This document shows positions 1 through 51,898 of a DNA stretch of 51,898 nt, piece by piece. Location of the stretch: positions 1-51,898 of the forward strand of contig JAMXAG010000019.1 of the NCBI GenBank assembly GCA_024281675.1, read 5' to 3'. The notes beneath the pieces are model-generated. The model searched no databases, had not been told where the DNA came from, and saw nothing but the letters and a program-made list of their open reading frames with translations. Every line of letters starts with the position of its first letter. Positions within the stretch are counted from its first letter, which is position 1. Origin of the DNA: Nitrosomonas sp. (GTDB lineage: Bacteria; Pseudomonadota; Gammaproteobacteria; Burkholderiales; Nitrosomonadaceae). A program made the position numbers and the translations under genes.

Positions 1-108
1 AGCACGAGAGAAAATGTTCCCAGCAATAACACTTTTTAACAAACTTTGTGCACCAAAACGAATAGCTGAAAAATAAAATACACCTAAGCTATTAATTGAG
101 ACCTGTTG
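1..108 (-). pseudogene. Edge fragment of a flippase-like membrane protein (5' end)
   Basis: An open minus-strand frame runs off the left edge and starts after a stop at 109-111. It reads like the amino end of a polysaccharide flippase (Wzx/MATE-type), with the stretch GVFYFSAIRFGAQSLLKSVI followed by AGNIFSRA, which resembles the first membrane helix and the SR/AR-L motif of that family. No ATG, GTG or TTG lies in frame between the stop and the edge, so either a rare ATT start is used or this is a broken 5' end. Assignment rests on 36 residues and is weak. Confidence 0.3.
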
Positions 109-616
109 TCAAATTTTGAATCTCCGATAATGCCCGGTTCGTTCGGTTATATCACTGTTTTGGACGTGCTAATAGAAAATTCCCGTTCTATAGTATTCGG
201 TGCAACCGGTAAATGATGTTTAGAATTGGTTGTTACCTTGAATTTGCAGTTTGCACACCGTGCGGCCAGTATTTTCACTTTCAATCTTGCATAAAAATCC
301 GTTCTCGAAAACATCAAGTACTCAACTCAAATTCAATCAGTGGCTTCTGATACTTACCTACCATCGAGTGTTTGTCTCGTTTGTCAGCATAAATAAGGCG
401 ATCCCTCGGCTATGCTGGGGGTAAATTTAACTGATATTTGATAAGAAACACTCAAGCGATCAAATACGGGATAAACCACCTCATTATTTTTTAATGCCAA
501 ATTCGCACCATACGCTACTATCAAATATAACAAATATACATATAGTTATTATTTTTTATTATTTCTTGGAACTGGATTACCAAGGTATATTGCAGAACTT
601 TTCAGGAGTATAAGCT
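109..616. other. Non-coding stretch upstream of the SLC13 gene
   Basis: I see no convincing gene here. A 7-bp inverted repeat (CAGCATA...TATGCTG, about 385-417) is present but is not followed by a T-run. The last 80 bases are AT-rich and end in a good ribosome binding site (CAGGAGT, about 603-609) placed correctly for the ATG at 617, so the promoter of the downstream permease is probably within 480-590. Confidence 0.5.
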
Positions 617-2392
617 ATGGAATGGCAAGGCTGGTTTGTATTGGGTTTGTGCATCTCGGTATTGGCTTCACTGATATTTACTCGGGTAGGCCCTCATCTG
701 ATCATGGCGGGTGCACTGACGATTTTAAGTACGACTGGAATTCTGAAAGCCAATGATGCGTTAAGCGGTTTTAGCAATTCGGGACTCATTACTGTTGTCG
801 GTATGTTTGTCGTGGCTGCGGGCATGCACGCATCGGGAGCGATTGATTTATTGGTGAATTCGTTGTTAGGTCGGCCCAAAACTCCTCGTACCGCACTGAA
901 TCGTATGTTTTGGCCGGTTGCTTTTCTAAGCAGTTTCCTGAATAACACGCCGGTTGTAGCGACTATGATTCCAGCCATTTATAGCTGGAGCCGGAAAATT
1001 GGCATATCGCCTTCTAAATTGATGATTCCACTCAGTTACATGGCGATACTCGGTGGCACGGTCACTTTGATCGGTACCAGTACCAACTTGATTGTCAATG
1101 GACAGTATCAAACACTTACCGGTGAGGCCGGTTTCTCTTTATTTTCGATTACCGCGGTGGGCTTGCCGGTAGCCATTGCCGGTTTTGTGTTCATGTGGTT
1201 ATTTTTTCCTAAGTTATTGCCAGATCATAGCCAAGATCAAGCTTTTGCTAATTTGCGTGAATTTACGCTGGAAGTATCCGTTGCACCGAACGGCCCTTTA
1301 GTTGGAAAAACCATTGAACAAGCTGGATTGCGACATTTACAACGCATTTACTTGGTGGAGATCGAGCGCAATGGTACGCCAATCACGGTCGTTTCTCCGG
1401 AAGAAGTACTACAGGGTGGAGATCGACTCGTGTTTGCCGGCGATACAGAGGCTATTTCTGATCTGCTGCGGATCAATGGTATTGTTCCTTCTACCGAGGA
1501 AGAGCAAGCTGAAACCTTTAATTTGCGACATGCCGAAAGACGGCTCGTGGAAGTGGTTGTTTCGCCGCATTGTTCCGCACTTGGTTTTGCGATTCGTGAG
1601 GCGCAATTTCGTGCACGTTATGGCGCAGCGGTATTGGCGGTCGCCCGAAATGGCGAGCGTATTAAAGGGAATTTGGGCAGCATTATTCTAGAAGCAGGTG
1701 ATACGCTGTTACTCGAAGCACGGCCGGCTTTTATCAGCCGCCAAAAATATAACAAAGATTTTTTGGTGATCAGTGATTTGCGAACAGAATCGCCACGGCA
1801 TGAAAGAGCCTATATTGCTTGGTTTATTTTGATCGGCATTATTACGCTGGCGAGGTTCGAGGTCATTAGTATGTTAAATGCTTCATTGATTGGCTCAGGT
1901 TTGATGATTTTGACCGGATGTTGTTCTGCGAATCAAGCAGAGAGAAGCTTGGATTTGAAAGTGATCATCACCATTGCCTGTTCTTTTGCTTTGGGAATGG
2001 CCTTAGAGAAAACCGGAGTGGCGAAGTACTTGGCGGAAAACATTGTCGATTTAAGTGGTGGCAGACCTTGGCTGCTGTTGATTCTAACTTACATAGCCAT
2101 TTCCATATTGACTGAAGTCATTACCAATAATGCGGCGGCGTTGTTGATGCTACCGATCGTATTGGAAATTACGGAAAAGGCGGATTTAAACAACGTGCCT
2201 TTTGTCTTGGCGATTATGATGGCTGCTTCTGCAAGTTTTGCTACGCCGCTTGGATATCAAACTAATATGATGGTGTATGGTCCTGGACGTTACCGTTTTG
2301 TTGACTTTCTGAAAGTCGGCATACCGATGAACATTCTAACGGCGATCGTTACGATTACCGTGTTATTAATCGGTTGGCCTCTGGAAAAATAG
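617..2392 (+). CDS. SLC13/DASS-type permease with two TrkA-C domains
   Basis: A 591-residue inner-membrane transporter of the SLC13 (divalent anion:Na+ symporter) superfamily, SAC1/YfbS-like subgroup. Two blocks of membrane helices (about 1-200 and 400-591) flank two cytoplasmic TrkA-C (RCK-C) domains (about 215-295 and 305-390). The duplicated substrate and sodium motifs are visible: NNTPVV at 109-114 with GTSTN at 153-157 in the first half, and TNNAAALLMLP plus ATPLGYQTN in the second. Family members carry sulfate or related anions; the substrate cannot be read from sequence. A CAGGAGT ribosome site precedes the ATG. It stands alone, with a convergent neighbour 34 bp downstream. Confidence 0.9.
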   Translation: MEWQGWFVLGLCISVLASLIFTRVGPHLIMAGALTILSTTGILKANDALSGFSNSGLITVVGMFVVAAGMHASGAIDLLVNSLLGRPKTPRTALNRMFWPVAFLSSFLNNTPVVATMIPAIYSWSRKIGISPSKLMIPLSYMAILGGTVTLIGTSTNLIVNGQYQTLTGEAGFSLFSITAVGLPVAIAGFVFMWLFFPKLLPDHSQDQAFANLREFTLEVSVAPNGPLVGKTIEQAGLRHLQRIYLVEIERNGTPITVVSPEEVLQGGDRLVFAGDTEAISDLLRINGIVPSTEEEQAETFNLRHAERRLVEVVVSPHCSALGFAIREAQFRARYGAAVLAVARNGERIKGNLGSIILEAGDTLLLEARPAFISRQKYNKDFLVISDLRTESPRHERAYIAWFILIGIITLARFEVISMLNASLIGSGLMILTGCCSANQAERSLDLKVIITIACSFALGMALEKTGVAKYLAENIVDLSGGRPWLLLILTYIAISILTEVITNNAAALLMLPIVLEITEKADLNNVPFVLAIMMAASASFATPLGYQTNMMVYGPGRYRFVDFLKVGIPMNILTAIVTITVLLIGWPLEK

Positions 2393-2426
2393 CGAATTGC
2401 TTCAGAATGGCATGGCAGAGATTGGA

Positions 2427-3719
2427 TTAAGTAATTTTCCGCCCCAAAATTCGCTGGGATAATCTAGAAATTCTTGGATTGCTGCGAAAATCATTCAATG
2501 TCATTCCATAACTGTGAACATTGGCAAAATGGCCTGTATTGGGATCTAAAATATGTTCCCGTAAATTGCTTTCGTGTACAAATCCGATTGCCAATGCATT
2601 TTGTTGTGAAAAAGCATTATTTTCATAAATATGGGCGGTCAGTTTATTTAAAGCAACTCGGTTAAATGCAAAATCAAAAACCAGCAAAGTTGCTTCCAAA
2701 CCAATTCCGTGTGTATGGTTTGGCGGATTAGGCAAACCAATTAGAAATTCTGCACGGCGGTGTGAAAATTGAATTTCGACCAAATTCGTAATGCCGACTC
2801 TTTCGTGAGATTGTTTTCTAAGGATGATCCAATCTACCGTTTTAGATTGGCATGGGTGTAAGGTATGGGCTTGTTGTAGTTGATCGGCTAATGCATCGAG
2901 GTGTTGGTGTCGACGGGTATACTGGTTATACTGCATCATAAAAGCGTCATTCTGATAACAGTGGCGCAAGTAAGCTGCATCCTCACGTTGATAGCGCCGC
3001 AAGTAGAGATTCTTTCCTTCAATCGGTTCAATCCAGGTGCTATCGACTTCAGCATAATTGCATTGTGCTTGTGCAAAATCAGGACGTAACGCCAGTGCTT
3101 TTTGAAAGCTTTCTCTGGACTGTGAAACTTCCCCTATTTTCTTAAGTACTTGGCCGAGATTGTTGTAGGCCTCCGGATATTTATTTTGCAGTTGAATCGC
3201 TTGTTGATAGCAAGTGATCGCCTCTTCGAAATGATTCATGCGTTGTAAGGCATTTCCCAGATTATTGAGCGCATGTGGATAATGTGGGTGAATTTGTATG
3301 GCGCATCGAAAGCTTTTTACTGCGGCTTCCAAACGGCTCTGTGTAAAATACGCGTTACCTAAAATGTTGTGGACTTCTGCTTGATTAAAATCACGATCGA
3401 GCGATTGCTCACAATAATGGATGGCTTCATCGATTAAACCTTGCTCCCATAAAGCATTGGCATAATTTCCTAGAAAATCGATGCGGTCAGGCGCTGCGGC
3501 GATGGCCTGCTTGAAATAATCATCGGCAGTCTGGAAACGCTTAGTTTGTGCATGAATGATGGCCAGTAAATGGAGCGCATCCGGTTGATCCGGAAAACTT
3601 TTACAAAGCTTAAGGCAACAATTTTCAGCTTCTTGTAATCGTCCGGTTTGATGCAGGTAAAACGCATTACGCAGAAGCTCAGTTAACTGTTGATGGTGAC
3701 CGTGAGTTGAACTGAGCAT
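2427..3719 (-). CDS. TPR-repeat protein fused to a GNAT acetyltransferase domain
   Basis: 430 residues in two parts. Residues about 10-210 form five to six tetratricopeptide repeats with the usual spaced G/A/Y/A/P pattern (for example NLGNALQRMNHFEEAITCY, NNLGQVLKKIGEVSQSRESF). Residues about 225-400 read as a RimJ/RimL-like GNAT domain starting LYLRRYQREDAAYLRHCYQN and containing GIGLEATLLVFDFAFN and LNKLTAHIYENN, which match the acetyl-CoA loop and following strand of that fold. The TPR part probably binds a protein partner or substrate; the acetyl acceptor is unknown. No signal peptide, so cytoplasmic. The combination suggests protein modification or surface glycan synthesis, but nothing nearby decides this. 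Confidence 0.8.
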   Translation of the reverse strand: MLSSTHGHHQQLTELLRNAFYLHQTGRLQEAENCCLKLCKSFPDQPDALHLLAIIHAQTKRFQTADDYFKQAIAAAPDRIDFLGNYANALWEQGLIDEAIHYCEQSLDRDFNQAEVHNILGNAYFTQSRLEAAVKSFRCAIQIHPHYPHALNNLGNALQRMNHFEEAITCYQQAIQLQNKYPEAYNNLGQVLKKIGEVSQSRESFQKALALRPDFAQAQCNYAEVDSTWIEPIEGKNLYLRRYQREDAAYLRHCYQNDAFMMQYNQYTRRHQHLDALADQLQQAHTLHPCQSKTVDWIILRKQSHERVGITNLVEIQFSHRRAEFLIGLPNPPNHTHGIGLEATLLVFDFAFNRVALNKLTAHIYENNAFSQQNALAIGFVHESNLREHILDPNTGHFANVHSYGMTLNDFRSNPRISRLSQRILGRKIT

Positions 3720-3805
3720 TTGTTTATTGGATAGGGTACCGATTACTGTATCAGGTCATTGAAAACTATCTGCGTAATACAAGTAAGCTATTAGCGAACG
3801 TACAG

Positions 3806-6283
3806 TTACCCTATCATGGCTATTGAAGCATTGACTATACCTACCGTTTCGACCAGGTTCGGGTTTGCTACAAGGTTATTATTAAAGGGATCAACAATGA
3901 CAAAGTTTAGCGTTGAGTTATCTTGAATGCCTGTGAAAGCATGCCCTGCAGTATCTAAAATTGCGCCTTCGTCGATTGTTAAGTGGTAAGTACTGCCGAT
4001 GATTAATGCTTCATTGGCGTTGATGACCATAGTAATGCCATCCGGCAAAAAAGACACTTGATTGTCATCGGCAACATCAATGATACGGATATCAGTGCCA
4101 TTGCTGATGGTGATATTTCCGCTACCTGCAGTAATTTCGTCATCGAATCCCAGTAAAATGTCTTCAAAGGGAAATATTGCTGAATCATCTAGGGGCCAAC
4201 TTTGTATCAACGTAGGCGACGTTAGATCTTCAACAACAGAAAAATTAAGTGTTGTGTCGTCACCAATACCGGCATACGCGTATCCGCTAAAATCCCGAAT
4301 AGCACCGTGATCAATGTGTAAGCTGTAATTGGTCTGTGTTTGTAAATCTTCAGTCGGATTAATGATGACGGTATTTCCACTGAATACAACTTGATCGGGG
4401 TCAGTCACATTAATCGTACGAATATCGGAGCCATTACTGATCACAATGTTTCCACTACCTGCAAAAATAGCTTCATTAAAGTTTAAGTGAATACTATTGT
4501 CAGCCTCAAATGTACTTCCATCCATCGGATTGCTATCGATTAAAACCGGATCAGAAGGGATGGTAGTGAAATTCAGTGTGTTTTTATCCTGGATTCCCAA
4601 GTAAGCGTAACCATCGCTATCGACAATGACACCTTTGGCCATTTGAATGTGATAAGTGGTGTTGGGTACGAGATCTTCCACTGGATCGATGGTCATTTTG
4701 CCACGACCGCCGATTGTAACTTGAGTGCTGTCATTAATCGGGATGATACGCGTATCGGTGCCGTTACTGAGAATAATGTTCCCCTTTCCTGCTTCGACAA
4801 TTTCATCAAACCACAACTCGATGTCGCGATCCACGGAAAAACCAGTCGCGTCGTCTGATGGTATGCTGTTCATCAATTGAGGGTTCGAGGAAATTGTTCT
4901 GAAGTTTAAGGTGGTTTTGTCTTGGATGCCCGCATAGGGATTTCCATTTAAATCTGTAATCGCACCCTCATCGATCCGAATACTATAGTTCTTATTCTTC
5001 ATTAAGTCTCGAAATGGGTCAATCGTGACGCCTCCGAATTCATCAAAATGTACACGACTGGCATCATTAATGGGTATCGTCCGAGTATCTGCGCCATTAC
5101 TAATAATGATATTGCCTTTTCCAGCAATCACTTGCTCGTTAAAGTACAAGCTAATACTTTCGTCGTTTTTAAATGCCATTGACTCGTCCCATGGATTGCT
5201 ACCAAGTAAAATAGGAGTGGTCGAAATGGGCTCAAAATGGAGTGCAGTGTCTTCATTAAAACCTGCAAATGCATCGCCTTTTTCATCAGTAATTGCACCC
5301 GGGTCGATACGAATACTGTATTGAGTGCCCGCCTTAAAATCAAGAATAGGATCAATAATCACCAATCCAGATTCACTTAAAAAATTGACTTGACTAACAT
5401 CATGAATGGAAATGGTTTGAGTGTCTGTTCCATTGCTGATGATGATATTGCCATTGCCGGCCATGATTGGCGCATTGAAAAACAACTCGATCACGCCATC
5501 GGTTTGGATTGGGTTGAATTCATCTTGTAGGTTGCTTCCCCAAAATATGGGAGGTTGTGGTAAAGCTGCATAAAAACTTAGCTGTGTATTAGTGCTTTCT
5601 CCGAGATAAGGATTACCTTGTTGGTCAGTCACGATACCCGGATCAAATTGAACGGTGTACTGGGTATTCGGTATCAAATCTTCAGTGGGGTTGACGGTAA
5701 AGCCAAATTTTCCGACCGATACTTGACTGGTATCATGCATTGCAATAGTGCGTGTATCGTCGCCATTACTAATGATTATGTTACCTGCGCCAGAATTAAT
5801 TCTTTCGTCAAAAGCGAACTCAAGATCGGCGTTAGCTTCCAATCCGCCATGTAGGTTCGTGAAATTGAGTATCGGGTTAGAAACAATGGATGTAAAGTTG
5901 ATGCTATCGCCATTGGATAGACCAACAAACGTATTGCCTGCTCGATCTTTGATTGTCCCCGTTTCTATTTCGATACTGTAATGGGTGTTGGGTTTTAAAT
6001 CGACGGATGGTGTAATATGAACAGAACTTGCTTGACCGAAAGTATCATTGATGATCGTAACTTGACTCGTATCGGTGATCGAAATTCTACGTGTATCGTG
6101 CTCGCTACTAATGATGATTCTGCCATTACCCGCCTTGATTGGTTCATTGAAATTCAAAATAATCGGATTGTCGACTTTTAACGAGCTGTCGTTACCTGGT
6201 ATGCTAAAGGTGAGGATCGGTGGTGTTTTATCAGCATACTTAGCTTGTAAATCTTTGTTTCCTATCAAAGCACTAGAAGTCAT
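3806..6283 (-). CDS. Large protein of seven tandem bacterial Ig-like (SbsA/Big_5) domains
   Basis: 825 residues made almost wholly of seven repeats of about 105-115 residues. Each contains FNE-x-I-xAG-x-GNI, then an (I/V/L)SNG-x-D-(T/I)-R-x-I block, a D-x-(S/D)QV turn, a DL-x(5)-Y-x-I strand and a closing GAI-x-D-x-x-G...LNF. This is the Ig-like fold seen in SbsA-type surface proteins. There is no Sec signal at the start (MTSSALIGNKDLQAKYAD) and no transmembrane anchor or LPXTG; the last 40 residues lack a repeat and end ...VNASIAMIG. A type I secreted adhesin or matrix protein is plausible, but no transporter or RTX repeats are adjacent. Likely extracellular; function unknown. Confidence 0.8.
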   Translation of the reverse strand: MTSSALIGNKDLQAKYADKTPPILTFSIPGNDSSLKVDNPIILNFNEPIKAGNGRIIISSEHDTRRISITDTSQVTIINDTFGQASSVHITPSVDLKPNTHYSIEIETGTIKDRAGNTFVGLSNGDSINFTSIVSNPILNFTNLHGGLEANADLEFAFDERINSGAGNIIISNGDDTRTIAMHDTSQVSVGKFGFTVNPTEDLIPNTQYTVQFDPGIVTDQQGNPYLGESTNTQLSFYAALPQPPIFWGSNLQDEFNPIQTDGVIELFFNAPIMAGNGNIIISNGTDTQTISIHDVSQVNFLSESGLVIIDPILDFKAGTQYSIRIDPGAITDEKGDAFAGFNEDTALHFEPISTTPILLGSNPWDESMAFKNDESISLYFNEQVIAGKGNIIISNGADTRTIPINDASRVHFDEFGGVTIDPFRDLMKNKNYSIRIDEGAITDLNGNPYAGIQDKTTLNFRTISSNPQLMNSIPSDDATGFSVDRDIELWFDEIVEAGKGNIILSNGTDTRIIPINDSTQVTIGGRGKMTIDPVEDLVPNTTYHIQMAKGVIVDSDGYAYLGIQDKNTLNFTTIPSDPVLIDSNPMDGSTFEADNSIHLNFNEAIFAGSGNIVISNGSDIRTINVTDPDQVVFSGNTVIINPTEDLQTQTNYSLHIDHGAIRDFSGYAYAGIGDDTTLNFSVVEDLTSPTLIQSWPLDDSAIFPFEDILLGFDDEITAGSGNITISNGTDIRIIDVADDNQVSFLPDGITMVINANEALIIGSTYHLTIDEGAILDTAGHAFTGIQDNSTLNFVIVDPFNNNLVANPNLVETVGIVNASIAMIG

Positions 6284-6667
6284 TGCGTAGTCTCCGAATT
6301 AAAAGTAAACATTACGATTCATAACAATTACAACACGAGTAACAGTACATCAAAAAAGCAAATATTTCATATAGGTGACCTCTTATGCTCTATATGACAT
6401 ATGAGAACTTACAGATCTTTTTTTACCTTAGGATTTTACTCCATGTAACTACAATTTCTTAATTGAATAAAAATTGTTTTTAATGCGCATTAATGATAAT
6501 AAGAAATCCCACCACAAACGGCGAGGGATTAAATCTGAAAGAGATTAAGAATTTGATTAAGTATGTCTTGTTTATGGTTGATGATGCGAATCAGTTTTTC
6601 GGAGTCAGGGCCACGCAAAACTATCATCAGCCAAACGCTAAACTGGGTTTAGAGTTATCGTAGGGTT
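6284..6667. other. Intergenic region between exbD and the Ig-like gene
   Basis: An AT-rich stretch that should hold the promoter of the Ig-like gene (minus strand, 6284-6450). Around 6485-6510 is TTAATGATAATAAGAAAT, a weak partial match to a Fur box. Near 6590-6660 a short open frame (ANQFFGVRATQNYHQPNAKL, ending at a stop at 6659-6661) could be the tail of a lost gene; I could not identify it. No clear terminator for exbD was seen. Confidence 0.4.
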
Positions 6668-7087
6668 CTATTCAGAAGGGTCCATAATAAACCCGATTCT
6701 CGCCATCCCTGCTTTAGCAGCAGTACTCATGACACGAGCAACATGTTGGTAAGGGCACATTTTATCCGCACGAATGTGTAGTTCGGTTTGCGGTGCTTGA
6801 GCTACCGTCGAGGTAAAACGCGACGTCAATTCCTTAAATTCTACCGGCTGACCATTCCAGAACAGACTGCCATCCATCTGAATGGCTAATTCTATATTTT
6901 CACTTCGCGTAATATTGGGCACGTTGTCAGCTTTCGGTAAATCGATTTTGACAGAATGCGTCAATAATGGCGCAGTAATAATAAAAATGATCAATAGCAC
7001 CAACATGACGTCAACTAAGGGGACAACATTGATTTCAGACATAGGTGCTTGACCGCTATTGTTCTGTATATTGCCACCAAAAGCCAT
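6668..7087 (-). CDS. exbD: Biopolymer transport protein ExbD/TolR family
   Basis: 139 residues with the ExbD/TolR plan: short cytoplasmic amino end, one transmembrane helix (about 22-44) and a periplasmic domain. The proton-carrying aspartate is present in VVPLVDVMLVLLIIF (D26, equivalent to D25 of E. coli ExbD). With ExbB and TonB it energises outer-membrane receptors using the proton gradient. It is the last gene of the tonB-exbB-exbD operon, starting 3 bases after the exbB stop. TolR is the alternative, but the adjacent tonB argues for ExbD. Confidence 0.9.
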   Translation of the reverse strand: MAFGGNIQNNSGQAPMSEINVVPLVDVMLVLLIIFIITAPLLTHSVKIDLPKADNVPNITRSENIELAIQMDGSLFWNGQPVEFKELTSRFTSTVAQAPQTELHIRADKMCPYQHVARVMSTAAKAGMARIGFIMDPSE

Positions 7088-7089
7088 CG

Positions 7090-7881
7090 CTATGACCTCT
7101 CATTTGTAGAAATTGCCTGAGCATTTGCACCATCATAGGACGTTAATGATGAATCGGCATGCTCTGAGGAATGTGTGGTTTGATTCGTTGCTGATATGGG
7201 CACATTATCCTCACTCACGGTAACCAAGGTAAAAAGGTCATGTGCAAATGCTTCCAAGCGTGCCAGCCATATTCGATTCCGGCGCACAAAAGCGTTATAC
7301 GCAAGTACTGCCGGTATAGCCACAGCTAAACCCAATGCGGTCATGATTAAGGCCTCTCCAACCGGCCCAGCTACTTTGTCCAACGTGCCTTGGCCGGAAA
7401 GACCAATCTGAATTAAAGCATGATAAATGCCCCAAACCGTTCCAAACAAACCAATGTATGGTGCGGCTGAACCGGCTGAAGCGATCAGGGTCAATCCATT
7501 TTCGATTCGCGTGGCTTCTTGATCGATACCATTACGCAGTGTGCGAGTAACTAGCTCGCTGAGACCGCCCGCTGCTGCAAGCTTATGAGAATGGTAGTTT
7601 TTTGAATCGTTTGCAGCATTGATACCCAGCTTGGCCAGCTCAGCAAATGCATTATCAGGTTCGTGATCTTTGAAATCCATTTGCGCCGCTTGAAGTGAAT
7701 CGAGACTCCAAAAGCGATCAAGAAAAGCTTCTACGCGACGTTTCGCAACAAAATTTGCGATGCTTTTTGTAATAATTAAATACCAGCTTGCAACAGAAAG
7801 TGAAACAAGTAATGCCAAAACAACCATGCCGACTTCATCGATCTGCGCAAGAAAATTTGCAAATCCAAGACCATTTTCCAT
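7090..7881 (-). CDS. exbB: Biopolymer transport protein ExbB (MotA/TolQ/ExbB channel)
   Basis: 263 residues with three membrane helices (about 17-40, 133-158 and 175-200) and the family core GSAAPYIGLFGTVWGIYHAL, the proton-channel signature. A serine/threonine-rich tail of about 35 residues after the last helix is variable in the family. It forms the pentameric motor around ExbD and passes energy to TonB. It sits 6 bases after tonB, so the three genes are very likely one transcript under the Fur-type promoter upstream of tonB. Confidence 0.93.
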   Translation of the reverse strand: MENGLGFANFLAQIDEVGMVVLALLVSLSVASWYLIITKSIANFVAKRRVEAFLDRFWSLDSLQAAQMDFKDHEPDNAFAELAKLGINAANDSKNYHSHKLAAAGGLSELVTRTLRNGIDQEATRIENGLTLIASAGSAAPYIGLFGTVWGIYHALIQIGLSGQGTLDKVAGPVGEALIMTALGLAVAIPAVLAYNAFVRRNRIWLARLEAFAHDLFTLVTVSEDNVPISATNQTTHSSEHADSSLTSYDGANAQAISTNERS

Positions 7882-7887
7882 ATTCTA

Positions 7888-8628
7888 TTAGTTTCCTTGC
7901 AAAACAAAATTAAAAGGTTGCAATGCAACTGCTCGAACCGCTTGACCATCGCGTAGCGATGGATTGCAATGCCAGTTCTTTACTGCAGTCAGTGCAGCGT
8001 TATCAAGGCGTTCATATCCACTACTATTAATTACTTTCGCATTATCAACATTCCCTTTTTCATCTAGCTCTACACGCAAAACTAATTTTCCCTCTTCACT
8101 CATACGCCTAGAAATCGCAGGATAAACGGGTGCTGCTTGTTTTGGACAAGAGACCGATAGCTCTGACGATAGCGTTATTGGTGTTGCTGGCATTTGTGCG
8201 GGTTGAGCGGAAGCTACTACAGTGGGTTCTGATTCGGCCGTATTTTTGTTGAGAAAATCGGAAGTGTGTTCCTGCGGCAATTCAACCTTTTTTTGTTCAG
8301 GTTTGGTTGCGGCCTTAGTAGTCATTTGTTGCTCTTTAACTTTTACCGGAGGAGGCGGTTTCTTGACTGGTTCAACTTTAGCTGGCTGAGGTTTAAGGTT
8401 GACAGGATTGGGTGTTTGTTCACGAATAGGTGCTGCTGGCGTAATCAATTGCGCAAATAATGTCACCATTTTTTCTGGAGGGGGGATTAATTTCTGATTC
8501 CAAAAAAAATAAAATAACCCAGCATGAATGGCCAAAACAAATAATAAACCCGGTAAGGATATGATACTGCGCTGAGAAATTTGATACTTATTCTGAGACA
8601 ATAAAAGTGTTTGCATACTTAAAAACAA
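7888..8628 (-). CDS. tonB: Energy transducer TonB
   Basis: 246 residues: cytoplasmic amino end, one membrane anchor (about 28-45, LPGLLFVLAIHAGLFYFFW), a Pro/Lys-rich periplasmic spacer (about 60-150, including PVKKPPPPVKVKEQQ) and a carboxyl TonB domain (about 165-246) with YPAISRRMSEEGKLVLRV and the GYERLDNAALTAVKNW helix. It couples ExbBD to TonB-dependent receptors for iron-siderophore or similar substrates. First gene of its operon. The ATG at 8628 gives MFLSMQT; the second ATG 12 bases downstream is equally possible because neither has a clear Shine-Dalgarno. Confidence 0.93.
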   Translation of the reverse strand: MFLSMQTLLLSQNKYQISQRSIISLPGLLFVLAIHAGLFYFFWNQKLIPPPEKMVTLFAQLITPAAPIREQTPNPVNLKPQPAKVEPVKKPPPPVKVKEQQMTTKAATKPEQKKVELPQEHTSDFLNKNTAESEPTVVASAQPAQMPATPITLSSELSVSCPKQAAPVYPAISRRMSEEGKLVLRVELDEKGNVDNAKVINSSGYERLDNAALTAVKNWHCNPSLRDGQAVRAVALQPFNFVLQGN

Positions 8629-8726
8629 AAACTGCTTTGACTTGTGATCTGTTTGATGGCGGCAGTCGATTGATTTTTCGATATAATGGATTGAAAGTAC
8701 TTTGATAAGTACAAATATTAACCGAA

Positions 8727-8760
8727 ACGATAATAATTATCAATTTGTAAATATTGTCAA
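8727..8760 (-). promoter_or_regulatory. Promoter with overlapping Fur box for tonB-exbB-exbD
   Basis: GATAATAATTATC (8729-8741) is a perfect 6-1-6 palindrome and fits the 7-1-7 Fur model TGATAATnATTATCA at 14 of 15 positions. On the minus strand a perfect -35 element TTGACA (8755-8760) lies just upstream, and an AT-rich -10 would overlap the palindrome at about 17 bases spacing. Iron-dependent repression of the tonB operon is therefore expected. The site is about 100 bases from the tonB start and could also affect the RDD gene on the other strand. Confidence 0.75.
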
Positions 8761-8926
8761 TTCACACTTTAGTATTGTTATGTCTGGTATAACCTTAATG
8801 TCAACTATTAATTGGATTATCAAAATGCATCTACCTGACCATCTTATTTCTTGGCTGGGCTATGTAAATAGTCGTTTAATGATGCGTAATGATCACTAAA
8901 AAAACAAAAAACTGTTTGAAATAAAT

Positions 8927-9355
8927 ATGCAAGATACTATTACAACCTACGTAACGCCCAAGCTATGGCAACGCATTTTATGCTTGATCTATGATTTTCT
9001 ACTGCTGTTGGCTATTATTTTTATAGCCAGTTTCATTTTTGTACCTTTATTCTCCAAAATGGATAACGAGTATTTTAAACCGCTTTATCAATTTTATTTG
9101 TTGATCATCATGGGACTGTATTTCATTTGGTTTTGGACACATGGAGGGCAGACACTCGCTATGCAGACATGGAAATTACGGCTGGTTGATGCAAACGGAG
9201 GGGGAAGTATTACTAAGAAGCAAGCTATAACGCGCTATCTTTTAGCCTTGCTTGTCTATCCTTTTTTTTGCATCGGAATCATTTGGATATTTTTTGATCG
9301 TGATCGGCAATTTTTACATGATCGGATTGCAGGAACTCGGATTATTAAACTATAA
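8927..9355 (+). CDS. RDD family membrane protein
   Basis: 142 residues with three to four hydrophobic helices and the RDD layout: R16 and D23 in WQRILCLIYDFLLL, the WFWTHGGQTLAMQTWKLRLV segment typical of the family, and the closing FLHDRIAGTRII. The role of RDD proteins is mostly unknown (some are proposed ion exchangers). It is divergent from tonB across a 298-base gap holding the Fur box, so iron control is possible but unproven. Confidence 0.85.
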   Translation: MQDTITTYVTPKLWQRILCLIYDFLLLLAIIFIASFIFVPLFSKMDNEYFKPLYQFYLLIIMGLYFIWFWTHGGQTLAMQTWKLRLVDANGGGSITKKQAITRYLLALLVYPFFCIGIIWIFFDRDRQFLHDRIAGTRIIKL

Positions 9356-9480
9356 TCTGAAGGGCTATAAAATGAGAAAGTGATTTTTTTGTAAGGGATT
9401 GTTGTTTCTGATTTAATCGTTTTTTGGAACTGTAAGAAGCTCTACGTTAATACGACCATTATTTTTCATTTACATACTCA

Positions 9481-9504
9481 AGCTTTCATAAAAGCTTTCA
9501 TAAA
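9481..9504. repeat. Two tandem copies of a 12-bp unit
   Basis: AGCTTTCATAAA occurs twice back to back immediately before the ATG at 9510. The second copy sits where a ribosome binding site would be expected, and no Shine-Dalgarno is visible, so the duplication may affect translation of the downstream gene. Confidence 0.7.
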
Positions 9505-9509
9505 ATCAA

Positions 9510-10445
9510 ATGCGTGAATATATTCGTTCGGTAACTTCCATCCCAAAGCTTTTTTTGAGGGAAATTTCAATTTCTCCGAATAGCCTGATTATTTTTTCTG
9601 CAACTGTATTCATTTTTATTATTGATTTGAACTTACCACTAGGAGTGGCAGCGGGAATACCCTACGCATTAGTCATTTTTGGTTGCTTATGGGTGAGTGG
9701 CACTTATCTTACCTATGTTGTTTCGATATTAAGCTTTGTATTCGTAGTGTTAGGTTTCTATTTATCCCCTGGAAACATAGTACCAGTTGAAGTTGCTTTG
9801 ATAAATCGTGGGCTTACGTTGCTGCTGATTGTGTGTGCTGCAATTATGGTCATCAAGATTAAGAAGACTAACGTTGATATGTCTGCTTTATTGACAAATA
9901 ATCTGATTGATCCTGTTTCAGGATTTAAAAATATGCACGCATTTGGTGTTGATCTCAATACAGAAACGTTTCGTTGCCAACGCTATCGGCGAAATTTATC
10001 GATTGCACTGATTGACATTGATTTACATCAACTGAATCAAGACCAAGAAATTCAGTATCCTGCGCTGGATATTATGCAAAAAATTTCAAATAACATCCGA
10101 TCCAAAATCAGGACATCGGATCTTTTTTATCAGATTGATACACAGCTATTTGTGATATTGTTTCCCGAAACAGAGTTATCCGAAGCAAAAGACGTTTGTG
10201 AAATTATTCGTAATAAAACAGCTTTTCCAGCAGTCAATGGAATGAATAACAAATTTTTCGCTAGTATTGGAATTTCCACCCTGGAAGAAAATGACAGCAG
10301 CTTGAATCTATATCAGCGAGCTGAAGCTGCCCTGTCACTTTCGAAGCAAAGCGAAAAACACCAAGTATCTACTTTGCCAGAGATTACTAATAACAAAGAC
10401 AAAAACGTTGTTCCAGCGATTTTGTCTCGCTCAAGAACTAATTAA
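9510..10445 (+). CDS. Membrane protein with a degenerate GGDEF domain
   Basis: 311 residues. Four or more membrane helices occupy about 20-125, followed by a domain (about 135-290) that follows the diguanylate cyclase fold: DPVSGFKNMHAF at its start, ALIDIDLHQLNQ, SDLFYQIDTQLFVILFP and FFASIGIST. The GGDEF active-site loop is replaced by IDTQLF, and the metal-binding pattern of the first Asp strand is only partly kept, so cyclic-di-GMP synthesis is unlikely. It may act as a scaffold or regulator or bind another ligand. It stands alone 232 bases before ftsK. Confidence 0.75.
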   Translation: MREYIRSVTSIPKLFLREISISPNSLIIFSATVFIFIIDLNLPLGVAAGIPYALVIFGCLWVSGTYLTYVVSILSFVFVVLGFYLSPGNIVPVEVALINRGLTLLLIVCAAIMVIKIKKTNVDMSALLTNNLIDPVSGFKNMHAFGVDLNTETFRCQRYRRNLSIALIDIDLHQLNQDQEIQYPALDIMQKISNNIRSKIRTSDLFYQIDTQLFVILFPETELSEAKDVCEIIRNKTAFPAVNGMNNKFFASIGISTLEENDSSLNLYQRAEAALSLSKQSEKHQVSTLPEITNNKDKNVVPAILSRSRTN

Positions 10446-10677
10446 GCGATTCGCTTCACTTTGTCCAACTGACATCTGGATTGAATTATCCAGTGAAAGA
10501 ATCTTTCAAATGAAAATACCATCGTTCGTTTGATTGCTATCTTATAATTTCATCAACTACTAAAGTTATAGGCATCATCGATGCTTACAATATTTGTGTG
10601 TATTAAACGATCATCCTTTCGTTAATCTTATATAATTGGCACAGTAGAGCTTAGACAAAGGCATAACGAGAGTCTCA

Positions 10678-12978
10678 ATGAGTCTTATAAACAAACCGAT
10701 GGCTAGGAAATCAGGGAGCCATGCTTTTTCGCCCAAAGTGGCCCGACTGTTACGAGAGTCTTTCTATTTGCTGTTGGTCGGTATCGCACTTTACTTGATC
10801 ATGATTCTTGTGAGTTATGATCGAAATGATGCGGGATGGTCACATAGCGGGGTTTTTAATGAAATCCAGAACGCTGGAGGGTATGCTGGTGCTTGGTTGG
10901 CTGATCTGCTTTTGTATTTATTCGGAGTGTCTGCGTGGTGGTGGATTGCTTTTTTCCTTTCGATGATCGCTTGGAGTTATCGCAGAATTGATTCCGGTGG
11001 TATTTTTGATAAGCAATCAATCGTGTTTTCTATCGGCGGTTTTTTACTGCTACTGGTGGCCAGCAGCGGATTGGAATCATTACGTTTCTATACCATCAGC
11101 GCTTCACTTCCACTTGCACCGGGTGGTATTCTCGGCAACGCCATCAGTTATTTCTTTTCCAAAGTATTTGGCGCTATAGGTGCGACGTTACTATTGCTTA
11201 CTCTGATTGCGGTTGGATTTAGCCAATTCACGGGCTTGTCGTGGGTGCGTTTCGTAGAAAAAATTGGTGAACAAATCGAAGAATTACTTTTTTTCATCAT
11301 CAACAAATGGGAAACACGGCAAGATAAATTAGCCGGAATGCTCGCAGCACGTGTGCGCGATGAATTGGTTGAAAATGAGAAGAAGCGTATTGAAGAAATG
11401 CCTTCTTTGCACATTGAATTGCCTGCCTCAGCCATTGCAAAATCCCAACGGACGATTAAAGAAAAGCAAGCATCGTTATTTTCCGATTTGCCGGATTCTT
11501 CGTTACCACCGTTACACTTATTGGATGAACCCGAAAAAGACTTTGAGGTTTTATCGAAAGAAACGTTGGAATTTACATCGCGCTTGATTGAACGCAAACT
11601 CAAAGAATTTGGTGTTGATGTTAAAGTCGTGGCTGCATTTCCTGGTCCGGTGATCACGCGTTATGAAATTGAACCGGCAGTGGGCGTGAAAGGCAGCCAA
11701 GTCATCAACTTAATCAAAGATCTTGCGCGCGCACTGTCGGTGGCGAGTATTCGTGTAGTCGAAACCATTCCTGGAAAAACCAGCATGGGGCTTGAATTGC
11801 CAAATCCGAAACGGCAAATTGTCCGCTTGCAGGAAATTCTTGGCTCTCAAGCTTATGCAGATTCCGCTTCACCGCTCACAATTGCTTTGGGTAAAGATAT
11901 CAGCGGCCGTCCTATTGTGTCGGATCTCGCCAAAATGCCTCATGCACTCGTTGCAGGTACTACCGGGTCGGGAAAATCAGTAGCTATCAACGCAGTGATA
12001 TTGAGTCTGGTCTATAAAGCTACACCGGAACAAATACGGCTCATCTTGATTGACCCCAAAATGCTGGAATTATCAGTCTATGAGGGTATTTCACACTTAC
12101 TTACGCCGGTCGTAACAGATATGCGCGAAGCAGCGAGTGCCTTGCGTTGGTGTGTTTCGGAAATGGAAAGACGTTACAAATTAATGTCAGCTTTGGGAGT
12201 GCGCAATCTGAGTGGTTACAATCAAAAAATAAAAGATGCCGCGAAAGGAGAGACGCCGGTAATCAATCCTTTATCGCGCCCAGATGAACCACCAGAATAT
12301 TTGGAAGAATTGCCAATGATTGTAGTGGTTATTGACGAATTGGCTGATTTGATGATGGTTGCCGGGAAAAAAGTTGAGCAACTCATCGCAAGACTTGCTC
12401 AGAAGGCACGTGCATCGGGCATTCATCTTTTATTAGCAACACAGCGACCCTCGGTCGATGTGATTACCGGTTTGATCAAAGCTAACATTCCGACTCGAAT
12501 TGCTTTCCAAGTATCCAGTAAAATTGATTCGCGTACCATTTTGGATCAAATGGGTGCCGAAGCATTGCTTGGACAAGGCGATATGCTGTATTTACCTTCG
12601 GGAAGCGGCTATACGCAACGTGTTCATGGTGCTTTTGTCGCTGATCATGAAGTACATAGGGTTGTGGAATATTTAAAAGAGCATGGTGAACCCTGTTATA
12701 TTGAAGAAATTCTACAAATCGATGATGAAGAAAGCGACATGGCAAGTACTTTGGAAGTAAGAAAATCAACGGAAGGCGAATCTGATCCTTTATATGATGA
12801 GGCCGTTGCTATTGTTGTTAAGACTCGCCGGGCCTCCATTTCTTTAGTGCAAAGGAACTTGCGCATCGGCTATAATCGTGCGGCACGCCTCATCGAAGAA
12901 ATGGAGCGGTCGGGCTTAGTGTCCGCCATGCAAAGCAATGGCAATCGTGAAGTACTCGCGCCATCACGAAGTGAATAG
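10678..12978 (+). CDS. ftsK: DNA translocase FtsK
   Basis: 766 residues with four membrane helices in the first 200, a short charged linker (compact compared with E. coli), and the RecA-like motor: Walker A GTTGSGKS at about 427, Walker [15 protein letters not shown], and [20 protein letters not shown]. The carboxyl 70 residues form the winged-helix gamma domain ([38 protein letters not shown]) that reads KOPS and contacts XerD. It pumps terminus DNA at the septum and activates XerCD at dif; a dif-like site lies near 51.35 kb in this window. Followed by lolA after 32 bases, a common order in proteobacteria. Confidence 0.97.
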
Positions 12979-13010
12979 CACGTTTTGCACGTGCAATACA
13001 ATTTGATCAA

Positions 13011-13632
13011 ATGATAACAAATTTTATGAATATGCCGATTTCGAGCCATTTCTTTACACTATTGTTGATCAGCCTGATATCAATGTCAGCGCAAGCAGCT
13101 GCAATCGGCAATTTAAAAAAATTTATTGCCGAAACAAGCACAGTCAGTGCTAATTTTTCTCAAACGCTATACGACAAGAGTAGGCGCACGATTCAGGATT
13201 CCAAAGGATCGATGCAATTTGAACGTCCAGAAAAATTTCGTTGGTCCTATGCAAAGCCTTATGAACAAATCATTGTGGGGAATGGAAAAGAAGTTTGGTT
13301 TTACGACCACGATCTGAATCAAGCAACCGTAAGGCCATTTAATCTTGCAATCGGTAGCAGTCCTGCGGCCTTATTGGCGGGAAATAGCGACCTGGAAGAA
13401 AATTTTGTTCTAACGGAACTTGGCTTGCAAGAAGGCATGGAATGGTTAGAAGCCGTACCCAAAAATAAAGAAACCATGTTTGAATTTATTCAAATGGCTT
13501 TTTCACCGCAAGGTACCCTTAAATTGATGGCATTGCGGGATAGCTTAGGCCAAACTACTTTGCTTACTTTTTCAGAATTAGAAAAGAATCCACAGCTATC
13601 AGAGAGTTTGTTCAACTTTACACCACCCGCTA

Positions 13633-13655
<23 letters not shown>
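13011..13655 (+). CDS. lolA: Outer-membrane lipoprotein chaperone LolA
   Basis: 214 residues with a Sec signal peptide (cleavage near AQA-A, about residue 30) and the LolA fold: FIAETSTVSANFSQTLYD, SKGSMQFERPEKFRWSYAKPYEQ (the FRW motif) and GKEVWFYDHDLNQATVRP. It carries lipoproteins across the periplasm from LolCDE to LolB. It lies between ftsK and rarA and its end overlaps rarA by 23 bases. The ATG at 13011 could be replaced by ATGs 15 and 21 bases later; no strong ribosome site decides. Confidence 0.93.
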
Positions 13656-16312
<2,657 letters not shown>

Positions 16313-16353
16313 AAACCGTTACAAAAATACCAATAAAATAAGGGCTCGTCACC

Positions 16354-17031
16354 ATGGAACATGATAAAACTGACAATAGCCTTCATCTTAAAACATTGGA
16401 GGCAGAAGTACGAGAAGCTGTGGCGAAAGGCTTGCATACGCGGGAAACGGTGCGACATTTGACCTTGAATGCTATGAATGCGCATCATTTGGATCTGACC
16501 TCATTACAGCGAATCATCACCGCTATCATACAAGGTGTTCATGATGGCGCAACACAACAACTACAGCACGTTATCAATCAGACGCAAACCGCAAAATCGC
16601 AAATTCACGAAGCTGTGGCTGGCTTAGATTCTGCGTTGGCGAGCTTTGCTCAGGCTTCTAAGCTAGCTCTTGAAGAAGCAGCTAGTCAAACTCAAAAATT
16701 TTCTGAGAATGAATTAAAGCAGGCGCATTCTGAGCTGGAAAGTCTGGAAAGTTTGTTTTTGGATATATTGCACAACACTGCGAACGCGGCACAAGGGCTG
16801 ACCGCCGATATTTTGCATGACTTAGGTCGACATGCAAAAAATAATGGTACGGCTGTAGGTTTGCAACTGATAGAAACACTTGAAATTTTTAAACAACAGA
16901 TTGCATCGATAGGGCATGCGCAGCTTGAAACAGGTGTCAGTCTAGCGCATGCAACCGCTGATCTTGTAGGGAAAATTGCCAACGGAGTGTTATCAGGTGT
17001 CAATGATAAAATAAAAAATTCCAAACATTAA
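16354..17031 (+). CDS. Alpha-helical protein, DUF6781-like
   Basis: 225 residues, almost entirely helical and rich in Ala, Gln and Glu, with heptad-like stretches (about 60-130 and 160-210) and no signal or membrane helix. Motifs such as VREAVAKGLHTRETVRHLTLNAM and DLGRHAKNNGTAVGLQLIETL match my memory of DUF6781, a family seen in betaproteobacteria; function unknown. It resembles phasin-like or apolipoprotein-like surface-coating proteins only in composition. Start ATG has a weak ribosome site. Monocistronic or at the end of the ftsK-serS run. Confidence 0.6.
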   Translation: MEHDKTDNSLHLKTLEAEVREAVAKGLHTRETVRHLTLNAMNAHHLDLTSLQRIITAIIQGVHDGATQQLQHVINQTQTAKSQIHEAVAGLDSALASFAQASKLALEEAASQTQKFSENELKQAHSELESLESLFLDILHNTANAAQGLTADILHDLGRHAKNNGTAVGLQLIETLEIFKQQIASIGHAQLETGVSLAHATADLVGKIANGVLSGVNDKIKNSKH

Positions 17032-17269
17032 TCAGTCATTGGGAAACGTATCTGAGAGCCAATTTAAGGAAAAAGTGTGAAAAAGCCGATTTTATGCTGA
17101 TTGCTTCAGCTGGTGGTTTGGAAACGGTGAATATTTTGTCAGAGCTATTGTGAAAGCATGGAGAACAACGGTGGAAAGGGCATAGCATGTTATAATATAG
17201 CTAGTTACAACAATGCTACACCCCGTTTATAGAAGAATGTTATGAATTGAATTGTTCAAAATCGACGCA

Positions 17270-18157
17270 TTAATGTTGCATTTCTAATGCAGCGATTCTT
17301 TCTTCCAGAGTAGGGTGTGTTCTGAATAAATTGCTTAAGCCGCTACCGCCACCGCTGGAAATACCAAATGCAGCAAGTTGATCTGGAAGCTGCGCTTGCT
17401 GTTGCGAGTTAATTTGCAATCTGCGTAATGCAGCGATCATTTTGTTTCTACCCGCTAAGCTTGCACCTCCGGCATCAGCACGAAATTCACGTTGCCGACT
17501 GAACCACATCACGATAATAGTGGCCAATATACCTAGTAGTAATTCAGCAACAATCGTGGTAACCCAGAAAGCAGGGCCATGACCTTCTTCCGTTTTAAAT
17601 ATAACACGATCGACTGCGTGGCCAATCACTCGAGAAAAGAACATGACAAAGGTATTGACCACGCCCTGTATGAGCGCCAGCGTGACCATATCACCATTAG
17701 CGATGTGACTGACTTCATGCGCAAGCACGGCTTCAGCTTCATCTTGGTTCATGTTACTGAGTAAACCGGTACTGACTGCAACAAGGGCATCATTTCTTGA
17801 CATGCCAGTGGCAAAAGCATTGACGTCCGGCGCTTCGTAGATGGCTACTTCAGGCATACCGATACCGGCTGCTTGCGCTTGCCGCTGTACCGTGGTGAAT
17901 AACCAGTGTTCTTGAGCATTGCGCGGCACATCGATCACTTGAGCCCCAGTCATCCGTTTTGCGGTCCATTTGGACATCGCGAGCGAAATCAGTGAGCCAC
18001 CAAACCCAAAAACGGCCGCAAATACAAGTAACGAATTGATATCGAGCCCGATTCCTTGCGCATCCAGGATTCTTTCGAATCCCAATAGCCTTAATGTAAT
18101 ACTTAGAACCAGAACAATAGCTAAGTTAGTTGCTAAAAAAAGCAGAATTCTTTTCAT
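17270..18157 (-). CDS. htpX: Membrane zinc protease HtpX
   Basis: 295 residues, M48B family. Two amino-terminal helices (about 5-25 and 40-62), the catalytic zinc motif HEVSH at 147-151, two central helices, and the third ligand region [14 protein letters not shown]. The end [13 protein letters not shown] is typical. It degrades misfolded inner-membrane proteins together with FtsH and is usually stress-induced. It stands alone; the 199-base gap upstream holds an imperfect palindrome (about 18306-18325) that may be in its promoter. Confidence 0.96.
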
Positions 18158-18356
18158 TCGTTGACTCCATAGATGATAAACAGCTGCAAAAACTATCAGT
18201 AATGTAGGGTTAGTTAGTCAGTTTTCAAGCGACTATAAAATGTTGAAAAACTCTTATTAGTTAGTTTGAAAATTTCACTAAGAGTTCGATGGAGTGTGCT
18301 AGGTATTAGGGTGGATCACTCTAATATTTTATGGTTGCTACTGCAATAGAAACACA

Positions 18357-18697
18357 CTACCGTTTATTTGTGGATTGATCATTTGGAATGTTTGCAGATA
18401 GGGGATCTTGCTTAGGAGTCGGGGATTCAATTCTAACGATTTGAAATAAAATTTCATTCTGTTTGATCATGCCCAAATCACTACGTCCCCGTTCTTCAAC
18501 GGCTTCAAGGCCTTGTTTGAGATCGCTAAGTTCAGCCTCCAACATGTTGTTGCGATGCTGGAGCGCCACATTATTTTGACGTGCAGCACTGACCTCTTCC
18601 TCGACGAGCCAAACTCTTTTCCAACTGGATTTGCTAAACCAAAGTGGATATTGTAGTAAGACGATCAGTGCAAACAAAATGAGTGTCAGAAATTTCA

Positions 18698-18698
<1 letters not shown>
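18357..18698 (-). CDS. ftsB: Cell division protein FtsB
   Basis: 113 residues: one membrane helix at 3-21, then a coiled coil about 32-70 (VEEEVSAARQNNVALQHRNNMLEAEL) and the VEERGRSDLGMIKQNEIL motif. It joins FtsL and FtsQ in the divisome and helps activate septal peptidoglycan synthesis. Its ATG overlaps the eno stop by one base (TAATG), the usual coupling of eno and ftsB in beta- and gammaproteobacteria. Confidence 0.93.
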
Positions 18699-19981
<1,283 letters not shown>

Positions 19982-20069
19982 CTACTGTCTTCCTGTTAAT
20001 GGTATGGTTATTACTGTATGTTTAATGATTTGTTTATTGCGCCTGATAATTGAATGGACATGAAGATAC

Positions 20070-21752
<1,683 letters not shown>

Positions 21753-21841
21753 TTACAAATAGTCACAATATAAAGGATTTGGTCTAGAAAATAATTCAAC
21801 ACAGAAAATAAAAAATGCAGGAAACGATCAATCGATCATGT

Positions 21842-22726
21842 TCAAGATCGAACTTCAGCAAGCAGTGTTGCCATCATGTGCTCCGCTTGAGGCCGATAGC
21901 TGTTTCCAAAAAGATTCAAATGATTCAAAATATGATAGAGATTATAGATTATTTTGCGCACGTTGTACCCAGAATCCAACGGATAATCATTTTGGTAAGC
22001 TGAATAAAAAGCAGCAGGGAATCCTCCAAAAAGCTCTGTCATTGCAATATCAGCTTCCCGATCGCCAAAATATACGGCTGGATCAAATACGATAGGATTG
22101 TTGCTATCATCGAAAGCATAATTACCTTGCCACAGATCACCATGCAATAGCGATGACGATGGTTGATCCAGGAAAAAATGCTCTAATTCAGCAAGTAAGC
22201 GTTCTCCAAAGGCTTGTAATTTTCCGCCATAGCCTTTTTGGGCAGCAAGCTTGAGTTGATAATTGAGCCGGTTTTCTTGCCAAAAGCGAATCCAATTGTG
22301 TGCCCAAGTGTTTATTTGGGGGGTGTTGCCAATAAAATTGTTGTGTTTCCAACCGTACTGTTTGGCCGTGATACGATGCATTGCAGCGAGTTGCGTGCCT
22401 AATTTCTCGGCATTATTCTGTGTTGCGGAGTGAAGTGTGACATATTCGAGCACTAACCAAGCTGATTGCGCATTTTGACCCATACAAATAACATTGGGTA
22501 CGCGGATGGTTTTGGACTGTTGGATTTCATTTAATCCATCAGCTTCTGAGTCAAATATTGCCAAATTTTCTGGGGTATTTAGTTTGACAAAATAAATTTG
22601 AGCGCCATTAGAAATTTTGAAACTTTGATTGATACACCCACCCGTTAGTGGTTTTTTTTCTTTTATGAAAAATTTCTGTTGAGTAATTGTCGCAATTTGC
22701 TGGCTGATATCATTCCAAGGATCCAT
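21842..22726 (-). CDS. Fructosamine kinase family protein
   Basis: 294 residues from the ATG at 22726 (MDPWNDISQQIATITQQKFF); a TTG 30 bases upstream adds ten unlike residues. The APH/fructosamine-3-kinase fold is clear: GGCINQSFKISNG (nucleotide loop), FVKLN (the Lys that binds ATP), LVLEYVTL hinge, SLLHGDLWQGNYAF (catalytic loop) and VFDPAVYFGDREADIAM (metal Asp). It probably phosphorylates ketosamines on glycated protein or amino acids to allow their removal. Located between argH and pyrG. Confidence 0.9.
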   Translation of the reverse strand: MDPWNDISQQIATITQQKFFIKEKKPLTGGCINQSFKISNGAQIYFVKLNTPENLAIFDSEADGLNEIQQSKTIRVPNVICMGQNAQSAWLVLEYVTLHSATQNNAEKLGTQLAAMHRITAKQYGWKHNNFIGNTPQINTWAHNWIRFWQENRLNYQLKLAAQKGYGGKLQAFGERLLAELEHFFLDQPSSSLLHGDLWQGNYAFDDSNNPIVFDPAVYFGDREADIAMTELFGGFPAAFYSAYQNDYPLDSGYNVRKIIYNLYHILNHLNLFGNSYRPQAEHMMATLLAEVRS

Positions 22727-22821
22727 ACAGTAAGTTAGACCGGTCTGCTTATGCAACTGTTGTTAAAAGCGATCTTGTTGTCAATTTCGTATTAAAAGCA
22801 GGCTCAGAGCGGCTGAATGTA

Positions 22822-24225
22822 CTAATTTTCTAGCCATTGTCGCGCTTTTTGAAGGGCTGCCGTAACTTGCTCTGGCGCAGTTCCGCCGATGTGATTGCGG
22901 CTTTTGATCGAACCTTCCAATGTTAATACAGCCAACACATCAGCTTCAATGCGATCCGAAAATTGTTGCAGTTCATGGATGGGTAGACTACTTAAGTCGC
23001 AGCCTTTTTGTTCGGCAAATTGCACGGTCTTTGCAACGATTTCATGCGCATCTCGGAAAGGAATATCTTTTTTGACCAGATAATCAGCTAAATCGGTAGC
23101 CGTTGCATGACCGCGTAATGTCGATTGGCGCATGGTGTCATGATGAACCGTCACACCTGAGAGCATTTCTGCATAAATACGTAAGGTGTCGACCAAGGTA
23201 TCAACGGTATCAAAAAGCGGTTCTTTGTCTTCTTGATTGTCTTTGTTGTACGCCAGTGGTTGACCTTTCATGAGCGTTAACAGTGCAACCAGGTGACCAT
23301 TGATGCGGCCAGTTTTGCCGCGCACTAATTCAGGTACATCCGGGTTTTTCTTTTGTGGCATGATCGAGGATCCTGTACAAAACCGATCAGCCAACTCAAT
23401 GAAACCAAACTGTGGATTCATCCAGAGAATGAGTTCTTCTGACAATCGAGAGAGATGAGTCATAATCAGCGCCGCACAGGCGCAAAATTCAATCGCAAAA
23501 TCCCTATCGGATACTGCATCAAGCGAGTTTTCGCAAACCTCCTCAAAATCCAGAAGCTTAGCTACCAAATGACGATCAATGGGATAGCTTGTTCCGGCCA
23601 GCGCTGCGGCACCCAAAGGTAATTGATTAACCCGTTTACGACAATCTAATAACCGTTCGGTATCGCGTTTGAGCATTGCAAAATAGGCCATCAAGTGGTG
23701 GCCGAATAAGACCGGTTGAGCCACTTGCAGGTGCGTAAATCCTGGCATCACGGTATCAATATGTTTTTCGGCGAGATTGAGTAAAGCATATTGTAGATTT
23801 TTAATTAAGGTTAAGATTTCATCAATCGAAGCGCGTAGGAACAAGCGAATATCGGTTGCGACCTGATCATTGCGTGAGCGGGCCGTATGGAGTCTTTTGC
23901 CGGCATCACCGATCAAATGCGTCAAGCGTTTTTCGATGTTGAGATGCACATCTTCTAGCGCTAATTGCCAAGTAAATTGGTTGTTACGAATTTCATCGCG
24001 TATTTGATTGAGTCCTTGTTCTATGGCTTGCCAGTCCGTATTGCTGATAATGCCCTGAGTGGAAAGCATTTTTGCATGGGCCAATGAGCCCTGAATATCA
24101 TATTCCGCTAGCCGGTAGTCAAATGGAATCGACGCGGTATAGCGCTCGACCAGTTCGGAAACGGGTTCAGTGAATCTTCCAGACCAGGCTTTTTTATTAT
24201 TTTGTTGGGGATCATTACTATTCAT
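22822..24225 (-). CDS. argH: Argininosuccinate lyase
   Basis: 467 residues of the fumarase/aspartase superfamily: [27 protein letters not shown] at the start, AIEQGL, the conserved [26 protein letters not shown], and the signature [12 protein letters not shown] that carries the flexible catalytic loop serine. It cleaves argininosuccinate to arginine and fumarate, the last step of arginine synthesis. Length and motifs are complete. Confidence 0.98.
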
Positions 24226-24518
24226 GGCTTGTGATGATTTTTTAATCCTGATGGATGTTCAATTATGCGATAACAATCATTATAAAGCATAACGAGCAGC
24301 CTAATAGTGACTGGTGTTCCATTTGCATTATTGAAGATTACCCTGAGTCGTTTGTACGAACAATGTGTAGCAGAAAAGTTACGGTGTTTGTGATAATGGA
24401 GATTCTTGCCACAAGATAGTGATCTCGCGGTAGGTTTTACTTTCACTTCAGTTAGGATTAGTAGATAATTTGCAACCTTTGGATGTTAATTACAACGTTA
24501 CAATACAAGGAGCGATCG

Positions 24519-25130
24519 ATGACAAACAAGAAAAACTCTAATGAGCCTATTAAAACAATGGATGGATTTCTCGAACATCTAAGAGCCAAGGCAGATTGGT
24601 TGCGGAATGTACCGACAACGCAATTTTCCGGTCGATATCTATTGATGCTGGTAGGGGTTATTATAGTTATTTTTGCTTGGAAATCTGTTGCTGTCGGTAA
24701 GGTAGAATCCGATATGGCGAAGAAGCTTGAAAGTGAACGCATGTCAATCACCCAACAAGCGCGTGAGTATGCCGACCAACAATATACAAAAGAAGAAGAG
24801 CGGTTTGGTCAGGTACTTTCATGGGCTGTGCGTAGCGAGCTGATTCGTAATAATATTGATCAAATCGAGCAATATCTGGGCGAAATCGTCAAAATGAAAG
24901 ATACTGAAAGAGTTGATTTGATCAGCGACGAAGGCCAATTACTGGTTTCAACGGATAAGCGGTTTGAAGAATCCAAGGCCAATGATTTGTTTCCTAAAGA
25001 AATACTCAATTTACAAAAAATCACTCTTAAATCGGATGTTAACAATAATAAGATTTTGGTCATTCCAGTGATGGGGTTGAATAAGAAAATTGCAACCGTT
25101 GTTGTGAGCTACCCATTACAGAAGTTTTGA
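24519..25130 (+). CDS. Membrane-anchored protein with a periplasmic Cache-like domain
   Basis: 203 residues. The ATG at 24519 has a strong AAGGAG ribosome site; an upstream in-frame start is unlikely. A cytoplasmic amino end of 40 residues is followed by one membrane helix (about 44-62, YLLMLVGVIIVIFAW), a coiled-coil (about 70-105), and a small domain with ERVDLISDEGQLLVSTDKRFE and a paired KILVIPVMGLNKKIATVVVSYP. This strand pattern resembles single Cache/PAS-like sensor domains, but the protein lacks a HAMP or output module. Not recognised as a named gene. A strong terminator follows at 25163. Confidence 0.65.
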   Translation: MTNKKNSNEPIKTMDGFLEHLRAKADWLRNVPTTQFSGRYLLMLVGVIIVIFAWKSVAVGKVESDMAKKLESERMSITQQAREYADQQYTKEEERFGQVLSWAVRSELIRNNIDQIEQYLGEIVKMKDTERVDLISDEGQLLVSTDKRFEESKANDLFPKEILNLQKITLKSDVNNNKILVIPVMGLNKKIATVVVSYPLQKF

Positions 25131-25162
25131 TATATTTAAATCTTTTGAGGTTGTTATGTTTT

Positions 25163-25198
25163 AAAAAGCCTTTAGTGCGTTGTCATTAAAGGCTTTTT
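25163..25198. terminator. Bidirectional rho-independent terminator
   Basis: A perfect 12-bp stem (AAAAAGCCTTTA / TAAAGGCTTTTT, 25163-25174 and 25187-25198) with a 12-base loop. The A- and T-runs at both ends let it stop the + strand gene ending at 25130 and the convergent murA, whose stop codon lies at the stem edge (25197-25199). Confidence 0.9.
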
Positions 25199-26453
25199 AG
25201 TTGATGCGTTGGATATTGGCGCCAAGCATCGAGAGTTTTTGTTCGATATTTTCGTAACCACGGTCTAGGTGGTAAATTCGATCAATCGTGGTTTGACCGT
25301 GAGCAATCAATCCGGCAATGACCAAACTTGCAGATGCACGCAGATCGGTGGCCATTACATGCGCTCCATCCAAGTGCGGGATGCCACGAATGATGGCGGT
25401 GTTACCTTCTACTTCAATATCCGCGTTCATGCGTTTTAATTCCTGAACATGCATTAACCGGTTTTCAAAAATTGTTTCGGTAATAATTGCTGTTCCATCA
25501 CCAATGCAGTTAAGCGCCATAAACTGTGCCTGCATGTCGGTTGGAAAGGCAGGGTAAGGTGCGGTGCGTAAACTCACTGACTGAAGCTGCAAATTCATGG
25601 TTAAATGTATCTGGTTATGACTGACGTTAATTTGCGCGCCAGCTTCAACAAGTTTATCGATAACTGCACCCAGTAAATAAGGGTTCGTATTATTAAGACG
25701 AATTTCACCACCGGTAGCGGTACAGGCGGTTAAGAAAGTACCGGTTTCAATACGATCTGGCATGACCGAATATTTTGCGCCATGCAGTGATGATTGTCCT
25801 TCAATCGTAATTACATCGGTTCCGGCTCCTTGGATTTTTGCACCCATTGTGATCAAACAATTGGCAAGGTCGATAATTTCTGGTTCACGTGCCGCGTTCT
25901 CTAAGATTGTTGTGCCTTCTGCAAGTACTGCAGCCATCATTAAATTTTCTGTTCCGGTAACAGTAACGATGTCAAACCCGATGCGGGTACCTTGCAATTT
26001 CTTTGCAGTTGCATTGATATAACCGTGATTAATGGAAATTTCTGCTCCCATCGCTTGTAGGCCTTTAATGTGCTGATCTACCGGGCGCAAACCAATGGCG
26101 CAGCCACCTGGTAGGGAGATTCTGGCTTGACCGACACGGGCTAATAAAGGGCCGAGTACCAGAATCGATGCACGCATGGTTTTGACCATTTCATAGGGTG
26201 CAATTGGATTATTAAGTTGTTTTGCCGAGAGCGTAATACCCGGTGCATTATGGTCTGACGTCACACTGACACCCATTTGGTTAAGCAGCGCCAGCATGGT
26301 TTCAATATCACGCAGAACGGGAATATTGCCAATCTGTAAGGATTCATCAGTCAGTAACGCGGCACATAAGATCGGCAGTGCGGCGTTTTTTGCACCGGAA
26401 ATTGAAATTTCACCATGGAGAGGTCTTCCGCCCTGGATTAGCAGTTTTTGCAT
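25197..26453 (-). CDS. murA: UDP-N-acetylglucosamine 1-carboxyvinyltransferase
   Basis: 418 residues. Typical start [20 protein letters not shown], and the catalytic cysteine is present in LPGGCAIG (C118, the residue hit by fosfomycin; some species have Asp here). [15 protein letters not shown] and [12 protein letters not shown] are conserved. It adds enolpyruvate to UDP-GlcNAc in the first committed step of peptidoglycan synthesis. It stands alone here, with a 334-base gap upstream. Confidence 0.98.
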
Positions 26454-26787
26454 GAGTGTTTACCTAAGTGTACGAATAGAAAAGCCGTGAAGAAAAATGG
26501 TGTGCTAATCCCCATAGTGCTTATACAACTTTATATTTTTAAAATAGAAAAACAGATATCCATAAAAATAAGCTACCTAAAGTATACCATCAGTGACATT
26601 ACGATATTTTCAGTATGTACAAATGTACTAAGAAAAAGGTAATGAACTCCTATAGTTAAGAATAGATGGTTTCTCTAAAATTCATTCCACTTACTTGAGG
26701 AAATTAAATAAATAGAAGTTTCTTATTTCAATCTGTTGCAAGTAATTTTCAGTTTGTTTCTTATAAATTTAGTTTGGAGATCTTATA
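26454..26787. other. Divergent promoter region of murA and the PEP-CTERM gene
   Basis: AT-rich, no gene seen. It must hold the promoters of murA (minus) and the PEP-CTERM gene (plus). A TTGGAG-type ribosome site (about 26774-26779) precedes the GTG at 26788. I looked for a sigma-54 TGGCAC-n5-TTGC element, known upstream of many PEP-CTERM genes, and found no good match. Confidence 0.5.
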
Positions 26788-27363
26788 GTGAAAAAAGGTT
26801 TTAATTTTAAGCTGAATTTGGCAGCAACAGCTGTACTGATGACAACCGGTGTTGCCAACGCCGGTGTTGCGAATGTAAATGGTACTGGGACAGAATCCAA
26901 TCCTTATAATATGGGCATTATTGGAACATCGCCCAGTATATTAGCAGTTACGTTAAATGGAACGCCCGGTTCATCATTTTCAGAATATGTCAATTTCACC
27001 ATACCCGCATTATCAATCACAACCAATCCCGTAAATACCTATGCGCTAAATTTAGGCGGTTTTAATTTACTGGGAATAGCGGGGCTAACCATTGATGTCT
27101 GGAATGATAGTCATTTAAATGGAAGCACTTTGTATTCAACATTTTCTGGCAAAAATGCTACTAATTTTATTGGTAATCTTGAGGCCGGGCAATATTACTT
27201 GGATATCAGTGGATATTTAGGAAATTCAGCATCGTCGGGGCAATATTCAGTCGCTTTGCAAACATTACCCATACAAGAGCCGGAAAATTACGCGATGTTA
27301 TTGGCAGGTTTAGGGCTTGTAGGTCTCTCTGCACGCCGTCGCAAAAAAATAAGAAAGTTTTAG
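26788..27363 (+). CDS. PEP-CTERM sorting-domain protein
   Basis: 191 residues: signal peptide (MKKGFNFKLNLAATAVLMTT, cleavage near ANA-G about 26), a beta-rich middle rich in Asn, Gly and Ser, and a carboxyl sorting signal EPENYAMLLAGLGLVGLSAR followed by RRRKK. The canonical Pro-Glu-Pro is replaced by PEN, a common variant. Such proteins are processed by exosortase (EpsH/XrtA) and exported in species that make extracellular polysaccharide; no exosortase is in this window. The start codon is GTG. Confidence 0.88.
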   Translation: MKKGFNFKLNLAATAVLMTTGVANAGVANVNGTGTESNPYNMGIIGTSPSILAVTLNGTPGSSFSEYVNFTIPALSITTNPVNTYALNLGGFNLLGIAGLTIDVWNDSHLNGSTLYSTFSGKNATNFIGNLEAGQYYLDISGYLGNSASSGQYSVALQTLPIQEPENYAMLLAGLGLVGLSARRRKKIRKF

Positions 27364-27403
27364 AAAGTTTTTGACAATAATAATAATAATGTAATGTTGT
27401 TTT

Positions 27404-27456
27404 ATAAGCCACGGCGTTATAACAATAACAATAGACGACGTGGCTTATTATTTTTT
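27404..27456 (+). terminator. Rho-independent terminator after the PEP-CTERM gene
   Basis: Stem ATAAGCCACG / CGTGGCTTAT (27404-27413, 27439-27448) followed by ATTATTTTTT. The loop is large (25 bases). It lies between convergent genes and, less strongly, could also serve lgt. A short AATAATAATAATAAT tract precedes it at about 27376-27390. Confidence 0.75.
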
Positions 27457-27484
27457 GGGGGTTTTAGTCTTTGTTTTTTGCTTC

Positions 27485-28282
27485 TTAAAATCTGTTTTGG
27501 GTTTTGGGATTGTTTGCCCAAATCAGAAGTATTATTCCCGTTAGAACCATAGGAATCGATAGCCATTGCCCCATGGTGATCCCTAACGTCGAAATACCCA
27601 TAAACCCATCTTCCGGTTCACGGAAAAATTCAGTAAAGCAGCGGAATGCACCATACCCTATCATGAACATACCGGATACAGCGCCGGTTGGTCGCGGTTT
27701 GGCCGAGTAAACCCAAAGTAATATAAAAAGAACGATCCCTTCCAACGCAAATTGATAGAGCTGCGATGGATGCCGCGGCAACTCATCAATATACGGAAAA
27801 ACCATTCCCCACGGAACATCGGTTGTTCTGCCCCATAATTCTGCATTGATAAAGTTACCGATACGTCCTGCACCTAATCCCAAAGGAACCAGTGGCGCAA
27901 TGAAATCCATTACTTGTAACCAAGCCAGTTGATATTTACGAGCAAGTAAAGCCATTGCCGCAAAAACACCGAGGAGCCCGCCGTGGAAGGACATGCCGCC
28001 TTCCCAAATAGCAAAAATACCTAAGGGATGTTCTAAATAATAACCGAATTGATAGAACAATACATGGCCCAAACGTCCACCGATGATTACTCCCAACATC
28101 CCGTAAAATAAGGCATCATCCAACATTTCCTGGGTAAATACAGGATTCTGACTGTGTTTGATTCGATAGCGCCCGAGCACAATGAATAATACAAAGCCAG
28201 TGAGATACATCAATCCATACCAATGGATGGACACAGGGCCGATCGAAATGGCAACCGGATCAATTTGCGGATGAACGAGCAT
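27485..28282 (-). CDS. lgt: Prolipoprotein diacylglyceryl transferase
   Basis: 265 residues, seven membrane helices. Lgt landmarks: [33 protein letters not shown] (essential His), and the signature [19 protein letters not shown]. It transfers diacylglycerol from phosphatidylglycerol to the lipobox cysteine of prolipoproteins. Divergent from ilvD across 107 bases. Confidence 0.97.
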
Positions 28283-28389
28283 AGTTTTTATCCTAATTAC
28301 GGTAAAATACGGCTCATTATACCAAGTGCACCGATGTGTTCTTTGTCATAAACCGCAATTTATCTTTAAAAATATTTTCAGGAGTCAGT

Positions 28390-30063
28390 ATGTCAGATAA
28401 CAAGCGCAGCCAAGCCATTACCCAAGGTGCCTCCCGTGCACCCAATCGCGCAATGTTGCGAGCGGTTGGCTTTGGTGACGGGGATTTTAACAAACCCATC
28501 GTTGGTGTCGCCAACGGCTATTCCACCATTACCCCGTGCAACAAAGGGTTGAATGATTTGTCATTGCGGGCCGAATCAGCTTTGCGCAAAGCGGATGCGA
28601 TGCCACAGATGTTTGGCACGATTACGGTATCCGATGGTATTTCGATGGGTACCGAAGGCATGAAATATTCACTGGTTTCGCGTGAAGTCATTGCTGATTC
28701 GATTGAAACGTGCATTCAGGCAGAAAGCATGGATGGCGTGATTGCGATTGGTGGGTGTGATAAAAATATGCCAGGTGCGATGATTGCGATGGCACGGATG
28801 AATGTACCGGCGATTTTTGTCTACGGTGGTACGATCAAACCCGGGCACTATAAAGGGCAAGATTTGACCATCGTCAGCGCGTTTGAAGCGGTGGGTCAGC
28901 ATAGCGCCCGGAAAATCGATGATGCGGAATTGCTGCAAGTCGAGCGGCATGCTTGTCCCGGCGCCGGCTCTTGTGGGGGTATGTTTACCGCCAATACGAT
29001 GTCGTCTGCTTTTGAAGCGATGGGCATGAGCTTGCCTTATTCTTCAACCATGTCGGCTGAAGATGATGAGAAACTGACCAGCGCGGGTCAATCGGCTGAG
29101 GTCTTGGTAAATGCCATCAAAAAACAAATTTTGCCACGCGATATCATTACGCGAAAATCCATTGAAAACGCCATTGCAGTCATCATGGCGGTGGGTGGAT
29201 CGACCAATGCCGTGCTGCATTTTCTCGCAATTGCACATGCTGCAGAGGTTCCATTGTGCATTGATGATTTCGAGACTATTCGCGCAAAGGTACCGGTATT
29301 GTGCGATTTGAAGCCTTCAGGTCGTTATGTGACAGCAGATTTGCACCAAGCAGGCGGCATTCCGCAAGTCATGAAAATGCTGTTAGTGCACGGATTACTG
29401 CATGAAGAGTGCATGACGATCAGTGGACAAACGATTGCGGAAGTACTCAAAGATATTCCGGATTCACCACGGGCTGATCAGAACATCATTCGCCAGTGGA
29501 ACAATCCCATGTATGCACAGGGGCATTTGGCGATTTTGAAAGGTAATTTGTCAACCGAAGGTTGCGTCGCCAAAATTTCCGGCATCAAAAACCCTAAAAT
29601 CACTGGCCCAGCCCGCGTATTCGAATCCGAAGAAACCTGTATGCAGGCGATCTTGGCGCGAAAAATTCAACCGGGTGATGTTGTGGTGATTCGTTACGAA
29701 GGGCCGAAAGGTGGCCCTGGTATGCGGGAAATGTTATCGCCAACTTCCGCTTTGATCGGTGAAGGTTTAGGTGATTCGGTTGGATTGATTACCGATGGAC
29801 GCTTCTCGGGAGGCACGTATGGCATGGTGGTTGGGCATGTCGCGCCGGAGGCCTATGTCGGTGGCAATATTGCCTTGGTGCAAGAGGGGGATTCAATCAC
29901 CATTGACGCAGAACAACGGTTGTTGCAATTGAATATTTCCGATGCCGAATTGGAGAAACGCCGTGCCGGTTGGAAAGCGCCGGAACCGCGTTATCACCGT
30001 GGTGTTTTGGCCAAATACGCCCAATTGGTATCGAGTGCCAGCGTGGGGGCGATTACTGATTAG
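28390..30063 (+). CDS. ilvD: Dihydroxy-acid dehydratase
   Basis: 557 residues from the ATG at 28390, which has a CAGGAGT ribosome site; a frame 18 codons longer has no such support. Iron-sulfur cysteines are visible in [15 protein letters not shown] and [16 protein letters not shown], and [19 protein letters not shown] is the conserved carboxyl motif. It dehydrates dihydroxyisovalerate and its methyl homologue in valine, isoleucine and leucine synthesis. The length suits the shorter (about 557-570 aa) subclass. Confidence 0.97.
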
Positions 30064-30134
30064 CTGTATTGTTACTTGGCATCCAACAACTTCCATTACT
30101 CCGATTGGAAGTATAGGGGGAAATACTTAATCAA

Positions 30135-30670
30135 GGGGCTGTAGTAGATTAGCTTAGATGTTAGGCTAATCAAATGAAGATAAGTCATTGTAGATTATTG
30201 AAGAAAATACAGTTAAGGTTACTAAAGCTTTTTGTACTGGAAGTTACAGCGAGATCAGCAGCAGATATATTGGGGATTCAGCCTAATGGTGCAGCGCTGT
30301 TTTATCGCAAAATACGGGAAGTTACTGCGTACCATCTGGAACAAGAATCTCATGAAATCTTTGATGATGTAGTTGAATTGGGTGAAAGCTATTTTGGTGG
30401 TGTTCGTAAAGGTAAACGTGGTCGCGGTGCTGCAGGTAAAGTTGCTGTATTTGGCATATTGAAGCGAGGCGGCAAAGTCTACACCAAGGTTGTAGGAGAT
30501 ACGAAGTCGGAAACGTTAATGCCTTTGATAACGAGAAAAATCGCGCCAGACAGCATAGTTTATACAGACTGTTATCGTAGTTACAATGCACTTGATGTGA
30601 GCCACTTCTATCATGAACGAATCAATCACTCTACGCTATTTGCGCAGGGTAAGAATCACATTAATGTATT
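30135..30670 (+). mobile_element. IS1016-type (IS1595 family) element, truncated at its right side
   Basis: A terminal repeat begins at 30135 with GGGGCTGTAGTAGATTAGC, like IS1016/ISPna2 ends. The transposase frame then runs until about 30670, where it meets the IS200-like element. The right part of the transposase (expected after KNHIN) and the right terminal repeat are not found after 31200, so the copy has lost its 3' third and cannot move by itself. Confidence 0.75.
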
Positions 30671-30710
30671 GAACGCTCCTGCCCCAAGGGGCGAGGTATC
30701 AGAGCTGTGA
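30174..30710 (+). pseudogene. Truncated IS1595-family DDE transposase
   Basis: 178 residues, of which about 165 are transposase. It begins directly at the LFVLEVTARSAADILGI helix-turn-helix and keeps the ISXO2-like DDE core: VELGESYFGGVRKGKRGRGA, KVAVFGILKRGG, and the second Asp in IVYTDCYRSYNAL. The frame then passes KNHIN and continues VLNAPAPRGEVSEL, which is encoded by the IS200 end, so the last catalytic residue and the ENFW block are missing. Inactive by this reasoning. Confidence 0.8.
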
Positions 30711-31200
30711 GATGTGGAAAGTTAGAAGAGTGCAAGCTGCCTATCTTCGTGTAGTTTTTGATACTCCTTCCCTTGCCCCTTAACATAGTTCCTTATCGTG
30801 TGTTCGTCGCCATGACGACCGACAGTACTCGCAAAATAGCCATCACTCCAAAACTCACCGCCCCAGAGTTGTTTTTTGACATGAAGACACAAGCGAAATA
30901 TCTCACTTGCTGTGATACTCTTAATCAGTGTTACCAGTTTTGTTACACTATATGAAGGAACACTTTGCACTAAAAAATGAACATGATCTTCATCTGTTCC
31001 AATCTCCAGAAATTTCAACTGGTAACGCTTCTCCAGCTCAAGACACACATCTCGCAGTGTCTTATCTACAGCCTCATCGAACACAGCACGACGATATTTC
31101 GCTGGAAATACCAGGTGATAAAGCAATGTTGTTACGTTATGACGCTTATGTAAATATTCGCTCACGCGAATATTTTACGCCCCAAGGGGCGAGGAATTAA
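30676..31200 (-). mobile_element. IS200/IS605-family element (tnpA only)
   Basis: About 0.52 kb with no long terminal inverted repeats. Instead the same short hairpin GCCCCAAGGGGC followed by GAGG occurs at both ends (30681-30692 and 31179-31190), as expected for the subterminal structures recognised by the HUH transposase. Exact cleavage points are not visible from sequence alone. It sits inside the IS1016-type remnant. Confidence 0.8.
30722..31165 (-). CDS. tnpA: IS200/IS605 family transposase TnpA
   Basis: 147 residues, Y1 HUH transposase. The metal-binding HUH motif is DHVHFLVQ (about 62) and the nucleophilic tyrosine is in TIRNYVKGQG (about 127). The motif YHLVFPAKYRRAVF at the start is standard. 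Full length, so probably active. The start is GTG and lies exactly in the 4-base loop of a 10-bp hairpin (31152-31175), which would hide the ribosome site; IS200 is known to limit its transposase in a similar way. Confidence 0.92.
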   Translation of the reverse strand: MSEYLHKRHNVTTLLYHLVFPAKYRRAVFDEAVDKTLRDVCLELEKRYQLKFLEIGTDEDHVHFLVQSVPSYSVTKLVTLIKSITASEIFRLCLHVKKQLWGGEFWSDGYFASTVGRHGDEHTIRNYVKGQGKEYQKLHEDRQLALF

Positions 31201-31523
31201 ACCCGCTAGAGATTAAATATAAAAATCTGTGGGCATTATAAATTACTAGGTAGTGCAGCCAGATCTGATATATGGAACAAAGATCCAATATATTGGAGAT
31301 AAGGAAGATAAAAAAGAATGAACAGATGAAAGAATAACTTTGAAGAAAATTTGAAACAATGATTAACAAATCACCATTGTCGAATATGCTATTTTAGAAT
31401 GATTCGATTGGTTTTATCATCGCCGGGTACTAGGTATTAGAGCACGCTCTAAATAATATACTTCAAGGCAATAGCCACCCGGATTTCTGGATATCGAATT
31501 AATATATAAGGAAGGATAAGACT
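31200..31523. other. Intergenic stretch after the IS200 element
   Basis: AT-rich with no supported gene. It contains a perfect 7-2-7 palindrome (31437-31452) and a probable ribosome site (AAGGAAGG, 31510-31517) for the gene at 31524. The continuation of the IS1016-type transposase was looked for and is not here. Confidence 0.5.
31437..31452. repeat. Perfect palindrome TTAGAGC-AC-GCTCTAA
   Basis: Arms of 7 bases with a 2-base spacer. Together with its left flank (CTAGGTATTAG) it resembles an imperfect palindrome at about 18299-18326. It lies 72-87 bases upstream of the frameshifted gene at 31524, so it may be an operator or a dispersed small repeat. Confidence 0.5.
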
Positions 31524-32246
31524 ATGGTATTACCTGATCTGTTTACACATTTATCCGATTATATTACCGCCGCTGCCGCACTTGGTACTGCGGCTTATGC
31601 CCTGGTTGATGGCAGCAAGGCCTTGGGGGGAGGGGTCTCGAACTGCGGATTTCGTCATATCAGAAACGTAGTGAAGAGGTTTTTTTCCAGAAGGAGGTGT
31701 CGAGAAGAAAGATTTGGATAATCCACTTCAGTTGAGTGAGGTGCTGGACACCCTACGTGCCAACTGGCTGAACGGCACCGCTTTGGCTGATCAAAAGGCT
31801 ATTGCCAAATCCCTTATCAAACTACGTTTGAATATCGTCAACGCGCCGGAACTTGCCAAGGCGACCGAGGTGGATAAGGAAAAGCTCGCTGTTATCGCCG
31901 CAAAAATAGCGTCTGGAGGGACGCTCACCCAAAACGAAAACGACGTGTTTGGCCGCTTTGATCTAATGTTGACCGCCATCCTCGATAAAGGCTATCAGCG
32001 AGCCGACCAGTCTTATCGAAACAGCGCCAAGGCATGGTCGATTTTCGTATCGGTTGTGCTTGCTCTCGTTGTTGCAATGTTTGTCTATGGGGAATCCTTA
32101 TCCTTCAACAAAAATATCGATTTCAACATCATCGGTGGAGCTATTCTGCTGGGGCTAGCGGCCACGCCGATAGCGCCAATCGCCAAGCACCTAACCAGCG
32201 CGCCCTTGCGGCGGGGGTAAAGGCTGTGCAAGTGTTGCGAAAATAG
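31524..32246 (+). pseudogene. Two-helix membrane protein gene broken by two apparent frameshifts
   Basis: Three overlapping reading frames look like one gene of about 240 codons. Frame A (31524-31721) starts MVLPDLFTHLSDYITAAAAL and goes out of frame in a run of seven T (31680-31686). Removing one T joins it smoothly as RFFPEGGVEKKDLDNPLQLS to frame B (ending 32220), which holds the helical DUF-like part and two membrane helices (about FVSVVLALVVAMFVYG and IIGGAILLGLAATPIAPIA). Near 32196 a GCGCGC tract gives a second shift; correcting it yields LAAGVKAVQVLRK ending at 32246, right before the hydrolase. Family unknown. Sequencing error at the T-run cannot be excluded. Confidence 0.6.
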
Positions 32247-32256
32247 GGTGACAACG

Positions 32257-33114
32257 ATGACATGGTTCCTTGATCTACGTGCGGACAGCGCCGGTGGAAA
32301 TCCCGCCGGCTATGTAACAATAAGACAGAACGCCAATGATTGCTTCAACGTTAACGATCTGCTCAAAGAAGTACGTGGGCGGGATGTGCTATTCGGCACT
32401 CACGGCTTCAATGTGAACCGCGAAGAAGGCATTGCTGATTTGTCTGCATGGGCAAATCTGCTGGAACTGGGTGACAATACTTTATTTATCGGGGTGCTTT
32501 GGCCCGGCGATTCCCGCTGGGCGCCGGTGGTGGACTACCCCTTCGAAGGAGACGAGGCAATTACGAGCGGTCGCTTACTGGCTCCATTCCTCGATAAGCA
32601 TTTCACCGAGGCGGTCAGTTTATCTTTTGCTTCTCATAGTCTGGGTGCCCGAATGATTTTGGAAGCAATTCGCCAGATGAGCCGTTCGGTGAGAGTGAGA
32701 CGGCTGATTATGATGGCCGGGGCGATAGATGACAATTGCTTGATTGAAGAGTATAGCGATGCAGCGAAAAAGGTAGATGAAATCTCCGTGCTGGCTTCCC
32801 ACGAAGATGTTGTTCTGAAACTCGCCTTCCCCATCGGCAACCTTCTAGCCGGAATCATCAGCAGAGGGCATCCCTATTGGCAGGGTGCCTTGGGTCAGGA
32901 TGGGCCGGACAGTCCTTATCCCGAAAATATTCGCTCGGGCTGGCAAAAAATACCGGATGGGTGGGAATACGGTCACGGTGATTATCTCGGCGGTACGCTG
33001 CCAGCGATGCCTCCTCCTGTAAGCGTGCCGAAGGAAGGTAGTCCATCACCATCACGTAGTTTGTACCCCGCTTGGTCGGCGGGGTTTGTCTCCACTCGTT
33101 TCCAGAGAGCATAG
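32257..33114 (+). CDS. Alpha/beta hydrolase (DUF900-like serine hydrolase)
   Basis: 285 residues from the ATG at 32257 (preceded by AGGGTG); a GTG three codons upstream is the alternative. Oxyanion-side motif VLFGTHGFNV (about 48), nucleophile elbow SFASHSLGARM (serine about 129) and a late YGHGDYL that may give the catalytic His. No signal peptide. Substrate unknown; lipid or ester hydrolysis is possible. It begins within a few bases of the corrected end of the membrane-protein gene, so the two look like one operon. The last 20 codons run through a terminator-like hairpin (33065), suggesting the original stop was lost or that the end is not native. Confidence 0.7.
   Translation: MTWFLDLRADSAGGNPAGYVTIRQNANDCFNVNDLLKEVRGRDVLFGTHGFNVNREEGIADLSAWANLLELGDNTLFIGVLWPGDSRWAPVVDYPFEGDEAITSGRLLAPFLDKHFTEAVSLSFASHSLGARMILEAIRQMSRSVRVRRLIMMAGAIDDNCLIEEYSDAAKKVDEISVLASHEDVVLKLAFPIGNLLAGIISRGHPYWQGALGQDGPDSPYPENIRSGWQKIPDGWEYGHGDYLGGTLPAMPPPVSVPKEGSPSPSRSLYPAWSAGFVSTRFQRA
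33065..33085. terminator. Terminator-like hairpin in the end of the hydrolase frame
   Basis: Stem ACCCCGC / GCGGGGT (33065-33071, 33079-33085), loop of 7 bases, then TTTGTCT. Its position inside the last codons of the hydrolase frame is unusual. Confidence 0.55.
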
Positions 33115-33123
33115 ACACTTAGC

Positions 33124-34056
33124 GAGACCTTTGCACGGTCAAAAGCAGATTTAGGTACACGAGATGATATAATTTATTCTTGAATCATGGTGTTGAACCA
33201 ATCCAATGAGTTTCTCTGAATATGATGTAACCCGCCGAACCCGAAAAGGGAATTTCTTGAAGCAAATCGATGAATTGATAGACTGGGACTCGATAGAGAA
33301 GGCGATCTCAGTTCATTATGCACCGACATCGGACGTAACAGGACGTCCTGCCTATCCTGGGTTGCTGCTTTTCAAATGCTGTTAGTAGGAATCTGGAATG
33401 GTGGTTTAAGTGATGAAGCGGTTGAAGAAATGGCTAATTCTAATTTGCACGTGATGCGATTTCTGGGATTGTCACTGGAAGATGAAGTACCGGATCATTC
33501 TGTGCTGTCGCGCTCTCGAACCCGTTTGACGATAGCCGCATGGGTGGGATGGCTTATTGGAGCAAATCAATCACCAAATTCAGCGGCTCAATGTTACTGT
33601 AGCCAATGGGTGTCACGTTGACGCCAGCATCACGCATAGCCCACGTAAGCCAAAGACCAGGACTGCCTATGAAGTAGTGAGTGATCGCGAAGAGCGTGAT
33701 GACGAAACAGACGCACAAACATCCATGCGGGTCATTGCAGTCACTCAACCTGGTGTCGATATTGAGGCGCGTTGGTTTGGTAGCAAGATCCTGCATTACT
33801 ACGGTCGAGCCAAAGCACATGCCTGGCATATCCTGCAGGCTATGGCGTATAACCTGAAAAGGTTGCCAAGATTGTATGTTGAGAGGCTTCTACCACGACA
33901 ACCACAAGCTAGTTGTGTCTTCTAACAAAGAAAGGGCGTAATAATGTCTTTATCTCTTGGTTTTTGCAAAAAATTCACCGAAATTCCCCAGAATTTCAAC
34001 ATTGAGTTGGATTTCTAAGAATCTGCAGCAGAACTGGATAGTTTTGCAAAGGTCTC
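33124..34056 (+). mobile_element. IS5-type element with internal deletion, flanked by TTAGC duplications
   Basis: Terminal inverted repeats GAGACCTTTGCA (33124-33135) and TGCAAAGGTCTC (34045-34056), each flanked by TTAGC (33119-33123 and 34057-34061), consistent with the YTAR target duplication of IS5. Length is 933 bp, less than a typical intact copy. The transposase inside is broken by frameshifts and a central deletion, so the copy is non-autonomous. Confidence 0.85.
33206..33925 (+). pseudogene. Broken IS5-family transposase
   Basis: Starts MSFSEYDVTRRTRKGNFLKQ and reads to a stop at GLLLFKCC; one missing A shifts to the next frame (MLLVGIWNGGLSDEAVEEMA...DHSVLSRSRTRL). A second shift near 33545 leads to LEQINHQIQRLNVTVANG...DIEARW, which jumps directly to FGSKILHYYGRAKAHAWHIL. 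In intact relatives, ARW-like motifs occur both before the catalytic centre and near the end, so the middle with the catalytic Asp/Glu residues has been deleted between two short similar sequences. Not functional. Confidence 0.8.
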
Positions 34057-34407
34057 TTAGCGTAGAATGTATTAATGATAGAAAGATGGAGACGAATGAG
34101 GCTGTGGATGCTGCGCTTCAGAATTTTTGCGATTTTGCGTTCGGCCTTACATTCCACATTCTTACTTATTGTTTTATCAACATCAAACCTGATGAGCTAA
34201 AACATCTCGTAATCTAGGTGGCCCCATTAGCCCAAATTGCTTTGACAACGTGCAAATGATCGTAACGTAGAGACCGTTGCATAACTGTGTTTCTAGAGTT
34301 TTCTGTGTGTGGTGCTCATAAAATGAGTCACTTAAAAATACTAAACTACCCCAAAAACCAGTTGTGCAGGGATCTCGCATATACTTTCTAAATTGGTTAC
34401 GAAATTT
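34057..34407. other. Gap with remnants between the IS5 copy and ygfX
   Basis: Short open frames here look fortuitous. The only structure seen is the MITE-like pair of inverted repeats at 34270-34376. The part at 34061-34217 could be a remnant of the sequence that the IS5 element entered. Confidence 0.4.
34270..34376. repeat. MITE-like element with imperfect terminal inverted repeats
   Basis: GAGACCGTTGCATAACTG (34270-34287) is matched at 14 of 18 positions by the reverse complement of CAGTTGTGCAGGGATCTC (34359-34376). The 107-bp unit has IS5-like GAGA-x-C ends and no gene. No clear target duplication is seen. It may be a deletion derivative of an IS5-group element distinct from the one at 33124. 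Confidence 0.5.
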
Positions 34408-34881
34408 TCAATGCTGTTGTTTTTTAGTATCACCCTGTCTATATTTCCACCGCAACCATATCCTTAATCGCCTAAATTCATTTGTTTCAATCCTGTCTGG
34501 AAGTATTACGACGCTACAAAAAGGCGATAGCAATAATGGCTTTTCAAGCTTGAAAATGAGCACAGTCAGCACGGGTGTAACGAAGGAATTCGGTTCGATC
34601 AGGCAACAGATCGATTTTTTTGAACGTGTAGTGATCGTACATTGCATCTTTTCAAACAAGTCAAAAGCGATTACTGCATTATTGTTTAAAAGCAAAGCAT
34701 CTTGTCTTAAGTAATAAACACAACTAAAAGTTATGGCGATGGTCACTAATATTTTAATGGCTATTGTTAGAACTAATAACCAAATAAGGACAGTCGCCAC
34801 ACAATGACTAACAATCAGTATTGCCGCAAGTGAATAGGAAGGTTGTAAATTAACACGGATATGATCGAATCTATTCGTCAT
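34408..34881 (-). CDS. ygfX: YgfX (CptA) family membrane protein
   Basis: 157 residues from the ATG at 34881 (MTNRFDHIRVNLQPSYSLAA); a longer frame adds 24 unlike residues. Two close membrane helices (about 18-60) and a carboxyl domain ending VVILPDRIETNEFRRLRIWLRWK, close to the YgfX signature. In E. coli YgfX is the membrane partner or toxin-like counterpart of SdhE (YgfY), which flavinylates SdhA. No sdhE lies beside it here; the neighbouring sequence is IS debris. Confidence 0.7.
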   Translation of the reverse strand: MTNRFDHIRVNLQPSYSLAAILIVSHCVATVLIWLLVLTIAIKILVTIAITFSCVYYLRQDALLLNNNAVIAFDLFEKMQCTITTRSKKSICCLIEPNSFVTPVLTVLIFKLEKPLLLSPFCSVVILPDRIETNEFRRLRIWLRWKYRQGDTKKQQH

Positions 34882-35116
34882 TGAGCGCTCCAAAAGTGAA
34901 ACATAAAATCCATACATATCACCTGCAGCTACTCTATCAAATTTTGGCGACAACCCGAATAATTCAGAAAAACCGATAAATTAAAATGGCCTTTGCTATG
35001 ATTGCAACTTTTACCATTAATCGTGTGATTCTTTCGCATATTGGCAAAAACAAATCTATCAGATCATAAATGAAAAACCGAATCAACACCTTTTAACTAA
35101 GCCAAGTAGAACACGA

Positions 35117-36838
35117 ATGGATCATAATATTACACTCATCTCCACAATTGCTGCCGCATTCGGTCTAGCGCTTGTTTTCGGATTCATTGCAGAGAAAATT
35201 AAAGTACCGGCATTAGTAGGCTATCTGCTTGCCGGAATCGTCATCAGCCCTAATACACCAGGCTATGTTGGGGATATTGAGATTGCTGCACAGCTTTCTG
35301 AGATTGGAGTCATGCTCTTGATGTTTGGTGTGGGTTTACATTTTTCGCTGAATGATTTACTTGCAGTCAAGCGTATTGCGGTACCTGGAGCCATTGTCCA
35401 AATGACTGTGGCAACAGTATTGGGAACAATCATGGCCATGAGTTGGGGGTGGACTTTTGGGAGTGGATTGGTGCTGGGTCTTTCTTTATCCTGCGCGAGT
35501 ACGGTTGTTTTACTACAAGCCATAGAATCACGTGGCTTACTCGAAAGTATGAATGGTCGAATTGCTGTTGGTTGGTTGATTGTTGAAGATTTGGTAACGG
35601 TATTGATCCTGGTTTTGCTGCCGACCTTTGCAGTCATGTTGGGTGGAGTTGATGCAACCGCGGATGCAGCCAATCCTTGGTGGATGAGTATAGGCATTAC
35701 ATTATTATTGGTTTCCGTGTTTATTGCCATTATGTTGATTGTCGGGCGGCGGTTTTTGCCCTGGCTATTATTGCAAGTGGCTGGAACTGGTTCACGGGAA
35801 TTGTTTACGCTCACTGTGATTGCTTCGGCCATTTGTATCGCTTTTATAGCTGCCAAATTATTTAATGTTTCTTTTGCGTTGGGTGCATTTTTTGCGGGCA
35901 TGGTCATGCGCGAATCGCACTTCAGTCATCGTGCAGCGGAAGAATCTTTGCCCTTGCGGGATGCTTTTTCGGTATTATTTTTTGTATCCGTCGGCATGTT
36001 ATTTGATCCGCGTATTTTTGTGGATGAACCGCTGCAAGTTCTCAGTGTGGTCGGTATTATTATTATCGGTAAATCTTTGGCAGCGTTGTTGCTAGTACTG
36101 ATATTGCGTTATCCATTGAACACCGCATTGACAGTTGCTGCAAGCCTAGGTCAAATTGGTGAATTCTCGTTTATTTTGGCAGGATTAGGCGCGTCACTTG
36201 GATTGCTATCACCGCAAGGTATGAGTTTGGTTCTGGCGGGCGCAATTATTTCCATTGCGTTCAATCCCATTGCTTTTGGTGCAGTTGCACCGATTCGAAA
36301 CTGGTTATTGAAATATTCAGCTTTGGCGCGTAAGTATGAAAATCGAGATGATCCGTATGCCGAATTGCCGATGAATACCGAAAGCAAGTTTCTTCAAGGA
36401 CAGGTTGTTCTGGTAGGGTATGGGCATGTGGGTAAGCGAATTGGGGAAGGACTCATGGAACATGATATTCCATTTGTTGTTGCAGAACAAAAGCGGGAAC
36501 TGGTACAGGATTTACGAAAGCAGGGAATCAAGGCTGTATCGGGTGACGCTGCAGAACCTTCTGTGTTGATTCAAGCACATATTACGAATGCCACCATGTT
36601 AATTATTGCAACTCCCGATCTATTTGACATGAAGTCTGTGGTTGACACGGCTCGCACCCTGAATCCAGAGATTGAAATTGTTGTCCACGCACGTACTGAA
36701 GATGAAACGATATTATTACGAAAAGATAATATTGGTACCATTTTCTTTGAAGAAGAAGAATTGGCGAAGAATATGACGCATCACATACTCAACCGCTTCG
36801 ATAGCAAAACTAAAACGGTTAGTCATAAAACGGTTTAA
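35117..36838 (+). CDS. ybaL: YbaL/KefB-type cation:proton antiporter with TrkA-N domain
   Basis: 573 residues. About twelve membrane helices of the CPA2 family (VPALVGYLLAGIVISPNTPGYVG, LLMFGVGLHFSLNDL, CASTVVLLQAIESRG, GQIGEFSFILAGLG) fill 1-395. A cytoplasmic RCK-N domain follows with the nucleotide motif VVLVGYGHVGKRIGEGL at about 430. Likely a K+ or Na+ efflux system gated by nucleotide or by an unknown ligand. Monocistronic by position; the 36898 gene follows after 59 bases. Confidence 0.92.
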   Translation: MDHNITLISTIAAAFGLALVFGFIAEKIKVPALVGYLLAGIVISPNTPGYVGDIEIAAQLSEIGVMLLMFGVGLHFSLNDLLAVKRIAVPGAIVQMTVATVLGTIMAMSWGWTFGSGLVLGLSLSCASTVVLLQAIESRGLLESMNGRIAVGWLIVEDLVTVLILVLLPTFAVMLGGVDATADAANPWWMSIGITLLLVSVFIAIMLIVGRRFLPWLLLQVAGTGSRELFTLTVIASAICIAFIAAKLFNVSFALGAFFAGMVMRESHFSHRAAEESLPLRDAFSVLFFVSVGMLFDPRIFVDEPLQVLSVVGIIIIGKSLAALLLVLILRYPLNTALTVAASLGQIGEFSFILAGLGASLGLLSPQGMSLVLAGAIISIAFNPIAFGAVAPIRNWLLKYSALARKYENRDDPYAELPMNTESKFLQGQVVLVGYGHVGKRIGEGLMEHDIPFVVAEQKRELVQDLRKQGIKAVSGDAAEPSVLIQAHITNATMLIIATPDLFDMKSVVDTARTLNPEIEIVVHARTEDETILLRKDNIGTIFFEEEELAKNMTHHILNRFDSKTKTVSHKTV

Positions 36839-36897
36839 GTTTGGTTACGAAATAACAGAATCTAAACAACCTGATTAATTTGTATGAGAGCACAGCA

Positions 36898-37200
36898 ATG
36901 ATAGAACAGTCTTACATCGGTATCGATCAAGATGAAAATGGTGGTTTGACGCATTTAGGCCGTATCGTTAGAGATGCTTGGGTCTTTGACATTTTGCCTG
37001 AAACGGAAACCTGTGCGGGTTGGGATAGTGGGCAGATGCAAATTTTATATGAAAAAGTCTATACGGCGTGGGGACCTTACGCGCATTTACCTAGCCGATT
37101 ACCGGATGATTTACGCGAACGGCATACAAAGCTCTACACGACAGCCATTACTAACGCCAAGAAAAAAGGCTGGAACGCAGAGCTCAAGGATGATGATTAA
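36898..37200 (+). CDS. Conserved hypothetical protein of 100 residues
   Basis: Starts at the ATG at 36898 (MIEQSYIGIDQDENGGLTHL); a TTG 18 bases upstream is less likely. Acidic, no signal or membrane helix. Motifs include GRIVRDAWVFDILPETETCAGW and YEKVYTAWGPYAHLPSRLPDD. Not recognised as a named family. Its stop overlaps the stop of the convergent gene (TTAA, 37197-37200). Confidence 0.6.
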   Translation: MIEQSYIGIDQDENGGLTHLGRIVRDAWVFDILPETETCAGWDSGQMQILYEKVYTAWGPYAHLPSRLPDDLRERHTKLYTTAITNAKKKGWNAELKDDD

Positions 37201-37610
37201 GAGTTTGATTGGTTCGCTGGGAAATGAATAATCCGCGCAGGTCCATCAAGTTTTTCTTTAGTGATTAACAGTTGGAGCGCAACTTGGAATTCACTGTGTA
37301 AGCGTCGCATCATTTCCGATATGTTTTCTCGATAATAAACGATTTCATAGGCAACTGGCTGATCCAACGCATCGCGTGCATGTGGCTTAAAGTTTTGCCA
37401 CGCCAGATCAATCCAACATTTGCGTTCGCCATCGATAAACACAAATTCTTCACGGTCTATGATGGCCATATACTGCATGCTTCGAATCGGAACAAACAAA
37501 TGTTGTGTAGGACAACGGGCTAATAGAGTAATTGCCAGGTTGTAAATGCTTGCGGGAAGATAGCGTATCTCGCGTTTGATTTCAGCATCTCGATAACAAG
37601 TGATTTCCAT
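37197..37610 (-). CDS. Conserved hypothetical protein of 137 residues
   Basis: Starts MEITCYRDAEIKREIRYLPA; mixed alpha/beta, soluble, no signal. Contains HLFVPIRSMQYMAIIDREEF and ERKCWIDLAWQNF. I do not recognise the family. It is convergent with the 36898 gene and divergent from the ABC exporter 108 bases away. Coding appearance (even composition, full use of the gap) supports a real gene. Confidence 0.6.
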   Translation of the reverse strand: MEITCYRDAEIKREIRYLPASIYNLAITLLARCPTQHLFVPIRSMQYMAIIDREEFVFIDGERKCWIDLAWQNFKPHARDALDQPVAYEIVYYRENISEMMRRLHSEFQVALQLLITKEKLDGPARIIHFPANQSNS

Positions 37611-37718
37611 GGTTTTTTGAGCTTTATTTTTAATAGCAATCCTAAAAAATTAATCAGTTAGTTCATAACTTTTATATTTCAAGCATTAATTTCCATTAAT
37701 AAACTACCTCAGATACGT

Positions 37719-39497
37719 GTGAAAGCAAAAGAAAAACTACCAACCGCGCGAAGCAATCTAAAAACCATTGCCACTTTGCTGCCCTATTTATTGGAATTTA
37801 AGGGTAGAGTCATTATTGCACTTAGTTTACTGATCCTGGCAAAACTTGCCAATGTATCAGTACCATTAGTTCTAAAAGAAATTGTCGATGCGCTTGATTC
37901 TTCGCGTGCTGAATTGGTGTTACCGGTTTTTCTGTTGCTGGGTTATGGCGCTTTACGATTAAGCAGCACTTTATTCGGTGAGTTGCGTGATGCGATTTTC
38001 GCTAAAGTAACGCAACGCGCTATTCGACGAGTTGCCAATCGGGTTTTCTTGCATTTGCATTCACTATCCTTGCGATTTCATTTAGAGCGTCAGACGGGTG
38101 GTGTTTCTCGTGATATTGAACGCGGTACGCGTGGCATTTCTTTCCTGATGAATTTTATGCTGTTCAACATTCTGCCCACGTTATTAGAAATCGGGCTGGT
38201 AATGATCATTCTCATCAGTCAGTATGATATCTGGATTGCCATTATTACGTTTACGACTTTAATTTCCTATATCGCTCTAACATTAATTGTAACCGAGTGG
38301 CGCATGATTTTCCGCCGCACGATGAACACTATGGATTCAAAAGCTAATACACAAGCAATTGACAGTTTATTGAACTATGAAACCGTTAAGTATTTTGGTA
38401 ATGAAAACTGGGAAGCGCAGCGCTATGATATCCATTTACAATCCTGGGAAAAAGCCGCCATTCGCAATCAAGTATCGCTGGCTACGCTAAATGCCGGGCA
38501 AAGCGGAATTATTGCGATTGGCATGACGCTGTTGATGTTCTTTGCCGCGGATAAAGTGATCGAAGGCAGCATGACGTTGGGTGACCTGGTATTAATTAAC
38601 GCTGTCATGTTACAACTATACATGCCACTGCATTTTTTGGGTTTCGTGTATCGTGAAATTAAACACGCATTAGCAGATATGGAACAAATGTTCCTATTAC
38701 TGAATGAGAATCGTGAAATCCAAGATAAGCCAGATGCGCAAGTACTTGAGATTAAAAATGCTAGCGTTCGATTTGATCATGTCAATTTCAGCTATGAACC
38801 TAACCGACAAATTTTATTCGATATCAGTTTCGATATTCCAGCAGGGCAAAACATTGCTGTTGTAGGTCATAGCGGTTCCGGAAAATCTACTTTAGCACGC
38901 CTATTATTTCGCTTCTATGATGTGCAATCTGGTAGCATTACCATCGATCAACAAGATATTCGCGATGTCACGCAACAAAGCCTACGGGCTGCACTAGGTA
39001 TCGTGCCGCAAGATACTGTGCTATTTAATGACACCATTTGTCACAACATCGCTTATGGGCAACCGGATGCAACAGAACAAGCCGTTTATTCGTCAGCAGA
39101 TTCTGCGCATATTCATGATTTCATTGAAAGCCTTCCGAAGAAATATGAAACCATTGTCGGCGAGCGTGGTTTAAAATTATCCGGAGGCGAGAAGCAGCGA
39201 GTCGCTATCGCACGGACAATCCTAAAGAATCCAGCTATCCTGATATTTGACGAGGCCACCTCAGCGTTGGATTCTCAATCAGAAAAACGCATTCAAACAG
39301 AACTCAAACGCATTGCCCAAAACTGCACGACACTGACTATTGCCCACAGACTTTCAACTATTGCCGATGCTGACCAGATTCTAGTCATGGATCAAGGCCG
39401 CATTGTTGAGCGGGGTACACATCTAAAGCTGCTTGCAACAGGGGGAATCTACACAAAGATGTGGGAATTACAGCAACAGGAAAATTGCAATCACTAA
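37719..39497 (+). CDS. Atm1/HMT1-type ABC exporter
   Basis: 592 residues: six-helix membrane domain (about 25-320) with SLRFHLERQTGGVSRDIERGTRGI and the Atm1-family DSLLNYETVKYFGNE, then an ATPase domain with Walker A VGHSGSGKST, Q-loop VPQDTVLFNDTI, signature LSGGEKQRVA and Walker B ILIFDEATSALD. Bacterial members export glutathione-linked metals or sulfur compounds. The start codon is GTG. Stands alone before a 600-base gap. Confidence 0.92.
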   Translation: MKAKEKLPTARSNLKTIATLLPYLLEFKGRVIIALSLLILAKLANVSVPLVLKEIVDALDSSRAELVLPVFLLLGYGALRLSSTLFGELRDAIFAKVTQRAIRRVANRVFLHLHSLSLRFHLERQTGGVSRDIERGTRGISFLMNFMLFNILPTLLEIGLVMIILISQYDIWIAIITFTTLISYIALTLIVTEWRMIFRRTMNTMDSKANTQAIDSLLNYETVKYFGNENWEAQRYDIHLQSWEKAAIRNQVSLATLNAGQSGIIAIGMTLLMFFAADKVIEGSMTLGDLVLINAVMLQLYMPLHFLGFVYREIKHALADMEQMFLLLNENREIQDKPDAQVLEIKNASVRFDHVNFSYEPNRQILFDISFDIPAGQNIAVVGHSGSGKSTLARLLFRFYDVQSGSITIDQQDIRDVTQQSLRAALGIVPQDTVLFNDTICHNIAYGQPDATEQAVYSSADSAHIHDFIESLPKKYETIVGERGLKLSGGEKQRVAIARTILKNPAILIFDEATSALDSQSEKRIQTELKRIAQNCTTLTIAHRLSTIADADQILVMDQGRIVERGTHLKLLATGGIYTKMWELQQQENCNH

Positions 39498-40098
39498 TAT
39501 ACAGAATGCTTCTTGAAGGAATAATCTGTCAAGTCAAAGTATAGAATTAAAGCATTCAATAAGTTAACGTTATTTATATCATATGGAACTCGATTTGTGT
39601 TCCTAAGAATTTCAGCCGTAGCAAATACGACCTTATTTCGTAAAAGGATTTCTAGATTATCCACAAAATCTGTGCATAACTTTGTTGATAACTTGTAAAT
39701 CCAGTAGTTTAATCCATGTATTTTTAAGGCTTTTTCTTGACTTGATTAATAACTTAACACTCAAATAACCATATAAATATCAATAAGTTAATTTTTCGCA
39801 AAAAAATCTCTATTAATAAATTGCCAATGTTTCCAGACTGTGGATTGTTTAATTTGTCAAGTAGAGAATGATGCTTGGTGAAGGGGTTCTAAAAATTAGG
39901 CCACGAATTTTTATAGACCAAAGCACAAGGCATCTACAAATCATTTTTAGTAAATGTATTGGGCATATATTGAGTCAATTGTTGGCTAACTAGCAAACAG
40001 TACGCTACTAATTGCATATATAATTAACGATTACTAAGTGCTTTTCGAAATGTTCAATTGAATTTAAATTTTTATCCATTCTTGACTATTTCTCAATC
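39498..40098. other. 600-base non-coding region with a DnaA-box cluster and AT-rich DNA
   Basis: No gene supported. The DnaA boxes at 39657-39691 are followed by about 120 bases of AT-rich DNA (39715-39835). The rest should include the promoter of the aminotransferase gene at 40099. No terminator with a T-run was found after the ABC exporter. Confidence 0.55.
39657..39691. promoter_or_regulatory. Cluster of three DnaA boxes
   Basis: A perfect DnaA box TTATCCACA (39657-39665), then two on the opposite strand: TGTGCATAA (39671-39679, TTATGCACA) and TGTTGATAA (39683-39691, TTATCAACA, one mismatch). Spacing is 5 and 3 bases. Such density is normal at oriC or at DnaA-titration or DnaA-regulated sites. 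No dnaA, dnaN, rpmH or gidA is near, and a dif-like site lies 11.6 kb away, so a main origin is unlikely. Confidence 0.65.
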
Positions 40099-41346
40099 AT
40101 GCGTCCAATTCTAAAATCCAGCAAACTGACTAACGTCTGTTATGACATTCGTGGACCCGTATTAGAGCGTGCCAAACAGATGGAAGAAGAGGGGCACCGC
40201 ATTATCAAGTTAAACATCGGCAACCCTGCGACATTCGGTTTTGATGTGCCAGAAGAGATTTTGCAAGACGTCATCCGCAATTTGTCGGATGCTTCGGGTT
40301 ATTGTGATTCGAAAGGTTTGTTTGCCGCACGTAAGGCGATTATGCATTACACTCAAGAAAAACAAATCAAGAATGTGCAGTTGGATGATATTTTTATCGG
40401 TAATGGGGTATCTGAGCTAGTAGTATTGACGATGCAGGCTTTGTTGGATAATGGTGATGAAGTGCTGATTCCGATGCCGGATTATCCATTATGGACAGCT
40501 GCTGTGGTATTGTCGGGTGGGATAGGGCGGCATTATCTGTGCGATGAATCGAAAGGTTGGCTACCGGATCTGGATGATATGCGCGCCAAGATTAGCGATA
40601 AAACACGTGCCATTGTCATTATTAATCCTAATAATCCTACGGGTGCGCTGTATCCTAAAGAACTATTGCTTAAGATCATCGATATTGCTCGTGAGCATCA
40701 GTTGATTATTTATGCCGATGAAATTTACGATAAAATTCTCTACGATGGTGTAACGCATACGTCCATTGCATCGCTGGCTGATGATGTTTTGTTTGTGACT
40801 TTTAATGGTCTATCAAAAAATTATCGTGCTGCAGGTTTTCGCTCTGGTTGGGCGGTGGTTTCTGGTGAGAAAAATCATGCGCGCGATTATATTGCAGGAT
40901 TGAATATGCTGGCTTCGATGCGTTTGTGTGCCAATGTCCCGTCACAATTTGGAATACAAACCGCACTCGGAGGCTATCAAAGTATTTATGATTTGACGTT
41001 ACCAACTGGGCGGTTAATGCGGCAACGTGATATCGCATGGCAGCTACTAACAGAAATCCCAGGAGTAACTTGCTATAAACCCCAAGCGGCTTTATATCTA
41101 TTTCCTCGTTTGAATCCAGAAATTTATCCGATTCAGGACGACCAGAAGTTTGTACTTGATTTACTGTTGGAAGAAAAAGTCCTATTAGTACAAGGTAGTG
41201 GCTTTAATTGGAAGGACCCGGATCATTTTCGCGTGGTATTTTTGCCTAGTGTAGATGACCTTACCGAAGCCATAGGTCGTATTGCACACTATCTGCAGCG
41301 CTATCGCAAACGTTATAACACTGATCACAAACATTCCGTCGCTTAA
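40099..41346 (+). CDS. alaA: Alanine-synthesising aminotransferase (AlaA-like, PLP-dependent)
   Basis: 415 residues, class I/II aminotransferase. Starts MRPILKSSKLTNVCYDIRGP, like AlaA/YfbQ. PLP features: IINPNNPTGA, YADEIYDKILYDG (Asp and Tyr contacts) and the Schiff-base lysine in NGLSKNYRAAGFRSGW. It probably makes alanine from pyruvate and glutamate. It heads a likely run with hom and thrC (58 bases between it and hom), a common betaproteobacterial order. Confidence 0.92.
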   Translation: MRPILKSSKLTNVCYDIRGPVLERAKQMEEEGHRIIKLNIGNPATFGFDVPEEILQDVIRNLSDASGYCDSKGLFAARKAIMHYTQEKQIKNVQLDDIFIGNGVSELVVLTMQALLDNGDEVLIPMPDYPLWTAAVVLSGGIGRHYLCDESKGWLPDLDDMRAKISDKTRAIVIINPNNPTGALYPKELLLKIIDIAREHQLIIYADEIYDKILYDGVTHTSIASLADDVLFVTFNGLSKNYRAAGFRSGWAVVSGEKNHARDYIAGLNMLASMRLCANVPSQFGIQTALGGYQSIYDLTLPTGRLMRQRDIAWQLLTEIPGVTCYKPQAALYLFPRLNPEIYPIQDDQKFVLDLLLEEKVLLVQGSGFNWKDPDHFRVVFLPSVDDLTEAIGRIAHYLQRYRKRYNTDHKHSVA

Positions 41347-41404
41347 CCTTTCCTTTGCTGGCTCATTTATAATCCGCAATTGATTATTACATTTTTAAAT
41401 TTTT

Positions 41405-42718
41405 ATGAAACCTATTCATATTGGTATTTTAGGAGTTGGCACTGTCGGTGGCGGTACATTTACTGTACTTAAACGCAATAGCGAAGAAATTGCGCGCCGT
41501 GCCGGGCGCAAGATCGTCGTCAAAATGATCGCTGACAAAGACTTACAAAAGGCGCGAGAACTTGCAGGTAATGAAGCCGTGATTACTGATAACGCACACG
41601 AAGTGACTTGTAGCCCCGATATCGATATCGTTGTGGAGTTAATCGGAGGTCAAACAATTGCAAAGGAATTGATTCTTGAAGCAATTGCACATGGCAAACA
41701 TGTTGTAACCGCAAATAAAGCTTTACTGGCGAATCACGGTACTGAAATTTTCGCCATGGCGCGTGAAAAAGGAGTCATTGTAGCTTTTGAAGCGGCTGTT
41801 GCAGGGGGTATTCCGATTATCAAAGCGTTGCGAGAAGGTCTAACAGCCAACCGCATTACGTGGATTGCCGGCATTATTAACGGTACAGCAAATTTTATTT
41901 TGTCCGAAATGCGTGAAAAAGGGCTTTCGTTCAATGATGTACTGGGACAAGCACAAAAACTTGGCTATGCCGAAGCAGATCCAACTTATGATATCGAAGG
42001 GATAGATGCGGCGCATAAAATTACCTTGATGTCGGCGATTGCGTTCGGCATCCCAGTACAATTCGATAAAGTCTATACCGAAGGAATTACCAAGCTAACC
42101 GGTGAAGATATCCGCTATGCTGAAGAATTGGGGTATCGTATCAAATTATTGGGCATCACTAAGCGAGTAGCGAAGGGCATTGAATTACGGGTGCATCCAA
42201 CGTTAATTCCTAACAAGCGCTTGATTGCTAATGTAGAAGGCGTGATGAATGCGGTGGTCGTTAAAGGCGATGCAGTTGGCGCTACGCTGTATTATGGTGC
42301 GGGTGCGGGCGCTGAACCGACTGCGAGTTCGGTGATTGCCGATCTGGTGGATGTGACGCGTATGCAAACTGCGGACCCAATGCATCGCGTACCTACTTTG
42401 TCGTTTCAACCGGATTTGTTGTCCGATATACCCGTGATTTCGATGGATGATGTAGAAACATCGTATTACTTGCGCATGCAAGTCGTAGACAAGCCGGGTG
42501 TGATGGCTGAGATCACGCGTATTCTGGCGGATCATCATATTTCTATCAGTGCGATGATTCAAAAGGAAGCCAGTGATAATTCGGACAAAGTCAGTATCAT
42601 TATGTTGACCCATATCACAATCGAGAAAAGCGTCAATGCTGCAATCAAACGCATCGAATCTTTGCCGGTGGTAACCCAACATGTTTTTCGTATTCGTATT
42701 GAAGAATTGAATAAATAG
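41405..42718 (+). CDS. hom: Homoserine dehydrogenase
   Basis: 437 residues: NAD(P) fold with GILGVGTVGGGT, catalytic domain with VTANKALLANHG, the signature GINGTANFI in its variant AGIINGTANFIL, and YAEADPTYDIEGIDAAHK; ACT regulatory domain at about 355-437 (LRMQVVDKPGVMAEITRIL), which usually binds threonine for feedback. It reduces aspartate semialdehyde to homoserine. Ten bases before thrC. Confidence 0.97.
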   Translation: MKPIHIGILGVGTVGGGTFTVLKRNSEEIARRAGRKIVVKMIADKDLQKARELAGNEAVITDNAHEVTCSPDIDIVVELIGGQTIAKELILEAIAHGKHVVTANKALLANHGTEIFAMAREKGVIVAFEAAVAGGIPIIKALREGLTANRITWIAGIINGTANFILSEMREKGLSFNDVLGQAQKLGYAEADPTYDIEGIDAAHKITLMSAIAFGIPVQFDKVYTEGITKLTGEDIRYAEELGYRIKLLGITKRVAKGIELRVHPTLIPNKRLIANVEGVMNAVVVKGDAVGATLYYGAGAGAEPTASSVIADLVDVTRMQTADPMHRVPTLSFQPDLLSDIPVISMDDVETSYYLRMQVVDKPGVMAEITRILADHHISISAMIQKEASDNSDKVSIIMLTHITIEKSVNAAIKRIESLPVVTQHVFRIRIEELNK

Positions 42719-42727
42719 CTACATAAC

Positions 42728-44149
42728 ATGTATTACATTTCAACTCGCGGCGGGATGCCGCCGAAAACTTTCACTGAAATCCTGCTTAGCGGCTTATCCC
42801 CTGATGGTGGGTTGGCAGTACCTGAAACCTATCCCAGGGTTACATCGGCTGAGCTTAATAGCTGGCGCGATCTAAGCTATCAAGCGCTGGCTTTTGAAGT
42901 GATTTCGCGGTTTGTGGATGATATTCCAGAGGACGATTTACGTAAGATTATCCAGCAAACGTATACCGCAGAAATTTTTGGGAGCACAGATATTACGCCG
43001 CTGAAAACCTTGGAGCCTGGATTGCATATTTTAGGGCTATCGAATGGTCCAACACTGGCTTTCAAAGATATCGCGATGCAATTACTTGGCAATTTGTTTC
43101 AGTATCAATTGACTAAAACCGGCGACGAGTTAAATATTCTTGGTGCTACATCGGGTGATACAGGTTCCAGTGCCGAATATGCTATGCGTGGCAAGCAAGG
43201 TATCCGAGTGTTCATGCTGTCGCCACTCGGTAAAATGAGTCGCTTTCAAACAGCGCAGATGTTCTCGCTGCAAGATAAAAATATTTTCAATATTGCCATT
43301 CGCGGTGTTTTTGATGATTGCCAGGATATCGTCAAAGCGGTTAGTAATGATCACACTTTCAAGCAAGAACACCGGATCGGTACGGTCAATTCGATCAATT
43401 GGGCTCGCATTGTTGCGCAAGTCGTGTATTACTTTAAAGGCTATTTTGCTGCTACCCAGACCAATGATGAGCAGGTATCGTTTGCTGTTCCTTCAGGAAA
43501 TTTTGGTAATATTTGCGCCGGACATGTTGCCCGAATGATGGGTTTACCAATTAAGCATTTGATTTTGGCCACTAACGAAAATGATGTGCTCAACGAATTT
43601 TTTAATACCGGTATCTATCGTCCACGTACAGCTATTGAAACCAAGCATACCAGTAGTCCGTCGATGGATATTTCCAAAGCCTCAAATTTTGAACGGTTTA
43701 TTTTTGATTTAACCGATCGAAACACAAAACAAGTTGCGCAATGGTGGTCAGCCGTTGATCTGGGAAAAGCATTTGACATATCAGCATCGCCACTATTTCA
43801 CAAAACCAAAGCATTTGGTTTTGTCTCTGGCAGCAGTAATCACGCGGCACGGATCGCAACAATTCGTGACATTTATAAACGTTATCAAGTGCTTGTTGAT
43901 ACGCATACCGCAGATGGCTTGAAGGTCGGTCAACTTTACCGTGAAGCAGGGGTACCATTGATCTGTTTAGAAACCGCATTGGCAGCAAAATTTTCTGAAA
44001 GCATACAAGAAGCTATTGGTTTTGAACCGGAGCGGCCTACTGGTTTTGAGAACCTAGAAAATCTCCCGCAACGCTTTGTAATTAAGGATTCCGATATACA
44101 TGCAATCAAAGCGTATATTGACGAGCAGTGTAAGATAACCTCAATTTAA
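42728..44149 (+). CDS. thrC: Threonine synthase
   Basis: 473 residues, long (class I, ThrC1) type. Starts MYYISTRGGMPPKTFTEILL; the PLP lysine is in SNGPTLAFKDIAMQ, and the phosphate-binding loop region is GATSGDTGSSAEYAM. It turns O-phosphohomoserine into threonine. Follows hom with a 9-base gap, so the two are co-transcribed. Confidence 0.97.
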   Translation: MYYISTRGGMPPKTFTEILLSGLSPDGGLAVPETYPRVTSAELNSWRDLSYQALAFEVISRFVDDIPEDDLRKIIQQTYTAEIFGSTDITPLKTLEPGLHILGLSNGPTLAFKDIAMQLLGNLFQYQLTKTGDELNILGATSGDTGSSAEYAMRGKQGIRVFMLSPLGKMSRFQTAQMFSLQDKNIFNIAIRGVFDDCQDIVKAVSNDHTFKQEHRIGTVNSINWARIVAQVVYYFKGYFAATQTNDEQVSFAVPSGNFGNICAGHVARMMGLPIKHLILATNENDVLNEFFNTGIYRPRTAIETKHTSSPSMDISKASNFERFIFDLTDRNTKQVAQWWSAVDLGKAFDISASPLFHKTKAFGFVSGSSNHAARIATIRDIYKRYQVLVDTHTADGLKVGQLYREAGVPLICLETALAAKFSESIQEAIGFEPERPTGFENLENLPQRFVIKDSDIHAIKAYIDEQCKITSI

Positions 44150-44166
44150 CCGCATAGTGAAAATCG

Positions 44167-44182
44167 CGGGGGCAAGCCCCCG
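44167..44182 (+). terminator. Hairpin after thrC, probable terminator or attenuator
   Basis: CGGGGGC / GCCCCCG with a 2-base loop (44167-44173, 44176-44182), 18 bases after the thrC stop. It is not followed by a T-run, so it may be a transcript end stabiliser rather than a classical terminator. Confidence 0.5.
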
Positions 44183-44267
44183 AGTTGCAGAAAAATAGCC
44201 ATCATATATTCATGAACTATAATATAAAGATGGTGGAACTAGAAATTTCAATAGTGATATGTGTTTT

Positions 44268-44286
44268 GTCAAAAATGGAGCCCATA
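44268..44286. repeat. IS-end-like motif, left copy
   Basis: GTCAAAAATGGAGCCCATA matches a motif at 51836-51854 at 18 of 19 positions, in the same orientation. In both places a short minus-strand frame ends about 8 bases inside it. It is probably the terminus of an insertion sequence whose body is lost here. The element is not identified. Confidence 0.45.
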
Positions 44287-44583
44287 TATTTAAACCACGG
44301 CTGCATAGCTACGCGCAAGAACTGGTGTAATGATTTCCTTACGCTGATTCATTTGGACGTTTCCTTTGTTCATCACAATGTTCCAGGTAATTTTCCAGAG
44401 AGCCATACTCAAGTTTCAATTCAAGCAAGGCCAGCTTGACGGGAAGCCATAGAAACACATTAATCCAGAAGAAACTATTGAAGCCGAGAAATTCCAGCAT
44501 TTTCATAAAATGAAAAGAATGCCGGTTTACAAAATAACAAAACATTTTTAACTCCTGTTTAGAGCAAAACTATTCCACCAAAA

Positions 44584-44961
44584 TTATAAAGCAATTGCTA
44601 ATAATTTATACAAAGGTAAGTTTGAAGTAATTTCTTGAGCACTTACCTGCTTTGTAGCAGGTAGTGTCAAAATGGAAATGACGATTGCCGCACCTGCAAC
44701 ACTTGCAACCTTTCTAAAACAGCTTTCTAAAATTTTCCTTCTTTCTGGATCTTTTTCTGTAACAAGTCCGCTTGCGGCTATAACTGATAGTTTATCCTCA
44801 TTGATGTAATCAGCGAGTTTCATACAAAGCGGGTCTGGTAATCCACTTTTGTTTGCTTTTGCGTTTCTTATATAACCAGTCGAAATTCCAAGAAATTTAG
44901 CAAGCTCGATCTGGCTTCCTGCCTTTTTCTCTGCTTTTTCAATGTAGTTTTTGAGTTCCAT
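44584..44961 (-). CDS. Phage repressor-like protein (DUF3693-type HTH with membrane segment)
   Basis: 125 residues. Residues 1-60 form a helix-turn-helix (KAGSQIELAKFLGISTGYIR), similar to DUF3693 proteins of filamentous phages; a single membrane helix lies near 85-103 (VASVAGAAIVISILTLPA). It is divergent from the phage genes, facing the operator palindromes. The reading frame crosses attL: the last residues (KLLAIAL) come from the shared core and host DNA. In the excised circle the same frame would continue for 32 codons after A122 (starting IERRRKFRRKYD), giving 154 residues. Probably represses the early promoter. Confidence 0.75.
   Translation of the reverse strand: MELKNYIEKAEKKAGSQIELAKFLGISTGYIRNAKANKSGLPDPLCMKLADYINEDKLSVIAASGLVTEKDPERRKILESCFRKVASVAGAAIVISILTLPATKQVSAQEITSNLPLYKLLAIAL
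44594..44621 (+). other. attL: hybrid dif site with degenerate XerD arm
   Basis: XerC arm ATTGCTAATAA (44594-44604), central TTTATA (44605-44610), then CAAAGGTAAGT (44611-44621) in place of a XerD arm. The first 17 bases are identical to attR. A poor XerD arm is typical of phage attP sites where only XerC makes the strand exchange. It lies inside the 3' end of the repressor gene. Confidence 0.8.
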
Positions 44962-44982
44962 AGTGCATTTGTCCTATTGACC

Positions 44983-45025
44983 GCAATAAAATAATTGCTG
45001 TATATTGAGCAATATATTTATTGCT
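44983..45025. promoter_or_regulatory. Repressor operator palindromes
   Basis: Two related inverted repeats upstream of the repressor start: GCAAT-n6-ATTGC (44983-44998) and the perfect AGCAATA-TATT-TATTGCT (45008-45025). Both are built on AGCAAT/ATTGCT and are 25 bases apart centre to centre. They are likely binding sites for the divergent HTH repressor and lie where both the repressor and early phage promoters should be. Confidence 0.75.
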
Positions 45026-45096
45026 GTCTGTGATTTTAAATCTGAGCAACAAATATATTACGCATTGAATCCCCTCAAGTCAAATAAGGGTATTAC

Positions 45097-45228
45097 ATGA
45101 TTTTAGTAATAAATACTTACTACCGAGCCTCTTTTGAAACGACAGAAGAAAGCATGAGTTTAGCCGGAAAGGTCGTGCGAAGAGCGCAAGCGATGAGCAA
45201 GACCGAACCGGTCACAACAATTTATTAA
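45097..45228 (+). CDS. Small phage ORF of 43 residues
   Basis: ATG at 45097 with AAGGG (45087-45090) upstream. Starts MILVINTYYRASFETTEESM and ends with a basic then polar stretch. Fills the space between the operators and the ssDNA-binding gene in the same direction. Function unknown; early filamentous-phage regions often have such small regulators. Confidence 0.5.
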   Translation: MILVINTYYRASFETTEESMSLAGKVVRRAQAMSKTEPVTTIY

Positions 45229-45244
45229 CCAAGGAGCATCAAAA

Positions 45245-45559
45245 ATGAAAATCCAAGTATTAGGCGTAAAACGCATGAGTGGAACCGCAAAAGAGTCAGG
45301 AAATCCCTTCGAAATGGCTACATTGTTGGCCATTGTTCCTATTGAAAATGTTTCTGGTTCTAAATTTAGTGTTCAAGGCTATGGCTATGAAGTTGGTGAA
45401 ATGTTGCTCGAACCAGATTGTATTAAACAATTTGAATCTTTCAAATTTCCCTGTGCTTTAGAACTTAGTATGGAACTTGTCAATTATCGCGGCAAGATTT
45501 CACAGATTGTAACCGGAACTTCAACTGCTCCTCAGGTTAAGTCAGTTTCGAATGGCTAA
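45245..45559 (+). CDS. Phage single-stranded DNA-binding protein (gene V-like)
   Basis: 104 residues with strong AAGGAG ribosome site. Beta-rich protein beginning MKIQVLGVKRMSGTAKESGN, with FSVQGYGYEVGEMLLEP and LELSMELVNYRGKISQIVTG, the pattern of the OB-fold ssDNA-binding proteins of Zot-type filamentous phages. It coats progeny single strands and blocks conversion to the double-stranded form. It precedes the replication gene, as in Vibrio and Xanthomonas inoviruses by order type. Confidence 0.7.
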   Translation: MKIQVLGVKRMSGTAKESGNPFEMATLLAIVPIENVSGSKFSVQGYGYEVGEMLLEPDCIKQFESFKFPCALELSMELVNYRGKISQIVTGTSTAPQVKSVSNG

Positions 45560-45638
45560 GTAACACTACGCCGTTCATTCCCATTTTGGGAATTTTTAAT
45601 AACTTGTGATGACTTTTTAACCTTAAATTTAAACGAGT

Positions 45639-46658
45639 ATGGCAAATGAAATCTTTATCGATTGGATCACCATTTCTCAGTTACATACAGAATCAGAACC
45701 GTTCCCAATCTTCACAGGTGGAATCAATGTCGACTACGACCCACTTGGCAATGCGCGTTTTGAACGAGTTCGCCCCGCAAATTTCAAAGGATCGTTTGAA
45801 ACTAGCCTTAGAATCAAAAGTGATGGTCGCCATATATCACTCAGTGGAAACGTTGGGCGGTTTTCTCGCAAAGACAACTTGTTTAATTCGTCGTGGGGAC
45901 AAACTCTTTCCAAGTGTAATCGAGTACTGCTGGCTAGAGGCTTACCAGCTTTCAATGCCGGAAAAATTAGGAATGCAATTGGTCAAGGAGACATCCCAAG
46001 TGCGCGAGTATCACGTATCGACCTTACCGCCAACTTTGAGACGGGTTCAGAATCACAAGCCAGAGCACTTATCCGGTGGCTTGCTAGTCGATCAGTATCC
46101 AGAATGAAAAAGGGAAGGGCTGGTGATGAATCTGTTTGGTGGGTTAACTCAAGACATATGCTTAAAGCTTACATCAAACACATTGAAATGCTGAAACATG
46201 GTTGTAATGAAGATGATCCGGCTTATATCTTCTGCAAAGAAAAAGGAGTCGTAAGGGTGGAAATAGAATTGAAACGTAGATTGCTCAGTGATCTAAATAT
46301 GGTTGAAATTAATGATATCAGTGATGAAAAGCTTATTCAGGTCTTCCATGAACAAACTGATATTTTCAATGCCGTAGACCGCAGCGATGAACCGGATATT
46401 TTAGACGCAATACCAACAAAGAGCAGGGTACATGCAGCCGCCTGGATGGCGGGGCAGGATCTCAGGCAACTGTTAAGCAATGGTACTTTTTACCGTCACG
46501 CTCGTGTCCTACGCGATTACGGTATTGATATCACAGAACCCCGCAATGTTGAAACCTTCCCCGTCAAGGTTCGCATCATCGAAATGAAACCCTTATCCAT
46601 GCCCGACTGGTACAGCTTAGAAGATGACGTACCACACTTAAAAGTAGTAGGAGAATAA
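45639..46658 (+). CDS. Phage replication initiation protein (gene II/X family)
   Basis: 339 residues, matching the Phage_CRI / gene II-X replication family: starts MANEIFIDWITISQLH (the IDWITIS motif), has SRIDLTANFETGSESQARAL and GVVRVEIELKRRLL, and ends with a helical part. It nicks the plus origin and starts rolling-circle replication. No clear ribosome site before the ATG apart from AACGAG. It is the replication gene that separates this element from IS or plasmid remnants. Confidence 0.8.
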   Translation: MANEIFIDWITISQLHTESEPFPIFTGGINVDYDPLGNARFERVRPANFKGSFETSLRIKSDGRHISLSGNVGRFSRKDNLFNSSWGQTLSKCNRVLLARGLPAFNAGKIRNAIGQGDIPSARVSRIDLTANFETGSESQARALIRWLASRSVSRMKKGRAGDESVWWVNSRHMLKAYIKHIEMLKHGCNEDDPAYIFCKEKGVVRVEIELKRRLLSDLNMVEINDISDEKLIQVFHEQTDIFNAVDRSDEPDILDAIPTKSRVHAAAWMAGQDLRQLLSNGTFYRHARVLRDYGIDITEPRNVETFPVKVRIIEMKPLSMPDWYSLEDDVPHLKVVGE

Positions 46659-46662
46659 AAAA

Positions 46663-46731
46663 ATGCTTATCTTAGTAATCATACTTTGTGCAATACCGTT
46701 TTTGCTTTTCGAATGGTATTACGCCGATTAA
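46663..46731 (+). CDS. Tiny hydrophobic phage protein of 22 residues (minor coat, pVII/pIX-like)
   Basis: ATG at 46663 with a GGAG ribosome site (about 46650). One hydrophobic helix (LILVIILCAIPFLLFEWYY) covers nearly the entire protein. Its position directly before the major coat gene is that of gene VII/IX in Ff phages. Too short for statistical support. Confidence 0.55.
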   Translation: MLILVIILCAIPFLLFEWYYAD

Positions 46732-46806
46732 ATTTCAGCCTGTAGACCCTTCAAAGAGGGGTTTACTGGGTGCAATTTCGCACCATTTAACTTAGGAGTC
46801 TTAAAA

Positions 46807-47007
46807 ATGAAACAATCGCATAAATACGCCGTGACGGTAGTAGGTGCTTCTTCACTGGTTCCTTTCTCAGTATTCGCCGCTGTCCCAGCAAGCGTCACCA
46901 CCGGAATCACTGACGCAGTAACAGACGTAGGAACGATTGGTGCTGCCATCATGGGTGTTGTAATCGTTATTGCTGCATTCTCTTGGATGCGTCGGATGGT
47001 CAAGTAA
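46807..47007 (+). CDS. Major coat protein (pVIII-like)
   Basis: 66 residues: signal peptide to about residue 24 (SLVPFSVFA-A), mature part of 42 residues with an amphipathic amino end, a hydrophobic core (IGAAIMGVVIVIAAFSW) and a basic carboxyl end (RRMVK) that would bind DNA. This matches filamentous phage major coats. A strong AGGAGT ribosome site precedes it and a strong terminator follows, giving a separate abundant transcript. Confidence 0.9.
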   Translation: MKQSHKYAVTVVGASSLVPFSVFAAVPASVTTGITDAVTDVGTIGAAIMGVVIVIAAFSWMRRMVK

Positions 47008-47027
47008 TCTCACAAGGATTACTGATT

Positions 47028-47062
47028 AAAAAAAGGGGGTCGAAACATGACCCCCATTTCAT
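47028..47062 (+). terminator. Strong terminator after the major coat gene
   Basis: Stem GGGGGTC / GACCCCC (47035-47041, 47049-47055) with 7-base loop, preceded by A7 and followed by ATTTCATT. Ff phages have a terminator in the same place, after gene VIII. Confidence 0.9.
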
Positions 47063-47077
47063 TCAAGGGGTTCAATC

Positions 47078-47422
47078 ATGGGCTTTAAATACAAAAATGT
47101 TTGTTATGAAACAAACACACAATTCCTCGAAGCATTCTCACAAGATTGTGGCGTTGTTGTAGGTGGTACTACAACAGCATCATATTATTCCTTGTGCAAA
47201 GTCAATGGCTCAACTGTTGAAATTCATGCCTTCTCGTATTCTAACAATGCCGAGATTAACCCAACACCCTTGCATACCATCACACCACAGTCATCATCCT
47301 GTGACTACTCAACAAGCGGCACATTCAGTAACACTGACATCATTGAACTTTCATGGCTTGTTGTCTCCGTATGGGTTGTTGCCTGGGGATTTAGAAAAAT
47401 GATCGAGGTACTCAAAAAATGA
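47078..47422 (+). CDS. Phage membrane protein of 114 residues
   Basis: Amino part is soluble with four cysteines (C9, C24, C40 and C75 in my count), rich in Ser/Thr, and a carboxyl helix (IIELSWLVVSVWVVAWGF) anchors it with a basic end. No signal peptide. It sits between the major coat and the adsorption gene, where other Zot phages carry a similar small protein; may be a minor structural protein. Not recognised by name. Confidence 0.6.
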   Translation: MGFKYKNVCYETNTQFLEAFSQDCGVVVGGTTTASYYSLCKVNGSTVEIHAFSYSNNAEINPTPLHTITPQSSSCDYSTSGTFSNTDIIELSWLVVSVWVVAWGFRKMIEVLKK

Positions 47423-47490
47423 TTGATTACGGAAACTTATCACTATTTATAGCCATTCTGGGGGCAGCATGGATACTCTTATCAAGATAA
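47419..47490 (+). CDS. Tiny hydrophobic phage protein of 23 residues (pIX-like)
   Basis: ATG overlaps the preceding stop (ATGA, 47419-47422) and its end overlaps the start of the adsorption gene. Sequence MIDYGNLSLFIAILGAAW... is one hydrophobic helix. Coupled overlaps on both sides argue for translation. Likely second minor coat protein. Confidence 0.6.
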   Translation: MIDYGNLSLFIAILGAAWILLSR

Positions 47491-48737
47491 TTATCATTAG
47501 CCTGCTACATCTAATTGTTACACCTGCTAATGCAATCTTTGTTGATATCAGCGACGCCAACGGTGCTTTGAGTGGTTGGATTAAAAACGCGGATGGTAAT
47601 TACTCCCAGGTATCAACCAATTCGACACGCTCCTTAGTTAACAATACAACGCTATCCGTAGCAGAAAAATTTCCTATCCAGACGACTAAAGGCATATTTC
47701 AAGCGGACATTACTCGTACTGCTTCTGTTGACCTTGCAAGGATGGGTAAAACAGTTGCAAGCATTGCTGTTGCAAGTGGCCCAGTTGGAATGACTTTAAC
47801 TGCTGTATCCCTCATTTGTGAATTAACGAATATTTGTAAAAATGCGTTAGATGAATGGCGGCTTGGTTATGTCAATGAAACTTTGCCAAGTGGTTCTACT
47901 ATTTGGAACTGCTCCGGCTTTGGTAATATGACTCTTTCCGCATGCAAACAAAATATACATCAATGTAATGATCCTACCTATGTTTGTTATGATGATTCTG
48001 TCTCTTCTGATGGTCTTACCTATACCTTTTATAAAAAGTATTCGTCTAGTAATCAAGTTATTGGTGTTTCTTATCTTACTCGCTCAACAGCCTGGGTTCC
48101 TAATAACAATTCAGGCACTGTTCCTACTGCATCTGACTGGACATCCAAAGAACAGCTTTTAAACGATCCCCGCTTTACCCCTGAATTAATTGCCAAAGAT
48201 CAACCTGTTCCTATTGGTATACCTTCTCTTCCTTCAGTCTGGAAAGCACCCATCGATAAAACAACTACAACACTCAAGGACGGTTCAGGCAATGTTACAG
48301 GAACGGAAGAATCAACCACTGACGCAGAAATATCAAATCCTACTTCACAAGAAAATCCTACGAATAATCCTAATCTTGTTAAGGTCACTGAAACGACAGT
48401 AAAAAACACCTACAACATCAATAATCAGTTAACCAGTAGCACGACCATAACAACAGGTAATCAGAATCAGCAACCACAGCCACAAGGCTTTGAAATTGAT
48501 ATTGATAACATGACCGATCAACCGCTTGAAGAAAGGGCAATACCTGGCACTTTTTCATACACCTCTTGGGGTTCTGGTTCATGTCCTGCAGATCGTAGTG
48601 TTAATTATCACTATGGAACCTTAAACCTGACTTTCCAGCCTGCCTGTGATGCTGCTGTAATGGCCAATCCTGTCATTATTGCAATCGCTGGTCTTGCTGC
48701 GATGTTCATTATTTCAGGAGCATTGCGCAATGATTAG
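47469..48737 (+). CDS. Adsorption/attachment minor coat protein (pIII-like)
   Basis: 422 residues: signal peptide (MDTLIKIIIISLLHLIVTPA, cleavage near ANA-I at 24), a long domain with paired cysteines (for example CELTNICKN, CSGFGNMTLSACKQNIHQCN), a Thr/Asn/Gln-rich linker (about 270-345) like pIII glycine linkers, another domain with CPADRS and FQPACDAA, and a carboxyl membrane helix (PVIIAIAGLAAMFIISG). This is the architecture of filamentous phage tip proteins that bind pili and TolA. Host specificity cannot be told. Confidence 0.8.
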   Translation: MDTLIKIIIISLLHLIVTPANAIFVDISDANGALSGWIKNADGNYSQVSTNSTRSLVNNTTLSVAEKFPIQTTKGIFQADITRTASVDLARMGKTVASIAVASGPVGMTLTAVSLICELTNICKNALDEWRLGYVNETLPSGSTIWNCSGFGNMTLSACKQNIHQCNDPTYVCYDDSVSSDGLTYTFYKKYSSSNQVIGVSYLTRSTAWVPNNNSGTVPTASDWTSKEQLLNDPRFTPELIAKDQPVPIGIPSLPSVWKAPIDKTTTTLKDGSGNVTGTEESTTDAEISNPTSQENPTNNPNLVKVTETTVKNTYNINNQLTSSTTITTGNQNQQPQPQGFEIDIDNMTDQPLEERAIPGTFSYTSWGSGSCPADRSVNYHYGTLNLTFQPACDAAVMANPVIIAIAGLAAMFIISGALRND

Positions 48738-49023
48738 TAAAATATTATTTCCTCTCGGTAAATTCTTTGAATCCAATATTGGTGCGCTGGTACATAAAGG
48801 TCTTGCCGCTGCTGGCATCGGGATCATTTCATATGCTGCTGTATCAACCGCTTTTGATGCAGTTTTATCGCTTGCTCAATCACATTACAACAATATAGGT
48901 GTTGATATGCTTTCCTTGATGGGGTTGGGCGGTATTGGTGAAGCTATGGGCATTATCGTTGGTGCTATGACTTTCAAAATAACAATGACAACCGTCAAAC
49001 GATTAGGGCTAAAACAATCATGA
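48730..49023 (+). CDS. Minor coat protein pVI-like (DUF2523 type)
   Basis: 97 residues from the ATG at 48730 (MISKILFPLGKFFESNIGAL), overlapping the pIII-like stop by 8 bases; a frame extended into pIII is an artefact. Three hydrophobic segments, ending IIVGAMTFKITMTTVKRLGL. Overlaps zot by ATGA. Position and topology match pVI of Zot-type phages. Confidence 0.8.
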   Translation: MISKILFPLGKFFESNIGALVHKGLAAAGIGIISYAAVSTAFDAVLSLAQSHYNNIGVDMLSLMGLGGIGEAMGIIVGAMTFKITMTTVKRLGLKQS

Positions 49024-49952
49024 GCATAACTCTATTAACCGCTGTACCCGGTGGTGGGAAAACTTCTTATGCCGTTTGGAATGTCATTAAAACAGCTTTT
49101 GAAGAAGGAAAAATCATTTATACCGTTGGAATACCTAAACTGACCATACCAACCATTGAATTGACCTATGATCAAGTCAAACAATGGTACAAAACCAGTG
49201 AAAATAAAGAAGGCTTACCGGAGTTAATCAATATAGAGCATGGCTCTATCATTGTTATTGATGAAGTTCAAAGAATCTGGCCTGCAACTGGATCAAAAAT
49301 AACCGATGACATCAAAGAACTAAGCGTACATCGTCATTATGGGCTTACTTTATTCCTGATTACACAAGCGCCGAATCTGATTCATCGAAATGTATTGGCT
49401 TTAGTGGATCGTCATTTGCATATTGGCGTTAATTGGGCAGGAAGAAAGATTTATGAGTGGTCAGAATATTGTCGGACACCCTCAACTAAAACGAGTAAAG
49501 ATTCAGCAATAACATTCAATTACAAGCTACCAAAAGAATCATTTCAGCTTTATCACTCAGCAACTCAGCACGTAAAACCCACCAAACGCGCTCCAATGGC
49601 TTTTTTTGTCTTTACCCTTGCCTTGGTATTAACCGTTGTGTTTGGATTCTTCGGATATCAGCGTGTCATTGCGAAATCAGCCCCTGTTGAAGAAACGATC
49701 CTATCCGAAACAAAACCAGAAATTATTCCTGTTGCACAGTCCGAACCTATTAAACCAATAGAAATATTAAAACCGCTATTCAATACACAACTACTCACGG
49801 CTGATATTGATTGGAGTGAAGTAACAGTATGTTTACAAAGCGAGAAGGGGGAGTGCGCTTGTTATGGAACCTCCGCGCAGCGGCTAGTAGTACCTAAAGA
49901 ATCATGTGAACTTGCAGTGAAATTTGGTTGGTCAAGAAAAACAAAGGCTTAA
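49020..49952 (+). CDS. zot: Zot/pI assembly ATPase
   Basis: 310 residues. Walker A in TAVPGGGKTSYAVW, Walker B IIVIDEVQRIWP, sensor-type LFLITQAPNLIHRNVLALVDRH; a single membrane helix about 198-218 (MAFFVFTLALVLTVVFGFFGY) separates the cytoplasmic ATPase from a short periplasmic tail containing four cysteines (VCLQSEKGECACYG and CELAV). It drives particle extrusion through the inner membrane. No pIV secretin is encoded, so the phage must use a host secretin. Confidence 0.92.
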   Translation: MSITLLTAVPGGGKTSYAVWNVIKTAFEEGKIIYTVGIPKLTIPTIELTYDQVKQWYKTSENKEGLPELINIEHGSIIVIDEVQRIWPATGSKITDDIKELSVHRHYGLTLFLITQAPNLIHRNVLALVDRHLHIGVNWAGRKIYEWSEYCRTPSTKTSKDSAITFNYKLPKESFQLYHSATQHVKPTKRAPMAFFVFTLALVLTVVFGFFGYQRVIAKSAPVEETILSETKPEIIPVAQSEPIKPIEILKPLFNTQLLTADIDWSEVTVCLQSEKGECACYGTSAQRLVVPKESCELAVKFGWSRKTKA

Positions 49953-49974
49953 TTTAATTTCAGGAGTTTTAAAG

Positions 49975-50151
49975 ATGAAACAATCGCAAGAAAGATTTAA
50001 TTATTTAATGGAAACACGCGATGAGCAACGAATGATTCTTTATTTGCAACATGATTCTTTAACGCCTGATGAGAAGGAAGCAACTGAAGCAATAGTTGCA
50101 GATCTTGAAGCAGAACTTGAAGAATATGGTTTGGTTTTTGAAAAGAACTAG
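49975..50151 (+). CDS. Small acidic phage protein of 58 residues
   Basis: ATG at 49975 with CAGGAG ribosome site. Starts MKQSQERFNYLMETRDEQRM; highly helical and acidic, with a coiled-coil-like end. The ribosome site and first five codons copy those of the major coat gene at 25 of 27 bases. Function unknown; last gene of the structural run. Confidence 0.6.
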   Translation: MKQSQERFNYLMETRDEQRMILYLQHDSLTPDEKEATEAIVADLEAELEEYGLVFEKN

Positions 50152-50159
50152 CAGGAAAT

Positions 50160-50331
50160 CTTGAAAGGAGGCTCCGAGGCTTGCCCGAAGGGCAAATGCA
50201 GGAGTTCTCAAGTTTCCGTCAGCGGGTCATCATTGGCGGTCGGCTTTGCCGAGCCGCCGCTCTTACCTTAAATTGCCTTCCTTCTGCTAAACTGGGGTTT
50301 TTAGGTTATTGAACAAAAGGAAATCTTAAGA
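50160..50331. other. Phage intergenic region with hairpins (candidate origin or packaging signal)
   Basis: Two strong hairpins: TTGCCC-GAA-GGGCAA (50181-50195) and GGCGGTCGGC-TTT-GCCGAGCCGCC (50235-50258, one bulge). This GC-rich structured DNA in an AT-rich phage, at the end of the structural genes, is where filamentous phages keep the plus-strand origin and packaging signal. The nick site itself is not identified. Confidence 0.55.
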
Positions 50332-50556
50332 ATGAATTCGGATTGCAATATTAGTAATAGATCAATAATTACTTGTCCAAACTGTGGATATAAAAGAATC
50401 GAAGTTATGCCTACTGATGCTTGCCAATACTTTTATGACTGTAAGAATTGTGGAGTCTTGCTGAAACCAAAATTAGGGGATTGCTGCGTTTTTTGTTCTT
50501 ATGGTTCTATTAAATGTCCACCTATGCAACTGCAAGAGCATCATTGTTGTTCATAA
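50332..50556 (+). CDS. GDCCVxC-domain cysteine-rich protein
   Basis: 74 residues: CPNCGYKR and CKNCG form a zinc-ribbon pair, followed by KLGDCCVFCSYGSIKCPP, the core of the GDCCVxC family (some homologues carry selenocysteine). From memory this family often accompanies metal or mercury genes on mobile DNA; its function is not established. As cargo of a filamentous phage it may give the host a metal- or redox-related benefit. AAGGAAA ribosome site upstream. Confidence 0.8.
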   Translation: MNSDCNISNRSIITCPNCGYKRIEVMPTDACQYFYDCKNCGVLLKPKLGDCCVFCSYGSIKCPPMQLQEHHCCS

Positions 50557-50663
50557 GAAATTATTTTAAAGCTTTGTCACGCCCAATGGTCTCGCAACGG
50601 ACATGCTACCCGATTCCTAACACGGTTTTTATTTGCTCCTGACTTTCTTGTTTCTGAACAAAA

Positions 50664-50981
50664 TTAGCGTGGTTGGAACATGATAATTCCCATTCCAGCT
50701 AATGCTATCAGTGCGCCTGCTATATCCCATTGTGTGGGTCGTATTCCATCAACGCCCCAAAGCCACAAAATAGCCATACCAATATACACGCCGCCATAAG
50801 CTGCATATACTCGCCCGGCTGCCGTTTCATGCATTGTTAGTAGCCAAGCGAATGCAGCCAAACTGATAGCAGCGGGTATTAATAGCCAAATGGATCGATC
50901 TTCTCTCAACCACAGATATGGTAAGTAGCATCCGACAATTTCAGCAAGCGCAGTAGCGATGTACAGCAAAAATGTTTTCAT
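50664..50981 (-). CDS. ynfA: YnfA family membrane protein
   Basis: 105 residues from the ATG at 50981 ([20 protein letters not shown]), the usual start; an upstream ATG adds 16 residues not seen in the family. Four membrane helices, with [14 protein letters not shown] and [12 protein letters not shown] typical of YnfA (UPF0060), a relative of small multidrug resistance exporters. Possible efflux of cationic or metal compounds. It is opposite in direction to the phage genes, typical of cargo with its own promoter. Confidence 0.9.
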
Positions 50982-51068
50982 ACGTGTGATTAATTCCCCA
51001 TTAATATACTGGTTTATATTTTGCTCCAACAGTCGCTAAACTTCTTTATTTTTTGGAATAACTTTAGC

Positions 51069-51314
51069 ATGACTGATTTTTCAAATCTTCGAAATCTATA
51101 CTGGCACATTCGGGATACCCGCAATGCATCCAAGAAACGTAAATATTATCGGTATGTAGAGAAAGAAAAAAAACGCCTGATCGAAGAAACAGGCGTTGAT
51201 TCGGAAGAACTGCGGCTTTATTGCAGAACGCTTGCTACTCGGTTAAATATTCACGCCGAAAGACATTTAGAGAATTATAGAAAAAGTCGACCAAAAGATC
51301 ATACTTCCGTCTAA
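51069..51314 (+). CDS. Charged phage-end protein of 81 residues
   Basis: From the ATG at 51069 (MTDFSNLRNLYWHIRDTRNA); highly charged and helical, rich in Lys, Arg and Glu, no membrane part. Divergent from ynfA with 87 bases between starts. Not recognised. Its 3' end overlaps, on the other strand, the sequence that would extend the repressor in the excised form. Confidence 0.5.
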   Translation: MTDFSNLRNLYWHIRDTRNASKKRKYYRYVEKEKKRLIEETGVDSEELRLYCRTLATRLNIHAERHLENYRKSRPKDHTSV

Positions 51315-51331
51315 ATTTCCTCCTACGTTCT

Positions 51332-51359
51332 ATTGCTAATAATTTATATTATGTAAAAT
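51332..51359 (+). other. attR: dif-like XerCD recombination site
   Basis: XerC arm ATTGCTAATAA (51332-51342), central TTTATA (51343-51348), XerD arm TTATGTAAAAT (51349-51359). Against E. coli dif the XerD arm matches 10 of 11, the central region 5 of 6 and the XerC arm 7 of 11. It appears to be a complete functional dif regenerated at the right junction. Confidence 0.82.
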
Positions 51360-51526
51360 GATAAATATAATATCAATAATAATCAATTACTTACGAAATG
51401 GTCTTTTTGGTATCGTTCCAGCCTACTCTCGGCGTGCCGATTTTGCTGGCGGCGGACAATTACTTTGAAACATTGAGACAAATGATTTGAGACAGAGATT
51501 TATTGCAAGACACCATGTGATTTTCT

Positions 51527-51814
51527 TTACTTATTTATTCCTCTCAAAAAAACCAGCTTAGGGATTCTGTTACGCTCGTTGTCATAGCCAAATATTACCG
51601 TAACATCCGCTGTTATTTTTCTTTTACCAAGAAGAATCTCAGGATCTAAACCAGGATCTAGTTGCAAGCGAACCCTTTTTTTATGCAATTCTGATATTAC
51701 AACAGCCCATCCACGTTTATTGCTATCGAGATCAGTTGCGCGAATCTCAAGTTCAATATTTTTAAAATCCTCAACATATTCCTCTTCTATTGGCTCCTGC
51801 ACAAAACGTGGCAT
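51527..51814 (-). CDS. Hypothetical protein of 95 residues
   Basis: Starts MPRFVQEPIEEEYVEDFKNI; acidic amino end and a beta-rich middle (ELEIRATDLDSNKRGWAVVI, RKITADVTVIFGYDNERN). No signal or membrane helix. Not recognised. It lies outside the prophage, right of attR. The ATG has no strong ribosome site; coding status is likely but not certain. Confidence 0.5.
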   Translation of the reverse strand: MPRFVQEPIEEEYVEDFKNIELEIRATDLDSNKRGWAVVISELHKKRVRLQLDPGLDPEILLGKRKITADVTVIFGYDNERNRIPKLVFLRGINK

Positions 51815-51831
51815 AACTCTAACTGAGGTAT

Positions 51832-51898
51832 GTTGTCAAAAATGGAGTCCATAGGTTTAAGCAGCGAGTAGATTTGCATAGTACTGCTGCGAAAATTG
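51832..51898. mobile_element. Probable insertion-sequence end running off the right edge
   Basis: Begins TGTTGTCAAAAATGGAGTCC and shares GTCAAAAATGGAG-y-CCATA with 44268-44286. A minus-strand frame (FSQQYYANLLAA then stop) comes in from beyond the edge and stops just inside it, as a transposase 3' end would. The family is not identified. Confidence 0.45.

Follow-up and report, generated by a model that had tools for sequence, protein, structure and literature searches.

A repressor gene that appears to be split by its own attachment site in dif-integrating filamentous phages

Filamentous phages multiply without killing their hosts, and their choice between multiplication and integration is mostly unexplained. 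In the filamentous phage XacF1, attP is located inside the 3' part of ORF12, which encodes an HTH regulator, and the gene is split when the phage integrates through the host XerCD/dif system (PMC5666396, PMC4076744). When the 5' part of ORF12 is missing, integration is delayed and the prophage becomes unstable (PMC5666396), hence the gene acts in lysogeny. In the Ralstonia filamentous phage phiRSS0, which also uses host XerCD, ORF13 may encode a regulator and has a dif-like attP at its 3' end (PMC3816273). Outside the filamentous phages, mycobacteriophage BPs and its relatives have integration-dependent immunity, with attP inside the repressor ORF. In BPs the full repressor has 136 aa and the prophage form 103 aa, about 30 residues shorter at the C-terminus; the short repressor is stable and active, and the long form is degraded (PMC4557955). 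Both the location of attP inside a filamentous-phage regulator gene (XacF1) and the logic of the switch (BPs) are already known. The original prediction for the locus analyzed here knew of no such case in filamentous phages, a statement contradicted by the XacF1 papers (PMC4076744, PMC5666396) and by the records of Cf2, phiLf and phiXv2, in which an att or XerC/D recombination feature is annotated inside the repressor CDS.

The window is the whole stretch of 51,898 nucleotides from Nitrosomonas sp. that was analyzed. The features relevant to the repressor are as follows.

44584..44961, minus strand: repressor gene in its integrated form (125 aa), with an HTH head, a hydrophobic helix and its last codons past att in flanking DNA.
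44594..44610, unstranded: left att repeat inside the repressor ORF, with the XerC-type arm and core kept and the phage-side arm degenerate.
44611..51348, unstranded: filamentous prophage body of 6738 bp at a dif-like integration site, delimited by the direct repeat and the unit length.
44979..45028, unstranded: inverted repeats upstream of the repressor, a putative operator with arms of 21 nt that are 81% complementary.
51072..51314, plus strand: small ORF at the right end of the phage, here called rend, antisense to most of the repressor tail and matching PHROG 27692 (E 3.8e-7).
51235..51331, minus strand: tail of the repressor in the circular form, encoding residues 123-154 and the stop codon and continuing the frame of the head once the ends are joined.
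51332..51359, plus strand: right att, a complete dif-like site with XerC-type arm, core and XerD-type arm.

The 17-bp direct repeat ATTGCTAATAATTTATA is present at 44594-44610 and 51332-51348, and positions 51339-51359 are the sole exact match in this genome to the dif pattern used. The arms are those that we take to be XerC-type and XerD-type by comparison with E. coli dif. Profile searches identified RstB-like, G2P-like replication, coat-like, pVI-like and Zot/pI genes in the order typical of filamentous phages, and found no phage integrase among the 11 scanned prophage ORFs. The prophage is probably an XerCD/dif-integrating member of the Inoviridae, with a presumed dependence on XerC and XerD suggested by the site. 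It also contains a UPF0060/YnfA membrane protein gene at 50664-50978, possibly cargo. Just outside the right dif-like site, 51349-51480 reads as another tail (LCKMINIISIIINYLRNGLFGIVPAYSRRADFAGGGQLL) that resembles those of L047 and L042 and has a rend-like end on the opposite strand; this is probably the leftover end of an older, oppositely oriented phage. An imperfect direct repeat (TTGTCAAAAATGGAG...) flanks the prophage outside both ends (44263-44310 and 51830-51880, near the contig end) and is perhaps part of another mobile element.

The repressor matches a transcriptional regulator family (PHROG 638, E 5.6e-12). Its Pfam matches to HTH_3 and YdaS are below the cut-off, a PDB profile search returned a single weak match (3kxa, E 0.0011), and a tblastn search against annotated phages returned none. 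There is no match to Pfam DUF3693 (PF12472) at E up to 0.1, the domain matched by the regulators of Cf1c, SMA6, PSH1 and SHP2. The original prediction had the repressor crossing att and ending KLLAIAL at 125 aa, and this is what the ORF at 44961-44584 does, with the left repeat inside it. It had also foreseen 32 open codons after residue 122 in the excised circle, and computational joining of the prophage ends at the repeat bears this out: the frame runs unbroken through the computed attP junction to a stop at 51235-51237 and gives 154 aa with a basic tail ending KLLAIERRRKFRRKYDLLVDFFYNSLNVFRREYLTE. The proposed comparison with related phages likewise came out in its favor, since both the frame across att and the tail are kept in them.

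Relatives of the repressor were found in 25 of 125 genomes of the family. Of 32 distinct heads, 25 have a dif-core-like motif in their 3' part, compared to 49 of 6210 background intervals of 140 nt, and 15 of the 32 ORFs end at most 20 nt from the start of this motif. Heads ending near it finish in ...YIM, ...ILC or ...YYVK, the three phases of one core. One close relative (L156) comes from a metagenome bin titled Alphaproteobacteria, which may reflect a binning error or a host jump.

When both prophage ends were joined, the gene continued in all 13 prophages of a first set, yielding proteins of 130-163 aa; in L064, for example, the 123 aa of the integrated form become 160 aa. With two IMG/VR phages added, of which L087 succeeds and L086 fails, 14 of 15 phages read through their own att into tails that extend 34-43 codons past the core and have a net charge of +3 to +9. 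This set covers heads with an identified opposite end, leaving aside those at contig ends or with missing or degenerate sites; L042 and L044, whose ends pair crosswise, were counted apart, and L071 has a broken gene. The left ends of L047 and L048, whose DNA is like the chromosomal flanks of other loci, were retained since rend homologues are found there. An open tail, defined as at least 28 codons, is present in 14 of 15 cases when read in the phase of the head, versus 3 of 30 for the other two phases (Fisher P 5.6e-8) and 2 of 15 for the chromosomal continuation. The 15 heads are distributed over the three phases as 7, 7 and 1, and the opposite end, at a distance of 6.4-10.8 kb, fits the phase of the head in its own phage.

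The prophages fall into two classes by att orientation: in class A a degenerate XerC-type arm at the head is paired with a good XerD-type arm, while in class B (the window, L041 and the L042 head) the gene leads to a XerC-type arm. The split-repressor design occurs with att in either orientation with respect to the gene. In class A, counted without the two class B phages (the window and L041), 12 of 13 heads are in frame with their own tails versus 37% with the tails of other phages (permutation P 0.000165, 200,000 shuffles). The phages are related, and both P values therefore imply more independent events than there are.

These counts reject a chance open frame, and they bear on the idea that the tail stays open as a by-product of rend, the antisense gene, or by chance. 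Most of the window tail is indeed antisense to rend (51072-51314), and rend homologues lie near the left ends of several relatives. However, an antisense gene cannot know the phase of the head, and the difference between own and other phases (14/15 against 3/30) would not be produced by it. Furthermore, six of 13 checked prophages (L043, L045, L046, L062, L063 and L064) have no detected rend at that end, and in L070 rend is located only about 1 kb away, yet all of these tails are open in phase; in the window itself the ERRRK codons fall beyond the rend stop. We regard this by-product explanation as hardly credible. The kept frame match between the separated halves instead suggests that the long form is used. 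We infer with good support that the free-phage protein does include the tail, since selection for matching frames between ends that lie 6-11 kb from each other can act only in a molecule that joins them.

In genome G089, prophages L042 and L044 face each other across one dif-like site (around 2801819-2801846). Their heads are out of frame with their own tails (4 and 22 codons) and in frame with each other's (36 and 35 codons), so that the crosswise pairing succeeds in both cases. The arm types pair crosswise as well, making an inversion between the two prophages their likely history. Among the joined phages, only L086 (positions 666 and 8559) has a tail (YVKLNNRRKQFRRKFDKF...) in a different phase from its own head; it is perhaps a recombinant of two phages. 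Two further IMG/VR contigs, L085 and L088, which are only possibly closed circles, gave no read-through tail when joined end to start.

The same arrangement was observed in the Xanthomonas/Stenotrophomonas-type phages. One continuous regulator CDS passes through att in all eight phage records considered (Cf1c, XacF1, SMA6, PSH1, SHP2, Cf2, phiLf and phiXv2); SMA7 and further phiLf records with a similar regulator were left out of the eight. The first five encode regulators of 148-166 aa that run 24-40 residues past the dif-like core in three phases, the XacF1 regulator being nearly the same protein as that of Cf1c and SMA6 being a proviral record. In these same five records (L074-L078), a second gene on the same strand starts at the tail stop, with a 4-nt overlap or a 2-nt gap; this gene, too, would thus be separated from the repressor promoter on integration. 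Among 64 IMG/VR loci matching the Cf1c regulator, some align no further than residue 141 and others start to align at residue 124 or beyond, the pattern that a gene divided into two ends should produce. Pfam matches to DUF3693 were found in 4 of 369 genomes of the class. The record of Aeromonas phage MBa-2020a has no annotation and no strong dif-like site.

A spacer of 23, 24 or 25 nt separates the core from the standard tail motif, and where head and tail are in phase its length agrees with the three phases of the heads. Of 53 Xanthomonas-type heads examined, 51 have a core and 46 of these are distinct. A head-tail mismatch in chromosomes was considered as a sign of selection and set aside: a standard tail lies within 180 nt in 20 of the 46, with 4 in phase and 16 out of phase, which is weak against the one third expected and may be affected by the collapse of identical tandems in assemblies.

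Selection on the tail was estimated from pN/pS. For the Xanthomonas-type tails (21 distinct tails from 37 copies) the ratio equals 0.40 in the tail frame, compared to 2.60 and 1.58 in the other sense frames and 2.07, 0.46 and 2.04 in the antisense frames, the value of 0.46 belonging to the frame that shares its variable codon position with the tail frame. The Nitrosomonas-group tails gave 0.53-0.64 against 0.78-1.09 in other frames, from 3 to 10 pairs and with weaker support than the Xanthomonas-type. Tail chemistry differs between the two groups, being mostly hydrophobic in the Xanthomonas-type and mostly basic in the Nitrosomonas group, where a doubled basic patch like RRxxxRRKxD was noted by eye in 9 of 17 aligned tails. 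By raw count, a 17-residue stretch with mean Kyte-Doolittle value above 1.6 follows the HTH in 25 of 29 heads, and an AxA motif follows this stretch in 19 of 29. Together these look like a signal-anchor with a peptidase site, behind which a basic or hydrophobic tail could hold the end of the protein in the cytoplasm.

We propose that in these dif-integrating filamentous phages the attachment site lies within the repressor gene and divides it. When the prophage ends are joined, the head with its HTH and hydrophobic helix runs in frame into the far-end tail of 34-43 codons; in the chromosome, it continues into whatever DNA adjoins att. With less support than for the tail itself, the short and long forms may differ in activity, so that integration itself would change the repressor and, as the original prediction suggested, the phage might sense its integration in this way. 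The short form would be expected to serve the prophage, and the tailed form, while the circle replicates, may be a weaker repressor, have a shorter life or take another place in the membrane; altered topology or stability is conceivable, given that a TM-like helix precedes the basic tail, but this step is a guess. By analogy, we expect the same direction as in BPs, with the short form stable and active and the long form not. Taken as a whole (a gene split by att, a tail real in the free phage and two forms of different activity), this explanation is the best available to us, at a little under an even chance of being correct.

The integrated ends leave room for another account, in which the free phage needs the tail and its loss on integration is tolerated, att sitting at the 3' end as the least harmful place without any switch. 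The integrated forms stop within 4 codons past the core in 8 of 13 prophages of the first set, but chromosomal ends range from 1 to 35 codons after it and look arbitrary, and several heads acquire the ends of other phages. The continuation is long in L048 and L056 (2 of 15) and reaches 19 codons in L045 and 11 in L041; integration therefore does not always shorten the protein. On the other hand, the same layout is found in two phage groups and in both att orientations, and the placement of att in a lysogeny regulator, of all genes, would be unexpected if neutral, although this last point is an argument only. We consider such tolerated loss somewhat unlikely.

Two other relations between the forms were weighed. 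In one, a full switch as in BPs, the tail would be a degradation signal by which the free-phage repressor is destroyed, and integration would stabilize it. The geometry is shared, with 136 versus 103 aa in BPs (PMC4557955) and 154 versus 125 aa here. None of the 16 read-through tails listed ends in LAA or AA, the window tail ending LTE, and the standard Xanthomonas tail mostly ends RTGQ, which makes this reading improbable even though the PSH1, L106 and L113 tails end in EIAA or ELAA. Such endings are likened to the motif of the ssrA tag. Certain gammaproteobacterial tails, ending DEIAA, KEIAA or ELAA (L076 at 5921-6394, L106 and L113), resemble it, and these loci would be a better place than the window to seek a mechanism of the BPs type. 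In the other, the tailed form would be the stronger repressor, and integration would weaken it and so favor the output of phage by the prophage. In support of this, selection acts on the tail in the circle, and its extra basic residues could aid DNA binding; against this, the XacF1 prophage depends on the regulator gene for its stability (PMC5666396) and the integrated copy keeps the head only, although free copies may coexist. We rate a stronger tailed form as very unlikely.

If the preferred reading of an att-split repressor with two unlike forms is extended across the filamentous phages that integrate at dif in beta- and gammaproteobacteria, XerCD recombination would act as their lysogeny switch: the repressor would carry in the circle a tail that alters its membrane topology or lifetime and lose it on integration, and phages stacked or facing each other at dif would trade tails and thereby change their neighbors' repressors. 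This generalization is tentative, conceivable but short of an even chance. If true, a repressor end set by host XerCD would tie the choice between multiplication and integration to the host's chromosome-dimer machinery without the need for a phage integrase. In the annotation of such prophages, the repressors would then lack the tail encoded in the free phage. The frame-coupling test is general and can reveal selection on genes that prophage annotation shows cut in two.

A search of the open-licence literature turned up nothing on frame coupling in filamentous phages or on their repressors having two forms; the breadth of the arrangement, the frame coupling and the evidence of selection therefore appear to be new within the literature searched. 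The arrangement is distinct from active lysogeny, in which a prophage interrupts a host gene that excision restores, whereas here the split gene is the phage's own and the host site is dif-like. Similar to BPs, attP lies inside the repressor ORF and integration shortens the window protein from 154 to 125 aa. In contrast, BPs is a dsDNA tailed phage with its own integrase and its long form ends in an ssrA-like degradation tag, which the tails of the Nitrosomonas group do not have; activity was measured for both BPs forms, while the Nitrosomonas-group forms are known from sequence alone. The phiRSS0 ORF13 is likened to the window repressor by its published description and not by sequence. The closest likeness among filamentous phages is to XacF1 ORF12 and the Cf1c 18.2K regulator, which share a dif-type att within the 3' portion of a gene for an HTH regulator; the window repressor differs from them in having no DUF3693, and the XacF1 papers compare no short and long protein forms in the text available.
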